A DNA stretch of 64,000 nt, from positions 1,054,001 through 1,118,000 of the forward strand of contig NZ_CP036426.1 of NCBI RefSeq assembly GCF_007752535.1, given 5' to 3'. Source of the DNA: Tautonia plasticadhaerens (GTDB lineage: Bacteria; Planctomycetota; Planctomycetia; Isosphaerales; Isosphaeraceae). The notes under the pieces were generated by a model. That model made no database searches. It was not told where the DNA came from and was given only the letters and a program-made list of their open reading frames with translations. The position numbers and the translations under genes were made by a program. Positions 1 through 64,000 of the stretch are shown here, piece after piece; position 1 is the stretch's first letter, and every line of letters starts with the position of its first letter.

Positions 1-636
1 GACCAGGCCGATCGGCCGGGTGAGGACGTAGCGCCGGGCCTCCTCGATCGTCTTGAACGAGCGCCGCTTGCCCCGCTCGTCGACCTCGACCTCGGCTTGG
101 CCGGGGACGAGCACCTCCCGGGGGTCCAGGATCGCCTCGATCGCCTCGATCGCCTCGGCGGCGGTTCGGCAATGCTGGGTCCCCCGGACCGGGGACCGGC
201 CCCGGGGGCGGAGGGTCAGGGCCACCTCCCGGGAGAGGATGAACTGCTCGGCGTCGGGGGCCCCCCGGAAGACCCGGAACTCGGCGGTGGGGATGCCCGC
301 CTGCCGCATGACCTCCTTGGCGAAGATCTTGCTCCCCTCCAGCTCGGCGGCGAGCTTGCTCGGCCCGAAGACCCGCAGCCCCTCGCGCTGGAAGGCGTCG
401 ACGATCCCGTTGACCAGCGGCTCCTCGGGGCCGACCACCGTCAGGCCGACGTCCCGGCTCTTGGCGAACCGGACGAGTTCCCTCGTGTCCTTGGGGTCGA
501 TCGCCACGTTCTCGGCGTCCCGGGAGGTCCCGGCGTTGCCCGGGGCGCAGTAGATCGTCTTCACCCGGGGGGACTGCCCCAGCTTCCAGCAGAGCGCGTG
601 CTCGCGCCCCCCCCTGCCGATGACCAGCACGTTCAC
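1..636 (-). CDS. purD: Phosphoribosylamine-glycine ligase (GARS), 5' part only
   Basis: This is the first 212 codons of the enzyme that joins glycine to 5-phosphoribosylamine using ATP, the second step of purine synthesis in the cytosol; the rest lies beyond base 1. The start is a GTG giving VNVLVIGRGGREHALCWK. APGNAGT (31-37), VGPEEPL (68-74) and LEGSK (99-103) are typical of the N domain. After PTAEF (116-120) the family normally reaches the KADGLAAGKG segment within about 30 residues. Here some 90 residues follow without reaching it, so there is an insertion of roughly 60 residues, including a short EAIEAIEAI repeat encoded by a 9-bp triplication. The gene is divergent from asd. Function is near certain from the N domain; the role of the insertion is unknown. 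Confidence 0.93.
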   Translation of the reverse strand, partial: MNVLVIGRGGREHALCWKLGQSPRVKTIYCAPGNAGTSRDAENVAIDPKDTRELVRFAKSRDVGLTVVGPEEPLVNGIVDAFQREGLRVFGPSKLAAELEGSKIFAKEVMRQAGIPTAEFRVFRGAPDAEQFILSREVALTLRPRGRSPVRGTQHCRTAAEAIEAIEAILDPREVLVPGQAEVEVDERGKRRSFKTIEEARRYVLTRPIGLV

Positions 637-971
637 GGATCGACTCCTCGATGCTCCCCGGATCGGCCCGCCGCCGGGCCCGGCCTTCCTCACTGTTGGA
701 TCGCTCATTCTAACCAACCGGCGGCCGGTCTCGCGGCGCATTCTTCGGGGAGGCGTCAAACGGACCGGGGAGGGATCCGGATCTCTCGCGGCGGCGCGGG
801 GTCGCGGAGAGGAGGAGCGGGATTCTCCCCGACCCCGCGCCGCCGGGGGGAGATCCGCCGTCCCCCGATTGGCCCCGCATCATTCGATTCGCTAAACTGT
901 TCCATCCCGCCGCGCCACGGCCCCCGAGGGGCCGGAGGCGGGGCGAAGTCGCCAGAGAGGAGCGTAGGATC
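637..971. other. Divergent purD/asd intergenic region with long hairpin
   Basis: No gene is seen in these 335 bases. They hold an inverted repeat with 16-bp perfect arms (789-804 and 830-845, 25-base loop), extended outward by matching GGATCTC (779-785) and GAGATCC (850-856). A weak promoter-like pair for asd, TTGGCC (869-874) and TAAACT (893-898) with an 18-base spacer, follows the hairpin. The promoter call is a guess. Confidence 0.4.
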
Positions 972-1997
972 GTGAAGCGCGTCGCCGTCGTCGGGGCCAC
1001 CGGGGCCGTGGGAGAGCGGATGGTCCGCCTGCTGGAGGAGCGCGCCTTCCCGGTCGGCTCGATCAAATTCCTGGCCTCGGCGCGGGGCGCCGGCGAGGAC
1101 CGGGTGGTCCGGTTCCGGGGGGAAGACGTCCCGGTCGAGCCGGTGAGCGAGGAGGCGTTCCGGGGCGTCGAGATCGTCCTGTCGAGCACCCCGGCCTCGG
1201 TCTCGAAGCAGTGGAGCCCGGTCGCCGCCGCCGCCGGGGCCGTGGTGATCGACAATTCCAGCGCCTTCCGGATGGACCCCGAGGTCCCGCTGGTCGTCCC
1301 CGAGGTCAACGCCCACGACATCCCGAGGCACCGGGGGATCATCGCCAACCCCAACTGCTCGACCATCCAGATGGTCGTCGCCCTGAAGCCGATCCACGAC
1401 GCGGCGACGATCCGGCGGGTGATCGTCAGCACGTATCAATCGGTCTCCGGCGCCGGGCAGAAGGGGCTGGTGGAGCTGGAGGAGCAGCTCGAGGCGCTGG
1501 TCCACCGGAGGGACTGGCCCGCCCCCTCCAAGTTCTCCCACCCGATCGCCGGCAACTGCCTGCCCCAGATCGACGCCTTCCTCCCCGACGGCTACACCAA
1601 GGAGGAGCGGAAGATGATCGACGAGACCCGGAAGATCATGGGGAGCGAGGCCATCGAGGTCGTCCCCACCTGCGTCCGGGTCCCGGTGCCGTACTCGCAC
1701 AGCGAGTCGATCCTCGTCGAGACCGACCGGCCCCTGTCGGCGGACGAGGCCCGGTCCCTCTGGGCGAGTGCGCCCGGCGTGACCGTGGTCGACGACCCCG
1801 AGCACGGCCGATACCCCCTGGCCGCCGACGCCGAGGGGCATGATGATGTGTTCGTCGGCCGGATCCGGCGCGACCCGTACCGCCCGAACGCCCTGCTGTT
1901 CTGGTGCGTCAGCGACAACCTCCGCAAGGGGGCCGCGACCAACGCCGTGCAGATCGCCGAGGAGCTGGTCAAGCTGGAGGTCGGCACCCGGGGCTGA
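972..1997 (+). CDS. asd: Aspartate-semialdehyde dehydrogenase
   Basis: NADPH-dependent reduction of aspartyl-4-phosphate to aspartate semialdehyde, the branch point to lysine/diaminopimelate, threonine and methionine; cytosolic homodimer. The 341-residue length is normal. The nucleotide-binding GATGAVG lies at 8-14, the catalytic cysteine is Cys129 in NPNCST, and a SVSGAGQKG segment follows near 155. The CVRVPVPYSHSES segment carries the downstream substrate-binding part. The start is GTG at 972 with GAGAGGAG about 10 bases upstream. truA follows after about 50 bases on the same strand, so the two are probably co-transcribed. Confidence 0.96.
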   Translation: MKRVAVVGATGAVGERMVRLLEERAFPVGSIKFLASARGAGEDRVVRFRGEDVPVEPVSEEAFRGVEIVLSSTPASVSKQWSPVAAAAGAVVIDNSSAFRMDPEVPLVVPEVNAHDIPRHRGIIANPNCSTIQMVVALKPIHDAATIRRVIVSTYQSVSGAGQKGLVELEEQLEALVHRRDWPAPSKFSHPIAGNCLPQIDAFLPDGYTKEERKMIDETRKIMGSEAIEVVPTCVRVPVPYSHSESILVETDRPLSADEARSLWASAPGVTVVDDPEHGRYPLAADAEGHDDVFVGRIRRDPYRPNALLFWCVSDNLRKGAATNAVQIAEELVKLEVGTRG

Positions 1998-2046
1998 GCC
2001 GATCCGACCGTCCGATCGCCCTCCCCCCGACGCCGCCATCGGCCCG

Positions 2047-2883
2047 ATGCGGAACCTCAAGCTGACGATCTGCTACGACGGCTCCGACTTCCACGGCTGG
2101 CAGCGCCAGCCCGGCCTGCCGACCGTGCAGGAGGCGCTGGAATCGGCCGTCGAGCAGATCACCGGCGAGCGGCCGGACGCCACGGCCAGCGGCCGGACCG
2201 ACGCGGGGGTCCATGCCCTCGGCCAGGTGGTGAACTTCTACACGGCGTCGAAGCTGGGCCCCGGCGTGCTCCTCCGGGGCATCAACGCCAAGCTGCCGAG
2301 GTCCGTCCGGGTTCTGGAGGCCGAGGAGGTGCCCCAGGCCTTCCACGCGACGCTCGACGCCAGGAGTAAGCGGTACCGATACGTCATCGACAACGCCCCC
2401 ATCCCCGACCCCTTCCGCCTCCGCTACTGCTGGCACGTCGGCACCGGGCTCGACGAGGAGCGGATGCACCGGGCCTCGCAGGCGCTGAAGGGCCGGCACG
2501 ACTTCCGGAGCTTCGAGACGGAGTGGCCGAACCGGACGAGCAGCGTCCGGACGATCTTCGACATCGGGGTGGCCCGAGACGGCCCGGTCGTGACGCTCGA
2601 GGTGGAGGCCGACGGGTTCCTCTATAACATGGTCCGGTCGATCACGGGGACGCTCGTGCTAATCGGCGGCGGCCGTCGCCCCGAGTCGTTCGCCGCCGAG
2701 GCCCTGGCCGCCCAGAGCCGTAAGGACGCCGGGCCGACCGCACCTCCGCAGGGGTTGTTCCTGCGATACGTCCGGTACGACCGCACCTCCGCAGGGGTTG
2801 TTCCTGCGATACGTCCGGTACGACCGGGCGCCCGCCCCGATCCCCCCCGTCGAGGAGGGCCGCTGACGCCCGGAGCCCCATGA
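2047..2883 (+). CDS. truA: tRNA pseudouridine synthase A with altered C-terminus
   Basis: TruA converts uridines 38-40 of the tRNA anticodon arm to pseudouridine. The catalytic aspartate is Asp52 in GRTDAGVHALGQ; FYTASK, RSKRYRY and the FLYNMVRSI core are all present. The ATG at 2047 is chosen because family similarity begins at MRNLKLTICYDG, although the frame is open further upstream. A 43-bp tandem duplication (2736-2821) near the 3' end shifts the frame. One copy alone would end the protein YDRAPAPIPPVEEGR with a stop at 2864-2866. With two copies it instead reads about 30 unrelated Arg/Pro-rich residues to a TGA at 2881-2883, overlapping the ATG of the next gene. The catalytic core is upstream of the change, so activity is probably kept. 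Confidence 0.94.
   Translation: MRNLKLTICYDGSDFHGWQRQPGLPTVQEALESAVEQITGERPDATASGRTDAGVHALGQVVNFYTASKLGPGVLLRGINAKLPRSVRVLEAEEVPQAFHATLDARSKRYRYVIDNAPIPDPFRLRYCWHVGTGLDEERMHRASQALKGRHDFRSFETEWPNRTSSVRTIFDIGVARDGPVVTLEVEADGFLYNMVRSITGTLVLIGGGRRPESFAAEALAAQSRKDAGPTAPPQGLFLRYVRYDRTSAGVVPAIRPVRPGARPDPPRRGGPLTPGAP
2736..2821 (+). repeat. 43-bp tandem duplication inside truA
   Basis: Bases 2736-2778 are repeated exactly at 2779-2821. Because 43 is not a multiple of three, the second copy is read in another frame and the original stop (2864-2866) is missed. Deleting one copy in silico restores a conventional TruA ending 14 bases before the next gene. Confidence 0.95.
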
Positions 2884-4088
2884 AGATCGTCCACGTGATC
2901 ACCCGACTGATCCTCGGCGGCGCCCAGGAGAACACCTTGCTGACGGTCGAGGGGCTGCACCACCGCCACCGAGACGACGTCACCCTGATCACCGGCCCCG
3001 CCGAGGGGCCCGAGGGGGACCTCTTCGACCGGGCCGAACGGGGCGGGCTGAAGGTCGAATTGATGCCGGAACTGGTCCGGGCCATCCGGCCGTCGACGGA
3101 TTTGAAGGCGTATCGGCTGCTCCGCCAGGCGTTCCGGAGGCTCCGGCCCGACGTCGTCCACACGCACAGCTCCAAGGCCGGGATCGTCGGCCGGGCGGCG
3201 GCCTGGGACGAGCGGGTGCCCCTGGTCGTCCACACGATCCACGGCCTGCCGTTCGGCCCCTCGGAAAAACCCTGGCGGAACCGGCTCTACGTCGGCCTGG
3301 AGCGCTGGGCCGCCCGCCGTTGCCACGCGATCGTCAGCGTCTGCGACGCCATGACCGAGCAGGCGCTCGCCGCGGGCGTCGGCCTTCCCGAGCAGTACGA
3401 GACGATCTACAGCGGCATGGAGGTCGGGCCGTTCCTCGACCCCCCCCGGCCCCGGTCCGAGGTCCGCCGGGAGCTGGGCCTGCCCGACGACGCCGTCGCC
3501 TTCGCCACCGTCGCCCGGCTGTTCGAGCGGAAGGGGCACGAGGACCTCCTGGGCATCGCGCCGGGGGTCCTGGAGGCGAATCCGAAGGTGCGGTTCGTCT
3601 GGATCGGCAGCGGCATCCTCCGGGACCGGCTGGAGGCCGAGGCCGACCGGCTCGGCGTCCGGGACGCGATCACCTTCACCGGGCTGGTGCCGCCGGGTCG
3701 GATCCCGGAACTGCTGAATGCCTGCGACGCGGTCCTGCACCCGAGCTACCGGGAAGGGCTCGCCCGGGTCCTGCCCCAGGGCCTGATCGTCGGCCGCCCG
3801 GCGATCAGCTACGACGTGGACGGGGCGAGGGAGGTGGTCACTCCCGAGACGGGCATCCTCGTCCCGTTCCTCGACCGCGGGGCCCTGGCCGACGCGATCC
3901 TCGACCTGGCCGGCAACGACGACCGGCGCCGGGCCCTCGGTCGGGAGGGCCGACGCCGGTTCGCCGATCGGTTCCGGCACGAGGTCATGGTCGACCGGAT
4001 CCGGTCACTCTACGAGCGTCGGCTCGGCTCCCCGGCCCTCGACGCGACGGCCCCGGGCGACGCTCGGGGCGGGGCCGCCGTCGGGTGA
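2880..4088 (+). CDS. Glycosyltransferase family 4 (GT-B fold)
   Basis: A 402-residue protein of GT4 type, moving a sugar from a nucleotide-sugar donor to a glycan or lipid acceptor at the cytosolic membrane face. The N-terminal acceptor domain begins MKIVHVITRLILGGAQENTL with the usual GGAQ loop, followed by VVHTHSSKAGIVGR and HTIHGLPF. The donor domain has ATVARLFERKGHEDLL and the EGLARVLPQGL segment; the second glutamate of the EX7E pattern appears as glutamine. The ATG overlaps the truA stop (ATGA), so it is translationally coupled to truA. Its 3' end overlaps the convergent membrane transferase gene by 84 bases. Donor and acceptor cannot be told. Confidence 0.9.
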   Translation: MKIVHVITRLILGGAQENTLLTVEGLHHRHRDDVTLITGPAEGPEGDLFDRAERGGLKVELMPELVRAIRPSTDLKAYRLLRQAFRRLRPDVVHTHSSKAGIVGRAAAWDERVPLVVHTIHGLPFGPSEKPWRNRLYVGLERWAARRCHAIVSVCDAMTEQALAAGVGLPEQYETIYSGMEVGPFLDPPRPRSEVRRELGLPDDAVAFATVARLFERKGHEDLLGIAPGVLEANPKVRFVWIGSGILRDRLEAEADRLGVRDAITFTGLVPPGRIPELLNACDAVLHPSYREGLARVLPQGLIVGRPAISYDVDGAREVVTPETGILVPFLDRGALADAILDLAGNDDRRRALGREGRRRFADRFRHEVMVDRIRSLYERRLGSPALDATAPGDARGGAAVG

Positions 4089-5885
4089 GATCGAGCCGGG
4101 TTTCGGCCGGATCACGGCGAGGGTCAGCTCCTCGTTCTTGAACCGCTCGATGTTGAAGCCGCGGATCGTGCCGCGCTCCTCCACCTCCAGCCGGGGGTGC
4201 TGCCGGAGCGCCTCGACCTCGACCGGCAGGAGTGCCGAGACGAGCGGCCCCTCCCGGCGGGCCATCAGGTCGGCCCCGGCCCGGCCGAGCAACTCGGGGA
4301 CGGGGTGGCCGATCGAGTAGACGATCCCCGGCGGCTTGAACGAGGCCAGCACCGGCACCGCCCCCTCCTCCCGCTCGACCTCGTCGAGGGCCGCCGCCAC
4401 CTTCTGGGGCAGGCGATAGGGCTCGACGCTCGGCAGGAACGCCGCCCCGAAGATCAACAGCGCCGCCGCCCACGACCCGACCAGGGCCGAGGCCGCCCGC
4501 TCCGCCGACCCGCCCCGGAGGCGTTCCACGGCGTAGAACGTCCCGACCCCCACCACGGCCGAGAACGCCAGGCACGACCACCGCAATCCGCCCGGGAACG
4601 CCACCGCCCCCGCCAGCGAGCCGACCGTGAGCGCCACCCCCAGCCCGGCCAGCAGGCCGAGCGAGGTGCCGCCCAGCGTCCAGCGCCGGAGGTTCACCTC
4701 CGACCTCGACAGCGCCACCACCAGCCAGCCCACCACAAGGGCGCAGGCCGGGTAGGCCGGCAGGTAATAATGGATGATCTTGGTCCGGGCCACCTCCAGC
4801 AGCAGGAGTGGCCCGACGATCCACCCCAGCACGAAGGCCGCGGCCATCGACGCCTTCCGACGCCTCCAGAGCCCCGCGATCCCCGCCGGCAGCAGGGCCG
4901 ACCACGGGTAGAGCAGCGGGATCGTCAGGGCGACGTAGTAGCCCGGGAACCCGCCGTGGGTCTCGATCGACTCGGTCGCCCGCTTGATGACGTGGTAGCC
5001 CCAGGCGACGCTGAAGAACGCCCCCTCGCTGGCGATCCCGATGGCGACGTACCAGGGCAGGGCGATCGCCAGGAACAGCAGCACCCCCCAGTTGCTCGCC
5101 AGCCATCGCCCGGCGACCCGGGCCGTCAGCTCGACCGCCGTGATCGCCGAGGAGAACAGCCCGGCGATCCCCCCCCGGGCGATCGCCTCCCGGAAGCGGA
5201 GCCCCTCGTCCAGGCCCGAGGCGTCGGGCCAGAGCGGGGCGAGCAGGCGTCGGTAGCCGAGCGTCGGCCCGCCGAACCACCAGGTCAGGCCCGAGGCGGC
5301 CACGATCAACGCCGGGCCGACCGGCCCCTTGGTCAGCACCGAGAGGGCCATGCAACTCCAGAAGGCGGCCGTCGCCAGCCGGCTGGGCTTCTGCGACAGC
5401 TCCCAGATCGCCCACTGGGCGCCGACGAACCAGACGAGCAGGGTCGCGTCGGTGGTCGCCAGCTTCGACTCGGCCACCATGATCGGCGCCGTGGCCAGGG
5501 CCAGCGCCGCCCACCTCCCCTCCTTCGGGCCGAACAGGCGACGGCCGAGGGCCCAGGTCATCAGGCAGACGCCCATGCCCGCGACGGAGGAGACCAGCCG
5601 GGCGCCGAACGGGTTGTCGCCGCCCAGGGCGGTGCCGGCGAGCATGAGCCAGTAGATGAGCACCGGCTTGTGGTAGCGGGGCTCGGCGTTGAACGTGGGG
5701 TTGATCAGGTCCCCGCTCTGGCGCATCTCCCGGGTGCAGCCGGCGTACCTCGGCTCGTCCCGGTCCCAGAGGCTGGCCCGGCCGTTGCCGGCGAGGTTCA
5801 GCGACAGGGCCAGCAGGCCGATCAGGGCGGCCTCTCGCCAGGGGAGGCGGCGACCGGCGGCCTCGGCCGGGTCGGCGCCCGTCAT
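4005..5885 (-). CDS. ArnT/PMT-like membrane glycosyltransferase (GT39/GT83)
   Basis: A polytopic transferase of the dolichyl/undecaprenyl-phosphate-sugar-using superfamily, which glycosylates lipid or protein on the outer face of the cytoplasmic membrane. An N-terminal TM is followed by WDRDEPRYAG (about 40-49), whose DE pair is the catalytic signature of the family. PRYHKPVLIYWLM and many hydrophobic segments follow. The ATG at 5885 (MTGADPAEAAGRR) is preferred over an in-frame start at 5972 because the added 29 residues are charged and unlike the family. This gives 626 residues, of which the last 28 codons overlap the convergent GT4 gene. With GT4 next door, a glycan or lipid-decoration role is likely. 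Confidence 0.88.
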   Translation of the reverse strand: MTGADPAEAAGRRLPWREAALIGLLALSLNLAGNGRASLWDRDEPRYAGCTREMRQSGDLINPTFNAEPRYHKPVLIYWLMLAGTALGGDNPFGARLVSSVAGMGVCLMTWALGRRLFGPKEGRWAALALATAPIMVAESKLATTDATLLVWFVGAQWAIWELSQKPSRLATAAFWSCMALSVLTKGPVGPALIVAASGLTWWFGGPTLGYRRLLAPLWPDASGLDEGLRFREAIARGGIAGLFSSAITAVELTARVAGRWLASNWGVLLFLAIALPWYVAIGIASEGAFFSVAWGYHVIKRATESIETHGGFPGYYVALTIPLLYPWSALLPAGIAGLWRRRKASMAAAFVLGWIVGPLLLLEVARTKIIHYYLPAYPACALVVGWLVVALSRSEVNLRRWTLGGTSLGLLAGLGVALTVGSLAGAVAFPGGLRWSCLAFSAVVGVGTFYAVERLRGGSAERAASALVGSWAAALLIFGAAFLPSVEPYRLPQKVAAALDEVEREEGAVPVLASFKPPGIVYSIGHPVPELLGRAGADLMARREGPLVSALLPVEVEALRQHPRLEVEERGTIRGFNIERFKNEELTLAVIRPKPGSISPDGGPAPSVARGRRVEGRGAEPTLVE

Positions 5886-6130
5886 CGCGGTGTCGGTGGT
5901 CGGATCGGGCGCGTCCAAAGGCTCCCTCCCTCGGAGTCGCGGCGGATCGGGTCGGCGGTTGCGTCCTTGCAAGAGCGGGGATCCCCCCGCCCGCCCGTCC
6001 CCGAGCGGCGAGTCGTCTCGACCCGGCCGGTCGGCATGGCCTCGGCCTCTCTATAATCGATCGGCCCGATCCTGTTGAGCCCGTTTCCCGAGATCCCCGA
6101 TCGACCCGACGCCCGAGGGGGCCGACCGCC

Positions 6131-7417
6131 ATGTCCGTCGCCGAGACCGAGGCCGAGGCCCTGCTCCGCCACGGCGCCCTGTATCCGATCCGCCAGGGGC
6201 TCCTCCCGGTCGACGGCGGTCCGCTCGCCTTCGTCGGGATCAAGCACGGCGCCGCCTCGATCTACCTCGGGGACGAGCCGAGCTACCATTTCGACCTCGA
6301 AGGCCGGTGGCATCGCTGCTACTCCTCGCCGAGCCACTACCTCCGGCGCCTCGACGGCTCGACCCAGGCGATCGACCGCCCCCGGGTCGGCCGGAACATG
6401 AGGCTCGACCGCCGGACGCTCGACCCGTCCGAGGCCGATCGGCTCGACGCGTCGATCCGGGCCATGGCGCTGGGCCTCGCCGACCGGATCGCGTCCGGTT
6501 CGGTCACGCTCGTCGACCCTCCCCCTCCGGCCCGGCCGATCGGCGCCGACGGCCTCCGGACGCTCCTCGGTCGCGTCTCGGCCTGGGACGCGTCCGCCTG
6601 GGCCGAACACCGGCGCCGATATCGCTCCACTTATGGCCCGAACCCGTTCCTCCCACCCGACGGCCTCGACGCCCTGGTGCTCCAGGCCACCGTCGGCCCC
6701 CCGGCTGGCGGGGGTCCGGTGCACCGGAACCCAGAGGCGTTCGAACGCCATTGCCGGGACGTGGCCGGGCTGCTCGGCATGGGGGTCGTGCCCTATCGGT
6801 CGCTGTTCCTCGCCGGGCCGGATTCCCTGAGGAGGCCGGCCGATGAGGTCGAGGCGTCCCTCCGGATCGCCCGGGCCGTCTTCCCCCTCGCCGAGGGTCC
6901 CGCCCCCCCTCGCCGCTCCGACCTGCCGGTCGAACGCCCCCATCGGGAGGGGATCCACGCCTTCGTCGGCCGGTCGAGCGGGCCGATCCCTGGGCCCGAA
7001 GACTGGGGGCGGTTCCGGGCGCTGGGGCTCCGTCGCGTTGCGGTCGGCATCGAGGCCGGGGACGACCCCGGGTCGGACGACACCACCACCCCCCCGGAGG
7101 ATGTGGGCCCGATCGCTTCCGGGGCGAAGGGGGCGGGGATCGCCGTCAGCGTGGTGACCTGGATTGGCCCCGACGGGATCCCCGACCGGGACGGGTCGAC
7201 CGCCTCGGCGATCGCCCTGGTCCGGTCGCTTGGGCTCGGCAAGGGGGACCACGTCTACCTCGTCGGCGGCGAGGAGCGTCCCGGGGCCCCCCCCGATCGC
7301 AGGGCCGCCGGCCGGGGATCGGCTCGGGAGGCAGAGCTGATGGAGGGCCTGATCTCGCTCCGACGATCCGACGGGGTCAAGGTACTGCCATATCTCGTCT
7401 CCAAGCAGGGATTCTGA
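6131..7417 (+). CDS. Radical-SAM-like protein lacking the iron-sulfur cysteines
   Basis: A 428-residue protein not recognised from its first 165 residues. From YGPNPFLPPDGLDALVLQAT (168-187) it follows the layout of a radical SAM subfamily in which the sequence after LQAT is a CxxxCxxC cluster. Here that place reads VGPPAGGGPVHRN (188-200) with no cysteine. The downstream family pattern is kept: YRSLFLAGPDSL (222-233), the HAFVGRSSG segment, a LGLRRVAVGIEAGDDPGSD beta-alpha unit and VSVVTWIGPDGI. Only Cys63 and Cys208 exist in the whole protein, so a 4Fe-4S cluster bound in the standard way is not possible. A TATAAT hexamer at 6052-6057 may be its -10 box. Likely a pseudoenzyme with the barrel fold; the fold call is from pattern memory and not computed. 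Confidence 0.75.
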   Translation: MSVAETEAEALLRHGALYPIRQGLLPVDGGPLAFVGIKHGAASIYLGDEPSYHFDLEGRWHRCYSSPSHYLRRLDGSTQAIDRPRVGRNMRLDRRTLDPSEADRLDASIRAMALGLADRIASGSVTLVDPPPPARPIGADGLRTLLGRVSAWDASAWAEHRRRYRSTYGPNPFLPPDGLDALVLQATVGPPAGGGPVHRNPEAFERHCRDVAGLLGMGVVPYRSLFLAGPDSLRRPADEVEASLRIARAVFPLAEGPAPPRRSDLPVERPHREGIHAFVGRSSGPIPGPEDWGRFRALGLRRVAVGIEAGDDPGSDDTTTPPEDVGPIASGAKGAGIAVSVVTWIGPDGIPDRDGSTASAIALVRSLGLGKGDHVYLVGGEERPGAPPDRRAAGRGSAREAELMEGLISLRRSDGVKVLPYLVSKQGF

Positions 7418-7458
7418 AGGCGGGGGATGGCCCCCTCCCGGTGGCAATCGCCGGCGGC

Positions 7459-7914
7459 TCAGTGGCCGAGCGACTTGCGAATCCTGCCGCGCATCGACGA
7501 CAACCAGTCGAGGACGTTCGGCGATCCGACGACATGGACATCCGAATAATATTTCCGCCGCAGTCGGTCGTCCTGGCCGAAGTCGACGGCGATGAGCCCG
7601 GTCTCCGTGAGCCAAACTGCCTGCGTGCCGTCCATCGAGTCGTCGGAGAAGAACTCACGTTCCGGTTCCCCGGGTTTGATCTCCGAGGAGACCCGTCGGC
7701 CGCCCCCCTTCGGCACCCAGACGATGGCGCGGTGGACCTCGTTCCGAGCCGGCCCCCGGAGCAGTTGCTCCGTCTCCGATCGGGTCATACCCGGCCGGAG
7801 TCCCCCGAACTCCTTCCGCGAGACCCCTCGATCGGACGTGAACACGGCGAGGATCCCCGCAACGATCGCGACCATCGCGAGCAGGGATCGCAAGGAGAAT
7901 CGCCGGGACACCAT
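7459..7914 (-). CDS. Small membrane-anchored protein of unknown function
   Basis: A 151-residue protein with a positively charged start (MVSRRFSLRS), one TM helix at about 10-26 and an outside domain. FGGLRPGMTRSETEQLLRGPAR (37-58) resembles the SmpA/OmlA-type pattern in which a short helix follows a GMT turn, seen in small lipid-anchored or TM-anchored proteins. The strand-rich rest (EVHRAIVWVPKGG, TETGLIAVDFGQDD) fits such a small alpha/beta domain. It is convergent with the radical-SAM-like gene (42-base gap). The function is unknown. Confidence 0.75.
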   Translation of the reverse strand: MVSRRFSLRSLLAMVAIVAGILAVFTSDRGVSRKEFGGLRPGMTRSETEQLLRGPARNEVHRAIVWVPKGGGRRVSSEIKPGEPEREFFSDDSMDGTQAVWLTETGLIAVDFGQDDRLRRKYYSDVHVVGSPNVLDWLSSMRGRIRKSLGH

Positions 7915-8007
7915 GAGGAAGGTCCTCCTCGGTCGGGTTCGGGCACGGCGATCCCCGCGAGGCGTCTCGCCGACACACTCGGGCCATCCTCCGTTATTCG
8001 AAGGGCG

Positions 8008-8562
8008 TCACGAACCCTTGTCCGGGTCGCGGGCGGACGATCCGCGGCCCTGCCGCCAATCGAGGTCGCCCCGCCCTTCCTCCCCCGCCCCGGCCCCGAG
8101 GGGGATGGGCTCCTCGTCGGGCGCCTCGGTCGGTGCGGGGGGAGGGGCGGAGGCGGGCGCATCGGCGGCGGCGGAGAGGTGCTGCCCGGTGGGGTCGGCC
8201 ATCCCCTCGGGCCAGATGTGGAAGCCGCCCTTCCAGAGGGGGGGGATCTCCCAGGTGCCCCAGATGCCCCGGCCCTCGTTGAAGCCCTGGTAGAAGACGT
8301 CGTGGCGGCCGACGTACTTCTTGGTCCAGTGGCACTTGCCGTCGTCGACGCTGTAGCGTCCCTTGACGAGGAACAGGCCGACCCGGTCCCGCCCCTCCCC
8401 GGCGAGGGTGCCCTCGCGGAAGGTGAGGTGCAGCTCCATCCAGTGCTTGCCGGGGACTTCCTTCTGGAGGAAGAATCCGGTCCAGGGGCCGGAGGGGAAC
8501 CTCGGGTCGGATTCGTTCGGGGTCTCGGGGGCGGGCGCATCGCTCTTCACGCCGAACTCCAT
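8008..8562 (-). CDS. Conserved planctomycete-type hypothetical protein
   Basis: 184 residues with no signal peptide. Residues 15-120 are rich in Trp, Gly and beta-type segments (WTGFFLQKEVPGKHWMELHLTF, KCHWTKKYVGRHDVFYQGFNEGRGIWGTWE), suggesting a beta-barrel or lipocalin-like fold that could bind a ligand. The tail from about 130 is Ala/Pro/Glu-rich and probably disordered. It is divergent from the Hsp70 homologue, with 187 bases between starts. The function is not recognised. Confidence 0.7.
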   Translation of the reverse strand: MEFGVKSDAPAPETPNESDPRFPSGPWTGFFLQKEVPGKHWMELHLTFREGTLAGEGRDRVGLFLVKGRYSVDDGKCHWTKKYVGRHDVFYQGFNEGRGIWGTWEIPPLWKGGFHIWPEGMADPTGQHLSAAADAPASAPPPAPTEAPDEEPIPLGAGAGEEGRGDLDWRQGRGSSARDPDKGS

Positions 8563-8749
8563 TCGGTGGCGTCGCTTCGGGAGCGTGTCTGGGAAACGCG
8601 ACCGATCCTAACCTCCCGGCCGGCCCGCCGCACCCCGAATCCGGGGAGGTCGGGGTCGGCCCGGTCGACGGCGGCCGGGTCGGGGTAGAATGGGGAGAAT
8701 CGCGTCGGGACGGGACGAACTCCGAGCTGATCCGGGTGGCAGGCAACGC

Positions 8750-11638
<2,889 letters not shown>

Positions 11639-11880
11639 GGGATGCAGGGAGGGACCTCTCGTGGGGCTTCGGGACCGAGGGGGCGAGGAGGAGGGTCGGG
11701 AGGCGGGATCGATCGGGACCGTCTCCTCCGGCCTTCATCTCCCCTGCGTCTCCGCGCCGCCGCGTGAACGCCCCTCCCCGTCGCCGATCCGCATGGGCGA
11801 TCCGGGCGGATTTCCCTACAATAGCCGGGCTCAGCAGCCGGGCTCAGCCACCCGGCCTGTCGCCGATCATCGAGGGAGCG
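11639..11880. other. Leader region of mfd
   Basis: No gene. A TACAAT hexamer at 11817-11822 is a possible -10 box. It is followed by a short direct repeat (two copies of a CCGGGCTCAGC unit, about 11824-11848) and GAGGGAG just before the mfd ATG. Confidence 0.35.
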
Positions 11881-14800
11881 ATGCCCGACGTCCCCGCCCG
11901 ATCGACCGCCGCCGAGCCCCGAGGCCTGACGGACCTGACCCGGCTGATCCAGCGCTCCGACGGGTTCTCCGAGGTGCTCGCCGCCCTGAAGAACGGCAGG
12001 GGGGCGACCATCGACGGCGCCTGGGGGTCGGCCGCGCCGCTGGCTTCCGCCGCGCTGTCCTGGCACGCGTCGGGCTCGCTGCTGGTGGTCATCCCCCACG
12101 TCGGGGACGTGGACGACTTCGCCGGCGACCTGGCCGCCTTCGCCGGCGTCCCGGTCGAGACCCTCCCCGCCTGGGATCGCCCCCCGGGCGAGTCGAAGCC
12201 CGGCGACGAGATCCTCGCCCGGCGGCTCCGGGTCGCCCGCCGGTTCCTCGACGACCCGCCCCGGATCGTCGCCGCCTCGATGCAGGCGCTGATGCAGCCG
12301 GTCCCAACCCCGGCCGCGTTGGGGCGGGCCTCCCGGGTGGTGACCGTCGGCGAGGCGGTGGCGGTGGAGGGGCTGATCGCCTGGCTCGGCGGCCGGGGCA
12401 TGGCCCGGGTCGAGGTGGTGGAGGTGGCCGGCGAGTTCAGCCTCAGGGGCGGCATCCTCGACGTGTTCCCGCCCGACCGGCCGGAACCGGTCCGGATCGA
12501 GTTCTTCGGGGACGACGTGGAGTCGATCCGGCCGTTCGACCCCGAGTCGCAGCGTTCGCTCGGGGCCCTGGAGTCGGTCTCCCTGACCACCCCCTCGGCG
12601 ATCGCCGACCACGCGCCGGACGCCCTCGGCCACCTGGCCGACTACCTGCCCGGGGGGAGCTGGGTGGCGCTGGTCGAGCCGGAGGACCTGAAGGAGCAGG
12701 GGGGGCACTACCTGGCCCGGGTCGAGCGCCGACGGGGCCTGTTCACCGTCGAGGGGACGTTCCGGCGCCTGACCGAGCGGCCCTCGATCGCGCTGTCGGC
12801 CGTCGCCTCGGCCAGCCTGGAGACGACCTGCCGGCTGCGGGTGGAGAGCGTCGAGCGGTTCAGCGGCGAGCTGTCGAAGGTGAAGGCCGAGCTGGATTCC
12901 GCCTCGGCCGGGCACCGGGTCCTGATCGCCTGCCACAACGCCGCCGAGATCGAGCGGCTGGGCGAAGTCTTCGCCGGCACCGACCTCGTCCGCGAGGGGA
13001 GGCTGGAGTTGACGACCGGCCGGGTGCGATCCGGCTTCCACCTGATCGACGCCGGCCTGCTCGTGATCGGCGACCACGAGCTGTTCGACCGCACCGAGGT
13101 CCGACGCTCCACGGGCCGCCGCCGCTACGAGACCCGGGCGATCGACAGCTTCCTTGACCTCAACGAGGGGGACCTCGTCGTCCACATCAACCACGGGATC
13201 GCCCGATATCGCGGGCTGCAGCTGGTCGACAAGGAGAAGGGGCTCGGCTACGCCGAGGAGCAGCTCGTCCTCGAATTCGCCGAGGGGACGAAGCTGTATA
13301 TCCCGGTCGCCAAGATCGATCTGGTCCAGAAGTACGTCGGCGGCGGCAAGGCGGACCCGCCGCTCTCGAAGATCGGCTCGTCCTCGTGGGAGAAGCGGAA
13401 GAAGCGGGTCGCCGAGGCGGTGGTCGACCTGGCGCAGGACCTGATCGACCTGCAGGCCCAGCGCGCCAGCAAGCCCGGCATCGCCTTCCCCGAGGGCGAC
13501 TCGCACTGGCTCACCGAGTTCGAGGCCGCCTTCCCCTACCAGGAGACGCCCGACCAGCTCTCGGCGATCGAGTCGATCAAGCGGGACATGGCCCAGCCCC
13601 GGCCGATGGACCGCCTGATCTGCGGGGACGTCGGCTACGGCAAGACCGAGGTCGCCATGCGGGCCGCCTTCAAGGCCGCCGACGCCGGCAAGCAGGTGGC
13701 CGTCCTGGTGCCGACCACGGTGCTCGCCGAGCAGCACCACCGCACCTTCACCCGGCGGATGGCCGAGTTCCCGTTCCGGATCGAGGTCGTCAACCGCTTC
13801 CGCCCCCGGGGGGAGATCAGGCAGGTCCTCAAGGACGCCGCCGCCGGCACGGTCGACATCCTGATCGGCACCCACCGGCTCGTGCAGAAGGACGTGGCCT
13901 TCAAGGACCTGGGGCTGATCGTCATCGACGAGGAGCAGCGCTTCGGGGTCGAGGACAAGGAGTGGCTCAAGTCGCTCCGGGCCACGGTGGACATCCTCAC
14001 CCTCTCGGCCACGCCGATCCCCCGGACCCTGCACATGGCGCTGCTCGGCATCCGGGACATCTCCAACCTGGAGACGCCCCCGCCGGATCGCAAGGCGATC
14101 GAGACCCGGATCACCCGATGGGACGACCGGATGATACGCCAGGCGATCCAGCGGGAGCTGAATCGCGACGGCCAGATCTACTTCGTCCACAACAAGGTGT
14201 TCGACATCCAGTCGGTCGCCGACCGCATCCAGGCGCTGGTGCCCGAGGCGAGGATCCTCGTCGGCCACGGCCAGATGACCGGGGAGCAGCTGGAGAAGGC
14301 GATGATGAGCTTCGTCCGCCACGAGGCCGACATCCTCGTGGCGACGACGATCATCGAGAGCGGCCTGGACATCCCCAACGCCAACACCATCTTCATCCAC
14401 GAGGCCGACCGCTACGGCCTGGCCGACCTGCACCAGCTCCGGGGCCGGGTCGGGCGCTTCAAGCACCGGGCCTATGCGTACATGATCCTGGAGGAGAGCA
14501 AGGCGGTCACCCCGAACGCCGTGCGGCGGCTCAAGGCGATCGAGGAGTTCACCGACCTGGGCGCCGGGTTCAAGATCGCCCTGCGGGACCTGGAGATCCG
14601 GGGGGCCGGGAACATCCTGGGGGCGGAGCAGTCGGGGCACATCGAGGCGGTCGGCTATGAGCTGTACTGCTCGCTCCTGGAGGGGGCGGTGCGCTCCCTG
14701 ACCGGCAAGGGGGAACGCCCTCGGTACGACTGCTCGATCGAGCTGTCCTGGAGGGCCTACCTGCCGGCCGACTACGTCCCGTCCCACAAGCTGAAGGTGG

Positions 14801-15282
14801 AGCTCTACCGCCGGGCCGGCCGGCTCCGGAGCCCGGAACGGCTGGCAGACTTCCGCCGGGAGCTGGCCGACCGCTTCGGCCCGCTGCCGCCCCCCGCCGA
14901 TCACCTGCTGGCCGAGGCCGAGCTCCGGATCCTGGCCGAGCACTGGATGGTGCCCCGGCTGCACGTCGAGGACGAGTTCCTCGTGCTGACCTACCGCAAC
15001 GCCCGTCGCATCGAGGCCCTGGCCCGGCTGCACCCCGCCGGGGCCGTCCGGGTCGTCGACGACAAGACGGCGTACGTCCCGCTCGACGAGGACCGGTCCC
15101 CCGACGCCATCGCCCGACTCGCCCGGGGCCTGCTCAGCCCCCCGAAACCCTCCCCCGCCCCGGCCGAGGGCGAGGCGAAGCCCGATCCCCCGGCGAAGGC
15201 CCCCGCGCCCGGGCCGACTCCCGACCGGGCCGTGCCGGTGAGCCGCGGGCTCGCGGGACGGTCCGGGCGCCGCCGGCCCTGA
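11881..15282 (+). CDS. mfd: Transcription-repair coupling factor Mfd
   Basis: An 1133-residue DNA translocase that removes RNA polymerase stalled at lesions and recruits UvrA. Domain order is normal: a UvrB-homology N part with the LRGGILDVFPPDRPEPVRIE segment near 190; the RNA-polymerase-interacting CarD-like domain from about 429 (EGDLVVHINHGIARYRG); a helicase core with Walker A GDVGYGKT (582-589), DEEQ box (683-686) and SATPIPRTLHMAL; the second lobe with VATTIIESGLDIPNAN and the GRVGR motif; and a C-terminal TRCF domain. The ATG at 11881 has GAGGGAG directly upstream. The last about 40 residues are an Ala/Pro/Lys-rich tail. The preceding Hsp70 gene is 240 bases away, so it is probably a separate transcript. 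Confidence 0.97.
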   Translation: MPDVPARSTAAEPRGLTDLTRLIQRSDGFSEVLAALKNGRGATIDGAWGSAAPLASAALSWHASGSLLVVIPHVGDVDDFAGDLAAFAGVPVETLPAWDRPPGESKPGDEILARRLRVARRFLDDPPRIVAASMQALMQPVPTPAALGRASRVVTVGEAVAVEGLIAWLGGRGMARVEVVEVAGEFSLRGGILDVFPPDRPEPVRIEFFGDDVESIRPFDPESQRSLGALESVSLTTPSAIADHAPDALGHLADYLPGGSWVALVEPEDLKEQGGHYLARVERRRGLFTVEGTFRRLTERPSIALSAVASASLETTCRLRVESVERFSGELSKVKAELDSASAGHRVLIACHNAAEIERLGEVFAGTDLVREGRLELTTGRVRSGFHLIDAGLLVIGDHELFDRTEVRRSTGRRRYETRAIDSFLDLNEGDLVVHINHGIARYRGLQLVDKEKGLGYAEEQLVLEFAEGTKLYIPVAKIDLVQKYVGGGKADPPLSKIGSSSWEKRKKRVAEAVVDLAQDLIDLQAQRASKPGIAFPEGDSHWLTEFEAAFPYQETPDQLSAIESIKRDMAQPRPMDRLICGDVGYGKTEVAMRAAFKAADAGKQVAVLVPTTVLAEQHHRTFTRRMAEFPFRIEVVNRFRPRGEIRQVLKDAAAGTVDILIGTHRLVQKDVAFKDLGLIVIDEEQRFGVEDKEWLKSLRATVDILTLSATPIPRTLHMALLGIRDISNLETPPPDRKAIETRITRWDDRMIRQAIQRELNRDGQIYFVHNKVFDIQSVADRIQALVPEARILVGHGQMTGEQLEKAMMSFVRHEADILVATTIIESGLDIPNANTIFIHEADRYGLADLHQLRGRVGRFKHRAYAYMILEESKAVTPNAVRRLKAIEEFTDLGAGFKIALRDLEIRGAGNILGAEQSGHIEAVGYELYCSLLEGAVRSLTGKGERPRYDCSIELSWRAYLPADYVPSHKLKVELYRRAGRLRSPERLADFRRELADRFGPLPPPADHLLAEAELRILAEHWMVPRLHVEDEFLVLTYRNARRIEALARLHPAGAVRVVDDKTAYVPLDEDRSPDAIARLARGLLSPPKPSPAPAEGEAKPDPPAKAPAPGPTPDRAVPVSRGLAGRSGRRRP

Positions 15283-15386
15283 CCGCCCCTCGGGACGGCC
15301 GGCCCGAGTTCTCGGCGAACCGACGCCCCCGGGCCCGTGTCCGGCCGTCGAGGGGGACGCGATCCCGACGGCGAGGAGCCCGAGCC

Positions 15387-15575
15387 ATGGCCTCCGACAA
15401 GAAGCGAAGGAAGCAGCACGCGGTCGCCCGGAAGCTCGACGGCGGCAAGCCCGCCGCCGCCGCCGACGGCGACCGACGCCACAAGCACTTCGGCCCGATG
15501 GCGAGGCAGGTCCAGCAGCGGAAGCGGGCGGTCCGGGAGTGGACCCTCGACGACGGCCCGCCGCCGGGGGCATGA
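15387..15575 (+). CDS. Small basic hypothetical protein
   Basis: 62 residues, strongly basic at the N-terminus (MASDKKRRKQHAVARKLDGG) and containing HFGPMARQVQQRKRAVREW. No domain is recognised; the composition would suit nucleic-acid or ribosome binding. A GAGGAG lies about 10 bases before the ATG. The frame is short and lies in GC-rich DNA where chance ORFs are common. The Lys/Gln content is unlike the Arg/Gly/Pro bias of shadow frames, which supports it modestly. Confidence 0.5.
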   Translation: MASDKKRRKQHAVARKLDGGKPAAAADGDRRHKHFGPMARQVQQRKRAVREWTLDDGPPPGA

Positions 15576-15757
15576 TCGCGACCCGGCGGGCAGGACACGC
15601 TTGACCTGGCGGGTCCGGCTCGATATGGTACCGGCTCGGCCCCGTCTCGGGGCCGAGGTTCGCCCGTCGAGCCCGCCGAGAGGCGGGCACGGATGTCGAC
15701 GGGCGACCCCCGAACCACACGGACGGTTCGGGGACGAGATTCAAGGAGGAGACGACG

Positions 15758-17368
15758 ATGCCGACGCACGACCGTCGGGACGCCGCGGGGCGTCGGGCCG
15801 GTTCCCGGGGCCCGAAGATCCTGCGGTTCGAACCCCTGGAAGGGCGACAGCTGCTCTCCGCCTCGGCCGAGGCCGTCGCGGCCGGCGCCAAGGCGCCGGA
15901 CCTCGTCGCCGTCTCCTTCCGGTCCGAGCCCTACGGCGACTGGGGGCAGGAGCTGAAGCTCAGCGGCACCCTGCGGAACCAGGGGACCGCCGACGCCGAC
16001 ACCCCCTTCAAGGTCGACGTGTACGTCTCCACCGCCGCCGACCGCTCCACCGGCGCGGTCAAGATGGGCTCGATCGCCTTCGACGGCCTGGAGGCCGGGG
16101 CGGACGAGGCCTTCGAGGCCGTGCTCGACCTGCCGCCCACGGCCGTCCCCCGGGTCGGCGCCGACAACGCCGTCCACATCGGCCTGGTGGTCGACGCCGG
16201 CAACGCGGTCGCCGAACTGGACACGGCGAACAACCTGGACCGGGGGGTCGGGGTCGACTCGGCGGTCGTCATCGTCGTCCCCCACCAGCCGGCCAGCCTG
16301 GCCATCCGCTCGGTCCGGTTCGACCAGAACACCCTCGCCTGGGGGGACTCGGTCCGGGTGACCGCCCGGGTCGAGAACACCCTGGGGGGGCCGGCCGAGG
16401 CCTCGACCGCCCGGGTCGTGCTCACGCCGCCGGGGGTGGCGGTGGGGTCGGGCCAGGAGGTCACCCTGGTCGGCGACCTGGAGGTGCCGGAGCTGCTGCC
16501 GTACCAGTCGGTCGACGTGACCGCCGTGGTCCGGCTGCCCGGGGGGGCGCCCAAGGACTTCCCGGCCGCCGGGGGGTACATCGCCCGGGTGGTCGCCGAC
16601 GCCGACCACGACGTCACCCCCGCCCTGACCGCCCAGCCCCCCCAGGGCCGGGCCGTGGACTGGGAGGTCCTGGCGATCTCCCCCGACCCCGCCGCCGAGC
16701 CGGCCGACCCGGCCGCGCCCCGGCCCGACCTCGCCCCCGCCGACGTGCTGACCCCGGGGGCCACCCTCACCTGGGGCGGCACCTTCCAGGTCTCCTCCCA
16801 GATCACCAACCAGGGCCAGGCCGCCTCCGGGCCGATCAAGATCCGCTACCTCCTCGGCGGGCCCAACGGCGAGCTGACCAGCGCCCTGGTCCTGGGCCAC
16901 GGGGAACTCCCCGAGGGGATCGCCGCCGGGGCCTCGACCACCGTCACCCAGCAGCTGAAGCTGCCCGGCAAGCTGCCGTTCGGCCTCCAGCTGGGCAACG
17001 GCCTCGGCCGGGTCATCGTCCAGGTCGACCCCGAGAACACGATCGACGAGGCCGACGAGGCCGACAACCTCTACGCCTCGGCCCCGATGACCCTGGCCCT
17101 GCCGACCCCCGTCGGCCCCGACTCCCCGTACTCCCCCGGGACCCCGACGGACCCCGATCCTTCCCCCTCGCCGCAACCGACCCCGAACCCGAGGCCCCCC
17201 GTCGTCGGCCGGCCCGACCAGCAGCAGCGGATCCAGCTCTACCGGGCCCGCCTCCAGGCCTTCCGGCAACTGCTCGAGCAGCGCCGGCAGGCCCAGCTCG
17301 ACCGGACCCCCGGCCGGCCCTCGCCGTTCCCGAATCGCCCCGGGGGCTTCCCCGGCAACAGCGGCTGA
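15758..17368 (+). CDS. LEPR-XLL surface protein with CARDB-like repeats
   Basis: A 536-residue exported protein. Near the N-terminus, FEPLEGRQLLSAS (about 25-37) is the LEPR-XLL export/anchoring motif common in planctomycete giant surface proteins. Two to three CARDB-like beta-sandwich repeats follow, recognisable by the recurring pattern KLSGTLRNQGTADADTPFKVDVY, VTARVENTLGGPAEAST and SSQITNQGQAASGPIKIRYLL, each ending in an aspartate/asparagine-rich turn (AELDTANNLDR, IDEADEADNLYAS). The C-terminus is a Pro-rich stretch and a Gln/Arg-rich tail. AAGGAGGAG sits 5-6 bases before the ATG. The role is probably adhesion or cell-surface scaffolding. Confidence 0.85.
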   Translation: MPTHDRRDAAGRRAGSRGPKILRFEPLEGRQLLSASAEAVAAGAKAPDLVAVSFRSEPYGDWGQELKLSGTLRNQGTADADTPFKVDVYVSTAADRSTGAVKMGSIAFDGLEAGADEAFEAVLDLPPTAVPRVGADNAVHIGLVVDAGNAVAELDTANNLDRGVGVDSAVVIVVPHQPASLAIRSVRFDQNTLAWGDSVRVTARVENTLGGPAEASTARVVLTPPGVAVGSGQEVTLVGDLEVPELLPYQSVDVTAVVRLPGGAPKDFPAAGGYIARVVADADHDVTPALTAQPPQGRAVDWEVLAISPDPAAEPADPAAPRPDLAPADVLTPGATLTWGGTFQVSSQITNQGQAASGPIKIRYLLGGPNGELTSALVLGHGELPEGIAAGASTTVTQQLKLPGKLPFGLQLGNGLGRVIVQVDPENTIDEADEADNLYASAPMTLALPTPVGPDSPYSPGTPTDPDPSPSPQPTPNPRPPVVGRPDQQQRIQLYRARLQAFRQLLEQRRQAQLDRTPGRPSPFPNRPGGFPGNSG

Positions 17369-17576
17369 TCCCCCCCGGATGCCCGGGCGGGGCCTCCCCG
17401 GAGGTCCCCGCCCGGCACCGACGCCCGGAGGCCTTGCCAGGACGACCGGGCTTGCCAGGCATCGTGCAGACCCTCCAGACGAACTGACCCCATTCTCCGC
17501 CACGCCCGCAGATTGTGCATGTCCGAGATGGTCGGAACTCGCCTCCCGGAAACGGGGTTATGAACTGGGCAAAATG

Positions 17577-17605
17577 TTGAAGCACGGCAATTTCCTGGCT
17601 ATGCT
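17577..17605 (+). promoter_or_regulatory. Sigma70-like promoter for the hydrolase-fold gene
   Basis: TTGAAG (17577-17582) and TATGCT (17600-17605) are separated by 17 bases in a locally AT-richer stretch about 130 bases upstream of the ATG at 17736. The rest of the 17369-17735 intergenic region holds no gene. Confidence 0.45.
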
Positions 17606-17735
17606 TTGCGGAGGAGTGAGCCGCCCGAAATCGCGACCGGGGGCGTCGGTCCGAGTTGATCGCCTGGACAGGCCGGACGACGCAGGCCGGGACCCTTCCT
17701 GAGACGTGATGCACCCGCCGAGAGGACCCCGCGCC

Positions 17736-18524
17736 ATGCACCACGAACACCGGACGCCCGGCCCGATCGAGAAGCTGATCGGCAGCGGCCCGGACCCCTC
17801 GCTCGACGCGACGTTCGTGCCGCACCGCTATGAGCCCAATTATGCCTATCCCCTGCTGGTCCTGCTGCACGGCCGGGGCGGGGACGAGCAGCAGCTCGTC
17901 GACGCGATGCCGACGATGAGCTGGCGGAACTACGTCGGGCTCGGCCTCCGGGGGCCCGAGCCCCTGACCCGGGGCGGCCAGCCGAGCGGCTTCGACTGGG
18001 GCCCCATGTTCCGCCACCCGAGGCGGCGGCCCGGCCCCCAGTGGGACGAGGTCGACCCCGCCGAGGTCGTCTCCCGGGTGTTGACCTACGGCCTGGCCGA
18101 CCCGTACGACGCCATCGAGGACGCCCTGTTCTCGGCCGTCCGGCGCACCCGGAGGGCCCTGCACGTCCACTCCGAGCGGATCTTCCTGGTCGGCATCGGC
18201 GAGGGGGCGGCCCTGGCCTACCGGATCGGCCTGTCGAACCCCGACCGGTTCGCCGGGGTCGTGGCCCTCAACGGCTGGATCCCCCGGGGGTTCCGCCCCC
18301 TGAGGCGCTGGGAGGACTGCCGGTCGCTCCGGGTCCTGGCCCTGCAGAGCCTCTGGAACGCCCGGTCGCCGATCGAGGACGCCCGCAAGGACGTGGCCCT
18401 GCTGCGGAACGCCGGGATCCGGGTCACCTCCCGGGCCTACGAGTCGGCGCGGTCGATCACCCCGGCGATGCTCTCGGACGTCGACTCCTGGCTCATCGAC
18501 CAGTGCACGGCCGACCTCCCCTGA
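17736..18524 (+). CDS. Phospholipase/carboxylesterase-fold protein without catalytic triad
   Basis: A 262-residue alpha/beta-hydrolase fold of the small carboxylesterase type. The oxyanion strand LLVLLHGRGGDE (41-51) and the body are well kept, but the active residues are not. The nucleophile elbow normally GFSQG reads GIGEG (153-157), placing glycine at 155. The acid position reads Asn208 in SLWNARSP, where HGxxDxxVP is usual. The histidine of the GHEI turn is replaced by Arg239 in ESARSITPAML. The ATG at 17736 is preferred to 17706 because GAGAGGA precedes it. It has probably evolved to a binding role, or represents a non-catalytic subfamily. Confidence 0.82.
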   Translation: MHHEHRTPGPIEKLIGSGPDPSLDATFVPHRYEPNYAYPLLVLLHGRGGDEQQLVDAMPTMSWRNYVGLGLRGPEPLTRGGQPSGFDWGPMFRHPRRRPGPQWDEVDPAEVVSRVLTYGLADPYDAIEDALFSAVRRTRRALHVHSERIFLVGIGEGAALAYRIGLSNPDRFAGVVALNGWIPRGFRPLRRWEDCRSLRVLALQSLWNARSPIEDARKDVALLRNAGIRVTSRAYESARSITPAMLSDVDSWLIDQCTADLP

Positions 18525-19037
18525 CCCGGCCCCGGGGCCCGGCCCGCACGGGGCCGGGGTCGGGAGCGGCCCGCATGGGGCCGGGGTCGGGCGCAGGCCG
18601 CCCGGCCTCGGCGATTGCATCGGGCGATCTCCGTTCGGGTTGAGGACGGGCATCGGCGCGGGGACCTCGGGTGATTGGGGAGGGGGCGACGGGGCCCCCG
18701 TCGGGCGGCTTCGATCGGGACGCCCAGGCTCGTCGCCGTCGCGTGACCGGGGCGGTTCCGGACGCCGGGCGCGTGCCCAGGAGGGCGGCAGGGTGTCCGG
18801 GGTCCGCGCCTCGGCCCCCGACCTCCGACGCCCTTCGATCCCGGGGCCGCGGCGCGGACCCCGGCCAGCCCAATCCCGGTCCATTCTCGTCATTTCACTC
18901 GGCCCTGGTTGTGCTCCGGCTGGCCCGGCGCGGGGAGTCTCCCGGCCCGAGGGTCGGGGGGGGCGTCGGGGCCGGATCCGGCCCGGGGCTGGGGATCGGA
19001 GATCGGGGCGAGGGGCCGGGGTCTCCGCGTCCTCGGG
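18525..19037. other. Convergent intergenic region with hairpin and tandem repeat
   Basis: No gene is supported in these 513 bases. A GC-rich stem (18523-18534 with 18549-18561, one bulged base) just after the stop codon could terminate the upstream gene. It overlaps a 27-bp unit present twice in tandem (18541-18567, 18568-18594) with three differences. The remainder is low-complexity G/C sequence. Confidence 0.4.
18541..18594 (+). repeat. 27-bp tandem repeat, two copies
   Basis: Units 18541-18567 and 18568-18594 begin GGCCCGCA and share GGGGCCGGGGTCGGG. They are intergenic, between convergent genes. Confidence 0.8.
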
Positions 19038-20393
19038 TCAGCCGGCGCGGGTCTCGGGCGGTCGGGAGGGGCCCGAGACGGGGTCGGTGCGCCGATCGCC
19101 GCCGGGGGAGCCCTGGGCAGATCTTGTGTCGAAATCGTTCCGGGGCAATGGGTTGCGATTCGGGTTCGACGCGGTTCCGGCGGGCGAAATGGGTTCGCTC
19201 CGCGCCGAGGTGGTCGAACCCCGGGGCGGACTCCCGGCCGGGGCCGATTCGAGTCGGTCGTCGGCGGGCCCCTCGGGCCCGGCCGGGGTCGCCGAGTCGG
19301 TGGCGGGGGCCGCGACGGTCGGGTCGGGGGCCTCGACCCGGTCGATCGGCCCGGCCTGGGAGGCGATCGGGACCTCCCGGATCCGCTCGAAGCCCGGCGG
19401 AGCCGGGTCGGCGTCGACCTCGCACCACCAGCCGCCACCGACCGGGGCCCGGGGGATGCTGCTATGACGGGCCTCCTTCGACAGCTCCAGCAGCTCCCGG
19501 CGCCGACGGTCCCGCAGGTTCAGGAACAGCCGGACGGCGGCGTTCGCCGCGCGGTCGGCCGCCACCTCGTAGCGGTGCATCAACTGGCCCTCGCCCGACG
19601 GGTCGGCCGCCGCGGCCTGCAGCGCGACGGCCCGGCCCTCGGGCCCCTCCACCTCCTCCCACGACTCGGCCCGCAGCCCTTCGAGCCGGTGCACCTGCTC
19701 GGCGACGAACCGAGACAGGGTGGCCCGGGCGTGGCTCGGGTCGGTGGGCAGCGATCCCTCGGCCTCCAGCCGGGGCAGCGCCGTCACCTGCGTCGGCGAG
19801 GCGGCGGCGGCCAGGATCCAGAGCCGTCGGATCTCCCGATTCGCGTCGGGGCCGGGCAGGTACTCCGGGAAGCCGAGCAGCGCCTGGGCCTTCAGCACCG
19901 TCCGCTGGTCCCAGCCCTGGCCCAGTTGCAGCGGGGCGTCCAGCGCCTGCCACCGGCGGATCAGCCAGTCGCAGCCGAAGGCGGTGCCTTCGAGGTCGAG
20001 CACCGTGTTGCTGGGATCCCGGGCCAGGTCCTGGGCCTTGCGGCGGGCCCGGGCCTGGCGCCGCTTCTCCCAGCCGGCCAGGGCCTTCAGCGCGGCCTCG
20101 CGGCGGGTCTGCTCGCGGGCGCGTTCGATCCGCTCCAGCTTCACCGAGCAGGCGGCGGCGCGTCGGGCCAGGTGCCGCTCGACGACGTTGGCCGGGCCCA
20201 TCTCCCGGTCCCAGCGGGCCATCTGGGCGTCGAAGGCGGCGCGGTCCTCCTCGGGGACGACGACCTGGGCGGCCAGCCCGTGGACCAGTCCGTTGCGGCG
20301 GCTGCGGAGCTTACCCTCGGCCGTCCTGGGGCCGGTGGAGCGGAGGGCGTTGCGGCGGTTGGCCGAGATCTGCTTCTGCGACGGCGTCGTCAT
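19038..20393 (-). CDS. HGL-motif hypothetical protein family
   Basis: 451 residues. The N-terminus has the signature SANRRNALRSTGPRTAEGK followed by RRNGLVHGL, typical of a family with many paralogues in planctomycetes and acidobacteria and no assigned function. The middle is helical and Arg/Glu-rich (RIERAREQTRREAALKALAG, WEKRRQARARRKAQDL). The last about 120 residues are Pro/Ala/Ser-rich and probably disordered. No TM or signal is present. The conserved basic N-terminus suggests nucleic-acid contact, but that is a guess. It opens the accessory stretch running to about 25.3 kb. Confidence 0.75.
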   Translation of the reverse strand: MTTPSQKQISANRRNALRSTGPRTAEGKLRSRRNGLVHGLAAQVVVPEEDRAAFDAQMARWDREMGPANVVERHLARRAAACSVKLERIERAREQTRREAALKALAGWEKRRQARARRKAQDLARDPSNTVLDLEGTAFGCDWLIRRWQALDAPLQLGQGWDQRTVLKAQALLGFPEYLPGPDANREIRRLWILAAAASPTQVTALPRLEAEGSLPTDPSHARATLSRFVAEQVHRLEGLRAESWEEVEGPEGRAVALQAAAADPSGEGQLMHRYEVAADRAANAAVRLFLNLRDRRRRELLELSKEARHSSIPRAPVGGGWWCEVDADPAPPGFERIREVPIASQAGPIDRVEAPDPTVAAPATDSATPAGPEGPADDRLESAPAGSPPRGSTTSARSEPISPAGTASNPNRNPLPRNDFDTRSAQGSPGGDRRTDPVSGPSRPPETRAG

Positions 20394-20570
20394 GGGGATG
20401 TCTCAAGGGTGCCCGGGCAGTGAATCGGCCCGGCCGGGCCGGGGGGGGACCGCCTCGTCCCACCCGATCGGCATCGGCCGTACACCCTTAAGATCAGGGA
20501 ACCGGGCCCCGGCAGTCACTTTTTCCGCCGGGAGGGGCGAGAATCCCCCTCGGGCCGACGTGGGATCGGT

Positions 20571-20654
20571 CGGGTGGCCGGGGCAAAGCGCAGCGTGCCC
20601 CGGTGTCGCGGGCCCCCGGATCCGGGGCACGCTGCGCTTTGTCCCGGCCACCCG
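20571..20654. repeat. 33-bp inverted repeat, 18-base loop
   Basis: Arms 20571-20603 and 20622-20654 pair with a single mismatch. They contain CAAAGCGCAGCGTGCCCCGG and its complement. The element lies in the otherwise gene-free 20394-20838, directly before the low-GC gene. Its length and perfection suit a palindromic repeat element or MITE-like sequence more than a terminator. Confidence 0.85.
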
Positions 20655-20838
20655 CCGAGATCAGAGGGCGCCGAACCGGGTGGTTGCGACCCGGCCCGGA
20701 GAGGCTCCGCACCCGCTCCGGGCCGAGATGAGCCGAGCAGCGGGGCTCGCATCACGCTTGTTTGGGGTCAAGTGCTCCGTCGGCGCTGTCGTATTACAGG
20801 ACATGGCTAATTTGAAGAAGAGCGATCGAACCATTCGT

Positions 20839-22356
20839 TTATCGTCCATAAATAAGAATATATCTGTCTTCGTATTTCGCAGCATTTACCAGCTTTTTGA
20901 TTGCCTCGTGTGCCTCCCCGGGCAGTTCGGCCTCTACAGATTTCGACCCGAGGGTAAGTTTGTATCTAATCTCATTTCCATTTGCAATGCGGCGGAACAA
21001 CGGGCTAAACGCCTGCTTCCTCTTCCCGGAAGGGAAAGAATATGCGTGGGAAACACTTTGTGTATTAATGACCTCTTCTAAAAAATTCATCTCAATTTTT
21101 CCATCGATTGAAAAATGCAAAGAACAATCTGGGGGATAACCTTTGGAAGGGTCGACTGCAAACACGAGCCAGCTCCAGCTTGTTCCCATGAAGCTGCTTA
21201 TGTTTTTCACCGTGAGACTCATATGCACTCCGTCGGTTAGCCTTATGTGATCAACTTGAAATTGAGACTCCCATTCTTCCTTCTCATCGAAGACCGATAT
21301 TGGCTCTTGTCTCTCCACTTCCTTGAAGACAACAGGACTTCGCCAAAGTGCAGCGTCGTCACCTGAGATAGTTCCGCCAAGGAAAACGGCTAGCTCCGAC
21401 CGAAGCACATCGAACTTACTTTGCTCTGCTTCTCTGGCCCTTCGCTCTTCGGCAGCGATCAGCCTAGCCTCGTTGGTCTTCCTGATCTGCTCACGTTCTT
21501 TTTCTGCGTCTGGCAGTGCTTGCAGCAGTGTTTCCACCCAACGATTTCGCAAAACCGGATGGGTAATTTCGGCATCACCAAAACTCCAGTTGAATTCGTT
21601 TCTGAATATTTCAAAACTGCTGTCATCTAATCCGAGCAGGAGTGTCAGGGCTACGTCTTGTGATGTTGCCAACTCAATATCTCTTTTCAGAAGTTCTGCG
21701 TCCCCTCTCATCGTTCCGTTGGCTTGGCTCAAATATCTTTCCAGTATGTCACTTGCAGTCTGCAACTGGCCTTCGTCGAGTGCCTTGTTCGCTTCTCTAA
21801 GCGTGTTGTCAGCCTCATCGTCTGCTCTTCGCTTTTGAATGCTGACAAGCTCGGCTTTTACAGAAGACTTGTCACGTAGATCCTCATCTCCTAAGGATGC
21901 AGTAAGCAGTTGCTCGACTTCGCTGTCGCTTAGATTTCCCTCTCCATGGAGCCAAGCCTGTGCAGTCGCCACGGCCTCGTTTGCCGTCTCGTTTGCCTGT
22001 CTAGCCCTTTCATTCTCTTTTGATCTGTAGTAAACATGCAGAAAACCTACAGATATTATTCCGGCAAGAATTGGAAGAGAATACACAAATGTCATGAAAG
22101 CACGACTAGAATATTCGGTCGATGCAATCTCAATAGGAACTGGAGTAATCTCGGTGGGAATCGATGAACAGTCTGGGGCATTTGCGTTTTCAAACAACCC
22201 TTTAATTCTTTTGGCAGCAAACCACTCCCCAGATTCTCCCATTCTAACCTTTGTACCCGGGGTGAGCCGCCCATACTTGGCAGCATCTCGCATCTGGGAT
22301 GCGCTAAGAGGATCAATAATGCCTTTGCGTTCTAAAATAAACCATTCCACCGCCAT
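20839..22356 (-). CDS. GYF_2-domain membrane protein on a low-GC island
   Basis: 505 residues. Residues 2-55 are a GYF_2/DUF4339-type module (EWFILERKGIIDPLSASQM, TKVRMGESGEWFAAKRI), a proline-peptide-binding fold common in membrane-anchored bacterial proteins. A TM helix spans about 87-108. A charged, helical coiled-coil section follows (about 112-330, including EKEREQIRKTNEARLIAAEERRAREAE when read as two parts), then a C-terminal beta-rich domain of unknown type (about 350-505). The ATG at 22356 has GAGGTG upstream and starts at the GYF_2 domain; the frame is open 22 codons further up. GC is clearly lower and codon use more AT-rich than every neighbour, pointing to transfer. Confidence 0.8.
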   Translation of the reverse strand: MAVEWFILERKGIIDPLSASQMRDAAKYGRLTPGTKVRMGESGEWFAAKRIKGLFENANAPDCSSIPTEITPVPIEIASTEYSSRAFMTFVYSLPILAGIISVGFLHVYYRSKENERARQANETANEAVATAQAWLHGEGNLSDSEVEQLLTASLGDEDLRDKSSVKAELVSIQKRRADDEADNTLREANKALDEGQLQTASDILERYLSQANGTMRGDAELLKRDIELATSQDVALTLLLGLDDSSFEIFRNEFNWSFGDAEITHPVLRNRWVETLLQALPDAEKEREQIRKTNEARLIAAEERRAREAEQSKFDVLRSELAVFLGGTISGDDAALWRSPVVFKEVERQEPISVFDEKEEWESQFQVDHIRLTDGVHMSLTVKNISSFMGTSWSWLVFAVDPSKGYPPDCSLHFSIDGKIEMNFLEEVINTQSVSHAYSFPSGKRKQAFSPLFRRIANGNEIRYKLTLGSKSVEAELPGEAHEAIKKLVNAAKYEDRYILIYGR

Positions 22357-22488
22357 GATACACCTCGCTTGGTCGAGCACCAAAACCATGAGACATGACA
22401 TGGGATAAGTCATGGAAATCAAGGAGTCAAGGCTTTTGGTGGTTGGGCCGAAACAATTATACCAAGGATGATAGCCGCCATGGGATTG

Positions 22489-22712
22489 CCGGCGGGTGGC
22501 ACTGGTGGCCGGTTCTGGGTGCCACTGGCGGGCAAGCCGCCAGTGGCACCCGATCGGAGCGTACGCCGCCTAACCGCTCTCATGGCCTCTTCTGTCAAGA
22601 GCGCACCTTCGACGGGCCGGCGGGTGGCACTGGTGGCTTGCCCACCAGTGATCTCCTCGGAGGGCTCTCAGCCTGACCACTGGTGGGCAAGCCACCAGTG
22701 CCACCCGCCCGG
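22489..22712. repeat. Cluster of nested palindromic (REP-like) repeats
   Basis: Several related palindromes lie in the gene-free 22357-22752. A 15-bp perfect stem with a 5-base loop spans 22517-22551. Two smaller hairpins with CACTGGTGG arms (22628-22650, 22678-22700) are also inverted copies of each other over about 33 bp (22617-22650 with 22678-22712). A third partial copy of GGCGGGTGGCACTGGTGG is at 22490-22507. Self-complementary units arranged head-to-head resemble REP doublets (BIMEs). Confidence 0.85.
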
Positions 22713-22752
22713 TGGTGTCGGTGGCGTCGCCCGATGGCACAATGCCGGGACC

Positions 22753-22995
22753 ATGTATTTCGAGGTCGTCGGCGAGATCACGGACGTCGAGACCATCGCC
22801 GCCGGCCCGTCGATCCGCGAGTTGCCGCGCCTGCGGCGTGCCTACAGTTCCGGGCGGTGGCAGGAGCGCAAGGGCCTCGCGCGCGTGCACCTCGATGATG
22901 GCTCCATCCACCACGCCGAAGTCCACTGGTACGAGGCGCACGGCGTCGGCCGCGTGGAGCTGAATATCAAGCGATTCCTGGACGACTCGCCATGA
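22753..22995 (+). CDS. Small conserved protein, first gene of a coupled pair
   Basis: 80 residues, MYFEVVGEITDVETIAAG, followed by RELPRLRRAYSSGRWQERKG and VHWYEAHGVGRVELNIKRFL. The pattern matches a small family of unknown function that I recall from cyanobacteria and planctomycetes, usually as a free-standing protein of this length. The ATG at 22753 is where the family begins; the frame is open further upstream only through the repeats. Its stop overlaps the next start (ATGA), so the pair is translationally coupled. The basic first protein followed by an acidic second one would suit a toxin-antitoxin-like pair, but nothing in the sequence proves this. Confidence 0.78.
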   Translation: MYFEVVGEITDVETIAAGPSIRELPRLRRAYSSGRWQERKGLARVHLDDGSIHHAEVHWYEAHGVGRVELNIKRFLDDSP

Positions 22996-23228
22996 CCTCC
23001 ATCACGCCGAACGGGACGTTCCTCCTGTGCATCCGGAACGACGGTTATCCCGCGTCGCTGGAAGTCCGCAAGGTCTATCGGTCGCTCCCCGACCCAGCCG
23101 CGGCGTCGCGGGGCTTCGTCCGCGTGATCGACGAATCGGAGGACGACTACCTCTACCCGTCCGAGTGCTTCGTGGCGGTCGAGCTGCCGGAGGCCGCGTC
23201 CCGTGTGTTCGCGCGGGCCGACGGCTAG
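22992..23228 (+). CDS. Small conserved protein, second gene of a coupled pair
   Basis: 78 residues with LCIRNDGYPASLEVRKVYRSLPD and VIDESEDDYLYPSECFVAVELP, an acidic small beta/alpha protein of a widespread but uncharacterised family. It starts inside the stop of the preceding gene (ATGA at 22992-22995) with no spacer. Its acidic character contrasts with the basic first partner. A 21-bp sequence repeated at 24150 follows its stop. The function is unknown. Confidence 0.78.
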   Translation: MTSITPNGTFLLCIRNDGYPASLEVRKVYRSLPDPAAASRGFVRVIDESEDDYLYPSECFVAVELPEAASRVFARADG

Positions 23229-23240
23229 CCTCGCGCTGCC

Positions 23241-23261
23241 GCGGACCCGGCCCGCCGCGGC
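23241..23261 (+). repeat. 21-bp direct repeat, copy 1
   Basis: Identical to 24150-24170 (starts GCGGACCCGG, ends CCGCCGCGGC). It follows the stop of the small coupled pair. Flanking GGACC and GGTCC words suggest a folded structure. Confidence 0.8.
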
Positions 23262-23292
23262 ATCGGTCCGGCCTCTCTCCCGGGGGTGGGAC

Positions 23293-23790
23293 ATGAGACG
23301 TCATCAGGTTTCGATCGCCCGGCTGATGCTCGTCATCGCCTTCGCGGCGATCGGCACGCTGGTCGCACGCGGCCTCCTCTCCGGCGACGAGGCGGCGAGG
23401 GCGACGGCTTACCCGTTCGCCCTCATCGTCCCTGCTGCCGGGCTGGGGGCCGATCGGGCCCTCTACGGGAATCCCCGGCTCCGCCCGTTCTGGGTCGGGT
23501 TCGTCGCCGCGGGCCTCTTGACTGCGTTGAGCTACTGGCCCGGACTGCCGCTCGTCGGACGGATCGGGGCGGATCGGCTCTGGGAGGGGTACGTCAACGG
23601 GGTCAGCGGCCTCCTCTGGGAGACGCCCGGGATGAGATTCCTGTACGCGAGCCGGGGCTGGCATTTCGTGGCGGGCTCGGTCATGTTCTTCCTGCCGCAG
23701 GCGATCCTGGGGCTGGTCGCGGGGTCGCTGGCCCTGGGCCTGGGCCCTCGGCGTCCCGCATGCCCGGGCCAATCGACGGAACCCGCCTGA
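23293..23790 (+). CDS. Small integral membrane protein of unknown function
   Basis: 165 residues with four predicted TM helices: about 8-25 (ARLMLVIAFAAIGTLVARGL), 40-55, 66-84 and 125-150 (GSVMFFLPQAILGLVAGSLAL). The ATG at 23293 follows a GGGGGTGGG stretch; upstream codons run into the repeat. The C-terminal residues (RRPACPGQSTEPA) end five bases from a truncated IS110-type transposase fragment, so the natural C-terminus may have been replaced. No family is recognised. Confidence 0.65.
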   Translation: MRRHQVSIARLMLVIAFAAIGTLVARGLLSGDEAARATAYPFALIVPAAGLGADRALYGNPRLRPFWVGFVAAGLLTALSYWPGLPLVGRIGADRLWEGYVNGVSGLLWETPGMRFLYASRGWHFVAGSVMFFLPQAILGLVAGSLALGLGPRRPACPGQSTEPA

Positions 23791-23794
23791 CCGC

Positions 23795-24043
23795 GCCGAG
23801 GACGAAGGGGATGCCGTGCTCGGCGCAGGTGTCGGCGAGCCGGTACCAGGAGAAGGTGCACTCGCAGGCGACGACCAGGCCGTCGCGGTGCGGGGCGTCG
23901 GCGTCGAGGAAGGCGTCGGGATTGGCGGGGATGTCGCGGTGCAGCAGGGTGCGGCCGTCGGGGTCGAGGATGCACAGGTACATGGTCCTGGCGTGGAGGT
24001 CGACGCCGCAGTAGGCTCGGTGCTGCCCCTGGTAGGGTCTCAT
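23795..24043 (-). pseudogene. IS110-family transposase, N-terminal remnant
   Basis: Reading from the ATG at 24043, 83 codons match the N-terminus of IS110-type DEDD transposases: AYCGVDLHARTMYLCILD with the first catalytic Asp, a HRDIPANPDAF segment, and ACECTFSWYRLADTCAEHGI followed by PFVLG. At the point where the family continues with the HALYM segment the match stops and unrelated sequence follows. About three quarters of the gene is missing and no ends of the element were found. Confidence 0.8.
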
Positions 24044-24148
24044 CGTGGTGCTCCTCCGGGTGGTGGCGCCCGCGCGGTCGCCGCTCCATTCTGCGGCCCG
24101 GCTCGGTCGCAGGCGTCGCGGAGGCCATGATGAGCCTCCGCGCGATGC

Positions 24149-24232
24149 AGCGGACCCGGCCCGCCGCGGCGCCCTCCGGTAAAATCGAAGGTCACTCTCG
24201 GCGGTCCGGTCCGCTGAGCTTGGTCGTTAGGC
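24149..24232 (+). other. attC-like imperfect palindrome (integron cassette recombination site), tentative
   Basis: Pairing words AGCGGACC (24149-24156) and GGTCCGCT (24208-24215) enclose a GC-rich centre. The right end is GAGCTTGGTC followed by GTTAGGC (24226-24232), which fits the GTTRRRY core of attC sites. The matching left core RYYYAAC is absent next to the left arm. The first 21 bases repeat 23241-23261. It may be a truncated attC; a chance match is possible. Confidence 0.4.
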
Positions 24233-24246
24233 GGCGGAGGTGGGGG

Positions 24247-24918
24247 TTGCAAACGGGCATCGGGCGCAGACTTCGAGGCGGTCGTTCCGGTGCTGCGAGC
24301 GCCGTCGGACTGCTCGCGGTCGTGCTCGACCTCTGGCTGGCCTGGCTCAACCGCTACCCCGAGAGCATCGAAGGTCGTTGGGCGGCCGGCCTCACCGCCC
24401 TCGCGGCCCTCACCTGGCTCTCCGACGGCGATCTCCCGACGCTTGGGCTGGTTCCCCCGGCGGGCGGTTGGCGGCGGTGGGCCGGCCTCGCGGCCCTGCT
24501 CGGCGTCGTGGCCGCCGCGTGCATGGGCGCGGCGGCCGGGCTCTGGGTGGCGGCGGGTTGGCGGCTTCCGGTCCAGGCGGTCGCGCCGTCGCAGGTCGGG
24601 CCGGCCTTGCTGCGGATGTGCGTGTTCGCCCCCCTGCTGGAGGAGTCTCTGTACCGGGTCGCGCTGTGCGTCCCGCTGGCGAGGGCGGTCGGGCCGTGGG
24701 CGGCGGTGACGGCGAGTGCGGCTGCCTTCGGGCTGCTGCACGTTGCGTACGGTCATCCCAGCCCGGAGAATCTCCTCGGAGGGTTCTTCCTGGCGTGGGC
24801 GTACCTGCGGAGCGGCTCGGTCTTCGTCCCGGTGGCCCTCCACGCGATCGGCAACCTCCTCATCTTGATCGGGCAGGTCGGCGTCTGGTACTGGGCCGAA
24901 GCCCTCGCCTCCCCATGA
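24247..24918 (+). CDS. CPBP-family intramembrane metalloprotease
   Basis: A 223-residue membrane protein with the CPBP (Rce1-like) glutamic-type protease signature: EESLYR with the catalytic Glu pair (132-133), FGLLHVAYGH with His165, and LHAIGN with His199. There are five or six hydrophobic segments. The longest frame begins with ATG at 24127, but that lies within the hairpin and attC-like sequence. The TTG at 24247 has GGAGG six bases upstream and is the better start. Known relatives process prenylated proteins or act in bacteriocin immunity; the substrate here cannot be told. Confidence 0.82.
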   Translation: MQTGIGRRLRGGRSGAASAVGLLAVVLDLWLAWLNRYPESIEGRWAAGLTALAALTWLSDGDLPTLGLVPPAGGWRRWAGLAALLGVVAAACMGAAAGLWVAAGWRLPVQAVAPSQVGPALLRMCVFAPLLEESLYRVALCVPLARAVGPWAAVTASAAAFGLLHVAYGHPSPENLLGGFFLAWAYLRSGSVFVPVALHAIGNLLILIGQVGVWYWAEALASP

Positions 24919-25080
24919 ACTGTCGGGGGAGGCCCTCCCGTTCGCCGATGCGTTGATCGATCCACGCCGCCCCGGGGACGCACCATCCCCTTACCCCGGC
25001 CAGCGGGGAGGGGGCGATGCGGCTCGGCGTCGAGCACGGCTTCGGGCGGGTCGAGGGGCGCGACCGCCGGCAAGGGCCGA

Positions 25081-25275
25081 TCAGCCGTCGACGGTCGCCG
25101 GCAGCGACACCAGCGCGTCGCCCGGCGCCGTCGCCCTGCGGCGCAGCGTCCGCTGCTGGTCCGAACGCATCCGCGCCTCGTACGCCTGCAGCTCCGGACG
25201 CACGTACTCGGCCCCGTACTTGAGCATCCGATAGACCCGCCGCGTCAGCGTGTGCGCCGTCGCCGTGATCGCCCC
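25081..25275 (-). pseudogene. Transposase C-terminal remnant
   Basis: An open stretch of 64 codons ending in TGA (25083-25081) reads AITATAHTLTRRVYRMLKYG, then AEYVRPELQAYEARMRSDQQ and LVSLPATVDG, resembling the C-terminal tail of some IS110-like or related transposases. In-frame TAG (25278-25276) marks the break. It lies upstream of, not after, the IS110 N-terminal remnant in reading order, so the two are not parts of one simple broken copy. Family assignment is uncertain. Confidence 0.5.
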
Positions 25276-25336
25276 CTAGCCGGCCCGCCGGGAGCCCCCC
25301 GTCGGGCTGGGCCGGGGATCGACCGTCCGGGGGAGA

Positions 25337-27481
25337 TCACCTCCCGGCCGGTCCCCGGGATCGCCGCGCGACGTCGAGGGCGGGACGCCGGTCGATTTCG
25401 TGCCCGGTCCGCTCGACGTTCCCCGCGTCGTCCACGGCGTGGGCGCTGAGCGTCGCGTCCTCCCGGGCGGTCTCGGGGAGGACGACCTCCCAGGCCGAGA
25501 GGTCGTCGCCGATCGGGCTGGCCTCGTTCCCGTTGACGAGCACCCGGGCGATCCGGCCGTTGTCCGCGGTGACGCCCTGCACCCGGAGGCCCCCCGAGGG
25601 TAGCTCGGCCACCCGGGTGATGGCCGTCGCGGGCGGCAGGTCGTCGACCGGGCGGAGGTTGGCCAGGCCGTCGTCCTTGCCCGCCCGGCCGGGGCGGGGG
25701 AAGAAGACGGCCGCCGTCCCGATCCCGGAGAGCGACAGCCCCCGGTACTCGTGGCGGTCGGTCACGCAGCGCCAGATCCCGTACTCGGAGTCGTGGATGT
25801 CCATCCCCTCGACCAGCACGCTCGGCGAGCCCGCGTGGAAGGCCCAGTGGGTGTTCCAGGCGCGGAAGTCCCGGATGACGAACGGGTGGCGGCCATCCGG
25901 CCCGACGCCGTCGACGTCCTCGATCGCCAGCTCCCGGGGCGCGGGATAGCCCGGCACGGCCCCGCTGCTGAATCCCCCCAGGTTCAGGCCGAAGAACCGC
26001 TGGCAGTGGGCCTCGTTGCCCTCGAACCGCAGGAACGGCAGCGTGCGGACGTCGACCTCCGCCCGGGAGCCGTCCGGCCGGAGCACGGGCAGGACCGGGT
26101 CGAACCGCTCCGAGGCGAAGACCTCGAAGCGGAACCCGTCCTGGTCGCACTCGGCGGCGACGTTGCGGGTGAAGCTGTTGAGGCTGTTCGACCACCAGAA
26201 GCCCGAGCCGAGGTTGCCGTCGAAGGGCAGGACTTGGTCGGGCAGCGGCTCGCCCCGCAGGGCCATCACGGCGAGGTTGCGGTCGAAGACGTTGCGCGTC
26301 TCCGTGCCGTCCTCCAGGAAGAAGCCGTGGCCGATGGACTTGTAGCCGACGCAGTCGCGGACGACGAGGTAGTCGGTCCCGTGGACGGTGATCCAGCGGT
26401 TGTGGCTGTCCCAGATCGAGGCGCCGATGACGGAGGAGCCGCGCATCGTGTCGCCGAGCAGGTGGAAGTGCAGGCTGTAGCGGCCCAGCACCCCGCGCTT
26501 GCCCAGGTGGCGGAACTCGGCGTAGCTGATCGACCCGGCCGAGTGGCGGTGGTACATCGTGTGGCCCCGGACGCCGTCCGGGTCGGCCGACTCGACGACG
26601 ACGTTGCGGCTGAGGTTGGCCAGCTCGGCGCGGTAGTCGCCCTCGGCGTGGTGCTCCATCTCCAGCGGGCGGTCGAGCCCGATCGGGAGGTCGCCCGAGT
26701 CGTCGTGCCGCCGGCCGATCTCGGACACGAGGCGCTCCTCGGTGGCCGGCCGCTCGGCGACGCTGGTGGTCCGCCTCTGGCCGTTGCGGGCGAACTGCCG
26801 GGTCGTGCCGGTGACGATCACCCGGTCGCCGGGCCGCCACCCCTGGACGTCGGCCGCCGGCACGACGACCGTCGCCTCGCCCGGGCCGGCGGGCTTCGAG
26901 AGCTTGGTCCAGGTGCGCGGCATGGGGGCGCCGTGGAACTCCATGCGGCCGCCGCAGCAGACGATCGCCGGGAAGGACTCGGGGTCCAGGCCCTCGACGG
27001 GGGTCAGGCGGATCGTGGCCGAGTGCCCGGCCGGGATCGGCCGCTCGGGGGTGCCGACCAGCAGCGCCGGCCGGGGGCCCTCGGCGCCCTCGCGGGCGAC
27101 GGACATGGCGCAGTGGAATCCTTCCTCCGAGACGGCGTCGCCCGCCTTGATCCGGATCAGGCCGACGTCGAGCCGGGTGTCCCGGTCGTCGGCGAATCGG
27201 AGCGTCCCCGAGACGTGGACCGAGCGGATGACCTCCGGGGAGGAGACGTCGTAGGAGACGTCGTGCCCCGTGCGGATGAGCACGATCGCGCCCTCGCCCG
27301 GGGGTCGGCCTCCCTCCCAGGTCGACGGGTCGGACCACGCCCCGCTGCGGATCGACCGGATCGGCTCCGGCGGCCCCCCGGCCGCCCGGGCCCCCGTCGA
27401 GAGGCAGGGGGACCACGACACCGCCGCGACGGCCAGCGCGATCGGCGCCGACCGGATGAGAATCGACTTCGCCTGCTGCAC
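25337..27481 (-). CDS. Secreted G8-domain beta-helix protein (CEMIP/TMEM2-like)
   Basis: 714 residues with a signal peptide (about 1-33, ending ARA). A G8 domain follows at about 42-160: IRSGAWSDPSTWEGGRPPGEG and VLIRTGHDVSYDV. The remainder is a right-handed parallel beta-helix with the order seen in CEMIP/TMEM2: MYHRHSAGSISYAEFRHLGKRG, LHFHLLGDTMRGSSVIGASI, HGTDYLVVRDCVGYKSIGHG and FFLEDGTETRNVF. Animal relatives bind or cleave hyaluronan, and some bacterial G8 proteins are extracellular glycan-acting; a polysaccharide role is likely. The C-terminus (about 600-690) looks like a small Ig-like strand-rich domain. The start is GTG with AGGAGAG seven bases upstream. It is the last of three co-directional genes. 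Confidence 0.88.
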   Translation of the reverse strand: MQQAKSILIRSAPIALAVAAVSWSPCLSTGARAAGGPPEPIRSIRSGAWSDPSTWEGGRPPGEGAIVLIRTGHDVSYDVSSPEVIRSVHVSGTLRFADDRDTRLDVGLIRIKAGDAVSEEGFHCAMSVAREGAEGPRPALLVGTPERPIPAGHSATIRLTPVEGLDPESFPAIVCCGGRMEFHGAPMPRTWTKLSKPAGPGEATVVVPAADVQGWRPGDRVIVTGTTRQFARNGQRRTTSVAERPATEERLVSEIGRRHDDSGDLPIGLDRPLEMEHHAEGDYRAELANLSRNVVVESADPDGVRGHTMYHRHSAGSISYAEFRHLGKRGVLGRYSLHFHLLGDTMRGSSVIGASIWDSHNRWITVHGTDYLVVRDCVGYKSIGHGFFLEDGTETRNVFDRNLAVMALRGEPLPDQVLPFDGNLGSGFWWSNSLNSFTRNVAAECDQDGFRFEVFASERFDPVLPVLRPDGSRAEVDVRTLPFLRFEGNEAHCQRFFGLNLGGFSSGAVPGYPAPRELAIEDVDGVGPDGRHPFVIRDFRAWNTHWAFHAGSPSVLVEGMDIHDSEYGIWRCVTDRHEYRGLSLSGIGTAAVFFPRPGRAGKDDGLANLRPVDDLPPATAITRVAELPSGGLRVQGVTADNGRIARVLVNGNEASPIGDDLSAWEVVLPETAREDATLSAHAVDDAGNVERTGHEIDRRPALDVARRSRGPAGR

Positions 27482-27577
27482 GCGTCCGCTCTCCTGGTCG
27501 ATGGCCGGGGGCCGTCGCGGCCGCCCGGATCCGAGGTCCTTGCTTGATGCCCGTCACCGGCCCGATTGACGCCGAGA

Positions 27578-28144
27578 TCAGCCCCCGGGTCCCGCCATGC
27601 CGTCGACGTCGGGGGCCGTCGGCGGCTGCCTCCGCGTCGGTGCCCGGGGGGCGTCCTCGACCCGGAACGGCTCCAGCTCGGTCGGCCCCTCCGGGATCGT
27701 CACCTCGAGGCCGGAGGCCGCCGGGTCGGCGTGCCGGCCGCCGAGCAGGTCATTCGGCGGGGTCGGCCCCGGGGGCACGTCGGGCCAGAACAGGGTGGCG
27801 ACGTATCGCCCGGCCGGGGCGCCGTCGCCCGGCTCGAACGTACCCAACTCGAAGGAGCCGTCGGGCCCGGTCGTCCCCCTCGGCCGGAGGGAGTCGAGGT
27901 CGCCGGGCCGGTCGGCCGGGTGGAGCACCACCTGGACCCCCTCGGCCGGCTCTCCCCCGACCTCGACCCGCCCCTCGGCCCGGTAGAGCGGGACGCGTCC
28001 GTCGTCGCCGCAGGCCGGCAGCATGAGCAGGAGGACGGCCGGGGCGGCGAGGGTCGCCGCCCCGGCCCGCCGGCGGCCGGTCCGGGGGCCGCCGGCCGGG
28101 TGTCGCGGATCCGCGACCCCCTCGGCCTCAGAGTTGGTCGGCAC
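27578..28144 (-). CDS. Lipoprotein with carboxypeptidase-regulatory-like domain
   Basis: 188 residues. A hydrophobic stretch ending LLLMLPACGDD gives a lipobox with Cys45; the n-region is long, so the true start may be downstream of the GTG at 28144. The rest is a transthyretin/carboxypeptidase-regulatory-like beta-sandwich (AEGRVEVGGEPAEGVQVVLHP, TTGPDGSFELGTF, GRYVATLFWPD). Such lipoproteins follow DUF1559 genes in many planctomycetes. The GTG overlaps the end of the DUF1559 gene by 17 bases, so the two are co-translated. Confidence 0.82.
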   Translation of the reverse strand: MPTNSEAEGVADPRHPAGGPRTGRRRAGAATLAAPAVLLLMLPACGDDGRVPLYRAEGRVEVGGEPAEGVQVVLHPADRPGDLDSLRPRGTTGPDGSFELGTFEPGDGAPAGRYVATLFWPDVPPGPTPPNDLLGGRHADPAASGLEVTIPEGPTELEPFRVEDAPRAPTRRQPPTAPDVDGMAGPGG

Positions 28145-29108
28145 TGATGACCTCCCCCTCGGCCCGGCTGACGTAACTCTTGATGACCGACTTGGCGGCG
28201 GTCTCCTTGATGAAGCGGACCGAGCCGTCGCAGGCGAGCATGTTCACCCCGCCGGGGTGGAACGAGTAGACGGCGTTCCAGCCGTTGTGGCAGTTGATGA
28301 CGCAGGGGCCGTCGTACTCGTACTCGCCGCCGATGAAGCTGACGATCCGCATGTTCATGAACCCGGCCCAGGCGCCGTGGCTGAACCAGGCGGTCGTCGG
28401 GTCGTTGGGGCGGACGAGCCGGTTCTCCACGTAGTAGTCGGGCTTGCCGGCGCACTCGTAGGCGAGCATCGTGTTCGACAGGCCGTCCCGGATCCTGGCG
28501 AACGGCGTGTGTTTGCTCGAGTCGAGCGCCCCGTTGTGCTCGATGCGGGGGTCGGTGTACCAGGGGTCGACGTAGGAGCGGGCGGTGAAGTAGTCGCCCG
28601 GCGCGGCCGAGAGCTGCGGGTCGGGCGTCCCGCTGTTGCCGGAGAAGCGCACGACGCCCGGGACCGTCGTGCCCGAGTCCGGGGTCGACGGACAGAGGTA
28701 GACCGACATCACGGTGCGGACGGCGGTCTGGTTGGGGTCCATGTGGAAGCCCCAGTCGAAGTTGTAGGCGTGGTAGACCTGGGGCTGCTCGATGAAGCCG
28801 AGGATCTGCACGCCCCAGCCGCCGAATTGCTCCAGGTTCGGTTGGCGGGCCGCCGGCGGGAAGCTGCCGCTCGGGCCCTTGGCGAAGGCCGTGGGGGGCA
28901 GGCCGCCGTGGGTGTCGGCGTAGTTGTGCATCGCGATGCCGATCTGCTTCAGGTTGTTCGTGCACTGGGCGCGTCTCGCGGCCTCTCGGGCGCTCTGGAC
29001 GGCCGGCAGGAGCAGGGCGATGAGGACGCCGATGATGGCGATCACGACGAGCAACTCGATCAGCGTGAAGCCCCGGGATCGGCTCCGGGGCCCGTGGGGG
29101 CCGGGCAT
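28128..29108 (-). CDS. DUF1559 type II pseudopilin-like protein
   Basis: 326 residues. The N-terminal prepilin motif GFTLIELLVVIAIIG (about 14-28), followed by LIALLLPAVQSAREAARR, is a class III signal cleaved by a prepilin peptidase. The rest is the DUF1559 domain with its family marks: QCTNNLKQIGIAMHNYAD, a LCPSTPDSG turn, and the C-terminal VNMLACDGSVRFIKE. The family is found almost only in planctomycetes and their relatives, in large paralogue numbers, and is thought to be exported by a type II-like system. First gene of the set of three, behind a palindromic operator-like site. Confidence 0.92.
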   Translation of the reverse strand: MPGPHGPRSRSRGFTLIELLVVIAIIGVLIALLLPAVQSAREAARRAQCTNNLKQIGIAMHNYADTHGGLPPTAFAKGPSGSFPPAARQPNLEQFGGWGVQILGFIEQPQVYHAYNFDWGFHMDPNQTAVRTVMSVYLCPSTPDSGTTVPGVVRFSGNSGTPDPQLSAAPGDYFTARSYVDPWYTDPRIEHNGALDSSKHTPFARIRDGLSNTMLAYECAGKPDYYVENRLVRPNDPTTAWFSHGAWAGFMNMRIVSFIGGEYEYDGPCVINCHNGWNAVYSFHPGGVNMLACDGSVRFIKETAAKSVIKSYVSRAEGEVISADQL

Positions 29109-29208
29109 GTCTGGCTCCTTCGGCGGGGGCGGGCGGCGGTCGGCCGGGGACGGGGTCGCCCGGCCGGGGCGGGGACTGGACTGACTCAGGGAAGGACCAC
29201 CCTAGCAG

Positions 29209-29227
29209 CACTGAGACTCAGTTTCAA
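29209..29227. promoter_or_regulatory. Operator-like palindrome upstream of the DUF1559 gene
   Basis: ACTGAGACTCAGT (29210-29222) is a perfect 6-1-6 palindrome that continues as CTGAGACTCAGTTTCAA, a TGAGA/TCTCA-type dyad reminiscent of some Fur boxes. It lies about 100 bases upstream of the start at 29108. The rest of 29109-29430 shows no gene. The regulator is inferred only. Confidence 0.4.
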
Positions 29228-29430
29228 CTCGTCCCGGGCCCGGGCGGGGAGTGTCGCCTCGGATCGGCCCGGTTCGCGGTCGGCGGCGGGGTGGCACCGG
29301 CGGGCGATGGCTGCTACGGTTCGGGTGCCGGTGGGTGAGGGCCCGGATCCTGCGGTCCGGGCCGTCGCCGGCGGGGCCCGGGGTCCGGCCGAGGACCGGC
29401 GCGAGATCCGATCCCTCGGGGGAGTTGCCG

Positions 29431-29880
29431 ATGTCGCAGGAGAGCAACCCGGGCGCCTCGGTCCGCACCGAGCGGGTCGTCTCGGCCCGACCGGGCGCGG
29501 TCTTCGCCGCGTTCCAGGAACCAGACCGGCTCGCCCGGTGGTGGGGCCCGAAGGACTTCTCGAACACGTTCGAGCGGTTCGAGTTCGAGGAGGGCGGGCG
29601 TTGGGCCTTCGTCATGCACGGCCCGAACGGCGCCGACTACCCCAACGAGTGCGTCTTCCGGGAGATCCGGACCGAGTCCAGGATCGTGATTGAGCACGTC
29701 GTCAAACCGTGGTACATGCTCACCGTGACGCTGACCGGCCGGGGCGACCAGACCCATCTGGAGTGGGTCCAGGAGTTCGAGGGCCCCGAGGTCGCCTCGA
29801 GGATGCGAACCCTGGTCGGGGCCGCGAACGAGCAGGTGCTCGACCGGCTCCAGGCGCTGCTGGCGGGCGAACACCCCTGA
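29431..29880 (+). CDS. SRPBCC (AHSA1-type) family protein
   Basis: 149 residues of the START/Bet v1-like fold, a hydrophobic-ligand-binding or chaperone-cofactor-like domain. It shows the family marks VSARPGAVFAAFQEPDRLARWWGPKDF (read from 19), VMHGPNGADYPNECVFREI and LTVTLTGRGDQTHLEW. The ATG at 29431 is preceded by GGGGGAG. Some 70 bases later the AlkD-like gene starts in the same direction, so the two may be co-transcribed. The ligand is unknown. Confidence 0.88.
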   Translation: MSQESNPGASVRTERVVSARPGAVFAAFQEPDRLARWWGPKDFSNTFERFEFEEGGRWAFVMHGPNGADYPNECVFREIRTESRIVIEHVVKPWYMLTVTLTGRGDQTHLEWVQEFEGPEVASRMRTLVGAANEQVLDRLQALLAGEHP

Positions 29881-29952
29881 GGCCGGACCTCGCCCCGGCC
29901 GCCCGCCGGGGCGTTCTGCCGGGTTTCGAGAACACGGAGGGGACGTCGGACC

Positions 29953-30618
29953 ATGACACTCGACGAATCGCTCGCGCGGCTCGAGGCGCTCGGCAACGAA
30001 AGGATGCGGGCGCAGAACACCAGGCATGGGGCGGGGGACAACCAGTTCGGCGTCCGGCTCGGCGACATCCGGACGCTCGCCAAGCAGATCAAGGCCGACC
30101 AGGGGCTGGCCCTCGCCCTCTGGGAGACCGGGAACGTCGACGCCCGGCTGCTGGCCATCCTCCTGATCTCGCCGAAGACGCTCTCGCGCGGCGAGATGGA
30201 CCGGATGGTGCGGTCCCTCGACTTCGCGCAGGTGGCGGACTGGCTCATCTCCTCTGTCGTCAAGAAGCATCCCGACAAGGAATCGCTTCGACAGGAGTGG
30301 ATGGCCGATGCGGATCCCTGGGCCGCCCGGGCGGGGTGGGCCCTCACCTCCGAGCGGATCTCCAGGAGCCCGGACGGGCTCGACCTGGGGGCGCTGCTGG
30401 GCCGCATCGAGCGGGAGATGGGGGGGGCCGCCCCGCAGGTGCAGTGGACGATGAACTTCTGCCTGGCCGGGATCGGCATCCATTTCCCGGAGCATCGCCG
30501 CCGCGCCCTCGCCATCGGCGAGGCCCTGGGGATCTACCGCGACTACCCCGTCTCCAAGGGGTGCACTTCCCCCTTCGCCCCGATCTGGATCAACGAGATG
30601 GTGGCGCGGCAGGGGTGA
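29953..30618 (+). CDS. DNA alkylation repair (AlkD-like HEAT-repeat) protein
   Basis: 221 residues built of helical HEAT-like repeats, as in AlkC/AlkD glycosylases that release alkylated bases without flipping them. Family marks are NQFGVRLGDIRTLAKQI, DARLLAILLISPKTLS, DWLISSVVKKHPDKE and WAARAGWALTSERI near the middle. GGAGGGG lies about 9 bases before the ATG. This shorter subfamily is common in planctomycetes and actinobacteria and has not been widely tested, so glycosylase activity is inferred. Confidence 0.82.
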   Translation: MTLDESLARLEALGNERMRAQNTRHGAGDNQFGVRLGDIRTLAKQIKADQGLALALWETGNVDARLLAILLISPKTLSRGEMDRMVRSLDFAQVADWLISSVVKKHPDKESLRQEWMADADPWAARAGWALTSERISRSPDGLDLGALLGRIEREMGGAAPQVQWTMNFCLAGIGIHFPEHRRRALAIGEALGIYRDYPVSKGCTSPFAPIWINEMVARQG

Positions 30619-30782
30619 ACACCGGGATGATGAACCGTTGCGTCGAGCCGTAGACACGGCGTCGGGGCGGGGCCGGCCCGTCCCGTGCTCCGGTCGCCAC
30701 CGCGAGAGGGATCGGTTTGCGCTGCGGCCGCATCGTGGGCCGGTTATGATGGGGGGACCGGCTTTCGATCGGAGGTGACCCC

Positions 30783-30992
30783 ATGTCCCTGACCATCGAC
30801 GTCGATCTCCCGGCTGATCTGGACCGGCTGCGACTCCCGGCGGCCGTGGCCTCCCGGCTCCGGAGCCTGCTGGACCGCCAGGATGCCGGTCATCCCCTGA
30901 CCGCCGAGGAACGGGCCGAGGCCGAGGGGCTGGTGGACCTGGCCGACCTGCTGACGCTCCTTCGCCTGCGGGCCGAGCGGGCGGGGTCGTGA
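30783..30992 (+). CDS. Small antitoxin-like protein next to an HNH gene
   Basis: 69 residues: a beta start (MSLTIDVDLPADLDRLRLP) then two helices with a Leu-rich, Glu-rich face (LTAEERAEAEGLVDLADLLT, LLRLRAERAG). It has a strong GGAGGTGA ribosome site. The size, acidity and translational overlap (GTGA) with the HNH gene give the look of an antitoxin or small partner protein. Many planctomycetes carry similar short genes before PIN or HNH genes. No defined family is recalled. Confidence 0.68.
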   Translation: MSLTIDVDLPADLDRLRLPAAVASRLRSLLDRQDAGHPLTAEERAEAEGLVDLADLLTLLRLRAERAGS

Positions 30993-31402
30993 GCGACATC
31001 CCGACTGCGCTCCGCGATGAGGTCGTTCTGAGGGCCGGTCATCGGTGCGAGTACTGCGGTCTTTCGCAGGTCGGTCAGGAGGCGGCGTTCCACGTCGATC
31101 ACGTCGTGCCTCGGGTCGCCGGCGGCCCGACCGCGCCGGACAACCTCGCCCTGGCGTGCGTGTCGTGCTCACTGCGAAAGGGGGCTCGGCGATCCGCACC
31201 CGATCCCGAGACGGGGGAGGACGTGTTGCTGTATAGCCCTCGGAGTCAGGTCTGGGTCGACCACTTCCGATGGCAAGGGGCGGTGGTCGTGCCGCTGACG
31301 ACGACGGGGAGGGCGACCGTGGCCGCGTTGGCGATGAACCGCCCGATGGCGGTCGCCATCCGTCGGGAGGAAGCCGAGCGAGGTCGCCATCCGCCGCCTT
31401 GA
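30989..31402 (+). CDS. HNH endonuclease
   Basis: 137 residues with a complete HNH fold: CEYCGL (first Zn pair, about 22-27), HVDHVVPRVAGGPTAPDNLALAC with the catalytic His-Asp-His start and the Asn, and CVSCSLRKG (second Zn pair). A C-terminal part of about 55 residues after the nuclease (QVWVDHFRWQGAVVVPLT) is kept in this subfamily. The GTG start overlaps the previous stop. A role in DNA processing, restriction or mobility is possible; no restriction or phage gene is close by. Confidence 0.88.
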   Translation: MSDIPTALRDEVVLRAGHRCEYCGLSQVGQEAAFHVDHVVPRVAGGPTAPDNLALACVSCSLRKGARRSAPDPETGEDVLLYSPRSQVWVDHFRWQGAVVVPLTTTGRATVAALAMNRPMAVAIRREEAERGRHPPP

Positions 31403-31596
31403 GGAGGGGCAGGGTGTCATGGGCGGTTCACGGGTACTGATGCCCGGATCCCGGTTGAATCGGCTCGTGCTCCGGCTCGACCCGGCGCCGGTGGCGCGGT
31501 CCTGATCGGGGATTCCCGCTCGCCGGTGCCGCCCGTCTGAGGGGTTACGGGGACGTTCGCCGTCATCCCTGGTTTCGTCGAACGGCCCCGAATCGA

Positions 31597-33444
31597 TCAG
31601 GGGTTCTCCCGGGAGAGGTCCCGGGCGGTCCGGGCGAGTTCGAGGAACTCGGCGCGGTAGCCGCCGGGGTCGAATTCGAGGCCGGCCTGGGCCAGTTCGA
31701 GGACGGCGTCGTGGGAGACGTCGCCGACGTGGGGGGAGCCCCTCAGGAGCATGCCAAAGGCGGCGACGGCGGAGGCGAACTTGAAGTCGGGGGAGGCGTC
31801 GGTGTAGTCGAGGCCGGCGTCGACGACCGGCAGCTCGACCAGGGTGGAGTCGTCGCCGTCGGGGGCCTTGTAGCGGAGGTTCACCGTGAGCAGCTCGTCG
31901 CTGGCGACGTGCCCTGCGGCGGGGTCGGGGGGGGAGATGTACCGGGACTCGGAGGGGGCGGGGAGGTCCTCGGTGAGCTGGGCGGGGGGGATCAGCTCGT
32001 AAAGGGCGGTGACGGAGTGGCCGGCGCCGATCTCGCCGGCGTCCTTGGCGTCGTCCTCGAAGTCCCGGGCCTCCAGCATCCGGTTCTCGTAGCCGATCAG
32101 GCGATAGGCGCCCACCTGTGCGGGATTGAAATCGACCTGGATCTTCACGTCCTTGGCGATGGTGACGAGCGTGCCCCCCATCTGCTCGACCAGGACCTTC
32201 TCGGCCTCGGCGAGCGAGTCGATGTAGGCGTAGTTGCCGTTGCCGCGGTCGGCCAGGGCCTCCATCTTCGAGTCCTGGAGGTTGCCGGTGCCGAAACCGA
32301 GGACGGAGAGGAACACGCCGGTCTTCGCCTTCTCCTCGATCATCCGGGTGAGCTGGCCCTCGTCGCTGACGCCGACGTTGAAGTCGCCGTCGGTGCAGAG
32401 GATCACCCGGTTGATCCCCCCCTCGATGAAGTTCTCGTTGGCGACCTGATACGCGAGCTGGATGCCGGCGCCCCCGGCGGTGGAGCCCCCGGCCTGGAGC
32501 GACTCCAGCGCGGCCAGGATCGTCTCCTTCCGGTCGCAGGGGGTGGAGGGCAGGGCGAGGCCCTCGGAGGAGGCATAGACGACGATCGCCACGCGGTCGT
32601 TCTCCCCCAGCTCGTCGACGAGCAGCCGCATGGCCCGCTTCAGGAGCGGGAGCTTGTCGGGGGAGTCCATCGAGCCGGAGACGTCGAGCAGGAAGACGAG
32701 GTTGCTCGTCGCCCGGGCATCGCGCTCGACCTCGCGGCCCTTGACGCCGATCCGGGCGAGGCGGTGGTCGGCGTCCCAGGGGCACCGGGTGACCTCGACC
32801 TCGACCGAGAAGGGATGCGGGTCGCCCTCGGAGGGGGCCTGCAAGTCGTAGACGAAGTAGTTGATCAGCTCCTCGATCCGGACGGCGTCGGGCGGGGGCA
32901 GCATGCGCTGGGACGCGAGGAAGCGGCGGACGTTGGCGTAGGAGGCGGTGTCGACGTCGACGGAGAAGGTCGAGAGGGGCTCCTCGGCGGCCCGGATGAA
33001 GGGGTTGTCGTCGATCCGGGCGTAGGACTCGGTGTTGTGCTCGGGCGGGGCGACCGGGCCGTTCATGCCCATCATGCCCGAGCCCATCATGCCGCCGGCC
33101 TGGGCGTCGCCGGCCATGCCCATCATTCCCATGCCTCCCATGCCGCCGGCCATCCCTGGCATGATCTCGCCCACCCCCTGCTGGAAGGCGAACTGGGCCC
33201 GAGCCGCCTTCGGGGAGGAGGACGCGGCGGCCTCGGAGGTGGGCTCGATAGAGGAGTCGGCCGAGACGACGGCCAGGGATTCCGCCTCGGACTCGGTGAC
33301 CTGCGCCGCCCGGGGCGGGCCCGCCTGCTCGGCACAACCCGACGCCAAGAGTCCGATCATCAGGCCGAGGGCCGGCATCGCCGAGAACCTGGGGACGGAC
33401 CGTCCCCCTGCGCCCGGGACCGGGCGGTTCGAGGTGTGTCGCAC
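31597..33444 (-). CDS. YfbK-type von Willebrand factor A domain lipoprotein
   Basis: 615 residues. The signal ends in LMIGLLASGCAEQ, so it is a lipoprotein (Cys near 36). A Gly/Met-rich stretch follows (GMAGGMGGMGMMGMAG, GGMMGSGMMGMNG, about 95-130). Next come the N-terminal vWA-associated domain (STFSVDVDTASYANVRRFL), the vWA domain with MIDAS DVSGSMDS near 255 and a TDGDFNVG strand, and a C-terminal DUF3520-type part (LYELIPPAQLTEDLP onward). The GTG start has GGAGAG six bases upstream. The family carries protein-protein or adhesion functions at the envelope; the Met-rich stretch could bind metal. Confidence 0.9.
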   Translation of the reverse strand: MRHTSNRPVPGAGGRSVPRFSAMPALGLMIGLLASGCAEQAGPPRAAQVTESEAESLAVVSADSSIEPTSEAAASSSPKAARAQFAFQQGVGEIMPGMAGGMGGMGMMGMAGDAQAGGMMGSGMMGMNGPVAPPEHNTESYARIDDNPFIRAAEEPLSTFSVDVDTASYANVRRFLASQRMLPPPDAVRIEELINYFVYDLQAPSEGDPHPFSVEVEVTRCPWDADHRLARIGVKGREVERDARATSNLVFLLDVSGSMDSPDKLPLLKRAMRLLVDELGENDRVAIVVYASSEGLALPSTPCDRKETILAALESLQAGGSTAGGAGIQLAYQVANENFIEGGINRVILCTDGDFNVGVSDEGQLTRMIEEKAKTGVFLSVLGFGTGNLQDSKMEALADRGNGNYAYIDSLAEAEKVLVEQMGGTLVTIAKDVKIQVDFNPAQVGAYRLIGYENRMLEARDFEDDAKDAGEIGAGHSVTALYELIPPAQLTEDLPAPSESRYISPPDPAAGHVASDELLTVNLRYKAPDGDDSTLVELPVVDAGLDYTDASPDFKFASAVAAFGMLLRGSPHVGDVSHDAVLELAQAGLEFDPGGYRAEFLELARTARDLSRENP

Positions 33445-33710
33445 GGGATTCTCTCCAAGAACAGGAGCGTGAGGAGGGGCGCCGGTTCGACCGGCCCCGC
33501 TGCCTTAGACTACGATCGGCCCGCCGAGTTCATTGGGGAATCTCGGGAATTCCCGTCCCTCGGGTGCCGGCCCACCCGGGAGGCCCGGGGCGCCAGACGT
33601 CCCGTCGGGGGGCCATCGGGAAAATGTGTCGAATTCGCCGGCAGCATTCGTCGTCTGCGACGCGGGGGAATGGGTGAATTTCCCCCCGGATCGCCCCAGA
33701 GGAGCCCGCC
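33445..33710. other. Divergent intergenic region
   Basis: 266 bases between the vWA gene and the next plus-strand gene. No gene, hairpin or convincing promoter is seen apart from the AGAGGAG ribosome site at the right end. Confidence 0.3.
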
Positions 33711-34373
33711 ATGATCGCCTCGCGTCCAGGATTGTTCGCCCTGGCCCTGTCGGCCGCCGTCTCGGCGGTCGCCCCGGCGTCCCGGGCCCAGGTCACCACC
33801 GGGGCCGACCGCTACATGGGGTCGACCCAGGCCTCGCTCGGCCGGGCCTCGGCGATGGGCTCGAACTTCGTCACCCCGGGCGCCGGGAGCGGCTCGGCGA
33901 TGATCGGCGCCGCGAACCAGTCCTTCGACCGGACGAACGCCGCGATGCGGTCGATGCTCACCAACCGGGCGGCGACCGTCCGGGGCCTGGGGCAGGCGGC
34001 GGTCTATCGGACCCCGGACAACCTGTACGGCGTCTACTGGCAGATGCACTACGCGAACCAGGCCCGCCTGGTCGCCGTCGGTTCGAGCGGCCCGTTCGGC
34101 ATGACCCCCGCCGCCGCCCGGGCGATGATGGAGGCCAACGCCCGGAGGCAGCTCCAGATGGAGGTCCGGGGCGAGCAGCTCCGGCGTCGGATGGACCTGT
34201 ACAACCCGGAATTGCCGCCCGACCCGGGCATCTTCACCCCGGACACGATCCTCAACGACGTGCCCGGGGCCGACCTGATCCGGCGCGACCGCGAACGCCA
34301 GGCCGACGAGCTTCGGGCCCGCCTCGGGGGGACGGAGCGGCCCCGAGCCCGGGGCGATCGCCCCCGGGACTGA
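33711..34373 (+). CDS. Secreted hypothetical protein
   Basis: 220 residues with a signal peptide (MIASRPGLFALALSAAVSAV, cleavage after SRA near 25). The mature part is rich in Ala, Met, Asn and Arg (GGADRYMGSTQASLGRASAMG, AAARAMMEANARRQLQMEVR) with a helical middle and a Pro/Asp turn (PDPGIFTPDTILND). The tail is Arg-rich and probably unstructured. AGAGGAG stands before the ATG. No family is recognised. Confidence 0.7.
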   Translation: MIASRPGLFALALSAAVSAVAPASRAQVTTGADRYMGSTQASLGRASAMGSNFVTPGAGSGSAMIGAANQSFDRTNAAMRSMLTNRAATVRGLGQAAVYRTPDNLYGVYWQMHYANQARLVAVGSSGPFGMTPAAARAMMEANARRQLQMEVRGEQLRRRMDLYNPELPPDPGIFTPDTILNDVPGADLIRRDRERQADELRARLGGTERPRARGDRPRD

Positions 34374-34400
34374 ACCGGGCCGATCCGCCGGGTGGGGGGC

Positions 34401-34429
34401 TCGACGGCCGCTGGACGCCTGTCTACAAT
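34401..34429 (+). promoter_or_regulatory. Sigma70-like promoter of the SPL-family gene
   Basis: TCGACG (34401-34406) and TACAAT (34424-34429) are 17 bases apart, about 100 bases upstream of the ATG at 34529. Confidence 0.4.
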
Positions 34430-34528
34430 CCGCCCGGCGGCCGAGGGCGACCGGGCGGACCGGTTTGTGCCCGATGACGATCGATCGCGTCGGGCCGCCC
34501 TTTCGCTTCAAGGACGAAGGGGGCGGGG

Positions 34529-35608
34529 ATGCCGACCGCGTCGCCGGGGCCGGCCGCGTTGCTCGACGTGGGGACGATCTACCACGAGCCGGCGGTGCCC
34601 GACCACCCCCGGGGCCGGGAGATCCTGGGTCGTTTCCCCCACGCCCGACGCGAGGTGGTCCGCTCGCACTGGAACATCCCCGGCCTGCACGGCAACGAGG
34701 GGAAGGCCGAGGACTGGCTGCGGACCAAGAAGACGACCCTGGTGCTGGGCCTCCGCAAGGGGATGGAGATCCGCCCCAACGGCCGGTCGGCCGACTTCAT
34801 CGCGCCGGGGGCCTCCAACGGCTGCGCGATGGCCTGCTCGTACTGCTACGTGCCGAGGCGAAAGGGATACGCGAACCCGATCACCACGTTCGTGAACGTG
34901 GACGCCATCGCCGCCGCGATCCGTCGGCACGCCGACCGGCTCGGCAGGAAGGAGGCGCCGAACCAGGTGGACCCCTGGTTCTGGGTCTACGACGTCGGCG
35001 AGAACGGGGACTGCTCGGTCGACGCGGCGATCTCGGACAACGTCCGGGACCTGGTTGCCCTGTTCCGGGACCTGCCGAACGCCAAGGCGTCGTTCGCCAC
35101 CAAGTCGGTCAACCGAGAGCTGCTCGACTACGACCCGAGGGGCAAGACCCGGGTCCGGTTCAGCCTGATGCCCCCGGTGGTGGCGAAGCTGCTCGACGTG
35201 AGGACCTCGACGATCGCCGAGCGGATCGCCGCCATCGACGACTTCGTGGCCGCCGGGTACGAGGTGCACCTGAACCTCAGCCCGGTGGTCTACTACGAGG
35301 GGTGGCTCGACGACTACCGGGAACTCTTCTCGGACGTGGACGCGAGGATCGGATCGAAGGCCCGGCGGCAGCTCCGCGCCGAGATCATCTTCCTGACCCA
35401 CAACGACCGCCTGCACGAGGTGAACCTGCGCTGGCACCCGAGGGCGGAGGAACTGCTCTGGGTGCCGGACCTCCAGGAGTCGAAGGTGTCGGAGACCGGG
35501 GGGACGAACGTCCGGTACCGCCGGGGCCTGAAGCGGCAACTCGTCGCCGAGTTCGAGGCGCTCCTGCGCGAGACGCTGCCCTATTGCGGCATCCGATACG
35601 CGTTCTGA
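34529..35608 (+). CDS. Spore-photoproduct-lyase-family radical SAM protein
   Basis: 359 residues. GCAMACSYCYV (about 98-108) is the CxxxCxxC cluster motif that binds the 4Fe-4S cluster and S-adenosylmethionine. Other family marks are IAPGASNGC, VYDVGENGDCSVDAAISDN, FATKSVNRELLDYDPRGKTR, LNLSPVVYYEGW and FLTHNDRLHE. The SplB family repairs thymine-thymine spore photoproduct; members in non-spore-formers such as this one act on unknown, possibly nucleic-acid, substrates. The ATG at 34529 is chosen for the typical N-terminus PAALLDVGTIYHEP. Confidence 0.9.
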   Translation: MPTASPGPAALLDVGTIYHEPAVPDHPRGREILGRFPHARREVVRSHWNIPGLHGNEGKAEDWLRTKKTTLVLGLRKGMEIRPNGRSADFIAPGASNGCAMACSYCYVPRRKGYANPITTFVNVDAIAAAIRRHADRLGRKEAPNQVDPWFWVYDVGENGDCSVDAAISDNVRDLVALFRDLPNAKASFATKSVNRELLDYDPRGKTRVRFSLMPPVVAKLLDVRTSTIAERIAAIDDFVAAGYEVHLNLSPVVYYEGWLDDYRELFSDVDARIGSKARRQLRAEIIFLTHNDRLHEVNLRWHPRAEELLWVPDLQESKVSETGGTNVRYRRGLKRQLVAEFEALLRETLPYCGIRYAF

Positions 35609-35629
35609 TCGCAGCCGGCCCGGCGGCGC

Positions 35630-36007
35630 TCACGGGCCGTCCGGGTCGATCATCGCCGGCTTCCTCGGGCCGGGCGCGGCGGGGGACTCCCGGCGGACCC
35701 GGACCGGGCAATGTTCGACCGAGGCGCAGGGCCAGAGGAACTCGCCGACGATCACGATCATCTCCCGGGTCGCCCCGGCCTCGTCCCGGACGACGACCCG
35801 GTAGGCGTTCTGCGCATTGCTGACCGACATCGAGAGCCGGATCAGCCAGAGGCTCCGCATCGAGACGAGGCGGTAGCCCTCCTCCGCCGCCCAGCGTCGG
35901 ACCGCCGCCGGGGCCACGTACCAGGAGAAGCGGAGGGAGAGGACGAGGGTGCCCGCCACGAGCAGGAAGAAGGCGAACCCGAAGACGGATTGGGCGGCGT
36001 GCAGCAT
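35630..36007 (-). CDS. Small membrane protein of unknown function
   Basis: 125 residues with one TM at about 8-27 (GFAFFLLVAGTLVLSLRF), then a domain with WYVAPAAVRRWAAEEGYRLV, RVVVRDEAGATREMIVIVGEF and WPC. The ATG at 36007 gives a normal membrane protein start; the open frame extends upstream by 21 residues without similarity. Convergent with the SPL-family gene. The C-terminal end is Pro/Arg-rich. No family is recognised. Confidence 0.65.
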   Translation of the reverse strand: MLHAAQSVFGFAFFLLVAGTLVLSLRFSWYVAPAAVRRWAAEEGYRLVSMRSLWLIRLSMSVSNAQNAYRVVVRDEAGATREMIVIVGEFLWPCASVEHCPVRVRRESPAAPGPRKPAMIDPDGP

Positions 36008-36161
36008 CGCATGATCCCCGATCTCGGGTCGACCGCGGGGGAGGCCGGCCACCCCGGCGGCTCGGGGCATGCGATCGGGCCGGGCCTCGCGGTTCCAGGC
36101 ACGTTCGCGGGCGGGCCCGCCTTATTGCGGGGATTCGGGACGCGACCCGGGCGACCCGGGA

Positions 36162-36683
36162 TCACCCCAGCAGCCAGAGGGGGCAGTCCCGGCGGACGGC
36201 CTCGTTGGCGGCCAGGCCGAGCCGGGCGAAGGTGAGGACCTCGGGGGGCTCGGAGACGGGGCCGTCGACGGGGTCCTCGGCGACCCGGAGCAGGTCGAGC
36301 AGGGCGGTGTCGTCGAGGGGGAGTTCCCACCGGGCGGCCAGGGAGGCCAGCTCGCTTCGGAGGCCCGGAAGGCTGGCGCATCGGAGCGGGCCGCCGACGG
36401 AGAGCGGCAGCGTGACGGCCCGGACGTGGGCGGGCAGGAAGACGCCGGTCCCCTCGCCGACGACGGCCGAGAGGTTCGGCACGGCGTCCTCCCCCAGCTC
36501 CTCGGCGGCCCGGCGCCGGAGTTCCACGAGGTCGTCGGGGGGCAGCTCGCCGAAGCGTCGGGCGGCGACGCCCTCCCACTCCCCCTCGGCGCCGAAGGCG
36601 CGGTCGATCACGCGGGCCACCTCGATCCCGACCCGGTCCGCGAAGGTCCCCTTCGCACCACCGATCGCCACGGAGAGCGTCAT
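36162..36683 (-). CDS. Hypothetical cytosolic protein
   Basis: 173 residues without signal or TM, acidic and helical, starting MTLSVAIGGAKGTFADRVG. WEGVAARRFGELPPDDLVEL and RWELPLDDTALLDLLRVAED suggest an alpha/beta protein. No catalytic pattern can be seen. It sits between two small genes on the same strand but with gaps of over 100 bases on both sides. Confidence 0.6.
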   Translation of the reverse strand: MTLSVAIGGAKGTFADRVGIEVARVIDRAFGAEGEWEGVAARRFGELPPDDLVELRRRAAEELGEDAVPNLSAVVGEGTGVFLPAHVRAVTLPLSVGGPLRCASLPGLRSELASLAARWELPLDDTALLDLLRVAEDPVDGPVSEPPEVLTFARLGLAANEAVRRDCPLWLLG

Positions 36684-36792
36684 TGGGGGTCTCCTCCGGC
36701 CGGTTCGTGACGGCCGGACGATGGAAGCCTATCGGAGCCTGGAACTGCACGGTGAGGGGACGACGGTGAGGAGGCGGGGCGTTCCCGCTCGG

Positions 36793-37410
36793 TCATCGGC
36801 CCCGGGCGGCCTCGGGGGCTGGGCCGGGCCGACGATCGTACCAGTATCGCACGGCGGGCGTCGACACGCCCGGGCCTTCCCGGCCGATTTCCCCGGGGGG
36901 GGGATTCGGCCCCGGCCCTCCCCCCTCGCCGACGACCTCGGCGTGGAGGTAGCCCCGGTCCTGGAGGGCGGGTCCGACGGGTCCGGAGTCGATCCGGAAC
37001 GAGCCCCGGATCGGCCCCTCGGCGTCGAGGACCAGCCGGGCCCGCTCCCGGTAGGGCATCGGCCGCTCGTTGGCCAGGACCGGCCCGTCGGGGTCGTCCC
37101 GCCGGCCCTCGACCGGCTCCACGAACCGGCCGAGCGGCAGGTCGACGGCGGCCCCCTCCGGGTCGTCCCCCTCCCAGGCGATCCGGAGCCGGGCGGCCCT
37201 CCAGGCGGGTCCCGGGGAGTCGGGGTCGGGGACCCATCGGAATCGTTTGATGACCCGGGGGCCGGCGGGAAGGGCGAAGACGGCTCGGCTCCGGCCGATC
37301 AGGTCGACCTCGAACCGGGCGTGGATGACCTCGACCTCCGGCGCCCCCCGCTGGGGAGGGGGCGGGGGCGTCGGGCCGATCGCGATGGCGAGCGACAGGA
37401 CCAGGGACAT
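36793..37410 (-). CDS. Secreted hypothetical protein, partly DUF2961-like
   Basis: 205 residues with a short signal peptide (MSLVLSLAIAIGPTPPP). The body is beta-rich: HARFEVDLIGRSRAVFALPAG, RIAWEGDDPEGAAVDLPLGRF, then RPMPYRERARLVLDAEGPIRGSF. The last segment recalls the PMPYRERARL strand of DUF2961 glycan-active proteins, but the typical catalytic residues are not present over this length. Divergent from the large M28 peptidase gene. Confidence 0.6.
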   Translation of the reverse strand: MSLVLSLAIAIGPTPPPPPQRGAPEVEVIHARFEVDLIGRSRAVFALPAGPRVIKRFRWVPDPDSPGPAWRAARLRIAWEGDDPEGAAVDLPLGRFVEPVEGRRDDPDGPVLANERPMPYRERARLVLDAEGPIRGSFRIDSGPVGPALQDRGYLHAEVVGEGGGPGPNPPPGEIGREGPGVSTPAVRYWYDRRPGPAPEAARGR

Positions 37411-37592
37411 CGCGGATCCTCGACCCGATCGGGCACGGGTGGCCGGCGGGGCTCGCCGCTGGTGAAGAGGGGGGCTGGCGTCGGCCTGGGGGGGGCCTTA
37501 TCCTGCTCAGACGCCTCCGGGGCGGACCCGCTTGAGGATGCCCCCGGGCGGCCCGTCCTGTCAAGTCGCCTCGGCCCGGAGCAAGCGCCCTG

Positions 37593-40061
37593 ATGCATCG
37601 AAACCCGCCGGCCGCGTCGCCCCGCCTCCCCCTCCTGCTCGCCGCCGTCCCGCTGGCCGCCCTGATTTCGGGCCCGGGCCCGACGGCGGCCGCCCCCCCG
37701 GGCGACGACCGGCCCCCCGGCGTCCTGCCGTCCCGGGCGGGCTCGCTGGCCGAGGCCGAGGAAACGGCCCTGGCCGTGCCCAACCCCGACTCGGCCCGGG
37801 GCCTGCTCCGGAGGCTGACCGAGGAGCCCCACGTCGCCGGGACCGAGGCGGGCTACGAGACGGCCGTGTTCGTCCGGGACAAACTCCGGGAGTGGGGCTG
37901 GGAGGCCGAGTTCGCCGAGTACAAGGTGCTCCTGAACGAGCCCGACGGCCTCCCCTCGGTGACGATCGTCCGCCCGGAACGGGTCGAGCTGAAGGTGACC
38001 GAGGACCCATACACGCCGGACAAGGACTCGGCCAGCCCCGAAGCCTGGCCCGCCTTCCACGGCTACGGGGTCTCGGGGGACGTGACCGGGCAGGTCGTCT
38101 ATGCGAACTACGGGACGGTCGACGACTTCGACACGCTCGACGAGGTCGGCGTCGACGTGGCCGGGAAGCTGGTGCTGGCCCGGTACGGGGGCATCTTCCG
38201 GGGCCTGAAGGTCCTGAACTCCCAGCGTCGGGGGGCGATCGGCGTCCTGCTCTACTCCGACCCGGCCGACGACGGCTATGCCCGGGGCGACGTCTACCCG
38301 AGGGGCCCGTTCCGGCCCCCCTCGGCCATCCAGCGGGGGAGCGTGCAGTTCCTGTCGCTCGGGCCGGGCGACCCCTCGACCCCGGACGGGCCGTCAGTGG
38401 CGGGGGCCGAGCGGCTGCCGTTCCACCCGACCCTGGGTTTCCCCTCGGGGAGCCTGGACCTCCCCGAGGGGTTCGAGCCACAAGGGGAGGGGGCGGGGTT
38501 CCTGCGAGGAAGTCTCCTGAATCAGGTCGCCGGGGAGAGGCTCGACCGGAGCGGCATCGACCCGAACGAGGATCTCGGGACGCTGGTCGCCCGATTCGAC
38601 GTCGACCGCTGGGAGGAGCAGACCGGCCTGGACCGGGACGAGTACTTCGCCGCCATCCCGTCGCTGCCGATCAGCTACGAGGCGGCGGAGCCGATCCTCC
38701 GGGGGGTCGCCGGGCCGGAGGTCCCCGAGGGCTGGCAGGGGGGCCTGCCGCTCGCCTATCACGCGGGGCCTGGGCCGATTGAGGTGAACCTGAAGGTCGG
38801 GACGAGGTACCAGATCAAGACGATCCAGAACGTCATCGCCACGCTCAAGGGGGAGGCCGAGCCCGACCGCTGGGTGCTGGTGGGGAACCACCGGGACGCC
38901 TGGACCTACGGCGCGGTCGACCCGAGCAGCGGGTCGGTGGCCACGATGGAGGCGTGCCGGGCGATCGGGGAGGCGTACAGGGGCGGATGGCGCCCGAGGC
39001 GTACGCTCGTGTACGCGAGCTGGGACGCCGAGGAATACGGCCTGGTCGGCTCGACCGAATGGGCCGACGAGCACGCCGGGGAGCTGGACGAGAAGGCCCT
39101 GATGGTCCTGAACGTGGACTCGGCCGTCTCGGGGCCGGATCTGGACGTCGAGGGGATCCCGTCGCTGCGGGACCTGCTGCTCGACGCCGCCGAGGACGTG
39201 GTCGACCCGGACTCGGGCACTTCGATGCGGGAGGTCTGGGAGGACCGGAAGCGGTCGGAGTGGGCGAAGTCCGTCCGGCTGGAGCTGCCGGGGCTGGCCG
39301 AGGCGGGGAGCGAGCCCGAGTTGCCGGGGTACTCGCCGATACTGGGCCCCTTGGGCTCGGGGTCGGACTACACGGCGTTCGTCGACCACCTGGGGATCCC
39401 GGCCCTGAACGTCGACTTCGGCGGGCGGTACGGGGTCTATCACTCGATCTACGACGATTACTTCTGGATGGAGAACTTCGGCGACCCGGGCTTCACCCGG
39501 CACACCGCCGCGGCCCGGCTCTACACGCTGATCCTGATGCGGGCGGCCGGCGCCGACGTGGCCCCGCTCACCTTCACCCCCTACGGCGAGGCCCTGGCGC
39601 AATACCTGGATGACCTCCGGGTCACGGTCGCCCGCAAGGCGATCGCCCCGGACGGCGAGGAGGCCGCGGTCCGGTTCGAGGGGCTGGCCGAGCTGGCCTC
39701 GGCCGTGCTCGACTTCCGGGAGCAGGCGGAGGCGCTCGACGAGGCGACCGCCGCCCTGGCCGACCGGGAGGAGGTGGCCGACGGGACGCTGCCCGGGGTG
39801 AACGACGCGCTGATGCGGGTCGAGCGGGCCTTCCTGATCGACGAGGGCCTGCCCGACCGCCCCTTCTTCAGGCACTCGGTCTACGCCCCCGGCCTGACGA
39901 CCGGCTACGCGAGCTGGCCGATGCCGGGGATCCGGCAGGCGATCGAGGAGGAAGACCAGGAACTCTTGAATGAGCAGTTGCCGGTCCTCGTCGATCGGAT
40001 CGCCGCCGCAACCGGGGCGATGGCCGAGGCCGAGCGGCTGGCGAAGGGCGGTGACGAATGA
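37593..40061 (+). CDS. Exported M28 peptidase, glutamate-carboxypeptidase-II-like
   Basis: 822 residues with a signal peptide (about 1-33). It has a PA domain insert (SGDVTGQVVYANYGTVDDFD, GVDVAGKLVLARYGGIFRG) and an M28 di-zinc core: GNHRDAW with the first His-Asp near 430, then DPSSGSVATMEA, SWDAEEYGLVGSTEW with the catalytic Glu pair, LNVDSAVSG with Asp and FGGRYGVYHSIYDDY with the last His. The C-terminal dimerisation helices are of TfR type. Between HPTLGFPSGSLDLPEG and SLPISYEAAEPIL an about 70-residue segment (near 295-362) is longer than usual. It cleaves peptides in the periplasm. Its stop overlaps the start of the permease gene. Confidence 0.92.
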   Translation: MHRNPPAASPRLPLLLAAVPLAALISGPGPTAAAPPGDDRPPGVLPSRAGSLAEAEETALAVPNPDSARGLLRRLTEEPHVAGTEAGYETAVFVRDKLREWGWEAEFAEYKVLLNEPDGLPSVTIVRPERVELKVTEDPYTPDKDSASPEAWPAFHGYGVSGDVTGQVVYANYGTVDDFDTLDEVGVDVAGKLVLARYGGIFRGLKVLNSQRRGAIGVLLYSDPADDGYARGDVYPRGPFRPPSAIQRGSVQFLSLGPGDPSTPDGPSVAGAERLPFHPTLGFPSGSLDLPEGFEPQGEGAGFLRGSLLNQVAGERLDRSGIDPNEDLGTLVARFDVDRWEEQTGLDRDEYFAAIPSLPISYEAAEPILRGVAGPEVPEGWQGGLPLAYHAGPGPIEVNLKVGTRYQIKTIQNVIATLKGEAEPDRWVLVGNHRDAWTYGAVDPSSGSVATMEACRAIGEAYRGGWRPRRTLVYASWDAEEYGLVGSTEWADEHAGELDEKALMVLNVDSAVSGPDLDVEGIPSLRDLLLDAAEDVVDPDSGTSMREVWEDRKRSEWAKSVRLELPGLAEAGSEPELPGYSPILGPLGSGSDYTAFVDHLGIPALNVDFGGRYGVYHSIYDDYFWMENFGDPGFTRHTAAARLYTLILMRAAGADVAPLTFTPYGEALAQYLDDLRVTVARKAIAPDGEEAAVRFEGLAELASAVLDFREQAEALDEATAALADREEVADGTLPGVNDALMRVERAFLIDEGLPDRPFFRHSVYAPGLTTGYASWPMPGIRQAIEEEDQELLNEQLPVLVDRIAAATGAMAEAERLAKGGDE

Positions 40062-41560
40062 ACGATCGCGACGATCCCGACGGGGCGATCCCCGCCGATC
40101 CGGCCCTGCTGCCGACCAACTCCCGGACGACCCTGCCGAGGGTGCTGGGGCCGGTGACGGCCTTCAGCGCGATCGTCGGCTCGGTGATCGGCTCGGGCAT
40201 CTTCATCGTGCCGGCGAGGGTGGCGGAGGCGGTGCCGGCGGTCGGGGTGATCGGCCTGATCTGGATCCTGGGGGGGGTGTTCAGCCTGGCCGGGGCGCTG
40301 ACGGTGGCCGAGCTGGGGGCGATGCTGCCGCAGGCGGGGGGGCCGTACGTCTACCTGAAGGAGGCGTTCGGCAAGCTCGTCGGGTTCCTGTTCGGCTGGA
40401 CGGAGTTCCTGGTGATCCGGTCGGGGTCGGTCGCGGCCCTGGCGGCGGGGTTCGCCCTGTACTTCGGCGAGGTCGTGCCGCCGCCGTGGGACATCCCCCG
40501 GGCCGCCTGGGAGGCGGGGGTGGCGATCTCGGCGATGACGACGCTGGCGGCGTTGAACGTGATCGGGGCCCGGGTGGGGGGCGGGGTGCAGGTCTTCGGC
40601 ACGGTGCTGAAGGTGGGGACGATGGCGGCGATGATCCTGCTGCCCCTGCCGTTCGTGCTGGGGGCCGCCCGGGTCGAGAACCTGAATCCGGTCTGGCCGG
40701 GGGACGTCAATGCGGCCCTCGGCCGGGCGATGCTGGCGGCGATGGTGGGGGTGCTCTGGACGTACGACGGCTGGATCAACATCACCGCGCTCGCCGAGGA
40801 GATCAAGGATCCCGGCCGGAACATCCCGAGGGCGGCGATCCTGGGGACCCTGACGCTGATCGCCCTCTACCTCGGGGTGACCCTCTCGTACCACCTGGTC
40901 CTGCCGATCTCGGACGTGGCCATGCCCCCCGGGGGGAGGAACGTGGCGGGGGCGTACTTCGTGGCGTTGCTCGGGGCGCCGGGGGCGTGGGTGATCGCCC
41001 TGGTGGTGATGTTCTCGATCTTCATCGCCCTGAACGGCAACGCCCTCTCGGGCCCGAGGGCCTACTTCGCGATGGCCCGGGACGGCCTGCTGCCGCACTT
41101 CCTGAGCCGGGTGCATCCCCGGTTCCGGACCCCCGCGGCGGCGATCGTCACCCAGACGGCCTGGGCCGCCCTGCTGACGGTGGCGGGGGCCACGTTCCTG
41201 CTGATCCCGGCCCCGGGCTCGGGGGGCGTCCTGCCGGGCTGGGCGCGGGAGGCCTGGGCGAAGCTGAACGAGACGCCCCTGTATGACGTGCTGTTCTCGT
41301 TCGTGATCTTCGGGGCGACGTTCATGTACGCGCTGACGGTCGCCTCGGTGTTCATCCTCCGGAGGACCCGGCCCGACCTGCACCGGCCCTACCGGACGTG
41401 GGGGTACCCGGTCACGCCGATCGTCTACCTCGCGGCGGCGGGGCTCTTGCTGGCGAACATGCTCCGGGAGACGTTCGCCGAGTCGGTCGTCGGGCTGGGG
41501 ATCATCCTGGCCGGCGTGCCGGCCTACTACGCGATGCGCCGGCGGTCGACGTCGGCGTGA
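40058..41560 (+). CDS. APC-superfamily amino acid permease
   Basis: 500 residues with 12 predicted TM helices. SAIVGSVIGSGIFIVPARVAEA (about 37-58) is the substrate-binding GSGIF break in TM1. GGPYVYLKEAFGKLVGFLFGW and WTYDGWINITALAEEIKDPGRN are typical of amino-acid/cation-type APC carriers. It starts inside the peptidase stop (ATGA), so digestion and uptake are coupled in one operon: released amino acids are carried in by this transporter. Confidence 0.93.
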   Translation: MNDRDDPDGAIPADPALLPTNSRTTLPRVLGPVTAFSAIVGSVIGSGIFIVPARVAEAVPAVGVIGLIWILGGVFSLAGALTVAELGAMLPQAGGPYVYLKEAFGKLVGFLFGWTEFLVIRSGSVAALAAGFALYFGEVVPPPWDIPRAAWEAGVAISAMTTLAALNVIGARVGGGVQVFGTVLKVGTMAAMILLPLPFVLGAARVENLNPVWPGDVNAALGRAMLAAMVGVLWTYDGWINITALAEEIKDPGRNIPRAAILGTLTLIALYLGVTLSYHLVLPISDVAMPPGGRNVAGAYFVALLGAPGAWVIALVVMFSIFIALNGNALSGPRAYFAMARDGLLPHFLSRVHPRFRTPAAAIVTQTAWAALLTVAGATFLLIPAPGSGGVLPGWAREAWAKLNETPLYDVLFSFVIFGATFMYALTVASVFILRRTRPDLHRPYRTWGYPVTPIVYLAAAGLLLANMLRETFAESVVGLGIILAGVPAYYAMRRRSTSA

Positions 41561-41783
41561 GTGACGGACGACCCATCAACTCCCATCGTCGAGGCCCCCA
41601 TGATCCTCTCCCTCGTGCTGCTCACGTCACTGGCCGCCGACCCGATCACGCCGAGCCAACTCCGGGAGGCGCTCAAATCGCCCCCGAAGGGCGAGGTGGC
41701 GATGACGCTGGCCGATCGCATCCGGGAGAGCCTGCCCGAGGGGGCCGACCCGGCGCGGGGCGCCCACCTCGCCGAGGAGGGGC

Positions 41784-43012
41784 TAGTGAAGCGTCACTCG
41801 TTAATCTTCGGGTAGAGGTGCCTCAGCTTGATCCGGGCGTCCTCGGTGGTGAAGTGCCACTCGACGCCCACCTGTTTGGCGTTCCGGCGCTCGCCCCAGG
41901 CGCCGGCCTCCCCGGCCACCTCGTCCTGCACCGCGATGCGCCGGTCCAGGCACTGCCGCGTCAACACCGACAGCTCGATCTCGGCGACGTTCAGCCAGCT
42001 GCCGTGCTTCGGCGTGTGCACCAGCTCCAGTCGCCGCGCCAACCGCAAGGCCTCGGCCGGCTCGAACGCCTTGTACAGCGACGCCAGCGAATGGGTCACG
42101 AGGTTGTCGCAGACCAGCGTGATCCGCTCGGCCTCGGCGTGGCGCGGGTCGTCCACCAGCCGCTGCACCCGGTGGGCCCAGTCCACGGCCGTCTTCGCCT
42201 CGGTCACGCGCACGTCGCGCCAGCCGGCCAGCGGCTCGACGAACATCCACACCGTGCAGGTCCCCTCGCGGACATACTCGTAGTCGACCCGGGCCGGGCG
42301 TCCGGGCGCCGCCGGCGATGGCCGCCGCGCCTCGGCGATCAGCTGCTTGGGCTGTTCGTCCATGCAGACGACGGGGCGCCTCGGATCATACGGGCGCCGG
42401 TAGGCCTCCAGGACCTGCTCCATCTGGCAGACGAAGGCCGCGTCCTGCTCCGGCGGGATGCACCACATCCGCCTGAGCCACGGCTTCAGCGCGCTTTTTT
42501 CAAAGAGCGGCGGACGGTCTCGTGCGAGACCGCCGCGACGACCTCCAACTCCACCAGGCGCTCGGCCAGCAGCCGGAGCGACCAGCGGGCCAGGCCCCTG
42601 GGCGGCTGCGAGCAGGCCAGGGCCGTCAACCGCGCCTCGTTCTCGCCGCCGAGTTTGGGGACCGCCGACGGGGTCCGCGGCCTGCGCTGCAGCAGCGCCA
42701 TCGGCCCGTGCTCGACGGCCCGCTTGCGCCACGACTCCAGGCTGCGGGTCGTGACGCCGAACGCCTCGGCGATCTTCGCGTCGGGCCAGGCCGGCCCGTC
42801 GGGCCCCTGGTCGCACTTGAGCAGGGCCTGAGCCCGCTGCACCTTCCAGCCGGCGATGTTGCCCTTGCGGACCAGGCGAGCCAGCTCGGCCCGCTCTTCG
42901 GCCGTCAGCTTCAGGACGTACTTCTTTGCCATGGCAACCCCCCCGGCGAGCCACGATGCGGCCGGACAAGGGGGGTCATTTTACCCGAAAATCAGCGAGT
43001 GACGCTTCACTA
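41784..43012. mobile_element. Complete IS630-family insertion sequence with TA target duplication
   Basis: The element (41786-43010) is flanked by TA at both ends (41784-41785, 43011-43012), the IS630/mariner target rule. The terminal repeats begin GTGAAGCGTCACTCG at the left end, match the right end in reverse, and extend for about 30 bases with a few mismatches. It contains one transposase gene split in two frames. Both ends are intact and the target is a clean insertion, so this is probably a recent arrival and may be active. Confidence 0.93.
41794..42932 (-). CDS. IS630-family transposase made by -1 frameshifting
   Basis: Frame A (42486-42932) codes 148 residues: a helix-turn-helix DNA-binding part (AKIAEAFGVTTRSLESWRKR) and the IS630 N-terminal linker. 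Frame B continues from about 42495 to 41794 with the DDE catalytic domain: VVCMDEQPK (Asp), ITLVCDNLVTHS (Asp) and NVAEIELSVL (Glu). The frames meet at six A residues (42500-42495 on this strand), a classic slippery run; a -1 shift there gives a fused protein of about 379 residues. Frame A alone would end in SLKKAR and may act as a repressor. The start at 42932 is an ATG. Confidence 0.88.
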
Positions 43013-44042
43013 GTGGCGTTCGTCGTCGAGGCGCCGGCCGACGCCGACCCGGCCCCGAGGCTGGAGGGGATGGTGACGAGGCAGCAGGGGAGGGACCTGA
43101 CGCCGATCGGCGACTCGGGGCTCTGGGCGACGGTGCTGGAGGTGCCGAACGATCAGAAATTCAACTATGAATTCTCCAGCGGCCGGGGCCGGGGTCGGGG
43201 GCGGATCGGCGGGGGGACGGTCGAGATGCCGGGCTGGGCCCCTCCGCCGGAGTCGGCCGAGCGGCCGGGGCAGGCCTACGGGGAGTTCCGCCCGTTCGAC
43301 TTCCGGAGCGAGGTGTTCGGGAACGACCGCACGGGCTGGAGCTACGTCCCGGCGGCGTACGACGGCTCGGGGCCGGCGGCCTTGATGGTCTTCCAGGACG
43401 GGGACGCCTACCGGCGCGAACACGTCGGCACGGTGGTCGAGAACCTGATCGCCGACGGCGACATGCCGGTCACGATCCTCGCCCTGCTGAACCCGGGGGT
43501 CAACGACGACGGGTCGAGCAACCGGAGCGTCGAGTACGACACGATGAGCGACCGCTACGCGACGTTCCTGGCCGAGGAGGTGATGCCCCGGCTCGAATCC
43601 GAGTTCGACCTGCGGGACGACCCTTCGTCGCGGGCGATCGGCGGCGCCTCGTCGGGGGGGATCTGCGCCTTCACCGTCGCCTGGGAGCGGCCGGACCTGT
43701 TCGCCCGGGTCTGCTCCCACATCGGCAGCTTCACGGACATCCGGGGGGGCGGGAGCTACCCGGGGGTCGTCCGGGAGTCGGACAAGAAGCCGATCGCGAA
43801 GGTCGTCCTGCACGACGGGCGCAACGACCTGATCAACCGGTTCGGCGACTGGTGGGAGGCGAACAACCGGATGCACCAGGCGCTCTCCGAATCGGGATAT
43901 GAAGTGGAGTTCGTCACGGATGAGAGCTTCCACGGCTACCAGGCGGCGGGCCGGGTGCTGCCGGAGACGCTCCGGATGACCTGGGAGGGTTGGGACGACT
44001 GAGGGCGGATCTCGCCCGGCCCGGGAGGCGGAGCGTCGGGGT

Positions 44043-44115
44043 GGCCGGGGTCGGGCGGCGCGGCCCCCGGTGGGGAGGCGATCGGGGCCGGGGGCCGCGC
44101 CGCCCGACCCCGGCC
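44043..44115. repeat. 28-bp perfect inverted repeat
   Basis: Arms 44043-44070 and 44088-44115 are exact complements around a 17-base loop. It lies just after the split esterase gene in the 44003-44305 gap, which holds no gene. No T-run follows; it could be a terminator or a palindromic repeat element. Confidence 0.85.
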
Positions 44116-44305
44116 GGCCGGGCCCGGGCCCCCGGGCCGCGGCCATCCCCCGAATCGCCCTTGTGCGGTCGGGGCGAATCGCTATGGTGTGGGTCGAGAT
44201 GATGGGGCGACCCCGCGCGGCGTTGAGTGCCGAGCGGTGCGGAGGGTCGGGGTGCCCAGGAACCCGGTCGCGACCGGGGCGGAAGCCGGCAAGGAGGCCC
44301 CTGGC

Positions 44306-45505
44306 ATGGATCGCCGCACGGCCTTGTTCGGGACGATGATGCTCGGCGGCCTGCTCGGCCGGTCGGCCCGGGGGCAGGATCGCCGATCGGGCTTCCGGCC
44401 GGCGCAGGAGACGCTGGGGGAGCCGGCGCTGGAGCCGGACCTGGGGATCGGGGCCGACCCGATCGCCCCCGACCCCGGCGGCGGGGCGGCCTCGGGGGCG
44501 GACCCGGCGGAGGACGTGCCGTTCGTCCCGCCGTCGCAGATCACGCAGGACGGGCTGGGCTGGGGGATCTTCAACATCGCCCCGTACACGGCCCTGCCCC
44601 ACTCGAGGGACACGGCCCGGCCCGAGGCGGCGCTGGTGGAGTGGATCTTCCGGTTCACGGGGTCGGGGATCTGGCACGGCGAGGACCTGTCGGTGCTCAG
44701 CGTCACGCCGAAGCAGCTCCGGGCCTTCCACCGGGAGGAGGTGCTCGGCCGGGTCAACGAGGTCTACAAGCGGTTCGTCGACGCCTGGTTCGACGTGCTG
44801 ACGCTGCGGGTCCGGATCGTCGCCGCGACCGACCTGAGGTGGCGCTACGACCTGTTCTCCCGGCTCGACTCGGTGAAGCTGGGGGAGGACGGGAGGGGCG
44901 GGCCGCAGGGCCAGCACGCCTGGCTGGTGGAGCCGAGCACCACCGAGCGGCTGATGGCGACGATGTCCCTGAGCCAGTCGTTCCGGGTGATCGAGGAGCG
45001 GAAGGAGCCGATCGTCAACGGCCAGACCCTGGCCATGAAGACCGGCCTGAAGGACCCGATCACCTACCGGGGCGGCCTGGACCGGTCGAGCAAGGTCCAG
45101 ATCGGCTTCGAGCCGACCGTGGAGGCCGTGGAGGAGGGGGTGGTGCTGCGGGCCAGCCCGCTGCTGAGGGAGGACGGCACCTCGGTCGACCTGGCGGTGG
45201 ACCTGGGCGCGACGGTCGTCCGCCGCAAGCACCCGACCCGGGTGATCGTGCCCCGGCAGATCGGCCCGGCGGAGATGGACATCGAGGTCCCCGAGGTCGC
45301 CCACACGAGGCTCAACCAGACGATCCCCGCCTGGCCGCTGGACAAGACCCTGATCCTCTCCGCGGGGATCTTGCCGGGCATCTTCCTGAACAAGGGGGGC
45401 CCGCTGAACCTGGGCCTCGGCGGGCCGAGCCAGACGGAGCTGCTCGTGGTGCTCGACCTGCAGAGCAACCTGGAATCGGCCCGGAGGAGGCGCGACCGGG
45501 GCTGA
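44306..45505 (+). CDS. Secreted hypothetical protein with secretin-like end
   Basis: 399 residues starting MDRRTALFGTMMLGGLLGRS, a signal peptide with an RR pair. A Pro/Asp/Gly-rich linker runs to about 75. The second half has the alternating strand pattern of secretin-type domains: NGQTLAMKTGLKDPITYRGG, LRASPLLREDGTSVDLAVDLG and the final KTLILSAGILPGIFLNKGGP. The full beta-barrel length of a secretin is absent. AAGGAGG lies before the ATG at 44306. It is a candidate export or outer-envelope component; resemblance is weak. Confidence 0.68.
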   Translation: MDRRTALFGTMMLGGLLGRSARGQDRRSGFRPAQETLGEPALEPDLGIGADPIAPDPGGGAASGADPAEDVPFVPPSQITQDGLGWGIFNIAPYTALPHSRDTARPEAALVEWIFRFTGSGIWHGEDLSVLSVTPKQLRAFHREEVLGRVNEVYKRFVDAWFDVLTLRVRIVAATDLRWRYDLFSRLDSVKLGEDGRGGPQGQHAWLVEPSTTERLMATMSLSQSFRVIEERKEPIVNGQTLAMKTGLKDPITYRGGLDRSSKVQIGFEPTVEAVEEGVVLRASPLLREDGTSVDLAVDLGATVVRRKHPTRVIVPRQIGPAEMDIEVPEVAHTRLNQTIPAWPLDKTLILSAGILPGIFLNKGGPLNLGLGGPSQTELLVVLDLQSNLESARRRRDRG

Positions 45506-45533
45506 TCGGCGTCCGATCGGGGGGGACGGGGGG

Positions 45534-46235
45534 TCAGGCCCCTCGGCCGGCGAGTGCCGCCCGGAGCGGGCCGAGCGGGCCGAAGTCGAGCAGCTCTCGG
45601 CCCGACCCGGCGAAGCAGCGGAGCGACGCCCGCCGCAGGGCGGGGGGCAACGCCGCGGTGCCGACGTCGAGCCCGGCGGCGTTGGGGGAGAAGGCGGGCA
45701 GGGCGATCGTCCGGTCGTCGACGAGGAAGCAGGGGGCCGTCACCCCCCCGGCCCGCAAGGCCGGGTGGTGGTGGCCGAAGACGGCCCGATCGGCCCGGAT
45801 CGGCCGGTGCCCGTGGGAGACGGTCCATCCGCCGAGCCGGATCGACTCCGGCAGGGCGGGGAGGCGCCGGGGGTCGTGGTTCCCGGCGATCAGGACCAGC
45901 TCGACCCCCCGATCGGCCAGCCGTCGGCGGAGGCGTTCCGCGTCCCGGGCGGACCTCGGGCAGGGCGAGGCGGACTCGGTGAGGTCCCCGGCCACGACGA
46001 GCCGGTCGACGGCGACCCGGCCGAGCAGGCGGTCGAGCTTGGCCAGCGTCTCCCCCAGCGAGTGGGACGGCACCACGTCCCCGCCGGCGGCCCGGGCCCA
46101 CTCGTAGCCGAGGTGGACGTCGGCCACCACGGCGACCCGCCCCCCGTCCGACTCGAAGACGGCGGCCCCCTCGGGGGCCAGCCGCCAGCCCGGGGGGCCG
46201 TCGATCATCCCGTCCTCGCCCGGTCCCGCCGCCAT
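45534..46235 (-). CDS. PdeM-like metallophosphoesterase
   Basis: 233 residues of the calcineurin-like phosphoesterase fold. The metal-binding motifs are in order: VADVHLGY (D, H), VVAGDLTE (GD), LIAGNHDPRR (GNHD), VSHGHRPI and FGHHHPAL (both GH). The arrangement and size match PdeM/YkuE-type ligase-associated nucleases, but no DNA ligase or exonuclease partner gene is next to it. The ATG at 46235 is chosen over further upstream starts because the added residues are Pro/Gly-rich. Likely a phosphodiesterase or nuclease acting on DNA ends. Confidence 0.85.
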   Translation of the reverse strand: MAAGPGEDGMIDGPPGWRLAPEGAAVFESDGGRVAVVADVHLGYEWARAAGGDVVPSHSLGETLAKLDRLLGRVAVDRLVVAGDLTESASPCPRSARDAERLRRRLADRGVELVLIAGNHDPRRLPALPESIRLGGWTVSHGHRPIRADRAVFGHHHPALRAGGVTAPCFLVDDRTIALPAFSPNAAGLDVGTAALPPALRRASLRCFAGSGRELLDFGPLGPLRAALAGRGA

Positions 46236-46418
46236 CGCCCGGCCCTCGACGTGCCAATCCCTCGGCGTCCCAGGGTAGCCGGGGCGGCCCGGGTCGGGGA
46301 AGGGGGCCGGCACGCCCGGAATATCCCGAGGCCCGGGACGAAGACCCCCCGGGCCGATCCCCCGGGGGGTGGCCCCTTCGCTCCGATCCACGCCGAGTCA
46401 CACCGGGGGGGGAGGACC

Positions 46419-48194
46419 ATGACGAGGATCCTGATCGCCGTGGCGATGGTCGGGATGTCCGGCCCGATCGCCGAGGACCCGGGGCCGCCCCCGGGCGTCG
46501 GCCACTGGGTCGGGCCCCTGCGGATCGGCCCGGCGGAGTTGTCGATGGTGCTGCACGTCGAGCAGGGGGAGGACGGCGCCCTGTCGGCCACCCTCGACAG
46601 CCCGGACCAGGGGTCCTTCGGCCTGGAGGTGGCCTCGATCTCGGTGCAGGGCCGCACGCTCCGGTTCGAGATCCCGACGCTCGACGCCCGGTTCGAGGGG
46701 ACGCTCTCCGAGGACGGCACGACCCTCTCCGGCACCTTCACCCAGCGGGGCCAGGGGTTCCCGCTGACGATGACCCGGACCGCCGAGGAGGATCTGCCCC
46801 GCCCCGTCGACCCGCCGGAGGTGCTGCTCGGCATCTGGGAGGGGCCGATCGAGCTTCCCCTGGGCCAGACGCTCCGGGTCGCGCTCCGGGTCGAGCCGGA
46901 CGAGGGCCGGCCGGGGATGCGGACGATCGCCTTCGACAGCCTCGACCAGGACGTGAGGGGGATCCCGGTCACGGCGGTCGAGGTCGACGGGGAGACGGTC
47001 CGGTTCGAGGTGAAGTCGATCGGCGGGACGTTCGAGGGGACCTTCGACGAGGAGAGGTCGAGCATCTCCGGCACGTGGTCGCAGTCGATCATGACGATGC
47101 CGCTGACGCTGGAGAAGGTCGAGGAACTTTCGACCCGGGTCCGGCCCCAGCAGCCGGAGCCGCCCTTCCCGTACGGGGTGGAGGAGCTGACGTTCGAGAA
47201 TCCCGAGGCGGGGATCACCCTGGCCGGGACCCTGACCATCCCCGAGGGGGACGGGCCGTTCCCGGCCGCCGTGATGGTCAGCGGCTCGGGGCCCCAGGAC
47301 CGGGACGAGACGCTGCTGGGGCACAAGCCGTTCTGGGTCATCGCCGACCACCTGGCCCGGGAGGGGGTCGCCGTGCTCCGGTTCGACGACCGGGGCGTGG
47401 GGGGGTCGGGCGGCGACTTCGAGTCGGCCACCTCCGAGGACTTCGCCACCGACGCCCTGGCGGCCGTCCGGTTCCTGAGGGGCCGCCCGGGGGTCGACGG
47501 CGAGGCCGTCGGCATCATCGGCCACAGCGAGGGGGGGATCGTCGGCCCGATTGCCGCGACGAGGGCCCCCGGGGAGGTGGACTTCCTCGTCCTGCTGGCC
47601 GGGACGGGGGTGACCGGCAAGGAGATCGTCCTGAGGCAGGCCGACCTGATCGTCCGGGCCTCCGGCGTCCCGGAATCGGCGTCGAAGGCTCAGGTGGACG
47701 CGCTGGGGCGGATGATCGCGCTGGTCGAATCCGGCCGGGAGGGCGGGGACGAGGAGGAGGAACTCCGGGAGACCGTCGCCGGCGCCCTGGACGCCCTCGA
47801 TCCGGGGCAACGCGAGGCCCTGGAGGAGACGCAGGGGGGGCTGGCCGAGGCCGCGTCCCGGGCCGGGGACCAGTTGCGGAGCCCCTGGTTCCGCTTCTTC
47901 CTGTCGTACGACCCGGCGCCGACGCTGGGGGCGGTCGACTGCCCGGTGCTCGCCATCTTCGGGGGGAAAGACATGCAGGTCGACCCCGAGCAGAACGCCC
48001 CGAGGGTGGAGGCCGCCCTGGAGGAGGCGGGGGACGACCGGTCGTCGGTCGAGGTCCTGCCGGGCCTGAACCACCTCTTCCAGCACGCCGAGACCGGCGC
48101 CCCCCTGGAGTACGGCGGCATCGAGGAGACCTTCGCCCCCGAGGCGCTCGCCCGCATCTCGGGCTGGATTCGGGGGGTGACCGGGAGGGAGTGA
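46419..48194 (+). CDS. Secreted alpha/beta hydrolase with two N-terminal beta domains
   Basis: 591 residues with a signal peptide (about 1-20). Residues about 25-135 and 140-240 are two copies of a small beta domain (SLDQDVRGIPVTAVEVDGET, GTFEGTFDEERSSISGTWSQ). The catalytic domain follows from about 270: VMVSGSGPQDRDE, LRFDDRGVGGSGG, GHSEGG with the nucleophile Ser369, FGGKDMQVDPEQN with the acid Asp and GLNHLFQ with the His. The whole layout is that of exported planctomycete/bacteroidete acyl or dipeptidyl hydrolases. GGAGG is immediately before the ATG. Divergent from the PdeM-like gene. Confidence 0.88.
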   Translation: MTRILIAVAMVGMSGPIAEDPGPPPGVGHWVGPLRIGPAELSMVLHVEQGEDGALSATLDSPDQGSFGLEVASISVQGRTLRFEIPTLDARFEGTLSEDGTTLSGTFTQRGQGFPLTMTRTAEEDLPRPVDPPEVLLGIWEGPIELPLGQTLRVALRVEPDEGRPGMRTIAFDSLDQDVRGIPVTAVEVDGETVRFEVKSIGGTFEGTFDEERSSISGTWSQSIMTMPLTLEKVEELSTRVRPQQPEPPFPYGVEELTFENPEAGITLAGTLTIPEGDGPFPAAVMVSGSGPQDRDETLLGHKPFWVIADHLAREGVAVLRFDDRGVGGSGGDFESATSEDFATDALAAVRFLRGRPGVDGEAVGIIGHSEGGIVGPIAATRAPGEVDFLVLLAGTGVTGKEIVLRQADLIVRASGVPESASKAQVDALGRMIALVESGREGGDEEEELRETVAGALDALDPGQREALEETQGGLAEAASRAGDQLRSPWFRFFLSYDPAPTLGAVDCPVLAIFGGKDMQVDPEQNAPRVEAALEEAGDDRSSVEVLPGLNHLFQHAETGAPLEYGGIEETFAPEALARISGWIRGVTGRE

Positions 48195-48334
48195 TCCGGG
48201 ATCGCGTCGAACCCGGGCCATCCCCGACCACGCCGAAGGCCGGTGATCGAGGCGATCCGGCAGGGACCCCGTCCCCGGGGGTCGAGGAAGACGACCCGGG
48301 CCCGGACGACCGGGCGGCTTCGGGCTGCCCGGAG

Positions 48335-48526
48335 TCAGTCGCCGGCGGGGGTGATCGCCTCGGCGATGGCATTGAGGTTGCCCTGCCAGAAGGCATTGCT
48401 GGCGCCGCCGAGGGCGCCGATGCCGGCGATCGTGACGAGGATCAGCATGGCGAGCATGACGCCGTACTCGACCGCCGTCGCCCCCGACTCGTCCGCCGCG
48501 ATCCTGCGCATCCAGGGGGGGATCAT
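48335..48526 (-). CDS. Flp/Fap-type (type IVb) pilin
   Basis: 63 residues with the Flp prepilin signature: a basic start (MIPPWMRRIAADE), cleavage before the SGATAVEYGVML segment, then a single hydrophobic helix (LAMLILVTIAGIGALGG) and a short C-terminal tail. Such pilins build Tad-type adhesive pili. The ATG at 48526 gives a good length; the frame continues upstream into Arg/Pro-rich sequence that is unlikely to be coding. No tad assembly genes are in the window, so this is an isolated pilin gene. Confidence 0.85.
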   Translation of the reverse strand: MIPPWMRRIAADESGATAVEYGVMLAMLILVTIAGIGALGGASNAFWQGNLNAIAEAITPAGD

Positions 48527-48674
48527 CGGCAGGGCCCTTTCGCGAGGGGAGGGGGAGGGAGCGGGTCGACCCGGACCCACGGGCCGATCGACTCGCGGGG
48601 TCCTCCGCGGAGAACCCTAGGTCGGGAATCGGGGTGCGCCAATCCGACCGGATCCGGTCCCTCCGGGGGGGCGA

Positions 48675-49679
48675 TCAGGGGCCGTCCCCCAGCCAGCGAT
48701 CGGCGAGGGCGCGGAACATGGGGTCGAGGTCGACGTTGCCCCCGGTGAGGATGACGCCGACGCGACGGCCCTCGACCCCCGGGACCCTCCCGACCAGCAG
48801 GGCGGCGACCGGGACGGCGCAGGAAGGCTCGACGATCAGGTTCATCCGCTCCCAGACGAACCGCATCGCCTCCAGGATCTCCGGCTCCTCGGCGGTGACG
48901 ATCCGCTCCAGGTGCCGGGAGAGCACGGCGAAGGTCCGGGGGCCGAGGGAAGTCCGGAGGCCGTCGGCCACGGTCTTCGGGTCGTCGGAGGGGAGGATCG
49001 AGCCGACCTGCAGCGACCGCCGGGCGTCGTCGGCCCGGCCCGGCTCGGCCCCGACGAGCCGGGCCTCGGGCATCGCCCCCGAGGCGGCCAGGCAGGTGCC
49101 GGCCATCAGGCCGCCGCCGCCGACGGGGGCCATGATCGCGTCGAGCGGCCCGGCCTGCTCGATCAGCTCCAGCGCCGCGGTGCCAGCCCCTGCGATCACC
49201 CTCCAGTCATTGAAGGGGTGGACGAGGACGTAGCCGTGCTCCTCGACCAGGCGGTCGACGGTGCGCTCCCGGTCCTCGACCGTCGGCTCGCAGGGGACGA
49301 CCCGGGCGCCGTAGCCCTCGGTGGCGGCCCGCTTCACCGCCGGGGCGGTGCGGGGCATGACGACGCAGGCCGGGACGCCGGCGAGCCGCCCGGCCAGCGC
49401 GAGCGCCTGGGCGTGGTTGCCCGAGGAGTGGGTGACGACCCCCCGCCGCCGCTCCTCCTCGGAGAGCTGGAGCACGGCGTTCATCGCCCCCCGGAACTTG
49501 AAGGCGCCGACGCGCTGGAGGTTCTCGCACTTGAGGAAGACCGACGCCCCGGCCCGCCGGTCGATCGCCGAGCAGGTCATGACCGGGGTGCGGTGCGCCC
49601 AGGGTTCGAGCCGCCGGGCCGCCTCCCGGACGTCCTCGATGCCGATGGGGATCTCAGGCGGGTGATCGCTCACGTCCAC
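48675..49679 (-). CDS. Serine/threonine dehydratase or serine racemase family enzyme
   Basis: 334 residues of the fold-type II PLP family. The PLP lysine is in GAFKFRGAMNA (about 59-69); other marks are HSSGNHAQALALAG and the phosphate-binding VGGGGLMAGT loop, plus the C-terminal LTGGNVDLD with the Ser/Gly-type cofactor contact. No ACT domain is present, unlike biosynthetic IlvA, so it is a catabolic-type dehydratase (Thr to 2-oxobutyrate, Ser to pyruvate) or a racemase. GTG starts at 49679 or 49673 are both possible. Confidence 0.9.
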   Translation of the reverse strand: MDVSDHPPEIPIGIEDVREAARRLEPWAHRTPVMTCSAIDRRAGASVFLKCENLQRVGAFKFRGAMNAVLQLSEEERRRGVVTHSSGNHAQALALAGRLAGVPACVVMPRTAPAVKRAATEGYGARVVPCEPTVEDRERTVDRLVEEHGYVLVHPFNDWRVIAGAGTAALELIEQAGPLDAIMAPVGGGGLMAGTCLAASGAMPEARLVGAEPGRADDARRSLQVGSILPSDDPKTVADGLRTSLGPRTFAVLSRHLERIVTAEEPEILEAMRFVWERMNLIVEPSCAVPVAALLVGRVPGVEGRRVGVILTGGNVDLDPMFRALADRWLGDGP

Positions 49680-50127
49680 GTCTCCGATGCGAGGGCCGGG
49701 AGGCCGACCGGTCCCAGGCCGCCGGCCTCGGGAGCACCCCGGGGCAGTTGGTTCGATCGGGTCGGCCGTCTCGGCTCAATTGTAAGGGAGTTAGGGAGGG
49801 GCCCGGAACCGACGTCGATCGTCCGGGTCGGGACGGCCGGCGTCGGGCTGGCGCCGGTCCGCCTTCGACGACGGGGCCGGGCCGGCAGACGGGTCGGGTC
49901 GCTGGGGCCGGGAGGCGGGGGGCCGGCGAGGCCCCTCGGGCCGTCTCAGGGCCGTTCCCGACCGCCGGGCGGGCCCCGCGGGGCCCGCCCGGCGGCACTG
50001 CCCGCTAGGCACGGGAGACGCCGAGTTGCTATAAGTCCTCCGCGATGACGCATTGATACGGCCGGGAAGCCCCGGACGGCGACCCGGCCGATCGACCCAT
50101 TCCAATAGCTGGTGGAGGAGTACACCG
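49680..50127. other. Divergent intergenic region with perfect 34-bp palindrome
   Basis: 448 bases without a gene. They contain the palindrome described at 49962-49995 and, after it, a TATAAG hexamer (50030-50035) as a possible -10 box for the PEP-CTERM gene. Confidence 0.4.
49962..49995. repeat. Perfect 34-bp palindrome (17-bp arms, no loop)
   Basis: Bases 49962-49978 are the exact complement of 49979-49995, ending in CCGCCGGGCG and its mirror. It lies between two divergent genes, where a terminator would not be expected, so it is a regulatory or repeat-element candidate. Confidence 0.85.
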
Positions 50128-51117
50128 ATGAGTTTGAATCGCATTTGGGGCGCGGTGCGGCCGGTCGCGACCGCGATGATCGCGCTCGGGCTCGTGGCCG
50201 CGGAAGCCGGGGCCGGGACGACGATCTACGCCTTCGGCGACAGCCTGATGGACACCGGCAACGTCCTGGAGCGCTCGGGGGGGACGGTCCCGACGCCGCC
50301 CTACGCCGGCGGCCGGTTCACCAACGGCCCGGTCTTCGTCGAGGTGCTCGCCGATCAGCTCGGCCTGGCCAGGCCGACCCCCTCGCTGCTGGGGGGGACG
50401 AACTACGCCTACGGAGGCGCCCGCACGGGGGACGGGGCGGGTCCCGTCTTCTTCCGGGGAGAACTGGTGCCGGTCTTGGCCGACAATGTCGGGATGCAGG
50501 TCGACACCTTCATCCTGGGGGGTGGCTCGCTCGACGCGGATGACCTGGTGGTCATCAACGGCGGGGGCAACGACATCCTCAGCGTGTTGCTGGGGGTGAC
50601 GCCCGACCCGGTGGGCTGGGCCGGCGAGCTCGTCTCGTCGATCGCGGAGCTGGCCGGCGTCGGCGGCAGCCGCTTCGTGGTCGCCAACCTGCCTCCCCTC
50701 GGCCTGACGCCGCTGCTGCGATCGCTGGGCGGGGACCTTCCCGGGACGTTCAACCTGCTCTCGAGCGTGTTCAACCAGGCGCTCGACGCCGGGCTCGACG
50801 CCCTGGAGGCGAGCCTCGGCCTGGAGATCTTCCGGCTCGACGTGGAGGGGATCACCGCGGCGAGCGTCGCCGACCCCGGCCGCTTCGGGCTCTCGAACGC
50901 GACGGATGCGGCCTTCCCGATCGGCGGCGACGTGGTCGCGAACCCGGACGAGTACCTGTTCTGGGACGACGTCCATCCCACGGCGGCCGGGCACCGGCTA
51001 GTGGGGGTCGCCGCGGCGCAGCTGGTGATCCCCGAGCCGTCGAGCCTGGCCCTCTCGGCCCTCGGCGCCGCCTCCGGCCTGCTGGCCGTCGCCGCCCGAC
51101 GACGCCGGGCGGCCTGA
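50128..51117 (+). CDS. PEP-CTERM-anchored SGNH/GDSL hydrolase
   Basis: 329 residues. Signal peptide about 1-28. SGNH blocks: FGDSLMDTGN (GDSL, nucleophile Ser), the YAYGGARTG Gly region, INGGGNDIL (GND, Asn) and DDVHPTAAGH (the DxxH catalytic pair). The C-terminal tail VIPEPSSLALSALGAASGLL, followed by a basic end, is a PEP-CTERM signal recognised by an exosortase, so the enzyme is sorted to the envelope. GGTGGAGGAG lies a few bases before the ATG at 50128. An exosortase gene must exist elsewhere in the genome. Likely a lipase/esterase. Confidence 0.92.
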   Translation: MSLNRIWGAVRPVATAMIALGLVAAEAGAGTTIYAFGDSLMDTGNVLERSGGTVPTPPYAGGRFTNGPVFVEVLADQLGLARPTPSLLGGTNYAYGGARTGDGAGPVFFRGELVPVLADNVGMQVDTFILGGGSLDADDLVVINGGGNDILSVLLGVTPDPVGWAGELVSSIAELAGVGGSRFVVANLPPLGLTPLLRSLGGDLPGTFNLLSSVFNQALDAGLDALEASLGLEIFRLDVEGITAASVADPGRFGLSNATDAAFPIGGDVVANPDEYLFWDDVHPTAAGHRLVGVAAAQLVIPEPSSLALSALGAASGLLAVAARRRRAA

Positions 51118-51264
51118 TCCCCCCGGCCGGCGGCGGGGCGACCCCCCCCGAGTCCCCGGGGAGGGCCGCCCCCGGGGCTCTCACGATTCGGAGGCGTTCG
51201 GGGAGTCCCTCCCGACGAGGACGGGCCGATTCCGAGTCCCTCGGGAGGGTCGGCATCGGGAATT

Positions 51265-51319
51265 GGGGGGCGGAGGCCCCTCCGACACGGCTTCCCGTGG
51301 GGAGGAGGCTCCGCCCCCC
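51265..51319. terminator. Stem-loop between convergent genes
   Basis: GGGGGGCGGAG (51265-51275) pairs with CTCCGCCCCCC (51309-51319), with further partial pairing inside. It lies between the PEP-CTERM gene and the convergent kinase gene and may work in both directions. No T-run is present. Confidence 0.45.
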
Positions 51320-51390
51320 GACCCCTCCGGATTGCGTGCGGGTGCCGTCGGAGCGGACGGCAGCCCGCGAGGGTTGGGGTTACCCGGTCG

Positions 51391-54300
51391 TCACTCGATT
51401 TCGAGCAGGCGACGGAACTCGGCGAGCGTGCGGAGGGGCTCCAGGTCCGGGTCGGATCGGGCGAAGGCGGGGGGGAACCCGGCGTCGAGGGCGCGTCGGA
51501 GCAGCGAGAGGGCGTCTTCGAGCAGGCCGGGCTCGTCGGCCGACCGGGAGAGGACGCAGAGGGCGGCGGAGGCGTTGTAGAGGCGCTGGGGTGTGGGGGA
51601 GTGCCTCAGGACGTCGACGTCGGCCCGGCAGGACCGGAGGCCGAGCCGGGCGCGGACCAGGGCCCGGAGCTGCACGGCGTCGATCAGGCCCGGCTCGGCG
51701 TCGAGGGCCTCGTCGAGGTGGCCGAGCGCGGCCTCGGGGTCGTCGGCCCGGAGGGCGTGGGCCATGCCCAGGTGGGCCCGGGCCATCCGGGGGGAGGTCG
51801 ACAGGGCCCTCCCGAAGTCGAGCCGGGCGGAGTCGGGGTCGTCGGCCAGCCGGACGAAGCCCCGGGCGACGAGGATGGTGGGGTCGTCGGGGCGGTCCTC
51901 CAGGGCGACGGCGAAGCGGCGCTCGGCCTCGTCCCGGCGGCCGGAACGGGCCAGGGCCTCCCCCCAGGCGGCGAGCAGGGCGGGATCCCGACGGCCGTTG
52001 CGGTTGACGGCGTATTCGAGGTCGGCGGCGGCGCGTCGGGGCTCGTCCAGCTCCAGGCTGGCCAGGGCCCGGTTGATCCGGGCGGTGACGAGGTCGGGAT
52101 CCAGGGCCACGGCCCGGTCGTAGGCGCGTCGGGCCTCGGCCACCCGGCCGTCGAGGGCGAGGGCCAGGCCCCGGTTGGCGTGGGCCCAGGCCGAGTCGGG
52201 GTCGAGCAGGGTGCAGGCGGCGAAGTCGGAAGATGCGGCGGCGTACCGGCCCTGGTCGAAGTGGCAGAGGCCCAGCGCGAACCAGGACCAGAAGCGCCTC
52301 GGGTCCAGGCCGATCGCGGTGTCCAACTGCGGCTCGGCGCGGTCGGGGCGGCCGGCGGCGAGGGCGGCGGTGCCCCGGAGGTAATAGTCCCGGGCGGTCT
52401 CCGGGGGCAGCTCGGCGGCCCGCTCGCGGTCCCGGGCCGCCCGGTCGGCCAGGCCGAGGGCGGCGGCGTAGGAGGCACGCTCGGCATAGAGGGTGGAGGG
52501 GGGGCGGGGGTCGATCCGTTCGGCCAGGCCGAGTCGTTCGACCGCCCGGGCCAGGGCCCGCGCGTATCGCCCTTCGGGCCCGTCCCGGGCGGAGAGCACG
52601 GAGGCCCGGGCCTCCAGCATGAGCAGCTCGGCGAGCTGCTCGGCCAGGAGCAGGCGGTCGGTGGGGTCGAGGTGCCGGGCGATCGGCCCCTCGGCCCAGC
52701 GGTCGCCGAGGCGGTCCATCTGGAAGCGGTCGAGGGTCTCCCGGGCCCGGGAGAGGCCGTGCAGGAGCTGATTCTCGGCGTCGTGGTCGAGGTCCGAGGC
52801 GGTGTTGAGCAGGAGCTGGCATTGGGTGAAGTCGGCCTCGAAGTCCCGGAGGGCCAGGCGGGCGGCATCGGCCTGCCAGCGGCCCCGGACGCCCGCCAGC
52901 ACCCCGGCGATGGCGACCAGCAGGACGAGGGCGACCAGGGCGACGGAGGTCGAGCTGCGGAGCTGGGGGTTGCGGCGGAGGAATTTCGCCGCCTGCTCAC
53001 GGAGGCTCGGCTCGGGGGCGTACTTGAGCGGGAGGTCCTCCAGGAAGCGGCGGAGGTCCTCGGCGAAGTCGCCGGCCGCCTGGTAGCGCCGCCAGGGCTC
53101 CGGGTCGAGGCACTTGCGGAGGATCGCCTCCAGGCTCCAGGGGATCTCGGGGTTGGTCAGCCGGGCCGACGGGGGACCGGCCCGGCGCTCGGCGATCATG
53201 TCGTCGAGGACGTGGGCCATCGGCGGGCCGTCGGGTGGGTCCCGGAACGGGTGGTGCCCGGCGACCATCTCGAAGAGGATCAGGCCGAGCGAATAGAGGT
53301 CGGAGCGCTCGTCGACGGCGTGGGAGGGGGTGGTCCCCCTCGGGTGGAAGGCGTCGAGGTGCTCCGGGGCCATGTACGGCAGGGTGCCGCCGACCCGGGC
53401 CCGGCTGCCGGCCTCGCCGGGCTCGGAGACCACCGAGAGGTTGAAGTCCAGGATCATCGGCATGCCGTCGGCCGTGATCAGGATGTTCGACGGCTTGAGA
53501 TCCCGGTGCAGCAGCCCCCGGGAGTGGGCGTGCTCCAGCCCCTCGGCCAGCCGGGCGGCGATCCAGGCCGAGGCCTGGATGGAGCTGGCCCGCTTGAGGA
53601 AGACCCGGGCGGGCTGGGCGTGCTCGGCGTCGGGGTCGTCGGGGCCGTGCTCCTCGACGCCGATGCCCCAGTCGGCCAGCCGCGCCCAGTAGCGTGCCAG
53701 GACCGATCGGACCTTCGAGGGGGAGGCCCCGCCGGCGCCGTCCCGGCCGGGGTCGTCGGCCTCGGCCGAGGACCTCGGGCCCTCCCGACGCTCGGCGCGG
53801 ACGGTCCCCGAGGGGTTGCCGGGGAGGGAGGGCGGGGGGCCCCCGACCTGGTCCAGCGCATGGACGAGGCTCCCCCCGGTGGCGACCGAGGCGGCCCGGG
53901 CCTCGGCCCCGGCGGCCTCCAGCACCTGGGCGAGGTTGGCGCCGCCGAGGTACGGCATGCAGATCAGGTGCAGGCCGGTGCTCGGGTCCTCGTGGACCGA
54001 GTGGATCGGCACGATGTGGGCGTGCTGGAGCCGGGCGAGCAGCTGCGACTCGTCGGCGACCGGCTGCGAGGAGGCCTTCAGCGCGACCATCCGGCTGGCC
54101 AGGGCGAGCTGCTCGGCCAGGTAGACGCGGGCGAAGGCGCCCCGGCCCAGCTCCCGGAGGATCCGGAAGTCGTCGAGCCGCTCGCCGGGCCCGGGGAATC
54201 TCGGGCCGGACTTCGGGGGCGCCCGCCGGGCGATCGGGCCGACGTGGGGCCCGGGGGGCTCGCTCTCGAAGAGGTTGAGCGAGAAGTCCAGGGCGTCGGA

Positions 54301-54477
54301 CGGGTCGATCGGCGTCGGCCCCGGGCCGGCCGGGACCGGGGACTCCCGGGTCGGGGGGGCGGGCCCGGGGCCCGGGTCCGGGGGCTTCGAGGCGCCGGGC
54401 TCGAGCCTCAGGTCCCAGAACCGGGCGAGGTCGAGGTCCGAACGGTCGTCTCGGGAGCCCGGCGTCCGATCGGTCAT
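51391..54477 (-). CDS. Ser/Thr protein kinase with TPR-rich C-terminal part
   Basis: 1028 residues. A Pro-rich, disordered N part (about 1-100) precedes a Hanks-type kinase: RELGRGAFARVYLAEQ (P loop, 108-123), VALKAS with Lys134, HRDLKPSN near 320 and DFN in place of DFG near 338, then GTLPYMAPEHL. An about 100-residue acidic insert separates the lobes. After the kinase, one TM helix (SVALVALVLLVAIAGVLAG, near 500) leads to an about 500-residue TPR-like helical tail (YYLRGTAALAAGRPDRAEPQ, then AHANRGLALALDGRVAEARR). The layout is typical of planctomycete receptor kinases: cytosolic kinase and periplasmic TPR sensor. The ATG at 54477 starts the conserved part. A perfect 27-bp palindrome lies 26 bases upstream. 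Confidence 0.93.
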   Translation of the reverse strand: MTDRTPGSRDDRSDLDLARFWDLRLEPGASKPPDPGPGPAPPTRESPVPAGPGPTPIDPSDALDFSLNLFESEPPGPHVGPIARRAPPKSGPRFPGPGERLDDFRILRELGRGAFARVYLAEQLALASRMVALKASSQPVADESQLLARLQHAHIVPIHSVHEDPSTGLHLICMPYLGGANLAQVLEAAGAEARAASVATGGSLVHALDQVGGPPPSLPGNPSGTVRAERREGPRSSAEADDPGRDGAGGASPSKVRSVLARYWARLADWGIGVEEHGPDDPDAEHAQPARVFLKRASSIQASAWIAARLAEGLEHAHSRGLLHRDLKPSNILITADGMPMILDFNLSVVSEPGEAGSRARVGGTLPYMAPEHLDAFHPRGTTPSHAVDERSDLYSLGLILFEMVAGHHPFRDPPDGPPMAHVLDDMIAERRAGPPSARLTNPEIPWSLEAILRKCLDPEPWRRYQAAGDFAEDLRRFLEDLPLKYAPEPSLREQAAKFLRRNPQLRSSTSVALVALVLLVAIAGVLAGVRGRWQADAARLALRDFEADFTQCQLLLNTASDLDHDAENQLLHGLSRARETLDRFQMDRLGDRWAEGPIARHLDPTDRLLLAEQLAELLMLEARASVLSARDGPEGRYARALARAVERLGLAERIDPRPPSTLYAERASYAAALGLADRAARDRERAAELPPETARDYYLRGTAALAAGRPDRAEPQLDTAIGLDPRRFWSWFALGLCHFDQGRYAAASSDFAACTLLDPDSAWAHANRGLALALDGRVAEARRAYDRAVALDPDLVTARINRALASLELDEPRRAAADLEYAVNRNGRRDPALLAAWGEALARSGRRDEAERRFAVALEDRPDDPTILVARGFVRLADDPDSARLDFGRALSTSPRMARAHLGMAHALRADDPEAALGHLDEALDAEPGLIDAVQLRALVRARLGLRSCRADVDVLRHSPTPQRLYNASAALCVLSRSADEPGLLEDALSLLRRALDAGFPPAFARSDPDLEPLRTLAEFRRLLEIE

Positions 54478-54502
54478 CGCCTCGCCTCGCCCTGCCTCAC
54501 CA

Positions 54503-54529
54503 CGAATCGGTTCGAATCGAACCGATTCG
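54503..54529. promoter_or_regulatory. Perfect 27-bp palindrome in the kinase gene leader
   Basis: CGAATCGGTTCGA (54503-54515) and its complement 54517-54529 flank one central base, with nested TTCGAATCGAA. It is 26 bases upstream of the kinase ATG: either an operator for a dimeric regulator or an mRNA hairpin that would cover the ribosome site. Confidence 0.6.
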
Positions 54530-54678
54530 ACGCGGTCGGCCGGGCCCGGCCCGGCCCGGACCTCCCCCTCTTCGGCGGCCCCGGGGTCGCCTCCTGCGGG
54601 GAGCATAGGGCGCGAATGCCCTGGGGAGGCCGCGAGATCGCGGTAAGGCGGCGGTGGTGCCGGTTATAGCATCCTGGG

Positions 54679-54697
54679 GTCGGTTAAAATAACCGAC
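54679..54697. promoter_or_regulatory. AT-centred palindrome in the divergent kinase/HD-GYP region
   Basis: GTCGGTTA (54679-54686) pairs with TAACCGAC (54690-54697) around AAA. It is an unusually AT-rich spot in the 54478-54823 region, which otherwise holds no gene. It may be an operator of the HD-GYP gene. Confidence 0.45.
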
Positions 54698-54823
54698 TCG
54701 ACGCCGGATTCCGGTTGCCCCGTCCGTCGGGGCGCTCTAGCGTTCGCTTGGGCCGCCCCGATCGGTCGGGGGAGCGCCCCGGGTGGTCGGGCCCGGCCCG
54801 AGCACGGACAACCGGGAGGATCC

Positions 54824-56437
54824 ATGCATACCGGCAGCACGATCGAGCCGTCCGCTCCGAGTCTCGAGCCCGGGCCGGTCTCGGCAGAGCGGGAGGAGCT
54901 GTCGAGGCGTCGGGCCAGGGCGTTGAGCCTGGAGTTCACGGCGCCGGTGGGCCTGCTGGAGACGGACCGCGACGGCGAGGCCCGGTGGGCGGCCCGGGTC
55001 GGGGACGAGTCGATCCGTTGGCCGAGGCCGGAGCGGGCCGACCGGGTGGCGGGCGAGGGGGGGGGCGACCCGGGGGGGGCGGCCCTCTGGTACGCCGGCC
55101 CTCCGGAGGAGCACCTCTGGCTGATCCTTCGGATGCCGCCCCAGGGGGGGCGGCCGGGGGTGGCGTCGACGACCGCGTGGGTCGGGTTCGCGGCCCCGGG
55201 CGTCAAGTCGAGGCCCCCGGGGCGGGCGTGGGGGCCGTCGGTGCCCCCGCAGGCGCTCCTGGCCTGGGGACGCGAGGTGGTCGGCCGGCTCGCCGGGGAC
55301 GCCGGGTCTCCGGGCCCGGGGGGCGACCGCAGTCGGGTCCGGCTGCCGGACCGGCTGACCCGGGAGATGCACGTCTCCGACCCGCCGGGCCGGTTCCAGA
55401 GGCTGGCGGTGCAGTCGCTCCGGGACGCGATGGCGGTGGCGGCGGTGGCGTGGGTGCCCAGGAGCCGTCGGGACCCGGTGGTGATGGTCGGCGCGATCGA
55501 GGGGCTCGGGCCCGAGGCGGTCCGACTGCTGCTGCCGGACCGGATGGAGGCGGACGCCGGGGGCTGGGACGATCGACCCTTCCAGGGGGTCGTCGGGGTA
55601 GAGCACGCGCTGGCGGTCTCCAGCGACACCGAGGGGGCCCCCGGCTGGCTCGTGGCGATCAACCCGATGGACGGCCGACCCTTCGGCCGGGACGAGGCGG
55701 ACCTGCTCCGGCCGGTCGCCAGCCTGATCTCGGCCCAGCGGAGCAACGCCCGGCACTACGCCGAGCTGAAGGAGCTGCTCTTCGGCGTGATCCGGTCGCT
55801 GACGGCGGCGATCGACGCCAAGGACCCCTACACGCTCGGCCACTCCGAGCGGGTGGGGAGGATCGCCGTGGAGCTGGGGGAGGAACTCGGCGTCTCGGCC
55901 AACGAGCGGGGGGACCTGTACCTCTGCGGCCTGCTGCACGACGTGGGGAAGATCGGCGTCTCCGACGCGGTGCTCCAGAAGCCGGGCCCGCTGACGGGCG
56001 AGGAATTCGACGAGATCCGGCAGCACGTGAGGATCGGCGTCCAGATCCTCTCCGACCTGAAGAAGCTCAACCACCTGCTGCCGGGAGTGGCCCACCACCA
56101 CGAGAACTTCGACGGCTCCGGCTACCCCGACGGCCTGGCCGGCGAGGCGATCCCGAGGATCGCCCGGATCCTGGCCGTTGCCGACGCCTTCGACGCCATG
56201 TCCAGCACCCGTCCCTACCGCCGTCGCCTCGCCGCCGAGCAGATCGACCGGATCTTCCGGGACGGCTCGGGCGTGCAGTGGGACCCGGCCGTCGTTGACG
56301 CCCTGTTCGCCTGCCGGCCCCGGGTCGAGCGGATCCGGCAGAAGGGGCTGGGGGACAGCGTGATGCAGGTGGTCGACGACACCGTCGGCCGGGCCCACTG
56401 CGCCTCGATCTCCCGGGCCCCGGCCGTCGCCGGCTGA
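54824..56437 (+). CDS. HD-GYP domain protein with GAF-like sensor
   Basis: 537 residues. The first about 320 hold a GAF-like sensory part (WLVAINPMDGRPFGRDEADL, LLRPVASLISAQRSNARHYAEL). The HD-GYP domain follows at about 325-500: DAKDPYTLGHSERVGRIA, LLHDVGKIGV with the HD pair near 369, HHENFDGSGYPDGL near 425 (the GYP signature) and VADAFDAMSSTRPYR. It should hydrolyse cyclic di-GMP or a related dinucleotide. The Pro/Gly-rich N part has no domain. GGGAGGA is upstream of the ATG. The gene is divergent from the kinase, sharing a palindrome-rich region, so the two may be co-regulated. Confidence 0.93.
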   Translation: MHTGSTIEPSAPSLEPGPVSAEREELSRRRARALSLEFTAPVGLLETDRDGEARWAARVGDESIRWPRPERADRVAGEGGGDPGGAALWYAGPPEEHLWLILRMPPQGGRPGVASTTAWVGFAAPGVKSRPPGRAWGPSVPPQALLAWGREVVGRLAGDAGSPGPGGDRSRVRLPDRLTREMHVSDPPGRFQRLAVQSLRDAMAVAAVAWVPRSRRDPVVMVGAIEGLGPEAVRLLLPDRMEADAGGWDDRPFQGVVGVEHALAVSSDTEGAPGWLVAINPMDGRPFGRDEADLLRPVASLISAQRSNARHYAELKELLFGVIRSLTAAIDAKDPYTLGHSERVGRIAVELGEELGVSANERGDLYLCGLLHDVGKIGVSDAVLQKPGPLTGEEFDEIRQHVRIGVQILSDLKKLNHLLPGVAHHHENFDGSGYPDGLAGEAIPRIARILAVADAFDAMSSTRPYRRRLAAEQIDRIFRDGSGVQWDPAVVDALFACRPRVERIRQKGLGDSVMQVVDDTVGRAHCASISRAPAVAG

Positions 56438-56447
56438 CCCGGGTCAG
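56434..56447. repeat. 14-bp palindrome holding the stops of both convergent genes
   Basis: CTGACCCGGGTCAG is a perfect palindrome. The TGA of the HD-GYP gene (56435-56437) and the TGA of the convergent gene (56446-56444) sit at mirror positions in it. Confidence 0.9.
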
Positions 56448-57679
56448 GGCGCCTCGGGGGCGGGGGGCAGGCCCTTGAGCTTCAGGCGGAGCCGATCGGC
56501 GAGCTCCTCCAGGGCGTCCCGGCGGAATCGGGCCTCGACCTCGGGGCTCCGGTCGGTGGCCAGGGCGAGTCGGCTGCCCTCCATCGCGGCGAGGCCGGGC
56601 AGCGGGACCCGGGTCCGGGCCTCGACGTGCTCGGCCCAGGCGTCCGAGCCGAGGCGGTCGAGCGCCAGGTCGACGGCGAAGCAGGTCGTGCGGTTGGGGG
56701 AGTGCTGGTAGCGGGCCCCCTCCCGCTCGACGATCGTCGCCCCGAGCCGGAAGGGGGGAGTGCCCGCCAGCCCGGCGATCGTCGAGTCGTCCGGGAGCAG
56801 CAGGTAGCCCCTGTCGGCCAGCCCCCGGGCCAGGATCGCGGCCACCTCGCCCTCGATCGGGCCGCCCGACGGGGCCGAGGGGGCCACTCGGACGACGATC
56901 GGGCCGACCCGGGCCCCCTTGAGTTCGATCAACGCGGCGGCGAACGACCGGACGCGGTCCCGGGCGCCCTCGGCCACGCCCCTCGGCAGGCGGTCGAGCC
57001 CGTCGTCGACCCGGCCGGCCTCGGCCAGCGCCTCGGCCGACCGGCCGGAGGCCCGCGCCCGGTCGGCCTGCTCGAGGCGGCAGTCGGCCCATCGATCGGC
57101 GGCCGAGGTCAACGCCCGGGAGGCCGGGCCGGCGAGGTCGGCCAGCGCGGGGTCGGCCATGACGCGATCGAACAGCGCCTTCGCCTCGTCGAGGGCCAGG
57201 TCGGGGGGGAGCCCGGGGAGCGTCGCCAGCCGGGATTCCGCGGCGAGCCTGGCCTGCTCGTCCCGGCGCACGACCAGGGCCGAGCGGCCCCCGGGGGGCT
57301 CCAGGCCGTGCCGGAGGGCGATCGAACTCGCCCGCTCCAGCAGGAGCAAGGCGGAGGCCGGGTCTCCCCCCCGTTCGGCCTCCCCGGCCTCGGCCAGGGC
57401 CCCGGCGAGCTCGGCCCGCCGCGCGGACCGGATGGAGGACTCCCACCATTGCCAGGCGACCAGCGGCCCGGCGACGACGGCCAGGACGGTCGCGGCCAGG
57501 GGCAGCCAGGCCCTCCATCGGGGGAGTCTCCGACGCCGCATGCCGAATCGCCGGGGGAAGAACGGGACCTCGGCCAGCGTGCCGCAATGGCCGCACCGGA
57601 CCCGGCGGCCGGGAGAGGTCCGGCCCAGGTCGATCCTCCGGCCGCATTCCGGGCACCCGAATGCCAGCGAACTTCCCAT
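56444..57679 (-). CDS. Membrane protein with N-terminal zinc ribbon
   Basis: 411 residues. CPECGRRIDLGRTSPGRRVRC, then GHCG, gives four cysteines of a zinc ribbon (about 9-33). A TM helix lies at about 57-78 (WLPLAATVLAVVAGPLVAWQW). The rest is outside or periplasmic: Ala/Glu-rich helical segments (ELAGALAEAGEAERGGDPAS) and a beta-rich C part (ARVGPIVVRVAPSAPSGGPIEG, FRLGATIVEREGARYQHS). Zinc-ribbon-TM proteins of this form are numerous in planctomycetes and unassigned. The end falls in a palindrome shared with the HD-GYP gene. Confidence 0.78.
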   Translation of the reverse strand: MGSSLAFGCPECGRRIDLGRTSPGRRVRCGHCGTLAEVPFFPRRFGMRRRRLPRWRAWLPLAATVLAVVAGPLVAWQWWESSIRSARRAELAGALAEAGEAERGGDPASALLLLERASSIALRHGLEPPGGRSALVVRRDEQARLAAESRLATLPGLPPDLALDEAKALFDRVMADPALADLAGPASRALTSAADRWADCRLEQADRARASGRSAEALAEAGRVDDGLDRLPRGVAEGARDRVRSFAAALIELKGARVGPIVVRVAPSAPSGGPIEGEVAAILARGLADRGYLLLPDDSTIAGLAGTPPFRLGATIVEREGARYQHSPNRTTCFAVDLALDRLGSDAWAEHVEARTRVPLPGLAAMEGSRLALATDRSPEVEARFRRDALEELADRLRLKLKGLPPAPEAP

Positions 57680-58059
57680 CCGATCGACTCCCGCCCCATC
57701 CGGGCCCGGTTCGTTCGATCCCCGATCCGCAGCGCAGGCGGTCCCTCCTGGACGACCGAGATGTCGACGCCCCGACCGGACACCCCGTCCGCCTCCACGG
57801 GCGGCCCCGCCGACTCCGTCGTCGCAAGGGGCGGGGGGAACGGTCCGGGGAAGTGCGACATGGGTCAGACACGACCCAACGAGCCATCATACGATGGAAT
57901 GGCGACAACGGCCCGGTGCTCGTGCCCGGAAGTCGGCGAGGATTGCGGAATTGACCCGGCTGACGGCCTCGCGGGCCCGACCCCCGGAGGCCGGGCATCC
58001 GAAGATCGAGTCCGGCCTCCCGGGAGACCGGGGCGGGCCGCGTCCCGTCCCGTCGGGGC
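57680..58059. other. Intergenic region between minus-strand genes
   Basis: 380 bases without a gene. They contain a 9-bp stem (57986-57994 with 58012-58020) about 40 bases past the stop of the upstream gene, and a small dyad CCATC/GATGG near 57884. Confidence 0.4.
57986..58020 (-). terminator. Stem-loop after the 58060-58866 gene
   Basis: GGAGGCCGG (57986-57994) pairs with CCGGCCTCC (58012-58020). It follows the gene on the minus strand by 40 bases. No T-run is present, so confidence is low. Confidence 0.4.
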
Positions 58060-58866
58060 TCAGGACCCGGCAGCCTCGCCCTCTTCGGGGGGATCGTCGA
58101 CGATCCGGACGTGCAGGCGGAGGGCCTCGATCAGCCGGGAGAAGCTCTCGGCCGAGAGGGACTCGGGGGCCCGGACCCGGACGACCTTGCCGGAGTCGAC
58201 GCCCCAGAGGCGGAGGTCGAACCGGACGCCGTCGGGGGGATCCGGCGGGGACCGTCGGGCGGCCGGGGCGGTCGGGGGCTCCGGGGCCGGGGTCGGGGTC
58301 GGAGGGGGAGGGGCGGTGAGGGGCCCGGGGGCCCCTCCGGGCCGGAGGAAGCCGTCGTCGGCGAGCACGCCGGCGAACCTCGAGGTCTCGACGAAGCTCT
58401 CGGCGGCGATCAGCTTGGCCGAGGCGGTGATCTGGTAGCTGTGGTAGAGCAGGTTCGCCAGGCGCTCGGGATCGGGGACCCGGCGGTCGGCCAGCCGGAC
58501 GAGCAGGTCGGCGTAGAGCGGGGAGGCCTTCATCGCCTCCCGATGCAGCCGGGGGAGGTCCGCGGGGTCGACCGGGTGCAGGATGGACCGGGCCAGGGGC
58601 GTGATCCGGTAGGAGGAGCCCTCCAGCGCCACCAGGCCGAACTGCCGGGCGGCGCTGAGGCGGGAGGAGAAGGTGCGGGTCTTGATGCTCTCGAAGCCCA
58701 TCGAGGCGGCGATCGCCTCGGCCGAGGTCCCGTCGAGGCCGTGGTCGTCGATGAACCGGGCCAGCTCGATGGCCTCGGGCAGCGGGGCCCCGGGGTACCG
58801 GGCGCTGCGCTCGCGACGGCCCCGGGCGGGGACGTCGTCGGGTTCGGTCGGGTTGCTGTCGCTCAC
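58060..58866 (-). CDS. Unknown protein with winged-helix-like N part
   Basis: 268 residues from a GTG overlapping the stop of the GT2 gene (GTGA). About 25-160 is helical with a wHTH flavour: IELARFIDDHGLDGTSAEAI, MGFESIKTRTFSSRLSAARQ, FGLVALEGSSYRITPLARSI. The end of this part (LLYHSYQITASAKLIAAESF) is also helical. A Pro-rich linker (about 185-215) leads to a short C-terminal strand-helix domain (RFDLRLWGVDSGKVVRVRAP). It resembles DUF5343-type proteins. Coupling with a GT2 enzyme suggests a role in the same envelope pathway or its control; unproven. Confidence 0.7.
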   Translation of the reverse strand: MSDSNPTEPDDVPARGRRERSARYPGAPLPEAIELARFIDDHGLDGTSAEAIAASMGFESIKTRTFSSRLSAARQFGLVALEGSSYRITPLARSILHPVDPADLPRLHREAMKASPLYADLLVRLADRRVPDPERLANLLYHSYQITASAKLIAAESFVETSRFAGVLADDGFLRPGGAPGPLTAPPPPTPTPAPEPPTAPAARRSPPDPPDGVRFDLRLWGVDSGKVVRVRAPESLSAESFSRLIEALRLHVRIVDDPPEEGEAAGS

Positions 58867-59741
58867 GGGGCCCCCCCGATCGCCTCTCGACGGGCGAGCG
58901 TCACCGCCGCCGAGAGCACCGCGGCGAGGAAGAAGAGGACGGCGGCGATCCAGGGCGCGTCGCTCCCCGACGCCACCCCCGCGACCGCCAGGCCCGCCGA
59001 GAGCAGCAGCAACAGCCGCCAGGGGCGGAGCCGGACGCCCAGGCGGAGGATCATCTCCAGGATCCGGCAGCCGTCCCGGAGGGCCCGGAGCTTGCTCGAC
59101 GAGCCGGGGATCCGGGGCCGGTACGGCACCGGCGCCTCGACGACGCGGAGCCCCCGACCGATGGCCTCGCCGGCCAGTTCGGTCTCGATCTCGAAGCCGG
59201 AGGAACTCAGCCGCATCGCCCGCATCGCCGATCGGCCGAAGACGCGGTAGCCGGAGAGCAGGTCGGAGGTCCCCGGGCCGACGAGGACGCGGAACGCCAG
59301 GCCGATGAACGCGTTGCCCACCCCCCGGATCGGCGACATGGCCTTCGAGCCCGGCCCGCCCTCGGGGCGACGGACGCCGACGGCCAGGTCGGCCCGGCCT
59401 TCGAGCACCGGGGAGAGCAGCGGGCCGACGGCCGAGGCGGGATAGGTCCCGTCCCCGTCGATCATGACCACGGCGTCCCGGTCGGCCAGCTCGGCGAACA
59501 TCCGGCGGACGACGTGCCCCTTGCCCTGCTCGGGGACGGGCACGACCCGGGCCCCCCGGCCGGAGGCGATGGGGCCGCTGCCGTCGGTGGAGTTGTTGTC
59601 GAAGACGACGACCTCGGCCCCCGGCAGGCCCCCCCGCCACTCGTCGACCACGGCGCCGATGGCGGCCGCCTCGTTGAAGCAGGGGATGGCGACGGCCACG
59701 GCCGGGCCCGGGGTTGGGGCGGGATCGCTCAGGTCTTCCAT
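58863..59741 (-). CDS. GT2 glycosyltransferase with C-terminal TM helices
   Basis: 292 residues. GT2 marks: VAIPCFNEAAAIGAVVDEW (start of the Rossmann-like part), VVFDNNSTDGSG, VVMIDGDGTYPASAV (the DxD-type motif) and LLSGYRVFGRSAMRAM. Two C-terminal TM helices (WRLLLLLSAGLAVAGVASG, WIAAVLFFLAAVLSAAVTLA) anchor it. Such enzymes make polyprenyl-phosphate sugars (DPM1-like). This is a possible donor source for GT39/83-type transferases such as the one at 4005-5885, an inference. The ATG at 59741 is where homology begins. The gene downstream overlaps. Confidence 0.9.
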   Translation of the reverse strand: MEDLSDPAPTPGPAVAVAIPCFNEAAAIGAVVDEWRGGLPGAEVVVFDNNSTDGSGPIASGRGARVVPVPEQGKGHVVRRMFAELADRDAVVMIDGDGTYPASAVGPLLSPVLEGRADLAVGVRRPEGGPGSKAMSPIRGVGNAFIGLAFRVLVGPGTSDLLSGYRVFGRSAMRAMRLSSSGFEIETELAGEAIGRGLRVVEAPVPYRPRIPGSSSKLRALRDGCRILEMILRLGVRLRPWRLLLLLSAGLAVAGVASGSDAPWIAAVLFFLAAVLSAAVTLARREAIGGAP

Positions 59742-60006
59742 CGGGCTCGCCGGGCGTTCGGGCTGCGCCCCTCGACCGGGAGACGCGACCCCGCCATTGT
59801 CCCGACAACCGGCCGTCGAGGCAACGAGGGCCCGCCCCCGAGTCGGGCCGACGGGGGAGTCAACCGGGCCGGGCCGCCTCGGGGGAGTCGGCTCCGCTTG
59901 CCGGATCGGCCGGGATCTGCTACGAAGCCGGCCCGGACATGCCCGGAGATGCCCGGATCCACCCGGGTGGCCGGGCATCGGCCGGGGGACGCGGGGGGTC
60001 GTACTC

Positions 60007-60834
60007 GTGGAAGGCGATCGGGACGACGTGCGGTTCTCCGGCGACCTGACCGACCCCTGGGTCCGGGCCCTGCTCTCGGCGATGCCGGTCGGGACCGAGA
60101 TCCTCGACGGGCCCGAGCTGCCGGGAGTCCGGCCGGGGGGCGACCGCCCCGGCGTGGTGGTGCTGCACCGGCCGAACCTGGGGGCGGCCGAGGCCGACCG
60201 GCTCCGGGCCTGGCGGGCCGGCGGGAACGGGCCGAGGGTGGTGCTGGTCGCCGGCCGACACGTGAGGTATCACCACCTGATGGCGTGGTCGGGGCTGGTC
60301 GACGCCGTGCTGCCCGAGGCGACCGCCCGCGAGACGATCGCCCGGCACCTCCGGCCCGACGCCCCCCGACGGCGAGACGGGGGGGGGGGGCAGGTGGCGA
60401 TCGCCAGCGGTCAGGACGAGCTGGCCCGGATGCTGGGGGAGGTGCTCGACTCGGCCGGGTACGCCACGGCCCGACGCCGAGACGACCCGGTCTCGGGGGA
60501 CGAGCCCTGGGTGGTCTGGGACGTGCCCGTCCTGGAGCCGGGGTGGTCCGACCGGCTCGCCGGGGCCGCCCAGCGCCGGGGGGTGGTCGCGCTGCTGGGC
60601 ATGGCCGATCGGGAGCTGGTCGCCGAGGCCAGGCGATGCGGCGCCGTCGCCTGCCTGGACCTGCCCTGCGACCCCGACGACCTCGTCTTCGTGCTCGACC
60701 GCCTCACCTCCCGGGCCCGGGACGCCGGGCCTTCCCGGTCGAGGAGCAGGCCTCACGGGCCCCAGGGACACCGTCCCCGGTCGCTGCCGGGAGGGGCCCG
60801 GACGGGGACCCGGCGGACGGATGCCGGGCGATGA
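60007..60834 (+). CDS. Protein of two degenerate receiver-like domains
   Basis: 275 residues from a GTG at 60007. Two Rossmann-type halves are seen: about 10-120 (GVVVLHRPNLGAAEADRLRA, VVLVAGRHVRYHHLMAW) and about 128-245 (VAIASGQDELARMLGEVLDS, WVVWDVPVLEPGWSDRL, VVALLGMADRELVAEARRCG). The second has the receiver topology with Asp in VVWDVP but no phosphate-contact Thr/Ser or Lys-Pro at the expected strand ends (CLDLPCDP in place of the KP turn). The C-terminus is Arg/Ser-rich. The frame is open upstream and the start is uncertain. A pseudo-response regulator is likely. Confidence 0.6.
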   Translation: MEGDRDDVRFSGDLTDPWVRALLSAMPVGTEILDGPELPGVRPGGDRPGVVVLHRPNLGAAEADRLRAWRAGGNGPRVVLVAGRHVRYHHLMAWSGLVDAVLPEATARETIARHLRPDAPRRRDGGGGQVAIASGQDELARMLGEVLDSAGYATARRRDDPVSGDEPWVVWDVPVLEPGWSDRLAGAAQRRGVVALLGMADRELVAEARRCGAVACLDLPCDPDDLVFVLDRLTSRARDAGPSRSRSRPHGPQGHRPRSLPGGARTGTRRTDAGR

Positions 60835-61008
60835 GGGGAGGCAAATGGCCGGGGCCGGGACCGGCCTCCGCAGAGGCATGGGGTGGCGGGGGGGAGGTGA
60901 GTCCGGTAGGCTCGGCGGGGCGATCGGCGGCGTGACCCGGGGCGGAGGCGTGGTCGACCGATCGTCCCGGCCCGACCCCCGAGATCCGCCGCGCGGAGGC
61001 CTCGCCCG

Positions 61009-62340
61009 ATGACCCCGTCCTTCTCCAGACGAACCCTGATTGGGGCCTCGACGGCCCTGGGAATGATCGCCCGGCCCGGCCGGGTCCGGGGCTCGACCCC
61101 GAATGCGAAGCCGGCGGTGCTCGGCGGCGAGCCGGTCCGGAAGAAGGCGTTCCCGGGCTGGCCGATCGTCGGCGACGAGGACGTGTCGGCGCTGGTCGAC
61201 GTGCTGAGGTCGGGGGCCTGGTACCGGGGCAGCGGCGACCGCGTCCGGCGGTTCGAGGCCGAGTGGGCCGACCGGCTGGGGGTGTCGCACTGCGTGGCGA
61301 CCGCCAACGGGACGAGCGCCCTCATCACGGCGATGAACGCCCTGGAGGTGGGGCCGGGGGACGAGGTGATCGTCCCGCCGTATACCTTCGTGGCGACGGT
61401 CAACGCGGTCCTCATCCAGCACGCCCTGCCGGTCTTCGTGGACGTGGACCCGGAGACCTCCCAGATCGACGCCTCGAAGATCGCGGGGGCGATCACCGAC
61501 CGGACCCGGGCGATCGTGCCGGTTCACATCGGCGGCAACCCGGCCGACCTGGACGCCGTGATGGCGGTCGCCCGGGATCGCGGGATCCCGGTGGTGGAGG
61601 ACGCCTGCCAGGCCCACCTGGCCGAGTGGCGGGGGAAGAAGGTGGGGACGATCGGCGACCTCGGCTGCTTCTCCTTCCAGAACAGCAAGAACCTGACCTC
61701 GGGCGAGGGGGGCGCGGTGCTGACCGACGACGCCCGCCTGCACGCCGAGTGCCTGAGCTTCCAGAACAACGGCCGTTCCGAAGGGGACATGCCCGGCACC
61801 TTCGGCCGCAACGGGGCGAACCTGAGGCTGACGGAGTTCCAGGGGGCCTTGCTCTCGACCCAGCTGACGAGGCTGGAGTCGCAGGCCCGCACCCGGGAGC
61901 AGAACGCGGCGTCCCTGTCGGCACTCCTCGACGAGATCCCCGGCGTCACCCCGGCCCGGATGCACGAGGGGACGACCCGGAACGCATATCACCTCTACAT
62001 GTTCCGCTACGACCCGGCGGAGTTCGCCGGGCTGCCGCGCTCCGGGTTCCTGAAGGCGATGGCGGCGGAAGGGATCCCCGCCTCGGGCGGCTACTCGCCG
62101 CTGTACCGGGAGCCGTTCCTGAGGCGGACGCTCGAATCGAGGGCCTTCCGGGCCTCCTTCCCGTCCAGCACGCTGGCGGAATACGAGGAGCGCCTCGACC
62201 TGCCGGGCAACGAGCGGCTCTGCGAGGAGGCGGTCTGGCTCACCCAGTCGATGCTGCTCGGCACCCGGCAGGACATGGAGCAGGTCGCCGAGGCGATCCG
62301 CAAGATCCGGGCGCATGCATCGGAGATCGCCAAGGCCTGA
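61009..62340 (+). CDS. Tat-exported DegT/DnrJ/EryC1/StrS-family aminotransferase
   Basis: 443 residues. [20 protein letters not shown] (about 6-25) is a Tat-type signal. The rest is a complete DegT sugar aminotransferase: [63 protein letters not shown] with the Asp, [15 protein letters not shown] with the PLP lysine, and a C-terminal domain ([12 protein letters not shown]). The family normally acts in the cytosol on nucleotide sugars; an exported member, as this N-terminus suggests, is unusual. GGAGG stands 8 bases before the ATG. Convergent with another Tat protein. Confidence 0.9.
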
Positions 62341-62469
62341 GCCGGGAGGGCCCCCCTCGCCCGACGGCGACCCGGGGCGATCCGTTGCGGGGGACGACGA
62401 CGGGCCGCGTCCCGGGGGGGACGAGGCCCGGCTGGGGAGGTGGAGGCATCCTCGACGATCGCCGATCGG

Positions 62470-63459
62470 TCAGGCGGTCGGGGAGTACTGGGCGCCCCTG
62501 AGCGAGTCGAGCAGGGACTTGGCGGCCTTGATCCCGTCGGCCTCGGAGAGGCGGCTGCCCTCGTACTCGATGCCGACGAAGCCGTCGTAGCCGGCGTCGG
62601 TGACGATCTTCATGATGCGGGGGAAGTCGAGGTAGGCCTCGCCGCCGCCCTCCCCGAAGTCGTAGCACTTGGCCGAGACGCCCTTGGCGTAGGGCATCAG
62701 GCGGGCGATGGCGTCGTAGATGTCGATGGCGTAGACGTGCTCGTCGCGGGGCCCGTTGGTGGCGAAGTTGCCGAAGTCGGGCAGGGTGCCGAAGTTGTCC
62801 ATGCCCACCCCCTTGATCAGGGCGATCAGGGCGTCGGGGTCGCTGGAGGGGCCGCCGTGGTTCTCGCAGATGATGTTGATGCCCCGGGACTTGCCGTACT
62901 CGGCCAGGGCGGAGCAGCCGTCGGCGGCGGCGGCCACGTCGGTGGCGCTGTAGTTGTCGCCGGTGTTCACCCGGATCGAGTGGCAGCCGAGGGCCTCGGC
63001 GGCGTCGACCCACTTCTTGTGGTCCTCGACGGACTGGTTGCGCTTGGCGGTGTCGGCGTCGGAGAGGGATCCCTCGCCGTCGATCATGATGAGCAGGCAG
63101 GCGACGCCCTGGTCGGCGGCCGCCTTCTTCAGCTCGGCCAGGTAGGAGTCGTCCCGGGCCTTGTCCTTGAAGAACTGGTTGACGAACTCGACCCCCTCGA
63201 TGCCGAACTCCTCCCGGGCGTCCCGGGGGAAGCCGAGGTTGGCCTTGGCGGGGTCGCCGCTCTCGAAGTAGCGCTTGTGGAGCGACCACTCGGCCAGGGA
63301 GATCTTGTAGTCGCCGATCTTGCCCGCCGTCGGCGATCCGGAGACGTCCTGCGAGGCGAGCAGCAGGCCGGGCCGGAGGCCGAGGCCGAGGCCGAGGGCG
63401 GCGCCTCCGGCGAGGGTGCCTCGGAGGAGGTCGCGGCGGGAGAGGATGCGGTCGGTCAT
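62470..63459 (-). CDS. Tat-exported sugar-phosphate isomerase/epimerase-like TIM-barrel protein
   Basis: 329 residues. RILSRRDLLRGTLAGGAALG (4-23) is a Tat signal. The mature part is an AP-endonuclease-2-type TIM barrel: DYKISLAEWSLHKRYF, GVEFVNQFFKD, CLLIMIDGEGSLSDAD, IRVNTGDNYSATD, IICENHGGPSSDP (Glu), LPDFGNF and KCYDFGEGG (the metal-binding His/Asp/Glu set of the xylose-isomerase-like fold). Such exported isomerases are abundant in planctomycetes, probably in breakdown of complex sugars. Neighbour of a Tat-exported aminotransferase. Confidence 0.9.
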   Translation of the reverse strand: MTDRILSRRDLLRGTLAGGAALGLGLGLRPGLLLASQDVSGSPTAGKIGDYKISLAEWSLHKRYFESGDPAKANLGFPRDAREEFGIEGVEFVNQFFKDKARDDSYLAELKKAAADQGVACLLIMIDGEGSLSDADTAKRNQSVEDHKKWVDAAEALGCHSIRVNTGDNYSATDVAAAADGCSALAEYGKSRGINIICENHGGPSSDPDALIALIKGVGMDNFGTLPDFGNFATNGPRDEHVYAIDIYDAIARLMPYAKGVSAKCYDFGEGGGEAYLDFPRIMKIVTDAGYDGFVGIEYEGSRLSEADGIKAAKSLLDSLRGAQYSPTA

Positions 63460-63592
63460 CGGGGATGGCTCCGGATGGTTGGCGGTGAGGGCGCGATCGC
63501 CCTCAATGGGCCGAGTCTAGCGCCGGAGGGGGCGGCGGTCAATCGGCCGGGGAGGCCGCCAATCCGGGGGTGCCACCCCTCGTCTTCGCCGG

Positions 63593-64000
63593 TCAGGCCG
63601 GGGCGGGGGACTGCCTCGCAAGGGCCCGTCGGACAACCCCGACGATCGCCTCTCCCGTCAGGATGAGGAGGATGCTCGCCCCGACGACCGGCAGCAGGAG
63701 CGAGAGGGCCGCGATCGCGGCGACCAGCCCTCGGGGCACCGGCCGGTCGGGCCGCCTGGGGAAGCCGGCCCGGCCGGCCGGCCGCCGGATCCACCACATC
63801 CAGAGGCCCGTGACCGGCATCGCCGCCAGCACGAGGCAGGCGACGAGCCAGATCACCTTGGTCGTCGGCCCGAGCACGCTGCCGACGTGGAGCGGGTAGG
63901 CCCAGCCGTGCCACCAGTAGCGCTCGTCCTCCGCCAGCGTCGAATGCGACACCATCCGGCCGTCGCGGCGGTCCAGCTCGAACCGGGCGGAGACGAACGG
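63593..64000 (-). CDS. PepSY-associated TM protein, C-terminal part (cut by window edge)
   Basis: 136 codons at the right edge, open to base 64000. GWAYPLHVGSVLGPTTKVIW and LVACLVLAAMPVTGLWMWWI (the PepSY-associated TM helix motif), then a basic loop and a final TM (LVAAIAALSLLLPVVGASIL). The start lies beyond the window. The family occurs with siderophore or iron uptake and as a reductase-like membrane component. Confidence 0.82.
   Translation of the reverse strand, partial: PFVSARFELDRRDGRMVSHSTLAEDERYWWHGWAYPLHVGSVLGPTTKVIWLVACLVLAAMPVTGLWMWWIRRPAGRAGFPRRPDRPVPRGLVAAIAALSLLLPVVGASILLILTGEAIVGVVRRALARQSPAPA

Follow-up and report, generated by a model that had tools for sequence, protein, structure and literature searches.

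A radical SAM homologue without cluster cysteines, kept across Isosphaeraceae as a probable pseudoenzyme lineage

Introduction

What is left of a radical SAM protein when the cysteines that should hold its 4Fe-4S cluster are missing? Many enzyme families have well-known pseudoenzymes, and a gene of Tautonia plasticadhaerens raises the question for this one. It lies at positions 6131-7417 (forward strand) of the window, the 64,000-nucleotide stretch of DNA analyzed here, in a genome of 9.4 Mb. From its ATG start it encodes 428 amino acids plus a stop, and the product is a two-domain radical SAM homologue without cluster cysteines. An earlier note, made from the sequence alone, assigned the protein to the radical SAM family and proposed that it may belong to a pseudoenzyme lineage. 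It named two outcomes that would speak against this, namely a predicted fold other than a radical SAM barrel and a frameshift that hides the cysteines.

Results

The protein contains cysteines only at residues 63 and 208, the two that the earlier note had counted. The site of the lost cluster motif spans residues 188-200 (6692..6730, forward strand), where VGPPAGGGPVHRN follows LVLQAT just as had been quoted, and where cousins read GCxxNxCxFCxxYRxxxFR. The flanking segments were also described correctly as keeping the family order, with LFLAG (residues 225-229) and then VGIEAGDD (residues 305-312) downstream of the motif site. The expected spacing had to be corrected: CxxxCxxC had been assumed, whereas the closest cysteine-bearing relatives have CX4CX2C (GCxxNxCxFCxxYR). 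A frameshift does not account for the absence, as all three forward frames of the gene are free of a C-X(3-6)-C-X2-C motif, while alignments with orthologues span its whole length and contain 0 internal stops. Frameshift and sequencing error were rejected on the basis of the full-length orthologues, the lack of a motif in other frames and dN/dS below 1.

The fold of the C-terminal half was predicted with AlphaFold2 from an alignment of the window protein and 23 relatives, giving a model of the full protein with a mean pLDDT of 88.7 and a pTM of 0.87. By AlphaFold2, Foldseek and VIA, residues 179-428 (6665..7414, forward strand) form a radical SAM-like partial barrel. The top solved structure in Foldseek is the radical SAM methylase MgmA (9ccb, E 8.6e-05), and the best 50 of 1000 chains realigned by VIA are all radical SAM proteins, with Z of 10.3-12.5 over ~200 residues within 179-428. 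Viperin, MqnE, Elp3, MgmA (9ccb) and biotin synthase resemble the window protein in this partial barrel (Z 11.9-12.5, rmsd 3.7-4.8 Å, ~200 residues) but differ in having a 4Fe-4S cluster held by cysteines, and share only 8-16% identity with it. Against PF04055 the window protein scores 12.6 bits, under the 29.5 cut-off, as does the orthologue L062 (19.4 bits), and the orthologue L056 passes at 35.0 bits. The barrel fold and the L056 Pfam match therefore indicate that the last 250 residues derive from the radical SAM superfamily. The family assignment of the earlier note is thus upheld by structure prediction and fold search, with the qualification that the window protein is a radical SAM superfamily descendant by fold that stands outside the radical SAM enzymes, as their defining motif was tested for and is absent. 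NCBIfam and PHROGs searches of the window protein returned no family. A search of the sequences of solved structures placed the artificial protein SAKe6FE at the top, a repeat match that was set aside; true radical SAM proteins follow it.

In this clade more has been lost than the three cysteines: the F, Y and R that surrounded them are also gone, as is the acidic residue at 229, in the motif that comes next. That motif, of GGE type and placed after the second strand, is represented by LFLAGPDSL (residues 225-233; 6803..6829, forward strand), the counterpart of FLADGDAL or FLGEANAL in cousins; in FLAGPDSL of the window protein Gly 229 replaces the acidic residue, as it does in 89% of the clade. 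Other positions are kept in most orthologues, namely PP 175-176, Q185, G306, E308, G-x-GG and H356. The segment GIEAGDD (residues 306-312; 7046..7066, forward strand) corresponds to the GVESGD motif; its E308 is present in the window protein as in 80% of the clade, and the GxES and G-x-GG elements are both retained in 26 of the 35 orthologues. New conservation is found as well: in 22 of the 35 a loop of the type G-[HD]-x-x-G-R-x-F can be recognized as a replacement, and G229, D231 and D379 have become conserved at 86-91% in the clade. Tautonia copies have no such loop and additionally lack K318, H356 and GAGG. In the window copy this further decay reads as GPDG (residues 346-349; 7166..7177, forward strand) where others have GAGG, together with K318 to T and H356 to S.

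Orthologues are present in 42 of the 45 Isosphaeraceae genomes searched, with the genome of the window counted. The genomes without one are G024, which is 68% complete, G029, which has another gene at the site, and G020, whose weak match proved to be an unrelated peptidase-like ORF. The cluster motif is absent from 35 of 35 orthologues examined, so its absence is not due to chance; one cysteine in total is found in 2 of these proteins and two in 11, and none of the 35 has three cysteines within 20 residues of each other. In a barrel tree built without the motif columns and left unrooted, a single branch (100/100) separates 29 cysteine-less rows from 35 cysteine-bearing planctomycete rows. Although cysteine-bearing cousins were extracted by motif, this step removed nothing except orthologues of this gene and a single fragment of a truncated contig, which came up twice; the contrast between cousins and orthologues is therefore real within the fetched loci. 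Whether the loss is common to a clade, a check that the earlier note had proposed, can thus be answered with a single, fully supported clade, which together with the 35 motif-less orthologues lends support to its suggestion of a pseudoenzyme lineage. Since the cluster motif is, to our knowledge, universal among active members of the superfamily, the simplest account would be that the clade lost it once, at its base, with the direction of loss read by parsimony from an unrooted tree; the motif-bearing cousin L076 comes from one MAG. Three MAG records titled Candidatus Kuenenia stuttgartiensis (L071, L073, L075) carry genes that group within Isosphaeraceae, and their bins are probably mixed or wrongly labelled.

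In other planctomycete groups the cousins have the sequence LILQATxGCxxNxCxFCxMYRxKxFRVR, with CX4CX2C spacing. Those of the two-domain subfamily (L076/L077, L078-L091) share the N-terminal domain, the barrel and the order LQAT, FLxxxxAL, GxES, G-x-GG with the window protein, but differ in that GCxxNxCxFC (CX4CX2C) is present, the PF04055 cut-off is passed and no GT39 gene is paired nearby. L076, encoded in the MAG of a groundwater planctomycete, shares the two-domain architecture but with an intact GCAYNSCTFC motif, and aligns with the window protein over nearly its full length at ~27% identity; the ancestor was therefore probably a normal radical SAM enzyme. A further set of proteins (L092-L106, ~300 aa, annotated as 'radical SAM protein') has a homologous barrel with GCSYNxCTFCxMYRxKxFRVR intact, but is without the N-terminal domain and forms a separate long branch in the barrel tree. 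This set is widespread and uncharacterized, and is spaced CX4CX2C instead of CX3CX2C. NCBIfam matches of the cousins are weak, general to radical SAM and far below cut-off, and the neighbors of the cysteine-bearing two-domain genes, as delimited by a rough gene caller, are diverse and suggest no pathway. A phylum search with L076 as query (E 1e-10) found no cousins in the same class outside Isosphaeraceae among the listed genomes, and the Tautonia genome itself contains no cysteine-bearing copy of the two-domain subfamily.

Selection was estimated from dN/dS by a simple counting method. Close orthologue pairs give about 0.17-0.4 overall, which argues against a dead gene, and in pairs above 70% identity the ratio is below 0.45 in the N-terminal domain and the barrel alike; purifying selection on the barrel is scarcely weaker than that on the N-terminal domain. 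In Tautonia, identity to the nearest relative is 69% for the N-terminal domain versus 57% for the barrel. The protein is probably long-kept and non-catalytic rather than the product of a broken gene.

The N-terminal domain (residues 1-155; 6131..6595, forward strand) was missed by the earlier note; in Tautonia its conservation exceeds that of the barrel, and elsewhere it stands alone. It has a conserved YHFDLEGRW core and is predicted to fold as a beta-meander with a long helix (pLDDT 95). No solved relative was found by Foldseek at E below 0.15, and VIA gave Z of at most 5.1; the lack of a clear PDB relative for this predicted domain does not show that its fold is new. In other families of Planctomycetia the domain occurs by itself, in ORFs of ~160-190 aa (L032-L040) without a Pfam family, and these share the domain with the pseudoenzyme but have no barrel and other gene neighbors. 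One of them, L034 (7809-8309, reverse strand), is located between SDR-like and prs-like genes. Among the standalone genes only L033 has a radical SAM gene nearby as a possible partner, and this arrangement is not conserved. In a tree of the N-terminal domain, the Isosphaeraceae domains (99/97) have the standalone proteins (100/98) as their sister group, on a joint branch of 96/89, and L076/L077 are the nearest cysteine-bearing relative with weaker support (88/78). An apparent relict is found in G022 (L156 5401-6633, reverse strand), where the N-terminal domain is conserved, the C-terminal half reaches just 8 bits with the profile of the family and no GT39 gene adjoins. These forms suggest that the N-terminal domain outlived the enzyme; the opposite order, in which a pre-existing N-terminal domain was fused later, is also conceivable for the standalone proteins.

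The gene has a consistent neighbor in an ArnT-like GT39 glycosyltransferase gene (4005..5972, reverse strand), which is found beside the pseudoenzyme in 27 of 27 Isosphaeraceae loci tested, always upstream and divergent at a distance of 76-330 bp. In the window the two starts are separated by an intergenic region of 158 bp (5973..6130), in which no sigma-70-like sites were found. Beyond the GT39 gene, synteny with a GT4 glycosyltransferase gene (2880..4088), truA (1840..2883) and asd (972..1997), all on the forward strand, is conserved in most loci. Close GT39 homologues (E 1e-60) are restricted to Isosphaeraceae among 99 relatives. The pairing has exceptions in G022, which has the gene without an adjoining GT39, and in G029, which has GT39 without the pseudoenzyme at the site. 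G029 carries a repeat-rich ORF there (L159 217-2001, reverse strand), beside a retained GT39-GT4-truA-asd block. Downstream in the window is a large Hsp70-like ORF (8690-11638, 982 aa) that is conserved in Tautonia (L046-L048). From gene order, the GT39 pairing gives a faint hint of cell-envelope glycosylation.

Discussion

The protein answers to the description of a pseudoenzyme, being a homologue of an enzyme family without the conserved catalytic residues whose gene is kept by selection. We therefore favor, with reasonable confidence, an Isosphaeraceae pseudoenzyme lineage in which the N-terminal domain carries the function and the barrel serves as a non-catalytic scaffold or binding module. 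By computation, the lineage goes back to a two-domain radical SAM protein, cousins of which survive with their cysteines in other Planctomycetota. A single event ahead of the divergence of the Isosphaeraceae sampled here removed all three cluster cysteines together with their loop, as read by parsimony, and purifying selection has acted on the protein ever since. Binding of the catalytic 4Fe-4S cluster and reductive cleavage of SAM would no longer be possible, and a binding or scaffold role would have replaced them. The N-terminal domain would carry the function that was retained, probably by recognizing what the ancestral enzyme had as partner or substrate, on a barrel that may give non-catalytic support while slowly eroding. 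A part in envelope glycosylation together with the divergent ArnT-like GT39 transferase might be added, at a much lower level of confidence. To judge by the sequences, the 26 of 35 orthologues with GxES and G-x-GG may still have a nucleotide or SAM site, in which case the barrel would be more than a scaffold in most of them.

There are other possible explanations for the missing cysteines. The one that deserves most attention is that the cluster loop was replaced and not merely lost, leaving the barrel with an active site for new, non-radical chemistry or as a sensor of SAM or a nucleoside. The replacement loop, the newly conserved G229, D231 and D379, the retained GxES and G-x-GG elements and the purifying selection on the barrel are all in its favor; however, Tautonia lacks the loop along with K318, H356 and GAGG, the G022 barrel is unrecognizable and sister families manage without a barrel, so that we regard it as unlikely. 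Within the radical SAM superfamily at large, non-standard cysteine arrangements are known from Dph1-Dph2 (PMC11048331) and ThiC (PMC4389238), and would be the model for an enzyme with unusual ligands, or with its cluster held by cysteines from another part of the chain or from a partner protein. This is very improbable here, given the cysteine counts of the 35 orthologues and the loss of the aromatic and basic residues that flanked the motif.

The low PF04055 score of the window copy and its further loss of motif residues might suggest that the gene is decaying into a pseudogene or was misread in sequencing, but orthologues from ~20 genera have full-length open frames, dN/dS is well under 1, gene order is conserved and other frames contain no cysteine motif; we give this hardly any credence. 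It is just as far-fetched that the fold is an unrelated TIM-like barrel without radical SAM kinship. The Foldseek list does include some barrels of type I dehydroquinase and of aldolase, but the best 50 of 1000 VIA-realigned chains are radical SAM only, L056 exceeds the PF04055 cut-off, and the alignment with motif-bearing L076 runs the full length, N-terminal domain included. More speculative than the pseudoenzyme lineage, though a possibility that we take seriously, is a staged dismantling across a planctomycete class, from an active two-domain enzyme through the cysteine-less barrel and a relict barrel (G022) to the N-terminal domain alone. The N-terminal domain would then be a new, widespread module that takes over the function, in Isosphaeraceae with the ArnT-like transferase.

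A function independent of catalysis has been described for a radical SAM fold in E. coli QueE, whose part in division control does not depend on catalysis and whose catalytically dead R27A variant still acts (PMC11142719). QueE differs in that it keeps its cluster and its enzymatic role, whereas in the Isosphaeraceae clade the chemistry would, from the sequences, be gone lineage-wide. In the literature searched we found no precedent for a radical SAM lineage that is without the cluster and yet kept across an entire bacterial family; a term count in a pseudoenzyme review (PMC10211241) gave no occurrence of 'radical SAM'. Annotation by fold alone would label these proteins as radical SAM enzymes, and calls for caution. 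Because this family offers, next to its active cousins, orthologues without the cysteines, a relict form and the N-terminal domain by itself, the role of a radical SAM scaffold without radical chemistry becomes testable.
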